Shown in pieces: positions 1-26,838 of a stretch of DNA of 26,838 nt. The position numbers and the translations under genes are program-made. The notes under the pieces are model-generated. The model had not been told where the DNA came from. It searched no databases and saw nothing but the letters and a program-made list of their open reading frames with translations. The first letter of the stretch is position 1, and the number at the start of each line of letters is the position of its first letter. The stretch comes from an uncultured Bacteroidales bacterium (GTDB lineage Bacteria > Bacteroidota > Bacteroidia > Bacteroidales > F082): the NCBI GenBank assembly GCA_905234765.1, contig CAJOIF010000033.1:1-26838 (forward strand), written 5' to 3'.

Positions 1-26
1 CCGTCTTCCGCTCAGATGAATGACAA

Positions 27-98
27 GCCGATGTAGCTCAGCGGTAGAGCACTTCCTTGGTAAGGAAGGGGTCGGGAGTTCAATTCTCCCCATCGGCT
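27..98 (+). tRNA. tRNA-Thr (GGT anticodon)
   Basis: The acceptor stem GCCGATG pairs with CATCGGC at 91-97, leaving T98 as discriminator. The D-arm (GCTCAGCGGTAGAGC), the anticodon stem CTTCC/GGAAG with loop TTGGTAA (anticodon GGT, Thr) and a T-arm with GTTCAATTC are all present. CCA is not encoded. It lies 46 nt upstream of tuf on the same strand with no terminator between, so it may be transcribed together with tuf. Confidence 0.97.
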
Positions 99-144
99 CG
101 ATTTTTTATGGAATAGAGTTCATAACCTTAAATAGAAAAGCAAA

Positions 145-1318
145 ATGGCAAAAGAAAAATTCGAAAGAACTAAACCGCACGTCAACATTGGTACTATCGG
201 CCACGTTGACCACGGCAAGACCACTTTGACCGCTGCTATCACCCTGCACCTGGCCAAGAAGGGTCTTTCGGAAGTGAAGAGCTTCGACTCCATCGACTCC
301 GCTCCTGAAGAGAAAGAAAGAGGTATCACCATCAACACCGCTCACGTTGAGTATCAGACCGAGAAGCGTCACTATGCACACGTCGACTGCCCCGGCCACG
401 CTGACTACGTGAAGAACATGGTTACTGGTGCTGCCCAGATGGACGGTGCTATCATCGTTGTCGCCGCCACCGACGGTCCCATGCCTCAAACCCGTGAGCA
501 CATCCTGTGTGCCGCGCCTTGTGGTGTTCCTGAACAAGTGCGACCTCGTTGACGACGAAGAGTTGCTCGAATTGGTTGAGATGGAAATCCGCGACCTCCT
601 CGGCAAGTACGAATTCGATGCCGACAACACGCCTATCATCCGTGGCTCCGCTCTGGGTGCCCTGAATGATGACCCGAAGTGGACTGGCGCCATCGACGAA
701 CTGATGGATGCTTGCGACACTTGGATTCCTGAGCCTCAGCGTGCCGTTGATAAACCGTTCCTGATGCCTATCGAGGACGTGTTCTCCATCACTGGCCGTG
801 GTACCGTTGCTACTGGTCGTATCGAGACTGGCGTCATCCACGTTGGTGACCCCGTCGAAATCCTCGGTATGGGTGCTGAAAAGCTGAAGTCAGTTGTCAC
901 TGGTGTGGAAATGTTCCGCAAGATTTTGGACGAAGGTGAAGCTGGCGATAACGCTGGTCTGTTGCTCCGTGGTATCGACAAGGACGAAATCCGCCGTGGT
1001 ATGGTTATTGCCAAGCCCGGTTCGGTGAAGCCTTACCACCACTTCAAGGGTCAGGTTTACGTCCTGAGCAAAGAAGAAGGTGGCCGTCACACCCCGTTCC
1101 GTAACAAGTATCGTCCTCAGTTCTACTTCAGAACCACCGACGTTACTGGTGAAATCACCCTGCCCGACGGCATGGAGATGGTTATGCCTGGCGACCATGT
1201 CACCATCGACGTTAAGTTGATTGCCGACATCGCCATGGACAAGGGTCTCCGCTTCGCTATCCGTGAAGGTGGCCGTACCGTTGGTTCCGGTCAGGTGATC
1301 GAAATCATCGACGATTGA
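145..1318 (+). CDS. tuf: Elongation factor Tu, reading frame broken by a ~17-nt gap
   Basis: EF-Tu is the GTPase that delivers aminoacyl-tRNA to the ribosome. The first frame (from ATG 145) carries the P-loop GHVDHGKT at residues 19-26, the switch region with RGITI, DCPGH, and runs well to REHIL (codon ending at 507). It then goes out of frame and stops at 552. A second frame resumes at 509 with [12 protein letters not shown] (the NKxD guanine-binding motif) and continues through domains 2 and 3 to TGA 1316-1318. The family normally reads IL-LARQVG-VPRL here, so six codons are represented by one base: 17 nt are missing. Restoring them gives 396 codons, the usual length. Since EF-Tu is essential, I infer an assembly or consensus error unless another intact tuf exists. 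It lies downstream of tRNA-Thr and ends at a strong terminator. Confidence 0.95.
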
Positions 1319-1334
1319 TCCAATCATTGATTCT

Positions 1335-1365
1335 ATAAGGGTGGGGCAACACCCACCCTTATTTT
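1335..1365 (+). terminator. Intrinsic terminator after tuf
   Basis: An 11-bp perfect stem, ATAAGGGTGGG (1335-1345) with CCCACCCTTAT (1352-1362), has a six-base loop and is followed by TTT. It ends directly at the first base of tRNA-Trp, so it separates tuf transcription from the tRNA-Trp/secE unit or sets the tRNA 5' boundary. Confidence 0.85.
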
Positions 1366-1438
1366 ACGGGCGTAGCTCAGTTGGTAGAGCATCGGTCTCC
1401 AAAACCGAGTGTCGAGAGTTCGAGCCTTTCCGCCCGTG
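1366..1438 (+). tRNA. tRNA-Trp (CCA anticodon)
   Basis: The acceptor stem ACGGGCG (1366-1372) pairs with CGCCCGT (1431-1437), with G1438 as discriminator. The D-arm has TTGGTAGAGC, the anticodon stem is TCGGT/ACCGA with loop CTCCAAA (anticodon CCA), and the T-loop is GTTCGAGCC. The tuf - tRNA-Trp - secE order is typical of Bacteroidota and many other bacteria. Confidence 0.97.
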
Positions 1439-1463
1439 CTTTTTATAAAGGTTCAATAGTAAG

Positions 1464-1652
1464 ATGAAAATTGTAAACTACATTAAAGAGTGCTACATGG
1501 AACTCAAGGAAAAGGTCACTTGGCCTACCTGGAGTGAACTCAGAAGTAGCGTTATCGTTGTGTCCATTGCTTCCCTGATCATCGCCCTCGTGGTGTTCTT
1601 GATGGACTTTTCTTTCCAACATCTTTTGGAAGCGTTTTACAAACTCTTCTGA
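1464..1652 (+). CDS. secE: Preprotein translocase subunit SecE
   Basis: This is the small membrane subunit that clamps SecY in the SecYEG translocon. The 62 residues match the short single-helix SecE form. An amphipathic N-terminal part carries the family signature KEKVTWPTWSEL (residues 15-26) and is followed by one hydrophobic helix at about residues 29-48. It starts 25 nt after tRNA-Trp and precedes nusG, the conserved secE-nusG arrangement. The 5' leader has no strong Shine-Dalgarno site. Confidence 0.96.
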   Translation: MKIVNYIKECYMELKEKVTWPTWSELRSSVIVVSIASLIIALVVFLMDFSFQHLLEAFYKLF

Positions 1653-1710
1653 TTGTATGTATATTGAATCTTGATGAGCATTTGACGTTAACTTGAAAAT
1701 TGTCAGGAAG

Positions 1711-2259
1711 ATGAGCGAGTCAAACGAAAGGAAATGGTATGTGGTGAAGGCCATCACTGGTAAGGAGAAAAAGGTAAAGGAATACCTTGAATCCGAGATC
1801 AATAGGCTGAACCTACAAGATCTTATTCCTACAGTGCTGATACCGACCGAGAAGTACTACGAGGTGAAGAATGGCAAGAAGGTGAGCAAAGAGCGCAACT
1901 ACTTGCCGGGTTATGTCCTTGTTGAAGCTGTCTTGGTGGGTGAGGTCGTTCATGTGATCAAGAACGTCCCCAACGTGCTCGGTTTTTTGGGTACCAACGG
2001 TGAACCCGACCCGTTGCGTCCGCTTGAGGTGAAGCGTATCCTCGGCAAGATGGATGAGCTTCAGAGTATGGCGCCCGCCAATGATGTCACGTTCATGGTT
2101 GGTCAGTCGGTCATTGTCAACGATGGTCCTTTCAGCACTTTCAACGGTATCATCGAAGAGGTGAACGAAGAGAAGAAGAAGCTGAAGGTTTCGGTGAAGA
2201 TTTTCGGACGCAAGACCCCCTTGGAACTGAGTTTCTTCCAAGTCAAGTTGGAGAGTTGA
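1711..2259 (+). CDS. nusG: Transcription termination/antitermination factor NusG
   Basis: NusG binds RNA polymerase, promotes processivity, and links it to Rho or the ribosome. The 182-residue product has the NGN domain at the N-terminus ([15 protein letters not shown] from about residue 7; [10 protein letters not shown] in the middle) and a C-terminal KOW domain ([17 protein letters not shown]). I chose ATG 1711 rather than the in-frame TTG at 1693 because family proteins begin close to the KWYVV segment and a purine-rich AGGAAG sits just upstream. It lies between secE and rplK in the standard order. Confidence 0.96.
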
Positions 2260-2308
2260 TGTGAAGTGCGAGTTAAATTTGTTGCCTAATTAAATAAGGA
2301 ATAAAAAA

Positions 2309-2755
2309 ATGGCAAAAGAAGTAAGCGGATTAATCAAACTGCAGATTAAAGGAGGAGCCGCGAATCCCGCTCCGCCCGTTGGCCCTGCTTTGGGTTCGAA
2401 GGGTGTGAACATCATGGAATTCTGCAAGCAGTTCAACGCCCGTACACAGGATCAGGCTGGCAAGGTTTTGCCCGTCATCATCACTGTTTACAAGGACAAG
2501 TCTTTCGACTTCGTCGTGAAGGCTTCGCCCGTGGCGGTCTCCATCATCGAAGCCGCGAAGATCAAAGGCGGTTCCAAGGAGCCTAACCGTACGAAAGTCG
2601 GTTCATTGACTTGGGACCAAGTGCGTGAAATCGCGACCAACAAGATGAAGGACATGAATTGCTTCACCGTGGAGTCTGCCATGTCTATGGTTGCCGGTAC
2701 GGCCCGTAGCATGGGAGTGAAGATTACAGGCGAATCACCTTTAAAGAAAGACTAA
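2309..2755 (+). CDS. rplK: 50S ribosomal protein L11
   Basis: L11 is part of the GTPase-associated centre of the large subunit, binding the 1067 region of 23S rRNA. It has 148 residues, the normal length. The N-terminal domain contains the conserved [14 protein letters not shown] segment (about residues 22-35) and [15 protein letters not shown]. The C-terminal RNA-binding domain includes [12 protein letters not shown] and ends with the [13 protein letters not shown] signature. It is 40 nt upstream of rplA and in the same transcription unit. Confidence 0.98.
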
Positions 2756-2795
2756 GTCTTCAATGCATTTGTAGAACAAACAAAAAGTTAGTTAA

Positions 2796-3491
2796 ATGTC
2801 AAAAGTATCCAAACAGAGGAAAGAAGCTTTGGCTAAGTTCGACAAAAGCAAGAGTTACTCCTTAAGCGAAGCGGTTGATATCGTAAAACAGATCACCTAC
2901 ACCAAATTCGATGCTTCAATCGACCTGAACATCCGCCTGGGTGTCGACCCCCGCAAGGCCAACCAAATGGTGCGCGGTTCGGTGACGTTGCCTCACGGAA
3001 CGGGTAAGGTGGTGCGTGTCTTGGTTCTCTGCAACCCTGACAAGGCACAAGAAGCATTGGATGCAGGTGCTGATTTCGTCGGTCTGGATGAATACATCCA
3101 AAAGATCAAGGACGGTTGGACCGATATCGACGTTGTGATTACCACTCCTAACATCATGCCTAAAGTTGGTGCTCTCGGACGTATCCTCGGTCCCCGCGGA
3201 TTGATGCCGAACCCCAAGACTGGCACTGTTACGATGGATGTCGCAAAAGCTGTGCAAGAAGTGAAAGCTGGTAAGATCGACTTCAAGGTCGACAAGTACG
3301 GTATCATTGCTTCCAGCGTCGCCAAGGTCAGCTTCTCTCCAGAAAAGATTGTTGATAACGCTAAGGAACTGATCCAGACCGTTATCAAGTTGAAACCAGC
3401 CGCTGCTAAAGGTACGTACATGAAGAGTGTATATATCTCCAGCACGATGAGCCCGGGTGTGCAGATCGATGTCAAATCAGTGTCAAACTAA
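2796..3491 (+). CDS. rplA: 50S ribosomal protein L1
   Basis: L1 forms the mobile L1 stalk at the E site of the 50S subunit and in many bacteria represses its own operon. The 231-residue product is full length. It shows the family regions [16 protein letters not shown] near the N-terminus, the central domain with [13 protein letters not shown], and the signature [15 protein letters not shown] followed by [14 protein letters not shown]. It ends 20 nt before the rplJ start codon. Confidence 0.98.
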
Positions 3492-3511
3492 ATTGAAAGG
3501 AATTTGTTGAA

Positions 3512-4014
3512 ATGAGAAAAGAAGATAAACAAGTCCTCAACTGCAGGCTTGCCCGAATTTCTATCTGACCGATGTTTCCGACCTTAACGCCGAGAAGACC
3601 AGCCAGCTGAGAAGGCAATGCTTCAACAGTGGTGTGAAAATGATCGTTGTCAAGAACGCCCTCTTCCACAAAGCTATGATGCAGATGGGTAAGGACTATG
3701 AAGGTCTTTACGACGTTCTGAAAGGATCAACTGCCGTGATGTTCTGCGAGACCGGCAACGCTCCCGCGAAACTGATCAAAAACTTCCGCAAGACCAGCGA
3801 CCGTCCCATTTTGAAGGGAGCCTTCATTGAGGAATGCTGCTACATCGGTGACGATATGATCGACGCCCTGTGCAACATCAAGTCGAAGAACGACCTCATC
3901 GCCGACGTCATCGCTCTGTTGCAGTCGCCGATGAAGAACCTCGTAAGCGCCTTGCAATCCAGTGGCCAAAAGCTGAGCGGAGTCCTCGAAACCCTGTCTG
4001 AAAGACCGGAATAA
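3512..4014 (+). CDS. rplJ: 50S ribosomal protein L10, N-terminus broken by a ~19-nt gap
   Basis: L10 anchors L7/L12 dimers to the ribosomal stalk. ATG 3512 gives the expected start MRKEDKQVL, but the frame then runs into TGA. From 3541 a second frame gives LQACPNFYLTDVSDLNAEKTSQL and continues as typical Bacteroidota L10 (GVKMIVVKNALFHKAM) to the stop at 4014. Family spacing between MRKEDK and FYL is about 16 residues. Only about nine are present plus two stray bases, so roughly seven codons (19 nt) are missing, which also explains the frame change. A gene finder would call only 3634-4014. The gene is essential and unlikely to be really broken, so I infer a sequence or assembly error. It lies between rplA and rplL. 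Confidence 0.92.
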
Positions 4015-4081
4015 TAAATATTGAATGTAAAGAGTCATTCGAAAATCAAAGCAAGTATTAACAATTAAAAATATTAGTAAA

Positions 4082-4459
4082 ATGGCAGATCTTAAAGCTT
4101 TTGCTGAACAATTAGTCAATCTTACCGTGAAGGAAGTGAACGAACTCGCTACCATCCTGAAGGAAGAATACGGTATCGAACCCGCAGCCGCTGCTGTTGC
4201 AGTCGCTGCTCCTGCTGCCGGTGGTGCTGCCGCCGCTGCTGAAGAAAAGACTTCTTTCGATGTCATCCTGAAGAGCGCCGGCGCCCAGAAACTCGCCGTC
4301 GTGAAGCTGGTGAAGGAACTCACGAGCCTCGGCCTGAAGGAAGCCAAGGAACTCGTTGATGCCGCCCCGAAACCCATCAAGGAAGGCGTGAGCAAAGACG
4401 AAGCCAATGCACTGAAGAGCCAACTCGAAGAGGCCGGTGCAGAGGTCGAAGTGAAATAA
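4082..4459 (+). CDS. rplL: 50S ribosomal protein L7/L12
   Basis: This is the multicopy stalk protein that recruits translational GTPases. The 125 residues include an N-terminal dimerisation region ([22 protein letters not shown]), an Ala/Val/Gly-rich hinge at about residues 38-56, and a C-terminal domain with [17 protein letters not shown] and [21 protein letters not shown]. It is 67 nt downstream of rplJ and is followed by a 153-nt gap with two hairpins before rpoB. Confidence 0.98.
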
Positions 4460-4493
4460 ATAGGATTCGTATCCGTCAAGAACGGCATTATAA

Positions 4494-4555
4494 CCTCAGA
4501 TCTGGGTGAAAATTCGGGTCTGAGGTTTGGTGTCGATTTTTCGCTTATAGCGAAA
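4494..4555 (+). promoter_or_regulatory. Two hairpins between rplL and rpoB (possible attenuator or processing site)
   Basis: A first stem CCTCAGATC (4494-4502) pairs with GGTCTGAGG (4517-4525), including one G-T pair. A second, TTTCGCT (4539-4545), pairs with AGCGAAA (4549-4555). Neither is followed by a clean poly-T run, though a short pyrimidine-rich stretch follows. In Escherichia coli the same gap holds an attenuator that lowers rpoBC relative to rplJL and an RNase III site. A comparable role here is inference from position and structure. Confidence 0.5.
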
Positions 4556-4612
4556 GCACCCTTTTCCCTTTAGTTCGTCTTTCCCAATTCATCAATTAAA
4601 AAATCATCTACT

Positions 4613-7600
4613 TTGGCTACAAAATCAACTGAAAGAATCAGCTTCGCGTCCATCAAGAAGCCTTTCGACTACCCTGATTTCCTTGACATCCAGCTTCAGT
4701 CTTTCCAGGATTTCTTCCAATTGGAGACCAATCCCGACAACAGGAAAAACGAAGGACTTTACAAGGTTTTCGCCGAAAACTTCCCCATCACCGACGCAAG
4801 GGGCAATTTTACTTTAGAGTTTCTTGACTACTACATAGATGCTCCGCGATACAGCATTCCAGAGTGCATCGAGCGTGGCCTTACCTATAGTGTTCCTTTG
4901 AAGGCCAAGCTGAGATTGTCATGCAACGACGAGGAACATGAAGATTTTGAAACAGTCGTCCAAGATGTCTATTTGGGCATGATCCCCTACATGACGCCTC
5001 GTGGCACCTTTGTGATCAATGGTGCCGAGCGCGTGGTGGTGTCGCAACTGCACCGCTCACCTGGCGTGTTCTTCGGTCAGAGCCAACACTCCAACGGTAC
5101 GATGCTCTATTCGGCCCGTATCATCCCGTTCAAGGGTTCGTGGATGGAGTTCTCTACCGACATCAACAACGTCATGTATGCCTACATCGACCGCAAGAAG
5201 AAGTTGCCCATCACCACTTTGCTGCGTGCCATTGGATACGAGACCGATAAGGACATTCTCGATATCTTCAACCTCGCCGAAGAGGTGAAGGTCTCGAAAG
5301 CAGGCTTGAAGCGCGTCTTGGGTCGTAAACTTGCCGCCCGTGTGGTGCATACTTATCTTGAGGATTTCGTCAACGAGGATACTGGCGAGCTGGTCTCCAT
5401 CGAGCGTAACGAAATCATTCTCGAGCGTGACACCGTGCTTGAAGACGAGCACATCCAGAAGATTGTTGACAGCGGCGTAAAGACCGTGCTGCTACATCCC
5501 GAGGAGACTCGCGACGAGAACGACCGCGTTTCCGACTATTCGGTAATCTTCAAGACTTTAGAGAAAGACACATGTAACTCGGAGAAAGAAGCTGTTGAGT
5601 ATATCTATCGCCAACTGCGCAATGCCGAGCCGCCCGATGAGGAAACGGCCCGTGGCATCATCGACAAGCTGTTCTTCTCCGACAAGAGATATGACCTTGG
5701 GTTGGTGGGCCGTTACCGCATCAACCGTAAGTTGGGACTTTCCATCCCTGCTGATGTGAAGGTGTTGACCAAGGAAGACATCATTGCCATTATCAAATAT
5801 TTGGTCGAATTGCTGAGCAGCAAGGCCGAGATCGATGATATCGACCACTTGAGCAACCGTCGTATCCGTACTGTGGGCGAGCAACTCGCCGCGCAGTTCG
5901 GAGTGGGTTTGGCTCGTATGGCTCGTACCATCCGTGAGCGCATGAACGTGCGTGACAACGAGGTGTTTACGCCCATCGACTTGATTAACGCCAAGACCTT
6001 GTCGTCGGTCATCAATTCGTTCTTCGGTACCAACCAGCTGTCGCAGTTTATGGATCAGACCAACCCGCTGTCGGAAATCACGCACAAGCGCCGTATCTCC
6101 GCTTTGGGTCCTGGCGGTCTGTCGCGTGACCGTGCCGGTTTTGAGGTGCGTGACGTTCACTACACGCACTATGGTCGTCTGTGTACCATTGAGACCCCTG
6201 AAGGTCCTAACATCGGTCTGATTTCGTCACTCTGCGTATTCGCCAAGATCAATGAGCTCGGCTTCATTGAGACCCCTTACCGCGAGGTGCATGATGGTGT
6301 GGTCGATTTCCGCAAGAAGCCCGTTTATCTGACGGCTGAGTTAGAGGAAGACAAGATCATTGCTCAGGCTACTACCCCCGTTGATAAGGACGGCCATTTC
6401 ATCGACCAGAATATCAAGGCGCGTTATGTGGCTGATTATCCTATTGTTAGTCCCGAAGAGATTCAGTTGATGGATGTGGGTCCCAACCAAATTGCTTCTA
6501 TCGCTGCCTCTTTGATTCCGTTCTTGGAGCACGACGACGCCAACCGTGCTTTGATGGGATCGAACATGATGCGTCAGGCCGTGCCGTTGATGAATCCCGA
6601 GAGCCCCATCGTGGGTACGGGCATCGAACGTTCCGTGGCTCGCGACTCTCGTGTACTCATCACTGCCGAGGGCGAAGGTGAGGTCGTCTTTGTGGATTCG
6701 AAGAAAATCGTAGTTCGCTACGACCGCACTGATGACGAGCGTTTGGTGAGCTTCGACGACGATGTGAAGACCTATTACCTTACCAAATACGCGCGTACCA
6801 ACCAGAACACGAGCATCAATATCAAGCCTATCGTGCGTCGTGGCGACCACGTGACCAACGGCCAAATCATGACCGAGGGTTATGCTACCCAGAACGGCGA
6901 CTTGGCTTTGGGCCGCAACCTGAAGGTGGCCTTCATGCCTTGGAAGGGTTACAACTATGAGGATGCCATCGTGATTTCGGAGCGTATCGTCAAGGAAGAC
7001 CTGTTTACCTCTGTGCATATCGAAGAGTTCACCCTTGAGGTGCGTGATACGAAGCGTGGTTTGGAAGAGCTGACCAACGACATCCCGAACGTGAGTGCCG
7101 ATGCCACCAAGGATTTGGACGAGCACGGTATCATCCGTGTGGGTGCCGAGGTAAAGGAAGGCGACATTCTGGTGGGTAAGATTACCCCGAAGGGCGAAAC
7201 CGATCCGACACCTGAAGAGAAGTTGCTCCGCGCCATCTTCGGTGATAAGGCTGGCGACGTGAAGAACGCTTCGCTGAAGGCTGGCCCCTCAATGAAGGGT
7301 GTGGTTATCGGCAAGCGTCTGTTCTCGCGTCTGCAAAAGGATCGCAAGGCTCGCGCCAAGGACAAGGAAGACATCGCCAAGATCGATGCCGCCTGTAATA
7401 AGGAACTGGCAGCCTTGAAGGATGTGCTGGTTGAGAAGTTGATGACGCTGTTGAACGGACATGTTTCGACAGGTGTTTACAACAACTTCAAAGATCAGCT
7501 CATCGCTAAGAAGGTCAAATTCACTGCTAAGGTGTTGATGGACATCGACTATCTGACCGTCAACCCGAATAAGTGGACGAATGATGACAAGATCAATAAG

Positions 7601-8458
7601 ATGATTGGTGCCATTATCGACAACTATACCGTGAAGCACAAGGAAATCGAAGGCCGTTACAACCGCGAGAAATACGTGGCCAGTGTCGGCGACGAGCTGC
7701 CCAATGGTATTGTCCAGATGGCGAAGGTCTATGTGGCGAAGAAGCGCAAGCTGATGATTGGTGACAAGATGGCCGGTCGTCACGGTAACAAGGGTATCGT
7801 TTCGCGCATCGTGCGTGCCGAGGATATGCCTTTCTTGGCCGACGGCACTCCTGTCGACATCGTCTTGAACCCCTTGGGCGTGCCTTCGCGTATGAACCTC
7901 GGACAGATTTATGAGACCGTGCTTGGCTGGGCTGGACACGAGCTCGGATTGAAGTTTGCCACTCCGATCTTCGATGGCGCCACGCTTGAAGAGATTAACG
8001 AATACATGGCGAAGGCGGGTCTGCCTGCCAACGGCCGTATGCAGCTTTACGATGGCGAGACAGGTGAGCCTTTCGACCAGCCTGCCACCGTGGGTTACAT
8101 CTACATGCTGAAGTTGCACCACATGGTCGACGACAAGATGCATGCCCGTTCCATTGGTCCTTACTCCCTCATCACGCAACAGCCTCTTGGCGGTAAAGCC
8201 CAGTTCGGCGGCCAGCGTTTCGGTGAAATGGAGGTCTGGGCCCTTGAGGCATTCGGTGCCAGCAATGTCCTTCAGGAAATCCTGACGGTGAAGTCCGATG
8301 ACGTGAACGGTCGTGCCAAGGCATACGAGGCCATCGTCAAGGGCGACAACATGCCTGTGCCGAGCATCCCCGAATCCTTCAACGTGTTGATCCACGAACT
8401 CCGTGGCTTAGGCCTGGAGATTACTTTCAAGGACAAGAACGGAAAAGTCTTGAACTGA
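4613..8458 (+). CDS. rpoB: DNA-directed RNA polymerase subunit beta
   Basis: This is the beta subunit of RNA polymerase, forming the fork loop, the rifampicin pocket and half of the active-site cleft. The 1281 residues match Bacteroidota RpoB length. The rifampicin region is visible near residues 473-505 ([22 protein letters not shown]) with the usual wild-type residues. Further landmarks are [55 protein letters not shown] and the C-terminal [24 protein letters not shown]. The best start is TTG 4613 (product [15 protein letters not shown]), since family N-termini begin just before the NFAS/SFAS segment and no nearby in-frame ATG fits. rpoC follows after 35 nt. Confidence 0.98.
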
Positions 8459-8493
8459 TGTAAAACTAATGTTCTGTAAACAATCATAAGAAT

Positions 8494-11400
8494 ATGGCTA
8501 ACAACAACATAGTAAATAGCGATTTCGACAGTATCACCGTAAGTCTGGCCTCTCCTGAAGCAATCCTTGCTCGTTCGCACGGAGAGGTGCTGAAACCGGA
8601 GACCATTAACTACCGCACCTACAAGCCCGAACGCGATGGCTTGTTCTGTGAGCGTATTTTCGGCCCCGTGAAAGACTGGGAGTGCCACTGCGGAAAGTAT
8701 AAGCGCATCCGTTACAAGAACATCATCTGCGACCATTGCGGCGTTGAGGTGACCGAGAAGAAAGTCCGTCGTGAGCGTATGGGTCACATCTCTTTGGTGG
8801 TGCCCGTAGCCCACATTTGGTACTTCCGTTCCTTGCCCAATAAGATTGGTGCCCTTTTAGGTATACCTACCAAGAAACTCGATGCCATCATTTATTATGA
8901 GCGCTACATCGTGGTTCAAGGCGGTGCTTTGGAAGGACAACCTATCCCGAATGACAACGAAGGTCGTGTGGTAACGAAGAACGAGTTCTTGACCGAAGAA
9001 GAGTATCTCGACTTGATGGAGATGCTTCCGATTGAGAACCAGTATCTTAAGGACGATGACCCGAACAAGTTTGTCGCCAAGATGGGTGCCGAGGCCATTT
9101 ATGACCTTCTTTCCAGACTCAACATCGAAGAGGAAGCCAACAAGCTGCGCGCCGAAGCTAATGAAGTGAAGGCCCAGCAGAAGAAACAGGAACTGCTCAA
9201 GCGCCTTCAGGTGTTTGAGGCCTTCCGTGAGGCCAACCGTCACATGGAGAACCGTCCTGAGTGGATGATTGTGAAAGTAGTGCCGGTGACGCCGCCCGAC
9301 TTGCGTCCTTTGGTGCCGTTGGATGGCGGCCGTTTCGCTACCTCCGACCTGAACGACCTCTATCGTCGCGTCATCATCCGTAACAACCGTCTGAAGAGAC
9401 TGATTGAAATCAACGCTCCTGATGTCATCATGCGTAACGAAAAGCGTATGTTGCAGGAAGCCGTTGATTCGTTGTTCGACAACTCGCGCAAGTCGAGCGC
9501 GGTGAAGACCGACTCGAACCGTCCGCTGAAGTCGTTGAGCGATAGCCTGAAAGGTAAGCAAGGCCGTTTCCGTCAGAACCTGCTCGGTAAACGTGTCGAC
9601 TATTCTGGCCGTTCCGTTATCGTGGTCGGTCCCGACCTGAACATGAACGAATGTGGTCTGCCTAAGGACATGGCTGCAGAGCTGTTCAAGCCCTTCGTGA
9701 TTCGCAAGCTCATCGAGCGCGGCATCGTCAAGACCGTGAAGTCGGCCAAGAAGATTGTCGACCGCAAGGATCCCGTCGTTTACGACATCCTTGAGAACAT
9801 CCTGAAGGGTCACCCGATTCTGCTGAACCGTGCTCCTACGCTGCACCGTCTCGGTATCCAGGCGTTCCAGCCCAAACTCATCGAAGGTAAAGCTATTCGT
9901 CTGCACCCGCTGGTGTGTACGGCTTTCAACGCTGACTTCGACGGTGACCAGATGGCTGTCCACGTACCGTTGGGCAACGCCGCTGTGCTTGAAGCCCAGA
10001 TTCTGATGTTGGCTTCGCACAACATCCTGAACCCCTCGAACGGCGCACCTATCACGCTGCCTTCGCAGGACATGGTTTTAGGTCTGTACTACATCACCAA
10101 GCCGCGTAAGAGCACGCCCGAGCATCCTGTCAAGGGTGAGGGCATGTCGTTCTACTCGCCGGAAGAGGTGATCATCGCCCACAATGAGGGTCGTGCCGAC
10201 ATGCACGCCATCATTAAGGTTCGCGTGAACGTGCGCGAAGGCGACAAGCTGGTTAAGAAACTCGTTGAAACCACTGTGGGTCGCGTCATCTTCAACCAAG
10301 TCGTTCCCGATGACTTCGGCTACATCAACGAGCTGCTCACCAAGAAGTCGCTCCGTAGCATCGTCGGCGACATGGTGCGTATGGAAGGTACTGCCGTGAC
10401 TACCAAGTTCTTGGACGACATCAAGAACATGGGTTACTACCAAGCTTATAAAGGTGGCTTGTCGTTCAACTTGGGTAACGTCCTCGTTCCCGAAGTGAAG
10501 GGCAACCTCATCAGCGACGCTAACGCCAAGGCCGCCGAAATCCGTGAGTTCGAGAAGATGGGCTTCATGGGTCCCAACGAGCGTTACAACCAAATTGTTG
10601 ACCTGTGGACCGATGTCAACTCGAAGCTGACGCAAGAGGTGATGAAGGTCTTGTCGAGCGACGACCAAGGCTTCAACCCTGTATATATGATGTTGCACTC
10701 TGGTGCTCGTGGTTCTGAGGCTCAGGTGTCGCAGCTCTGCGGCATGAGAGGCCTGATGGCCAAGCCTATGAAGGCTGGTTCCGGCGGTGCTGAAATCATT
10801 GAGAACCCGATTTTGTCCAACTTCCAAGAAGGTCTGTCCGTGTTGGAGTACTTCATCTCCACGCACGGTGCCCGTAAGGGTTTGGCCGATACCGCTCTGA
10901 AGACTGCTGACGCTGGTTATCTGACCCGTCGTCTCGTCGATGTGGCGCACGACGTCATCATCACCGAGAAGGACTGCGGCACCCTGCGTGGTATGACCAT
11001 CAGCCGCGGTGAGGAAATCAAGGAACCGGGCAAGCACTCCTTGTTGTACGACCGTATCCTCGGCCGTGTGGCCTTGCACGATGTGTTCCATCCGCAAACG
11101 GGTGAACTGATTGTTGCCAGCGGTGAGGAAATCAATGAAATCCTTGCTGAAGCCATCGACGAGTCGCCGTTGGATAGCGTCGAGATCCGTTCTGTACTGA
11201 CCTGTGAGTCGAAGCGTGGCGTGTGCGCCAACTGCTACGGCCGCAACCTGTCGTCGGCCAAGCTCGTCCAAAAGGGCGAGGCTGTGGGTGTCATCGCCGC
11301 ACAGTCCATCGGTGAGCCTGGTACGCAGCTGACCCTGCGTACATTCCACTCTGGTGGTAAGGCTTCGAAGGGCCTCGTGGCCAACAGCACCGATGCCAAG

Positions 11401-12804
11401 TACGACGGTTACCTCGAAATCGACGAATTACGTTCCGTCGAGGTCAATAAGGACAACGACAGCTATCAAGTCGTCATTGGCCGTTCCGCCGAGTTGAAAC
11501 TGCATGATAACAATACGGATGTCGTCCTGATGACGACCAACATCCCGTATGGTGCCAAGCTGTTCTTCAAGTCGGGCGACCAGGTGAAGAAGGGCGACAA
11601 GATTTGCGAATGGGACCCCTACAACGCTACGATTATTTCGGAGCACAACGGTAAGGTGCGTTTCCAGAACGTCATCGAAGGCGTGACCTACCGTAATGAG
11701 ACCATCGCTGAGACGGGCTTCATCGAGCGCGTCATCATTGAGGGTCGTAGAGGTGCCGGTGCACGTAACCCGCTCATTGAGATTGTCTCTGACAATGGTG
11801 AAGTCATCGTTTCTTACGACTTGCCCGTCGATGCCCACGTCATCGTGGACGAAGGCGAGGCCATTTCCGCAGGTGACCAGTTGGTCCGTATCCCGCGTAA
11901 CGTCTCTGGTGGCGGCGATATCACTGGCGGTCTGCCTCGTGTGCAAGAGCTGTTTGAGGCCCGTAACTCCATCGACCCGGCCATCGTCTCCGAGATTGAC
12001 GGTATCGTCCACCTTGAGAAGAAACTCAAACGTGGTAACCGTGAAGTTGTGGTGACGGCTAAGACGGGCGAGGAGAAGCGTTACCTCATCCCGACCTCGA
12101 AGCAGATTCTAGCTCAGGAGAACGATTTCGTGAAGGCAGGTCAACCGCTTTCGGAAGGCGTCATCACTCCAGCCAGCATCCTCGCCATCAGCGGTCCCGC
12201 CAAGGTGCAGGAGTACATCGTCAACGAGGCCCAGAGCGTCTACCGTCAGCAAGGTGTGGTCATCAACGACAAGCACTTCGAAGTGATTGTGCGTCAGATG
12301 ATGCGTAAGGTCGAAATCATCGACCCGGGCGACACCCGCTTCCTGCAAGGCGAGTTGGTCAACAAGCTGACTTTCCAAGAGGAGAACGATGACATCTACG
12401 GCAAGTTCTTCGTGGAGGACAATGGCGCTTCCGACAAGCTGCAGAAGGGCGAAATCGTTTCGGCCATGAAGCTGCGTGAGGAAGAGTCCGCTCTGAAGCG
12501 TAAGGACTTGGCACTTCCCACTGTGCGTCCGGCACGTCCGGCTACGGCTACGCAGGTGCTGCAAGGTATCACCCGCGCTGCCTTGGCGACCGACAGCTTC
12601 ATCTCGGCAGCCTCCTTCCAGGAGACCACCAAGGTGCTGACCAACGCCGCCATCGCTGCCAAGACGGACTACCTGCTCGGTATGAAGGAGAACGTGATTG
12701 TCGGTCACAAGATCCCTGCCGGTACGGGTCTGCGCGAATACGAAGACTTGATTGTGGGTTCTCGCGAAGAGTACGAGGAACTGCAAGCCAAGGCTGAGGC
12801 CTAA
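8494..12804 (+). CDS. rpoC: DNA-directed RNA polymerase subunit beta'
   Basis: This is the catalytic subunit of RNA polymerase. The 1436 residues form one open frame. The N-terminal zinc-binding domain has CHCGK (Cys64, Cys66) and CDHCG (Cys79, Cys82). The Mg2+-binding active-site motif NADFDGD lies at residues 479-485. The second zinc site begins at about residue 904 ([13 protein letters not shown]). The trigger-loop region is marked by [23 protein letters not shown]. The C-terminal part includes [19 protein letters not shown]. It is co-transcribed with rpoB and closed by a very stable terminator. Confidence 0.98.
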
Positions 12805-12819
12805 TCTAAATCATTTAAT

Positions 12820-12852
12820 CGGGGGCGGCCGAAAGGCTGTCCCCGTTTTTTT
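12820..12852 (+). terminator. Intrinsic terminator after rpoC
   Basis: An 11-bp stem, CGGGGGCGGCC (12820-12830), pairs with GGCTGTCCCCG (12835-12845) with two G-T pairs, a GAAA tetraloop and a run of seven T. It ends the ribosomal/polymerase transcription unit. Confidence 0.93.
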
Positions 12853-12865
12853 AATTCATACAGCT

Positions 12866-13171
12866 ATGGAAAACAATCAAAAGAATCAGTTGAATATCGA
12901 AATCAGCGACGAAGTTGCTGAAGGCACCTATTCCAATTTGGCTATCATTACGCACTCGCCGAATGAATTTATCGTTGACTTTGCCCAGATGATGCCTGGC
13001 ACGCCCAAGGCCAAGGTACGCTCAAGAGTGATTTTGAACCCCTTGAACGCCAAGCGTTTGTACAAGGCTCTGGCCGACAACATCGCCAAATACGAGCAAC
13101 AGTACGGCACCATCACCGATGGCGGCGGCATCGCCCCGTTCTCGATGGGTGCACCTACGGCACAGGCTTGA
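12866..13171 (+). CDS. DUF3467 family small protein
   Basis: The 101-residue product matches the DUF3467 family as I know it: a short beta-rich protein with EISDEVAEGTYSNLAII near the N-terminus, EFIVDFAQMMPG in the middle and SRVILNPLNAKRLYKAL near residues 52-68, followed by a Gly/Ala-rich tail. Bacteroidota often carry this gene directly after rpoC, as here. It starts 14 nt after the terminator tail, so expression depends on read-through or an unseen promoter. Its molecular role is unknown. Confidence 0.88.
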   Translation: MENNQKNQLNIEISDEVAEGTYSNLAIITHSPNEFIVDFAQMMPGTPKAKVRSRVILNPLNAKRLYKALADNIAKYEQQYGTITDGGGIAPFSMGAPTAQA

Positions 13172-13202
13172 TTTTTAAGTTTTTATCCGATTAAACGGAA
13201 AA

Positions 13203-13258
13203 TGCACCAAAAAAAGTGCAATTTATGATTAAAAATGCACCAAATTTGGTGCATTTTT
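13203..13258. repeat. Three copies of TGCACCAAA, two forming a 28-nt perfect palindrome
   Basis: TGCACCAAA occurs at 13203-13211 and 13236-13244, and in inverted form at 13245-13253. The last two lie within a perfect 14+14 palindrome (13231-13258) flanked by A and T runs, so it can also act as a bidirectional terminator for the DUF3467 gene. A weaker stem TGCAC/GTGCA (13203-13207, 13216-13220) lies just upstream. Confidence 0.8.
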
Positions 13259-13276
13259 GGTGAATTCTTAACTTTG
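13245..13276 (+). promoter_or_regulatory. Bacteroidota-type promoter for the 13304 gene
   Basis: TTTG at 13245-13248 (-33 box) is followed after exactly 20 nt by TAACTTTG at 13269-13276 (-7 box), matching the consensus TTTG-N19-21-TAnnTTTG. The -33 box is part of the inverted TGCACCAAA copy, so a protein binding the repeats would cover it. Predicted transcription starts about 20 nt before ATG 13304. Confidence 0.72.
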
Positions 13277-13303
13277 CAATCTCGATTGTATTTTTGAAAC
13301 ACT

Positions 13304-13834
13304 ATGGATAACGGTTTGAAAGGCTATATTGCTGGAAATGTAGTAATGGGCACCATGATTGGTGACATGCGCAGGACGCGTTTGGACTACGAAAGAAGGT
13401 CGGCGCATCAAGTCAAGGAGGAAACTTTGAATGCAATTGTGGCAAAATTTCTGTTGAATGACGATAAAGAGGGTGCCTTTGAGTATTTGAACGAATGCTT
13501 TAAGAATGAGATAATCGATGATTGTCAGCATCAATCCGATCGTAACTATTCATTGGAGACCATTTTGGTGAAGCGGAAAGCCAAATATGCCCCTTTTTAC
13601 GAGAGAATTGGCAAACCCATGCCTGAAAAGTTGGCGGCACTCACTGCCGATGAGTTGTGCGCCATGTTGGGTGTAGAGAACCTTCATATCAAAGACAGCA
13701 GGAGAAATAAGGACATCATTCCTTATGAAGCAAAGAAGAAGAGTTTCGGAGATTGGTTGCTGGATTGGTGGCCATTGGTGTTCTTCGTATTGTTTATGTT
13801 AGGAATGGTTATTTATTTTAAGTATTTATATTAG
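13304..13834 (+). CDS. Hypothetical protein with one C-terminal membrane helix
   Basis: I do not recognise this 176-residue protein. Residues 1-150 are soluble and charged, with a helix-rich look (DYERRSAHQVKEETLNAIVAKFLL; EGAFEYLNECFKNEI). A clear hydrophobic segment follows (about 154-173, WWPLVFFVLFMLGMVIYF) with only three residues after it, so the protein is probably tail-anchored with the bulk in the cytoplasm. No signal peptide, cysteine pair or catalytic motif stands out. It has its own promoter and stands between the polymerase operon and a structured non-coding stretch, at the start of an AT-richer segment. Confidence 0.75.
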   Translation: MDNGLKGYIAGNVVMGTMIGDMRRTRLDYERRSAHQVKEETLNAIVAKFLLNDDKEGAFEYLNECFKNEIIDDCQHQSDRNYSLETILVKRKAKYAPFYERIGKPMPEKLAALTADELCAMLGVENLHIKDSRRNKDIIPYEAKKKSFGDWLLDWWPLVFFVLFMLGMVIYFKYLY

Positions 13835-13859
13835 AATTAAATATCTCCCAAACTTTTCT

Positions 13860-13867
13860 TATCTTTG
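13860..13867 (+). promoter_or_regulatory. -7 promoter box (TATCTTTG) upstream of the structured RNA region
   Basis: TATCTTTG fits TAnnTTTG exactly. No good TTTG lies 19-21 nt upstream, so the -33 element is weak or absent. A start near 13873 would produce an A-rich leader of about 90 nt before the structured segment that begins at 13961. Confidence 0.5.
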
Positions 13868-13960
13868 CACACATCATAAACGATTATTGAAAATATTAAT
13901 TGAAGAAAAATCTGCGATAAAACATAGTAAAACAACAACATAAACATCAACTACCATTTC

Positions 13961-14113
13961 GCGTTCAAAATAAGCCTAGGAAACTGATTTTGATAATCGG
14001 GAAAAGGTTCAAGGTTAGCCTTAAATTGCAACTTAGTCATATTTGGGTAGCATACGCCAATAGGCGTGAGCTCAAATATGACGAGGGTTCCATCCTAGGC
14101 TTTCCCTGAACGC
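13961..14113 (+). ncRNA. Candidate structured RNA upstream of the restriction-modification genes
   Basis: The gap 13835-14184 has no gene. From 13961 it holds nested complementary segments. GCGTTCA (13961-13967) pairs with TGAACGC (14107-14113). After a 4x4 internal loop, AAGCCTAGGA (13972-13981) pairs with TCCTAGGCTT (14093-14102). GTCATATTTG (14036-14045) pairs with CAAATATGAC (14073-14082) and caps an inner stem AGC-ACGCC/GGCGT-GCT with an AATA loop. Small hairpins lie in the long left arm (13984-14000; 14011-14022). The strand cannot be proven from symmetric pairs, but the promoter box at 13860 and the hairpin at 14117 favour plus. A closed rod around a large asymmetric bubble resembles 6S RNA; a cis-acting leader of the methyltransferase is the main alternative. 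Neither is established. Confidence 0.5.
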
Positions 14114-14116
14114 TAT

Positions 14117-14140
14117 GAAGGCTCGCGCCTTCTCCTTTCT
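14117..14140 (+). terminator. Hairpin after the structured RNA, possible terminator
   Basis: GAAGGC (14117-14122) pairs with GCCTTC (14127-14132) around a TCGC tetraloop and is followed by TCCTTTCT. The tail is pyrimidine-rich rather than pure T, so termination would be partial. It marks the likely 3' end of the candidate RNA. Confidence 0.45.
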
Positions 14141-14146
14141 CAGATT

Positions 14147-14183
14147 CAAGTGATTGATAGTGATGCTCGAAATCAATCACTTG
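14147..14183 (+). promoter_or_regulatory. 11-bp inverted repeat abutting the methyltransferase start codon
   Basis: CAAGTGATTGA (14147-14157) is the exact reverse complement of TCAATCACTTG (14173-14183), with a 15-nt loop. The right arm ends one base before ATG 14185. In DNA it could be an operator; in RNA it would form a hairpin over the ribosome entry site. No separate controller (C) protein gene is present, so self-control by the methyltransferase or RNA-level control is a reasonable inference. Confidence 0.6.
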
Positions 14184-14184
14184 G

Positions 14185-15639
14185 ATGGCGAATTCTGTAA
14201 AACATCATGGCAGAGTGTATACTCCAGACTATCTTGTTCGGACTATACTCGATTTTGGCAACTACAATGGGAAAGACATTGTGGGAAAGCACGTCATTGA
14301 CAATAGTTGTGGTGATGGGGCTTTTCTCAAAGAAATCGTTAAACGATATTGTTCTGTTTTTCTTGAACACAACTCTGATTTGCCCAAGTTGAAATCTGAC
14401 TTGGAGACACACATTCATGGCATTGAATTGGATGCTGACGAATGTAAGTCTTGCATCCAAAACCTTGACGAAGTTGTGGCAGGATTTGGTTTGACAGAAA
14501 CACATTGGGATATCATCAATGCAGATACTTTGGCAATAGACCAATTCCATGGCAAGATGGATTTCGTTTTTGGAAACCCACCATACGTTCGTGTCCACAA
14601 TCTTGAAAGCAGTTATGATGCGGTGAAAAAGTATCGTTTTGCTGAACAGGGCATGACGGATTTGTTCATTGTATTTTTCGAAATAGGCTTCAATATGCTA
14701 TCGAAAGATGGAATTATGTGTTTAATTACACCAAGTTCATGGCTGGGAAGCAAAGCAGGAAAAATTCTTCGAATGTATATTAAGCAGCATATGAATTTGT
14801 CAGGGTTGATTGATTTGGAGCATTTTCAGCCATTTGAAGCGACAACGTACACATTGATATCAAGATTTCAAAGGCCGCAAACTTTTGAAAAGATTGAATA
14901 CAACAATTTCGATGGAACAAATCTGACCAAACAATTCCAATGTTTTCTTTCATTGGAAGAAATAAGCATTGGCGATTGTTTCTGTTTGGCAAATAATGAG
15001 AAACTGTCGGAATTAAGGGAAATCAAAATGGGGTATTCACATCGATATGTATCTGTGAAAAATGGCTTTGCGACTTTGGCAGACAAGGTTTTCATAGGTG
15101 ATTTTGATTTTACTGAAGGAACCATAGATGTCCTTAAAGCCTCAACGGGTAAATGGAGCAGATGTATCTATCCTTATGACAATCAAGGGAAACCATTATC
15201 ATTGGAAGAATTGAAGAAATACAAGTTGGCATATCAACATTTGTTGTCAAATGCAGACAAACTCACAAAAGACAGGGACATTGCAGACGACCAATACTGG
15301 TATTTGTTCGGCAGGACGCAGGCATTGAAAGATGTTTCAAAGATGAAGTTTGCCATTAATACCATCATCAAAGACCAAGTCAGTATTAAACTCGAAAAGG
15401 TGCCAGAAGGGGAAGGCCTTTATAGTGGACTGTATATCCTTACAGAAATAGAGTTTGAAGAAATAGAGCAACTTGTTCGTTCCGAGGATTTTATCGATTA
15501 CATCAAATCGTTGAAAAACTATAAAAGCGGAGGATATTACACTTTCGCTTCAAAAGATTTAGAGCAATACTTGAATTACAAATTAACCGAAAAATATGGA
15601 CAATCAAGAATTTCTGACAGTCGTAGGAAACTCTTTTAA
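14185..15639 (+). CDS. Type II N6-adenine DNA methyltransferase (gamma class)
   Basis: The protein transfers methyl groups from S-adenosylmethionine to adenine in a DNA target and protects the chromosome from the partner nuclease. Its 484 residues run in the gamma order. Motif X-like VYTPDYLVRTIL is at about 11-22, the SAM-binding motif I VIDNSCGDGAFL at 37-48, and catalytic NPPY at 131-134. FVFGNPPYVRVH is typical of the Eco57I/TaqI-like group. A long C-terminal part probably holds the target recognition domain; the site cannot be read from it. A conserved-looking LITPSSWLGSKAGKILR segment (about 181-197) follows motif IV. The last 44 nt overlap the nuclease gene in another frame, implying coupled translation. 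Base composition is clearly AT-richer than the polymerase genes, suggesting acquisition by transfer. Confidence 0.92.
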   Translation: MANSVKHHGRVYTPDYLVRTILDFGNYNGKDIVGKHVIDNSCGDGAFLKEIVKRYCSVFLEHNSDLPKLKSDLETHIHGIELDADECKSCIQNLDEVVAGFGLTETHWDIINADTLAIDQFHGKMDFVFGNPPYVRVHNLESSYDAVKKYRFAEQGMTDLFIVFFEIGFNMLSKDGIMCLITPSSWLGSKAGKILRMYIKQHMNLSGLIDLEHFQPFEATTYTLISRFQRPQTFEKIEYNNFDGTNLTKQFQCFLSLEEISIGDCFCLANNEKLSELREIKMGYSHRYVSVKNGFATLADKVFIGDFDFTEGTIDVLKASTGKWSRCIYPYDNQGKPLSLEELKKYKLAYQHLLSNADKLTKDRDIADDQYWYLFGRTQALKDVSKMKFAINTIIKDQVSIKLEKVPEGEGLYSGLYILTEIEFEEIEQLVRSEDFIDYIKSLKNYKSGGYYTFASKDLEQYLNYKLTEKYGQSRISDSRRKLF

Positions 15640-16303
15640 AAAGTTTCTCGAAACAGGGTCACGCAGCAACGAAAAACTAAAAATCTTGCACGGGGCTATA
15701 GCAAAAGACCTGAAAGAGCGCTTGGGAACAGGCTATACGGTTTGTTCCTTGGGCATTGGCAATGGAAAAGAAGAAAAGCTCGATGGGCGTTATATTGACA
15801 AAGTCGTTGACATTACGATCAAAAAAGGGCAAAAATCAATCGCTGGAATCGGAGTAAAATTTGTTATGCAAAACTACTCACAAAACTCGAACAACTACTT
15901 TGAGAATATGCTCGGTGAAACAGCCAATATTCGTTGCGCTAACATTCCGTATTTCCAAATCTTTATCATCCCTGACACCTTGCCTTACTACAACAAACAA
16001 GGCTTGCTTCAAAAGTGGGAAGAGTTTACTATTCATAATGCCATAAAGTATCTAACACTTTCGGAAGACAACATTCAGACCTCGATTCACACTCCGACTA
16101 AGACCTTGCTTTTTGTAATCCATCTGCCTGAAATCAAGAAACCTATCGCAGATAAGTATGACTATGTGAATTATTATGAGAGCCAAACTGATTTCATGGT
16201 TTGTGAATCACAAACGGAATACGGTGAGTTTTCATCGGCGGTGGTATTTAACGATTATGAGGATTTTGTTAACAAAGTAGTGCATTATATTCATTTTATG
16301 TAA
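15596..16303 (+). CDS. Putative type II restriction endonuclease
   Basis: The 235-residue protein lies where a cognate nuclease would be, with its ATG 44 nt inside the end of the methyltransferase gene. A PD-(D/E)xK-like core may be formed by GRYIDKVVDITI (about residues 64-75) and the following GIGVKFVMQNYSQNSNNYFENMLGE (about 82-106), where acidic residues and Lys could bind metal. I cannot fix the catalytic residues with confidence and do not recognise a named subfamily or recognition site. The overlap makes nuclease production depend on prior methyltransferase translation, a common safety arrangement. No frame lesion is visible, so the system may be active. Confidence 0.75.
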   Translation: MDNQEFLTVVGNSFKKFLETGSRSNEKLKILHGAIAKDLKERLGTGYTVCSLGIGNGKEEKLDGRYIDKVVDITIKKGQKSIAGIGVKFVMQNYSQNSNNYFENMLGETANIRCANIPYFQIFIIPDTLPYYNKQGLLQKWEEFTIHNAIKYLTLSEDNIQTSIHTPTKTLLFVIHLPEIKKPIADKYDYVNYYESQTDFMVCESQTEYGEFSSAVVFNDYEDFVNKVVHYIHFM

Positions 16304-16308
16304 TCATA

Positions 16309-16695
16309 TCAGGGTGGCAGGTTGGTGCGAATGAAGAAGTCTATCTTTTCTTTATGAGATTGTAATATGCTGTCGTGAGCAGACAAGCGTCGGTCAAACC
16401 TTTCCTCCAATTGCGTTAAACGTGCATCAATACTGTATCCTTTAAGCAAGTGCTCTTTTAATACTGACGTTGCCCATTGCCTGAAATGTATACCACTCAA
16501 CGTGTTAACACGGTATCCTACCGATATGATGACATCAAGATTGTAGAATTCTATCCAACGTGAGACACTCATTTTCCCTTCTAATCGAACTAGTTCCAAA
16601 ATGGAACAGGTTGCTTCTTTTTGTAATTCGCCGCACTCGTAGATGTTCTTTATGTGCTTTGTAATGCTTAAAAGTGATATAAAATCGGGCGAAAT
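16309..16695 (-). pseudogene. RhuM family remnant, truncated at both ends
   Basis: The minus frame encodes IEFYNLDVIISVGYRVNT, HFRQWATSVLKEHLLKG and KIDFFIRTNLPP, the well-conserved middle of the RhuM (virulence protein/DNA-binding) family. Homology-like sequence continues upstream of the first ATG (16599): codons from about 16680 give HIKNIYECGELQKEAT, matching the family's ISLHI-x-NIYxEGEL region. An in-frame stop lies at 16696-16698 and no start codon is left. Full members are about 330 residues; the start of the HTH-like N-terminus and the whole C-terminal domain are gone. Its left edge lies next to the nuclease gene and its right edge in the lemA terminator. RhuM genes often sit near restriction systems, so it may be a relic of an older island. 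Confidence 0.72.
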
Positions 16696-16718
16696 CTATT
16701 AAGATTCCGCCCGATTCA
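16681..16718 (-). terminator. Intrinsic terminator after lemA
   Basis: On the minus strand AATCGGGCGGAATCT and AGATTTCGCCCGATT form a 15-bp stem (one G-T pair) around TAAT, followed by TTTTAT. It lies 20-55 nt past the lemA stop codon and marks the boundary with the accessory segment. Confidence 0.82.
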
Positions 16719-16736
16719 GTTTAATGCATAAAATAA

Positions 16737-17315
16737 TCAAAACGTATCAGGTGCTTTCTCAGCTCCAGCATCAGCCTCGAAATAAGGCCGTCTTTCAAAG
16801 CCGCACAACTTGGCAATCAAGTTGCCCGGGAACTTGCGGATGCTTTGGTTGTAGTCCTTGGCCACTTCGTTGAAGCGCTCGCGCTCGGTGAGGATGCGGT
16901 TCTCGCAGCCTGCCAATTGGGCCTGTAGGGTGAGATATTCTTCACTGGCCTTCAGATCGGGGTAGTTTTCAACGGAGACAATGAGGCGGTTCAGCGAGTT
17001 GCCCAATTCGTCTTGTGCCTTCTCAAAGTTGGCGAACTCGTTTTCGTCAAAATTCTCCGTGTTGACCGTAGTTGAAGTGGCTTTGGCGCGGGCTTCAGTG
17101 ACAGCAATCAAGGTCTCTTGCTCGTATTCGGTGTAGTTTTTCACCAAGGCGACGAGGTTGGGCACAAGGTCGGCACGGCGCTGATAAACGTTCTCCACCT
17201 GGCTCCAGGCCTTGGTCATATTCTCCTGTTTCTTCACAAAGCCATTGTAAGTGCCAACACCCCAAATGAGGATGATGCCTAAAATGATGACAATGATAAT
17301 CCAAGTTTTCTTCAT
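16737..17315 (-). CDS. lemA: LemA family membrane-anchored protein
   Basis: The 192-residue product begins with a signal-anchor helix (residues 4-22, IIIVIILGIILIWGVGTY). The hallmark region KQENMTKAWSQVENVYQRRADLVPNLVALVKNY follows, then a long helical bundle and a C-terminal segment RKFPGNLIAKLCGFERRPYFEA. This order is characteristic of LemA, whose function remains undefined; members are extracytoplasmic helical proteins. It lies 75 nt downstream of pyrI on the same strand, separated by a short repeat-rich gap, so it may have its own promoter rather than being part of pyrBI. Confidence 0.95.
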   Translation of the reverse strand: MKKTWIIIVIILGIILIWGVGTYNGFVKKQENMTKAWSQVENVYQRRADLVPNLVALVKNYTEYEQETLIAVTEARAKATSTTVNTENFDENEFANFEKAQDELGNSLNRLIVSVENYPDLKASEEYLTLQAQLAGCENRILTERERFNEVAKDYNQSIRKFPGNLIAKLCGFERRPYFEADAGAEKAPDTF

Positions 17316-17352
17316 GAGTAAAGTTTTTGTGCTAGACTTCAGTCCATTAGAC

Positions 17353-17386
17353 AGTCTCGCGTCTCGCAGTCCCGTAGTCTCGCGTC
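17353..17386. repeat. Short degenerate tandem repeat in the pyrI-lemA gap
   Basis: AGTCTCGCGTC occurs at 17353-17363 and 17376-17386 with a diverged CTCGCAGTCCCGT unit between. Similar TCTCGCAGTC-type runs are common fillers between genes in Bacteroidales. No function is evident. Confidence 0.55.
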
Positions 17387-17390
17387 CTAA

Positions 17391-17858
17391 TTAGATGAAT
17401 TCAAGCTTGTCTTGCGTGGTGTTCTTCTCGCAGTAGTGGCAGTGCAGCTTGATGTTGCCTTGTGCATCCTTGATGACGATGAACTTGGTCGGCACGTCGT
17501 GCTCCTTGTTGGTGACGCAGTTGGGATTGAAGCACTTCACGATGTGCTCGATGCGCTCGGGGATGGTCACGGTCTGCTTCCTGATGACCTCGAAGTCCTT
17601 GATTTCGATGATGGAGGCAGTAGGGGCGACGAGGGCGATCTTGTTTACGTCTTCAGGTTCGAAGTACTTTTTGGAGACCTTGATGAAGCCTTTCGTGCCG
17701 TATTTCTTGCTTTCCACATTAGTACCGAAATACACGGGAGTGCTGACTTTTTCCAAGCCCAGAATCTTGACGACTTGGAAGACTTTGTCGGCGGGGATAT
17801 GGTCGATGACGGTGCCATTCTCAATGGCGCTGACGGTCAATTCTTTTTTCTTTTCCAT
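17391..17858 (-). CDS. pyrI: Aspartate carbamoyltransferase regulatory subunit
   Basis: PyrI binds nucleotide effectors and holds PyrB trimers together in the class B ATCase holoenzyme. The 155 residues include the nucleotide-binding N-terminal domain (VSAIENGTVIDHIPADKVFQVVKILGL) and a C-terminal zinc domain with four Cys: CFNPNCVTN and CHYCEKN. I chose ATG 17858 because the protein then starts just before the conserved IENGTVIDHI. The longer frame from 17966 would add 36 residues that are translated intergenic repeat. It follows pyrB after 124 nt that contain that repeat. Confidence 0.97.
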   Translation of the reverse strand: MEKKKELTVSAIENGTVIDHIPADKVFQVVKILGLEKVSTPVYFGTNVESKKYGTKGFIKVSKKYFEPEDVNKIALVAPTASIIEIKDFEVIRKQTVTIPERIEHIVKCFNPNCVTNKEHDVPTKFIVIKDAQGNIKLHCHYCEKNTTQDKLEFI

Positions 17859-17900
17859 AGTGTATATGTTGAATTGGTGATTGTTGAATTGTTGTACTCT

Positions 17901-17972
17901 GTCATTGCGAGCGGAGCGTGGCAATCTAGTGATTAAACTGTCCTTCTGGATTGCTTCGTCCCTCATAATGAT
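17901..17972. repeat. Dispersed palindromic intergenic repeat between pyrB and pyrI
   Basis: GTCATTGCGAGCGGAGCG and GGCAATCTAG face CTGGATTGCTTCGTCCCTC and CATAATGA as imperfect inverted arms. This closely resembles the CATTGCGAG...GCAATCCAG repeat scattered through Bacteroidota genomes, as I know it. The right arm is degraded. In the transcript it would fold between pyrB and pyrI and could affect message stability or the PyrB:PyrI ratio (inference). Confidence 0.7.
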
Positions 17973-17982
17973 GCAAAACGCG

Positions 17983-18903
17983 TTACTTGAGTCCTAGGAT
18001 GGATGCTATAAGTGCTTGTCTTGCATAAACTCCGTTTTGTGCCTGTTGGAAGTAGTAGGCCTTCGGGTTGGCGTCCACATCCACATGGATTTCGTTGACG
18101 CGCGGCAGCGGGTGCAGCACGCGGCAGTTGGGCTTGGAGTTCTCCAACATGGCATTGCGCAACACATAGGAGTTCTTCACCTTCTCGTATTCCTCGGGGT
18201 CGGGGAAACGCTCGCGCTGGATTCGGGTCATGTAGATGATGTCGGAGTGGGGGATGGCCTCCTCTAACTCAGTGTATTGGTGGTATTCGAGGTTTCTGTC
18301 CTTGATGTGTTGCTTCACGACGCTGGGCAGCTTCAATTCGACGGGCGAGACGAGGTTGAACTTGGCGTTGAAGTGGCACATGGCCTCGACGAGGCTGTGG
18401 ACGGTGCGGCCATATTTCAGGTCACCGACGAGGGTGATTTCAAGGTTTTCCAAAGTGCCTTGCGTCTTGCGGATGCTGTAAAGGTCGAGCATGCATTGGG
18501 TAGGGTGCTGGTTGGCACCATCTCCTGCATTGATGACGGGTACTTTCGACACTTCAGAAGCGAAGCGTGCCGAGCCTTCGATGGGGTTGCGCATGACGAT
18601 GAGGTCGGCGTAGCTGGCCACCATCGTGATGGTGTCGGCCAACGACTCGCCCTTCTGAATGCTTGTTCCAGCCGTGCTGCTGAAGCCGATGACGTTGCCG
18701 CCCAAGAGTTGGATGGCGGTCTCGAAACTCAGGCGAGTACGTGTTGATGGCTCAAAGAACAGCGAGGCGATGATGCGGCCGTTCAGCAAGTTCTGGTGCG
18801 GGTTTTTCTCAAAGTCCTCGGCGATGTCCAAGACATGGCAGATTTCTTCGGGCGTGTAGTCGCTGATGGAAATCAGGCTGCGGTTTTTCAGTGATATTGA
18901 CAT
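17983..18903 (-). CDS. pyrB: Aspartate carbamoyltransferase catalytic subunit
   Basis: PyrB condenses carbamoyl phosphate with aspartate to carbamoyl aspartate, the first committed step of pyrimidine synthesis. The 306 residues are full length. [13 protein letters not shown] (about residues 49-61) is the carbamoyl-phosphate site. [36 protein letters not shown], the 220s-region [14 protein letters not shown] and HPLPRVNEI are also present. With pyrI next to it the enzyme should be the class B allosteric form. Its leader holds an apparent attenuator, described separately. Confidence 0.98.
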
Positions 18904-18915
18904 AGGCTTATCGTT

Positions 18916-19050
18916 TTAATTTGTTGTTTCGGCAAAAAAAAGACGGCCAACACTTTGGCCGCCAATATGGGGAATAAGAGAAATCAAGATAGTGGAATCG
19001 GCTGATTCCCAGCAAACAATCTTGTCCGATGACTTCAATAAGTATCTCAT
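18916..19050 (-). CDS. Candidate pyrBI leader peptide (44 residues)
   Basis: Starting at the first ATG after the predicted pyrB promoter, the frame encodes 44 residues (MRYLLKSS... to ...FFAETTN), runs through the terminator stem and its T run (read as GRLFFAE), and stops 12 nt before the pyrB start codon. The Escherichia coli PyrL leader peptide is also 44 residues and also crosses its terminator. The ATG lies only a few bases after the predicted transcription start and has no Shine-Dalgarno site, so translation would have to be near-leaderless. That is the weak point. The peptide has no resemblance to a folded family, as expected for a regulatory ORF. Confidence 0.45.
   Translation of the reverse strand: MRYLLKSSDKIVCWESADSTILISLIPHIGGQSVGRLFFAETTN
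18934..18961 (-). terminator. Intrinsic terminator in the pyrB leader (attenuator)
   Basis: On the minus strand CGGCCAA (18961-18955) pairs with TTGGCCG (18950-18944) around AGTG, followed by TC and eight T ending at 18934, about 30 nt before pyrB. An intrinsic terminator between a promoter and its first gene implies regulated read-through. Confidence 0.85.
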
Positions 19051-19055
19051 CGGAC
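18994..19055 (-). promoter_or_regulatory. Two upstream hairpins in the pyrB leader
   Basis: The first transcript hairpin pairs GTCCGATGA (19055-19047) with TCATCGGAC (19032-19024), nine perfect pairs around 14 nt, at the very 5' end. The second pairs GGAATC (19009-19004) with GATTCC (18999-18994) around AGCC. A U/C-rich stretch follows before the terminator stem. These could act as RNA polymerase pause signals, as in enterobacterial pyrBI attenuation (inference). Confidence 0.6.
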
Positions 19056-19057
19056 TG

Positions 19058-19065
19058 CAAATATA
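19058..19065 (-). promoter_or_regulatory. -7 promoter box for pyrB
   Basis: TATATTTG on the minus strand matches TAnnTTTG exactly. The -33 position is T-rich but not a clear TTTG. Transcription would start near 19053, giving a leader of about 150 nt before pyrB. Confidence 0.65.
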
Positions 19066-19196
19066 GGAAAACTTTTCAATAGGAAAGAAAAAAATCTTCC
19101 AAATCTCATTTTTAACCGCCGGCAATCAGACAACTTGGAGCATGGATGCAGGAAGCATCTGCAATTTGAGCAAAAGCATGGGTGGCGTTTTTTTTG

Positions 19197-19204
19197 TATC
19201 TTTG
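19197..19204 (+). promoter_or_regulatory. -7 promoter box for the DUF362 gene
   Basis: TATCTTTG matches TAnnTTTG and lies 14 nt before ATG 19219. It indicates a start at 19219 or 19228 rather than the upstream in-frame ATG at 19135, which would lie before the promoter. The -33 element is not clear. The interval 19066-19196 holds no other visible element. Confidence 0.65.
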
Positions 19205-19218
19205 CCGCAAATCAAACT

Positions 19219-20181
19219 ATGGACTATATGAAAAACAGCTCAAACGAACAAAAAGAAGCAGTCGTCTATCTGACCAAGGACATCAGTCCTGAAGGACTGG
19301 TCAATATCTATAAAGCACTCGGCGTTCCCGCCAAAGGGCGCGTGGCCATCAAAATGAGCACTGGTGAGGGCAGCAACCCAAACTATCTGAAGCCCGAACT
19401 CATCAAGGACTTAGTCTTTGAAGTCGATGGCACCATCGTGGAGTGCAACACCGCATACGGCAATGGCCCTGGCGACGAGCAGGACAACCGCGATACGTCG
19501 GCCAACCACTGGAAAGTCATCGAGCGACACGGCTTCACGCCCCTGTTCAAGGTGGACATCATGGATGAGGAGGGCGAGATGCGCATCCCCGTGCAAGATT
19601 CTACGCACCTCAAGTATGACATCGTGGGCGGCCACATGGCCAACTATGACTTCATGATTGCCCTCAACCACTTCAAAGGTCATCCGATGGGCGGTTACGG
19701 CGGCGCATTGAAGAACCTCTCTATCGGCTGCGCCAGTCCGAACGGCAAGGCCTATATTCACTCCTCAGGCAAGATGGAAGTGCTTGACATGGCCAAACTT
19801 TGGACGAAGGAATACATCGGTGATTAAGATGGCTTCCTCGAATCGATGGCCGCCGCTGCTCAAGCCGTGGTGGACTACTTCCAGAAAAAGGACGGCATCA
19901 TCTACATCAATGTGATGAACAACATGAGCATCGACTGCGACTGTGTTGACCACCCTGCCCCTGTGAAACTTGAAGACTACGGCATTTTGGCCTCCACCGA
20001 CCCCGTGGCCCTCGACCAGGCCTGTGTCGACATCATCAACAAACAGCAGGTAACGGCCACCAACGACCCCACCGACCTGCTCAGCCGCATTGACAAGCAG
20101 CACGGCGTCCATACTATCGAACACGCCGAAGCCATCGGTCTCGGCAGCCGCAAATACACAATTGTGAATATTGACGAATAA
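19219..20181 (+). pseudogene. DUF362 (COG2768-like) protein with an in-frame stop
   Basis: Both halves read in the same frame. Residues up to KLWTKEYIGD end at TAA 19825-19827, and the frame then continues DGFLESMAAAAQAVVDYF to the natural stop at 20179-20181. Together they give about 320 residues of a DUF362 protein. Family features include GEGSNPNYLKPELI, VECNTAYG, GGHMANYDFMIALNHFKGHPMGGYGGALKNLSIGCAS, and INVMNNMSIDCDC in the second half. The family is annotated as uncharacterised Fe-S-centre related; no reaction is established. The stop most likely replaces a Gln codon (CAA to TAA). TAA is a normal stop elsewhere in this window (rpoC, rplL), so general reassignment is excluded. The second fragment could start at ATG 19846 as a separate ORF, but this looks like a nonsense-mutated gene or a base error. 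Confidence 0.82.
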
Positions 20182-20201
20182 GATAAAAGCATCATGAAAA
20201 A

Positions 20202-20241
20202 CCTGCAACTCGGGCGAAGACTTGGGTTGCGGATTTTTTTT
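20202..20241. terminator. Terminator between convergent DUF362 and C10 protease genes
   Basis: CC(T)GCAAC (20202-20209) pairs with GTTGC-GG (20226-20232) and is followed by A and eight T. On the minus strand the hairpin is followed by TTTTT, so it may serve both convergent genes. Confidence 0.75.
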
Positions 20242-20258
20242 GTGTGTTGGTCGAGGGG

Positions 20259-21338
20259 TTACTTCACGATGAACTTGACCGTTTCGAAGAAGGCATCACC
20301 CTTGATTTGCAAAAAATAGAGCCCATGCTCTAATGTCGCAACGGGAATGGTTCCGTTTGAAGACCCCGATGCCACCTTTTGCCCCATAACACTGAAAATG
20401 GAGTAATCCACCCGTTCGCAAGGAAGGTTTTTCAGATAAAGGACATCAGAAACGGGGTTGGGATAAACTTCAAGCGGCTGTTGGTTTTGGGCCTCGTGAA
20501 TGGCCATAGGCCCATCCGCTGGAATGATATTCAATATGATGCCTTCCATCTTGGTCATTCCGTAATAGAAATTCGCATCAGGAATGTCATACCAGTTGTC
20601 CAAAGTTCCGCCATAGCCAAAGTTGATGTGGAACTTGCCGTCACTCTCGCGATAGCCATCGACCACGACGTTATGTCCGACCGTTCCAGCGGGGTTTTCC
20701 ACGGCCAGATGGGCAGGATAACCGGCTTGCAAATTTGAGATTAAGGTGGCGTACATCAAAGAATCGGGGTCACGAAACAGCACACAGTCTGTAAAACCAA
20801 AGCGCTGGTATGCCTCGAATGCCTGGTCCACGTAAAAGGTACCGGAGCCTTCCGAGGTATAGACCTGCGTAAGGGCCGTGCCGCAAGCAAAAACCAAAGC
20901 GGCTGCCAACTCATCGGTGAGGCCCTCTCTACGCTCGAAAGTGGCGTCGATGGAATCCAACATTTCGTTCAGTAGTGGGAATGAAGGGAACTGCAGAGCG
21001 TCCCAATCATCATCGATGGTATATTTGCGACCGGCATAATTATGGTAATAGTCATCATTGTCGTCAAAGCGGGTGCCTTGTGTCGTCCTCAGATAGTTGA
21101 CAATCTGCCCCATGGCAATAGCTGGACATCCAGCATAGCTGTATGAGTTGCCATTTACCGGGTCTCTGGGACAAAGTTGGTTGTAAGGGAAATCCTGCGT
21201 CCAATGCGAACCGAGAAAGCCGTCCGCGCGAAGCGAAGGAGTGGCCGCAGTTGGGCATTCCACGGTTTTTAGGAGTGGACTTTGCGCCCATCCGGTTAAA
21301 GCGCAAAAAATCAGCAACAAGGAAAGGAATCTCGACAT
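20259..21338 (-). CDS. C10 family cysteine protease with T9SS C-terminal sorting domain
   Basis: This is a secreted streptopain-like peptidase. ATG 21338 is chosen because the -7 promoter box lies upstream of it and a signal peptide follows at once (SRFLSLLLIFCALTGWAQ). The upstream ATG at 21392 would precede the promoter. The 359 residues contain WTQDFPYNQLCP, the nucleophile region SYAGCPAIAMGQ (Cys71) and the catalytic His in GHNVVVDGY (His222), followed by INFGYGG and W249. The C-terminus from about residue 286 (LEVYPNPVSD ... GLYFLQI ... VKFIV) is a type A T9SS sorting domain, so export across the outer membrane is expected. Only about 25 residues separate the signal peptide from the mature-like domain, so the usual inhibitory propeptide appears to be missing. 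Confidence 0.92.
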   Translation of the reverse strand: MSRFLSLLLIFCALTGWAQSPLLKTVECPTAATPSLRADGFLGSHWTQDFPYNQLCPRDPVNGNSYSYAGCPAIAMGQIVNYLRTTQGTRFDDNDDYYHNYAGRKYTIDDDWDALQFPSFPLLNEMLDSIDATFERREGLTDELAAALVFACGTALTQVYTSEGSGTFYVDQAFEAYQRFGFTDCVLFRDPDSLMYATLISNLQAGYPAHLAVENPAGTVGHNVVVDGYRESDGKFHINFGYGGTLDNWYDIPDANFYYGMTKMEGIILNIIPADGPMAIHEAQNQQPLEVYPNPVSDVLYLKNLPCERVDYSIFSVMGQKVASGSSNGTIPVATLEHGLYFLQIKGDAFFETVKFIVK

Positions 21339-21362
21339 TTTACTCAAATTTGATTCAAACCG

Positions 21363-21370
21363 CAAAGCTA
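21363..21370 (-). promoter_or_regulatory. -7 promoter box for the C10 protease gene
   Basis: TAGCTTTG on the minus strand matches TAnnTTTG. It would start transcription about 20 nt before ATG 21338. A -33 TTTG at the right spacing was not seen. Confidence 0.55.
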
Positions 21371-21437
21371 CAACTTTTTTTATTTGCTGCATAGTAGTTT
21401 GCCATTTTGTGCAGGCTCGGGTTGCGGGATTTTTTTG

Positions 21438-21445
21438 TACCTTTG
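21438..21445 (+). promoter_or_regulatory. -7 promoter box for the VanX-like gene
   Basis: TACCTTTG matches TAnnTTTG and lies 22 nt before ATG 21468. It faces away from the protease promoter at 21363-21370, so the two genes are divergently transcribed from a gap of 129 nt. Confidence 0.6.
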
Positions 21446-21467
21446 CACTTTCAATCTTTGTTAAATT

Positions 21468-22190
21468 ATGAAGAGACTATCAATAATTATTGCTATTATC
21501 CTTGGCTTCGTCTTTTCCTTTGTGGGATGCAAGCGGACTCAGGAAGTTCGTCCGGCGGCAGTGCTTCCCACTGAAGACAAGAGCCAGTTTGTCAACATTA
21601 CCGATGTGGTGCCTGATGTCATTCTGGAAATCCGTTATTACAGCACCTATAACTTTGTAGGTGCCCGCGTTGACGGTTACGAGCAGCCTATGGCCCTGAT
21701 GACCAAGCAGGCCGCCGATTCGCTGAAAGTCGTGAGCGACGAACTGCGAGAGCTGGGCTACCGCATCAAGATTTGGGATTCCTATCGTCCTCAAACCGCT
21801 GTCAATCATTTCGTCAGGTGGGCGGAGAATTTACAGGACACCACCATGAAGCACATCTTCTATCCCATGGTGGACAAGAGCTTGCTTTTCGAGCAGCAAT
21901 ACATCATGGCCCGCTCAGGTCACTCACGCGGATCCACTGTTGACCTCACTTTGGTGGATGAGCAGACCGGCAAGGAACTCGACATGGGCAGCCCGTTCGA
22001 TTGGTTCGGTATCGAGAGCCATCCCGACTACATGGATTTGACAGAGGAACAAATTGCCAATCGTCATATCCTCTGGAACGCGATGTTCAGTCATGGTTTC
22101 AAAGGCCTCGACAGCGAATGGTGGCATTTCACGCTGAAGGACGAGCCCTTCCCGGACACTTATTTCACTTTCCCGGTGAAACAGCTCTAA
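21468..22190 (+). CDS. VanX/DdpX-type D-alanyl-D-alanine dipeptidase, lipoprotein
   Basis: The family is a zinc dipeptidase that splits D-Ala-D-Ala. The 240 residues begin with a lipoprotein signal ending FSFVGC (Cys21), so the protein is probably membrane-anchored in the envelope. VanX residues are visible: DSYRP (Arg107), SGHSRGSTVDLTL with His152 and Asp159, and EWWHF with Glu217 and His220, i.e. the SxHxxGxxxD and ExxH-type zinc and catalytic set. No vanH, vanA or vanRS neighbours are present, so peptidoglycan turnover or D-Ala-D-Ala salvage is more likely than glycopeptide resistance. It is convergent with the fic gene, 10 nt away, with no obvious terminator between. Confidence 0.9.
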   Translation: MKRLSIIIAIILGFVFSFVGCKRTQEVRPAAVLPTEDKSQFVNITDVVPDVILEIRYYSTYNFVGARVDGYEQPMALMTKQAADSLKVVSDELRELGYRIKIWDSYRPQTAVNHFVRWAENLQDTTMKHIFYPMVDKSLLFEQQYIMARSGHSRGSTVDLTLVDEQTGKELDMGSPFDWFGIESHPDYMDLTEEQIANRHILWNAMFSHGFKGLDSEWWHFTLKDEPFPDTYFTFPVKQL

Positions 22191-22200
22191 TCGTTCCAGA

Positions 22201-23235
22201 CTAGAAATACTCGCGCACAGCAAACTCAAATTGTTCGATGAAGATTTGTTTGAAAGCATAAAGGTTGTTCTGCTCGTAAAAAATGAGCATCGCCTTTTTG
22301 TAGTCGATAGAATCGACAGAACGAAAACTCAATGGACAATAGCCGTGGGCTATCAGTATGGCATTGCTCGTGATGCGGGCAGTACGTTTATTGCCATCGG
22401 AAAATGCCTGGATATACGATAGCAACACGAGCGCGAGCAGCGCCTTTTCGAAAATGTTTTCTTTACCATTGATCAAGTCACACATGTCAAGCATGGCTTC
22501 ACGGATTTGGAATTCATTATCCAGCGGATGGTAGTTGGTGCCAGTTATTCCTACACGCCGATGACGAATCCCCTTATCAACAGAGAGTTCCTTGGTAAGT
22601 AACTGGTGAATATCCTCAATGTGCCTAACGGACAAGGTTTGCAGATAGTCGGGATTGTCAAGGACAAAACGCAAGGCATCCTTGTGGTTGAGCAGCATGA
22701 CGGCTTCCTCTTTGGTCTTTCCGTCAGCGGTCTTACTCTCACGAAGCAGACGCTCTGTCTCAAGCAGGGAGTAGGTGTTACCTTCTATCTGAGACGACTT
22801 CCAACTGAGATCAATGCCCAAACGCTCCATCTCCTTGCGATATTCGTTTGCCGACATGTCACTCACATGCTGATGGAATTCTGTGTGAAGTTGTTGCAAA
22901 CGCACGGTCTCTTCGTCAGTGAAAAGACTGACTTTCGGTAATTGTTCGCGAATCAGCTCAAAGTTAAAAGATGTCTGTACCTGCCGCTCATCCACATCAA
23001 GCGCAAAATAAGTATCCAGATTGAGCGGCATCAGCAAATGCGCTTGATCAGAAAGACGATAACGGGTGGCGCGGGCTTTGCCTTCAACAACGATATCACC
23101 ATTCTGAACACCAACTGCTATGAGACGCTTCATGGTGGCATCACTGCCCTCAAAGGCAGTACCTTTTGCTATTTCATCGCGCGAAGAAAACGGATGATAA
23201 TGCAAATACTGAAGTATTTCTCGTGAAATATCCAT
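22201..23235 (-). CDS. Fic family protein with degenerate catalytic motif
   Basis: Fic enzymes usually transfer AMP to target proteins. The 344-residue protein has a winged-helix-like N-terminus (ISREILQYLHYHPFSSRDEIAKG), an inhibitory-helix motif (S/T)xxxE(G/N) at Ser147-Gly152 (SSQIEG), VGITGTNYHPLDN (target-docking flap region) and the Fic loop at 276-284. The loop reads QAFSDGNKR where active enzymes have HPFxxGN(G/K)R. The phosphate-binding DGN and Arg are kept, but the catalytic His is Gln. It may be inactive as an AMP transferase or use other chemistry. The inhibitory motif lies N-terminal of the core (class II layout). It has its own promoter. Confidence 0.92.
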   Translation of the reverse strand: MDISREILQYLHYHPFSSRDEIAKGTAFEGSDATMKRLIAVGVQNGDIVVEGKARATRYRLSDQAHLLMPLNLDTYFALDVDERQVQTSFNFELIREQLPKVSLFTDEETVRLQQLHTEFHQHVSDMSANEYRKEMERLGIDLSWKSSQIEGNTYSLLETERLLRESKTADGKTKEEAVMLLNHKDALRFVLDNPDYLQTLSVRHIEDIHQLLTKELSVDKGIRHRRVGITGTNYHPLDNEFQIREAMLDMCDLINGKENIFEKALLALVLLSYIQAFSDGNKRTARITSNAILIAHGYCPLSFRSVDSIDYKKAMLIFYEQNNLYAFKQIFIEQFEFAVREYF

Positions 23236-23258
23236 CGCTATGAACTATAAAATCGGCG

Positions 23259-23266
23259 CAAAATTA
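23259..23266 (-). promoter_or_regulatory. -7 promoter box for the fic gene
   Basis: TAATTTTG on the minus strand fits TAnnTTTG and lies 23 nt before ATG 23235. Confidence 0.5.
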
Positions 23267-23282
23267 ACGTTTTTTTATCAAT

Positions 23283-23337
23283 TATCGGCTCATAATAGAT
23301 TAAAAAATGCCTAAAAAACATGGTATTTGAGCCGATA
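23283..23337. repeat. 10-bp inverted repeat with a 35-nt loop
   Basis: TATCGGCTCA (23283-23292) and TGAGCCGATA (23328-23337) are perfect reverse complements. They lie between the kinase stop and the fic promoter, with an A/T-rich loop. They could be a weak terminator for the upstream minus-strand operon or a protein-binding site; the long loop makes a simple terminator less likely. Confidence 0.6.
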
Positions 23338-23382
23338 CTCAGCGGAATCTTCAATTCTATAAGGCAACTCCAAAGCTGAACC

Positions 23383-24213
23383 TCACAGGATGGTTGTAAG
23401 TGCCGCCCGCATCTCAGGCATCGGGCGTTTGGTGTCTCTTTCCACAATCAGGGTCTTGAGTCCGGCGTAGGGACGGATCAGGGCCTCGATTTCCTTCAGC
23501 GGGATATCCTTTCCGAAATACGCTGTGGCAAAACACTCCCAGAACCGAATGGCCAATGCCTTCGGCATGTGGAAGGTCTCTTGGATGAAGGCCTCGTCGC
23601 TAAGGCAGCAGCAGAGATACACCATTCCCGTGTCGAAAAGGTGGTTGCCCCAACAGAAATCGCCCAAGTCGATGAAATAGCGTTTGTCGCCCACAAAGAT
23701 GACATTGCTGTATTGGAGGTCACCGTGAATGGCGGTGTCTTCGTCGGGCGTGTCGGAGATGAAACGGGCAAGCTTGTCCTTTTCAGCCGTAGTGAAGAAG
23801 GGGTTTTCTTCCAGTAGGCGGTAATAGCGGTCCTTGACATTTTCAAACTTCGTGGTATCCACATGGGTAGCATGGAGTTTGAGGCACATCTGGGCGAACT
23901 CATCCGCAAACTGCGCCACCTTTTCTGGCTCGTCAGCCGTGGCACGCGAATAGGACTTCTTGCCCAAGATACGCTTGAAACGGATGCCGTAGCGGCCGTC
24001 TTCGGTTACCACGTATTCGCCCGGCTCGGGCGTAGGGATGCCCATGTCATAGACTTTTCGGGCCAAATTCATTTCATCCAAAGGCTGCTGGATCTTGCCT
24101 GGAAAATAGAGTTTCAACATCACCGAAGGGTCGGTCTTGTGGTCGTAGCTCTCGCCGTTGGCGCCGCCGCCAGAGAGAATGTAGTCGTTGAGGGTTATTC
24201 TGATGGGTTCCAT
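23383..24213 (-). CDS. Aminoglycoside phosphotransferase-fold kinase (TIGR02172-like)
   Basis: The 276-residue protein has an APH/choline-kinase fold. The nucleotide-binding N-lobe holds VMLKLYFPG (Lys34 as ATP-binding candidate). The Brenner-type catalytic motif is HGDLQYSN (His163, Asp165, Asn170), and the metal-binding motif is IDLGDFCWGN (Asp182, Asp185). It resembles the TIGR02172 family. The substrate is unknown, and I see no reason to call it a resistance gene. It starts 21 nt after the antiporter stop on the same strand, so it is probably the last gene of the SpoIIE-STAS-antiporter operon. Confidence 0.85.
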   Translation of the reverse strand: MEPIRITLNDYILSGGGANGESYDHKTDPSVMLKLYFPGKIQQPLDEMNLARKVYDMGIPTPEPGEYVVTEDGRYGIRFKRILGKKSYSRATADEPEKVAQFADEFAQMCLKLHATHVDTTKFENVKDRYYRLLEENPFFTTAEKDKLARFISDTPDEDTAIHGDLQYSNVIFVGDKRYFIDLGDFCWGNHLFDTGMVYLCCCLSDEAFIQETFHMPKALAIRFWECFATAYFGKDIPLKEIEALIRPYAGLKTLIVERDTKRPMPEMRAALTTIL

Positions 24214-24234
24214 AGCGTTTTATATTGTATGAGT

Positions 24235-25680
24235 TTAATCGTCCGACTCTCCAATAAGGATAATCAGGTGGTCGTCGGGGAAAAGTTCCATGCTGCCATG
24301 CGGGACCAGGAATTGGTTGTTTCGCTTGACCATCATCACACGGATGCCGTGCGGGAGATGCAAGTCGCGCAGCGTCGCTCCAGAGGCCAGGTCTTCCGGC
24401 GTGACCACATGGTCACGCGTCATACCCATCTCTTCTGGAATCTCCATCCCAAAGGTCTCGGTTTGTGGCTCTTCTTCATAGCTGAGTTTCAACAGCTTGG
24501 CCATCTTTCCCAGTGTCATCCCTTGCAACAGCAACGAGAAGAGGGTGATGAGAAACACGATGTTGAACATTTCAGACGAATGTTCCAGGCCGGCCACAAC
24601 TGGGCAGAGCGCAAACAGGATGGGGCCAGCGCCCTTCAAACCCACCCACGAGATGAAGGTCTTGGCTCGGAACGAAAGCCCCTTGAAAGGCAGCATGCAT
24701 AGATAGACGCTGGCGGGACGCGCCACCAGCATCATGAACAGACCTATCATTAGGGCTGGTAGAATCAGTGGCAACATCTGTGTGGGACGAGCCAACAGGC
24801 CCAAAATAAGGAACATGGTCAACTGCATAAGCCAGGTAAGCCCATCAAAGAAATGCAGCATCTCCTTTTTCTGGGGCAGACGGGCTTTGTTGCCGATAAT
24901 GATGGCGGCCACATAAAGTGCCAGCAGGCCGTTTCCATGAAGCAGTGAAACTACGCCGTTGGTGAAGAATCCTACGCTGAGAATCAGGATGGAAGTAAGG
25001 GCAAAAGTTGAAAAATGCACGCGCTCAAGGAGCCATTTCGTTGCATATCCCATCGCGAAGCCCACAGCCACACCCACTGCAATCTGGACGACCATAACCA
25101 AAAATATCGGCAACAGCCCCTTGGAAAGCATGTCCTCGGTGGTGAGTATTTTCACCAATATGATGGTAAGCATATAGGCCATAGGGTCGTTGCTTCCGGA
25201 TTCCAACTCCAGCATAGGACTTAGGTCTTCCCTCAGGTGCAGTTTCTTTTCCCGAAGCACTGAGAAGACGGAGGCGGAATCGGTTGAACCCATCACGGCA
25301 GCCAGTAGGAAACACACCATAATACCGAGTCCGGGCAGGTGCCCGAAGGAGAGCCATATGAACGTGCCCGTGAGCAGCACCGTGACGAGAACACCCAATG
25401 TGGATAGTACGATACCCTGCTTAACAACGGGTCGGGTTTCGGCGAAAGAGGTCTCCAGTCCGGCCGTGAACAGGATGATGGTCATCGCAAAGTGGCCGAT
25501 AGACTCCGCCACCTCGTAATTGTCGAAGCGCAGGCCTATGCCATCGGTACCAACCACCATACCCAACAGCAGGAAGACCAGCAGGGAAGGCGTCCCCAGC
25601 CTGCTACCCACTTTGGAGACCAGAATGGCCACAAACACCAGCAGTGAAGCCAGAAGAAGTAGGTTCTCGGACAGTAGCAT
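24235..25680 (-). CDS. Potassium/proton antiporter (NhaP2/CvrA-like CPA1 family)
   Basis: The 481 residues comprise a monovalent cation:proton antiporter membrane domain with about 12 hydrophobic segments. It starts at LLLLASLLVFVAILVSKV and includes GTPSLLVFLLLGMVVG and the conserved LLAAVMGSTDSASVF and ELESGSNDPMAYML segments with acidic residues typical of CPA exchangers. About 60 C-terminal residues (VVTPEDLASGATLRDL ... DDHLIILIGES) form a TrkA-C/RCK-C-like regulatory domain. The length and this domain fit K+/H+ antiporter NhaP2. Its ATG overlaps the STAS stop (TAATG), implying coupled translation. Ion specificity is by family only. Confidence 0.9.
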   Translation of the reverse strand: MLLSENLLLLASLLVFVAILVSKVGSRLGTPSLLVFLLLGMVVGTDGIGLRFDNYEVAESIGHFAMTIILFTAGLETSFAETRPVVKQGIVLSTLGVLVTVLLTGTFIWLSFGHLPGLGIMVCFLLAAVMGSTDSASVFSVLREKKLHLREDLSPMLELESGSNDPMAYMLTIILVKILTTEDMLSKGLLPIFLVMVVQIAVGVAVGFAMGYATKWLLERVHFSTFALTSILILSVGFFTNGVVSLLHGNGLLALYVAAIIIGNKARLPQKKEMLHFFDGLTWLMQLTMFLILGLLARPTQMLPLILPALMIGLFMMLVARPASVYLCMLPFKGLSFRAKTFISWVGLKGAGPILFALCPVVAGLEHSSEMFNIVFLITLFSLLLQGMTLGKMAKLLKLSYEEEPQTETFGMEIPEEMGMTRDHVVTPEDLASGATLRDLHLPHGIRVMMVKRNNQFLVPHGSMELFPDDHLIILIGESDD

Positions 25681-25982
25681 TATTGAATCTCAAACAGGTT
25701 CAGGAAGCCGGTGATCATAAAGACACTCCGTACGTCGGAGTTGATGCCACGCACGATGACCTTGCCGCCCTTGGTGGCTGCCGCCTTGCGTAAGGTGAGA
25801 AAAAGACGCAAGCCGGAGCTGGAGATATACTCCAGTTGCGAGCAGTCGAGCACAACCGTGCCGCCTGCCTTCCCGGCGAGGATGTCAAACTGTTCGGCCA
25901 GCTCTATGGAGGCTGGCGTGTCGAGGCGGCCAATGAGAGTAGCCACCGTTTCATTTCCTTGAGTGTTGATATTGATTTGCAT
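25680..25982 (-). CDS. STAS domain anti-sigma factor antagonist
   Basis: The 100-residue single STAS domain resembles SpoIIAA/RsbV. The phosphorylatable serine is expected in YISSSGLRLF (Ser54-56), next to the conserved VVLDCSQL strand. It begins 3 nt after the SpoIIE/HATPase gene and ends in a TAATG overlap with the antiporter. The neighbouring phosphatase/kinase protein is its likely partner, so it should switch between phosphorylated and free forms in a partner-switching pathway. Confidence 0.92.
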   Translation of the reverse strand: MQININTQGNETVATLIGRLDTPASIELAEQFDILAGKAGGTVVLDCSQLEYISSSGLRLFLTLRKAAATKGGKVIVRGINSDVRSVFMITGFLNLFEIQ

Positions 25983-25985
25983 AGC

Positions 25986-26838
25986 TTAAATGTTTTTTGT
26001 CATGGTTAAGATGTTCTTGCCGCCGCTGCGCTCATAGCTCACGCTGTCCATGATGCTGCGCACCAGATAGATGCCCAGACCTCCCACCTGACGGTTCTCC
26101 GCACTTAGCGAGATGTCGGCATCCGGTTGGGCGGTGGGGTCGAAGGCCTTGCCGCTGTCGCTGACGACAAACGACAGGGAATGCTCGCAGATGATGGCTT
26201 CGATGTCCACCAGTCCGTCCGTCCCTTCGGGATAGGCATACATGATGACGTTGGTCACCGCTTCCTCCAAGGCGAGGTTCAGGCTGAGAGTGAGGCTATG
26301 GTCGAGATGCTTTTCCGCAGCGATGGTCTCCACAAAATCCGCCAGCTGGGGAATCTGCTGTATGTCATTATGAATGAGAAGGTGACGTTCCGAAGCATCG
26401 GGCGTGGCCTCGTTCATGTAATGGATGATAAGCATCGTGATGTCGTCGCTCTGTGGAGCGTCGCCAACGAAAACATCAATGGCCTTCTGCATCGACTCAA
26501 GATGTGACCTAGATCCTATAAGGCCTGATAAGGTATCGAGCATGCGCGTATCACCGAAAAGCTCGTGCTTGGCGTTTTCCGCCTCGGTGACGCCATCGGT
26601 ATACAGGAAAAGGGCATCGTCGTACCGCATGTCGGTCTCCTGCTCTTGGAAGGCGGCACCTTCAACGATTCCGAGCGGAACATTGCTTACCACCGGGAGT
26701 AGCGACTTGGTGGTGTTCAAAATCACGGGGGCATTGTGTCCGGCATTGCAGTAGCGCAGATGGCCGCTCTTCATATCGAGCACACCACAGAAAAAGGTGA
26801 CAAACATCGTGCTCTCGTTCATATCCGACATACTCTCG
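25986..26838 (-). CDS. SpoIIE-type PP2C phosphatase fused to an RsbW-like HATPase (5' end outside window)
   Basis: The frame is open to the window edge, and the ATG at 26831 lies inside the SpoIIE domain (MSDMNESTMFVTFFCGVLD), so the true start is further upstream. The phosphatase part has GHNAPVI, ALFLYTDGVTEAEN and SDDITMLII metal-binding motifs. A C-terminal GHKL kinase domain follows, with LALEEAVTNVIMYAYP (N box), VVSDSGKAFDP (G1) and GGLGIYLVRSIMD (G2). One protein therefore carries both phosphatase and anti-sigma kinase-like activities for the STAS protein encoded 3 nt downstream. The missing N-terminus probably holds a sensor. Confidence 0.93.
   Translation of the reverse strand, partial: ESMSDMNESTMFVTFFCGVLDMKSGHLRYCNAGHNAPVILNTTKSLLPVVSNVPLGIVEGAAFQEQETDMRYDDALFLYTDGVTEAENAKHELFGDTRMLDTLSGLIGSRSHLESMQKAIDVFVGDAPQSDDITMLIIHYMNEATPDASERHLLIHNDIQQIPQLADFVETIAAEKHLDHSLTLSLNLALEEAVTNVIMYAYPEGTDGLVDIEAIICEHSLSFVVSDSGKAFDPTAQPDADISLSAENRQVGGLGIYLVRSIMDSVSYERSGGKNILTMTKNI

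Follow-up and report, generated by a model that had tools for sequence, protein, structure and literature searches.

The pyrL leader of Escherichia coli K-12 (L220) combines a 44-codon ORF that runs across an intrinsic terminator with a pyrimidine-rich stretch preceding this terminator, and is located directly before pyrBI. Attenuators of the trp/his type are built from a leader peptide and a terminator together with control codons and an antiterminator, and in the rph-pyrE attenuator of E. coli the terminator lies between a translated full gene and the pyr gene. For carA of E. coli, control by ArgR and reiterative transcription, among others, has been described (accessible part of PMC6245113). 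Within Bacteroidota, leader-peptide attenuation was proposed in Flavobacterium psychrophilum (accessible part of PMC9723704) and sORFs in 5' UTRs were described for Bacteroides thetaiotaomicron (PMC7366714); these cases belong to operons of amino-acid biosynthesis or to a hypothetical gene, and the accessible part of the latter report mentions no pyrBI leader. The main text of PMC9723704 contains neither 'pyrB' nor 'carA', and that of PMC2965389 neither 'pyrB' nor 'bacteroid'. As far as the open-licence literature was accessible to us, it contained no described pyrBI or carA equivalent in Bacteroidota, which is weak evidence of absence.

Here we analyzed a leader of pyrL-like layout upstream of pyrBI in a 26,838-nt stretch of Bacteroidales DNA (the window, i.e., the whole stretch under study). 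The parts listed in a preliminary description made from the letters alone (promoter box, two hairpins, U/C-rich stretch, terminator, ORF, and a 12-nt gap before pyrB) proved exact, all of them residing on the minus strand, and its comparison with pyrL was borne out at the level of layout, as the ORF passes through the terminator and the distances nearly coincide (detailed below). The arrangement is real and conserved and, judged by sequence comparison, is best read as a putative ribosome-dependent attenuator that would resemble pyrL in logic and dimensions. It is composed of the following features:

19065-19058, minus strand: TAnnTTTG -7 promoter box, TATATTTG (sequence; same box-ATG spacing in 55 of 55 usable near relatives)
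~19053 (+/- 2 nt), minus strand: predicted transcription start (from the box position of -12 to -5, accessible part of PMC9723704)
19055-19024, minus strand: 5'-terminal hairpin of 9 bp, arms 19055-19047 and 19032-19024, leader start codon in the 5' arm (fold and partner-swap comparison)
19050-18916, minus strand: leader ORF of 44 codons plus TAA, ATG at 19050, stop codon 18918-18916, peptide MRYLLKSSDKIVCWESADSTILISLIPHIGGQSVGRLFFAETTN (sequence; frame conserved in relatives)
19009-18994, minus strand: second hairpin GGAATC/GATTCC of 6 bp, possibly a pause hairpin (fold)
18993-18964, minus strand: U/C-rich tract, proposed UTP-sensitive pause region (base composition)
18963-18942, minus strand: intrinsic terminator stem-loop with a 9-bp stem (fold, terminator scan)
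18941-18934, minus strand: terminator T8 tract (sequence)
18903-17983, minus strand: pyrB, aspartate carbamoyltransferase catalytic chain (Pfam and NCBIfam)
17966-17391, minus strand: pyrI, aspartate carbamoyltransferase regulatory chain (Pfam and NCBIfam)

Transcription in F. psychrophilum starts 5 nt past the box, which there spans positions -12 to -5 (accessible part of PMC9723704). In the window, box and leader ATG are separated by a 7-nt spacer (CAGTCCG), and the predicted 5' UTR amounts to about 3 nt. The 5' hairpin begins within 1-2 nt of the predicted start and would retain about 7 of its 9 bp if +1 is at ~19053. After crossing the terminator, the ORF stops 12 nt (18915-18904) ahead of the pyrB ATG at 18903. 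The 30-nt U/C-rich tract consists of 50% T and 27% C with only 3% G. The terminator stem has a calculated stability of -15.3 kcal/mol that was matched by 0 of 200 shuffles, and the whole leader is likewise more stable than its dinucleotide shuffles (z -3.1, equalled by 2 of 200). Two terminator-like sites, the leader terminator included, were found between 18500 and 19500, compared with 1.0 in shuffles; a sigma-70-type scan of the same interval yielded no promoter. No family of Rfam 15 matched the leader at gathering score (best leader match 23.6 bits, cut-off 60), the only matches in the window being two tRNAs; an Rfam leader or riboswitch was rejected on these grounds.

Elsewhere in the window, a gene at 145-1318 (plus strand), which we take to be EF-Tu-like, is split across two overlapping frames (145-552 and 428-1318) by a frameshift or an assembly error. 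The gene divergent from pyrB (19135-20181, plus strand) is split by a TAA into 19135-19827 and 19846-20181 and may be a pseudogene or reflect a sequence error. An ORF with an NPPY motif at 14185-16303 (plus strand), presumably DNA methyltransferase-like, overlaps a second ORF, the two possibly forming a restriction-modification pair.

The open frame at pyrB and carA in relatives

Taken alone, the open frame of the window is not significant: 42% of the dinucleotide shuffles of the leader give some ORF leading from an early ATG to the terminator, and 14% of its mononucleotide shuffles keep the fixed frame open past the T tract. The claim therefore needed testing on relatives, and it is from these, not from the window, that the significance of the ORF comes. 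The near set was taken from the 80 best-scoring loci of a genome scan (L001-L080), whose titles read Bacteroidales, Bacteroidia or a taxon belonging to them; nearly all are metagenome-assembled, many of them from ruminants. The F082-type group, labeled after the title of L062, comprises 62 loci (L001-L060, L062 and the window). Box and terminator were both found in 55 of them, window included, the remainder being excluded owing to contig ends (L017, L031), a missing leader terminator (L020, L022, L034, L035) or a position of pyrB behind an upstream gene (L038); L073 and L078 stand outside the 55 although their ATG is also at 7 nt, and the terminator of L071 was set by hand. Without exception, the first ATG of the 55 leaders is found exactly 7 nt past the box and opens an ORF that reaches the terminator, the earliest stop lying 11 nt ahead of the stem (L036) and the latest 105 nt past its start. 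Of 52 distinct leaders, 51 keep frame 0 open as far as the stem; the corresponding numbers are 1 for frame 1, 26 for frame 2 and 14.7 for shuffles, bearing in mind that the leaders share kinship and that counts across them are thus not independent. L020, L022, L034 and L035 represent natural losses, with the terminator or the entire leader gone and the TAnnTTTG box directly before pyrB.

Several features that the preliminary description had expected to be constant turned out to vary. ORF lengths in the 55 leaders range from 12 to 64 codons, so that the exact match to 44 codons looks coincidental, and in place of a conserved stop position we found stops scattered over a range that begins 70 nt ahead of the pyrB ATG and ends 31 nt past it. 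The leader peptides differ from clade to clade; as spacer lengths differ by non-multiples of three, the reading frame across the terminator varies by clade too, and is still open. The anticipated bias toward synonymous substitutions was absent: in a codon-substitution test on the two equal-length groups with the most members, 21% (versus 29% and 27%) and 29% (versus 20% and 28%) of the single changes in frame 0 were synonymous, giving no excess. The case for coding is thus made solely by the openness of the frame.

At the level of the order, pyrB (E 1e-70 or better) was detected in 363 of 393 sampled genomes. Upstream DNA was compared at 198 pyrB loci, 105 of which stem from the better-scoring part of the order sample, meaning that distant genomes are under-sampled; L081 and L111-L114 were left out as repeats or duplicates. 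Sixty-five loci had no terminator within 120 nt, 74 fell into an upstream-gene class (a frame of at least 70 codons ending near the terminator), one was cut off, and 58 displayed a TAnnTTTG box plus terminator. In 57 of these 58 leaders (13.5 expected), an early ATG opens an ORF that extends to the terminator or to within 12 nt of it, and outside the F082-type group this holds for 12 of 13, some of which are closely related. An open frame up to or across the terminator is conserved among near and wider pyrB leaders, in excess of the shuffle expectation. Leaders that keep the terminator and lose the ORF, named in the preliminary description as counterevidence, were confined to L186 among the 58, and none occurred in the two 24-leader family sets described below, where a looser rule applied.

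The class of 74 includes thirteen misplaced leader-type loci that are not counted among the 58 (L002, L003, L004, L010, L041, L042, L054, L056, L060, L062, L065, L072 and L078). A finer count gives 60 loci with an upstream gene, whose stop usually precedes the stem by 5-18 nt (range -28 to +12); at 28 of these 60 loci, pyrB follows after at most 50 nt that are devoid of a TAnnTTTG. The upstream gene at such loci (e.g., L121, L122, L130) commonly encodes a protein of 440-455 aa with at best a weak cobW-type match: Pfam analysis of two such proteins gave one weak cobW-type match above and one below the cut-off, and the single one scanned against NCBIfam had no match. The succession of upstream gene, terminator and pyrB is only suggestive of a possible rph-pyrE-like attenuation, since stop codons just before terminators are common at gene ends.

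The second operon with leaders of this kind, carA, had escaped the preliminary description and is new relative to pyrL. In two (G007 and G008) of seven genomes searched for it, carA passed the family cut-off, and both carry a pyrB-type leader before it; at pyrE, no such leader was recognized by reading the upstream DNA in seven sister genomes. In G001, G003, G005, G006 and G009, no carA was found above the family cut-off although pyrBI is present; contigs may be missing, but all five agree. Within the G007 family, carA was at threshold in 30 of 41 genomes, and we compared 28 carA upstream regions, 27 from this family plus the added L229 from G008, leaving out the carA fragments L300-L302.

Upstream of carA: leaders of the same design, L229, L230, L275-L280, L282, L283, L286-L299

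Box and terminator are present in 24 of the 28 carA regions and in 24 of 26 pyrB regions of the family, and the ORF reaches the terminator in 24 of 24 (8.9 expected) and 24 of 24 cases (6.4 expected), respectively. Terminators were missing at L281, L285 (carA) and L305 (pyrB), and no box was in range at L274, L284 (carA) and L321 (pyrB); L303, L308 and L323 repeat L060, L061 and L065. The rule for the family sets was adopted after L229 had failed the stricter one used for the 58 leaders, with shuffles evaluated under the same looser rule: the distance allowed between scan start and ATG was 55 nt (previously 45), the stop could precede the stem by as much as 15 nt (previously 12), ORFs needed at least 9 codons (previously 10), and the box was T[AG]nnTTTG. 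Relative to the stem start, the carA stops range from -16 to +84 nt. Seven of the 24 carA ORFs end 1-16 nt short of the stem, and four are only 10-15 codons long. Stops of the family pyrB leaders range from -65 to +29 nt around the pyrB ATG, and the leader stop overlaps the gene ATG in 9 of 24 carA and 3 of 24 family pyrB leaders. The stem pattern GACGG-N6-CCGTC-T7 gave 30 matches in 21 of 42 family genomes (17 at pyrB, 11 at carA, 2 elsewhere) and was never found in these genomes in its reversed form. Outside the family, 29 carA loci (L245-L273) from 59 further matching genomes revealed no pyrB-type leader by the ungapped terminator rule, which identified a terminator only at L259, behind an upstream gene; upstream of carA at L251 and L256, terminator-like hairpins missed by this rule were seen by reading. 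The putative attenuator design is thus common to two pyrimidine operons in part of the Bacteroidales.

The 5'-terminal hairpin and the near-leaderless start

The first 42 nt of the 55 near leaders fold with a mean z of -1.6 (40 below -1), and the 5' folds of the family sets have mean z values of -1.8 (24 pyrB) and -1.0 (25 carA), with a 5'-end stem in 22 and 18 leaders, respectively. For a partner-swap test, 94 leaders were thinned to 55 according to similarity. Pairing of the first 8 nt was stronger within a leader than with the downstream regions of other leaders (13.6 versus 11.5), a value reached in 0 of 2000 permutations, which supports the hairpin of the preliminary description as a pairing with its own partner. 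Its arms covary, as illustrated by UCCGAAC/GUUCGGA in L278 and CCUGAAC/GUUCAGG in L277. The hairpin is weak or absent in some leaders, e.g., L047, L054 and L324, and the second hairpin, as seen by reading, is weakened or missing in several relatives. The AUG belongs to the 5' arm in F082-type leaders; elsewhere it occupies the 3' arm or the loop, or follows directly after the hairpin. In L014, L030, L032, L036 and several more, the AUG is kept while its A is unpaired and faces a C, as would be predicted for an AUG required in its own right.

The near-leaderless translation start that the preliminary description had pointed out is in line with the ATG positioned 7 nt past the box and a predicted 5' UTR of about 3 nt. 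We searched 60 family genomes for the box followed by a pyrimidine-rich N7 and ATGA; six of the 17 matches are pyrB leaders by position. Among eight matched stretches examined, one is a pyrB leader, and 4 of the 7 others start a long ORF at that ATG, namely BamD-type genes (L221, L222), a MatE gene (L223) and a urea transporter gene (L228); L224 has a short ORF, and L225 and L227 contain nothing clear. When long ORFs with a box within 40 nt were considered at the loci collected here, 16 of 73 start at most 9 nt from the box. There is no general peak at 7 nt, a distance seen for 4 of the 73, three of which had been chosen for that pattern. According to the accessible parts of the respective reports, 3.7% of 5' UTRs in B. 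thetaiotaomicron are shorter than 10 nt (PMC7366714), and 5.5% are leaderless in F. psychrophilum (PMC9723704). Near-leaderless mRNAs are thus a minority in Bacteroidota; this and the missing peak at 7 nt count against the attenuator reading.

Sensing, proposed mechanism and alternative readings

In 42 long F082-type leaders, T and G make up on average 48% and 7% of the 30 nt preceding the stem; by a slightly different count, 37 long F082-type leaders have 49% T, compared with 27% before 47 other terminators at the same loci. The U-rich tract is also found in other lineages (L061, L071, L072). At pyrB of the wider family, T is modestly enriched before the stem (0.43 versus 0.37, p 0.005), at carA it is not (0.37 versus 0.37, p 0.46, 16 controls), and ten short leaders, having 4-24% T in the 25 nt before the stem, lack the tract. 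UTP control is plausible, and sensing at the U/C-rich tract is therefore likely for the window and for most near pyrB leaders, those in which the tract is strong; this reading is not carried over to the rest.

Other sensors were considered as well. None of 12 pyrBI genomes (the genome of the window not being among them) yielded a PyrR, while the same search succeeded in the query's own genome and one known carrier; control by PyrR was rejected on this basis. Ungapped complementarity to the 5' arm of the terminator, as would be expected of an antiterminator, was 10.9 versus 12.4 in shuffles, with 12 of 52 leaders above expectation. Amino-acid attenuation was rejected, since the peptides inspected lack a series of control codons and the search for an antiterminator was negative.

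We consider it likely that the locus is a ribosome-coupled, UTP-responsive transcription attenuator of pyrBI that is relieved by the arrival of a ribosome. Transcription would start just ahead of the near-leaderless 44-codon ORF. With pyrimidine nucleotides plentiful, RNA polymerase would outrun the leading ribosome, the terminator would fold, and most transcripts would stop before pyrB. When UTP is short, the polymerase would pause in the U/C-rich tract ahead of the terminator, allowing the ribosome to catch up, to cover the 5' arm of the terminator and thereby to permit read-through into pyrBI. The 5' hairpin may slow initiation on the leader or set a first pause. Ribosome arrival alone would matter, independent of the peptide or particular codons: given that the peptide lacks conservation, that there is no preference for synonymous changes and that no antiterminator was found, it is transit of the ribosome that seems to be decisive. 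Translation of the ORF, coupling of transcription and translation, UTP as the signal and the role of the 5' hairpin are inferred.

The open frame might instead serve to attract ribosomes that reinitiate at pyrB or carA, with the terminator being incidental or constitutive. For leader genes of Bacteroidetes, a peak of this distance at 11-14 nt has been reported (accessible part of PMC4833913), which agrees with the 12 nt between stop and pyrB, and the overlaps of leader stop and gene ATG at carA and pyrB would suit such a function as well. We nevertheless regard it as improbable, because the stops are scattered on both sides of the pyrB ATG in the near and family leaders alike and several ORFs end at or within the terminator, far from the gene, the constant feature being that they reach the terminator. 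Somewhat less doubtful, yet still unlikely, is a coupled attenuator that responds to a signal other than UTP (CTP, general translation speed or leader initiation) by means of the 5' hairpin at the start codon. This would accommodate those ten leaders without a U-rich tract and its lack of enrichment at carA, as well as the occurrence of the hairpin at both operons with the AUG in either arm, in the loop or just after it; at odds with it are the strong tract in most near pyrB leaders, its presence in other lineages and the leaders whose 5' hairpin is weak or missing. That the leader acts as a protein- or metabolite-bound RNA switch, the ORF being coincidental, appears very improbable to us: the hairpins do exceed shuffles in stability, but there is no Rfam family at gathering score, no PyrR in the 12 genomes and no antiterminator pairing by the ungapped test, and the ORF shows conservation (51 of 52 distinct leaders, 57 of 58 in the wider sample).

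Beyond the ribosome-coupled attenuator of pyrBI, we tentatively envisage, as an idea we would hold to be rather doubtful in its full extent, a repressor-free regulon of pyrBI and carA that is controlled by coupling and arose independently of pyrL in bacteria without Shine-Dalgarno starts; the 5' hairpin holding or abutting the start codon might here act as a kinetic gate, such that only a slow polymerase lets the ribosome load before closure. Attenuation of such a type requires a ribosome close behind RNA polymerase. Among the matches listed, as far as their titles and the beginnings of their abstracts go, there were no tests of transcription-translation coupling in Bacteroidota; a leader that is open in many lineages and at two operons would be an indirect sign of coupling there and could provide a natural reporter for it. 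If true, the mechanism would also suggest how pyrimidine genes are controlled where no PyrR was found.

Comparison with pyrL and other attenuators

The leader shares with trp/his-type attenuators the combination of leader peptide and terminator, and differs from them by the lack of both a run of control codons and antiterminator pairing. An upstream gene plus terminator before pyrB, as at 60 of the 198 loci, is akin to rph-pyrE, where, unlike in the window leader, the translated element is a full gene. The carA genes of the sister genomes are preceded by a pyrL-like leader, which sets them apart from the control of E. coli carA.

The closest match remains pyrL. The distance from ATG to stem is 87 nt in the window and 90 nt in pyrL, the stop is found at +45 and +42 from the stem start, and the stem end is 38 and 32 nt away from pyrB. 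In contrast, the pyrL peptide and the leader peptide of the window gave no local alignment at E 100 or better, for which reason homology to enterobacterial pyrL was rejected. pyrL has a GGAGG before its ATG, which we take to be the Shine-Dalgarno sequence, and an AATTTG near the start region, presumably the start site in E. coli; at the corresponding place the window has CAGTCCG, with neither a Shine-Dalgarno-type nor an AATTTG-type start on reading. With both peptide homology and a Shine-Dalgarno start having failed, membership in pyrL is not claimed. The preliminary description had left it open whether the likeness to pyrL reflects convergence or conservation; the missing peptide alignment and AATTTG-type start speak against conservation and make convergence more likely. 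The leader thus apparently has an origin separate from pyrL, and, if our reading is true, the solution embodied by pyrL was reached a second time. New relative to pyrL are the 5'-terminal hairpin around the start codon, with the ATG of the window lying inside it, the near-leaderless start, 7 nt past the box with a predicted 5' UTR of about 3 nt, and the use of the design at a second operon.
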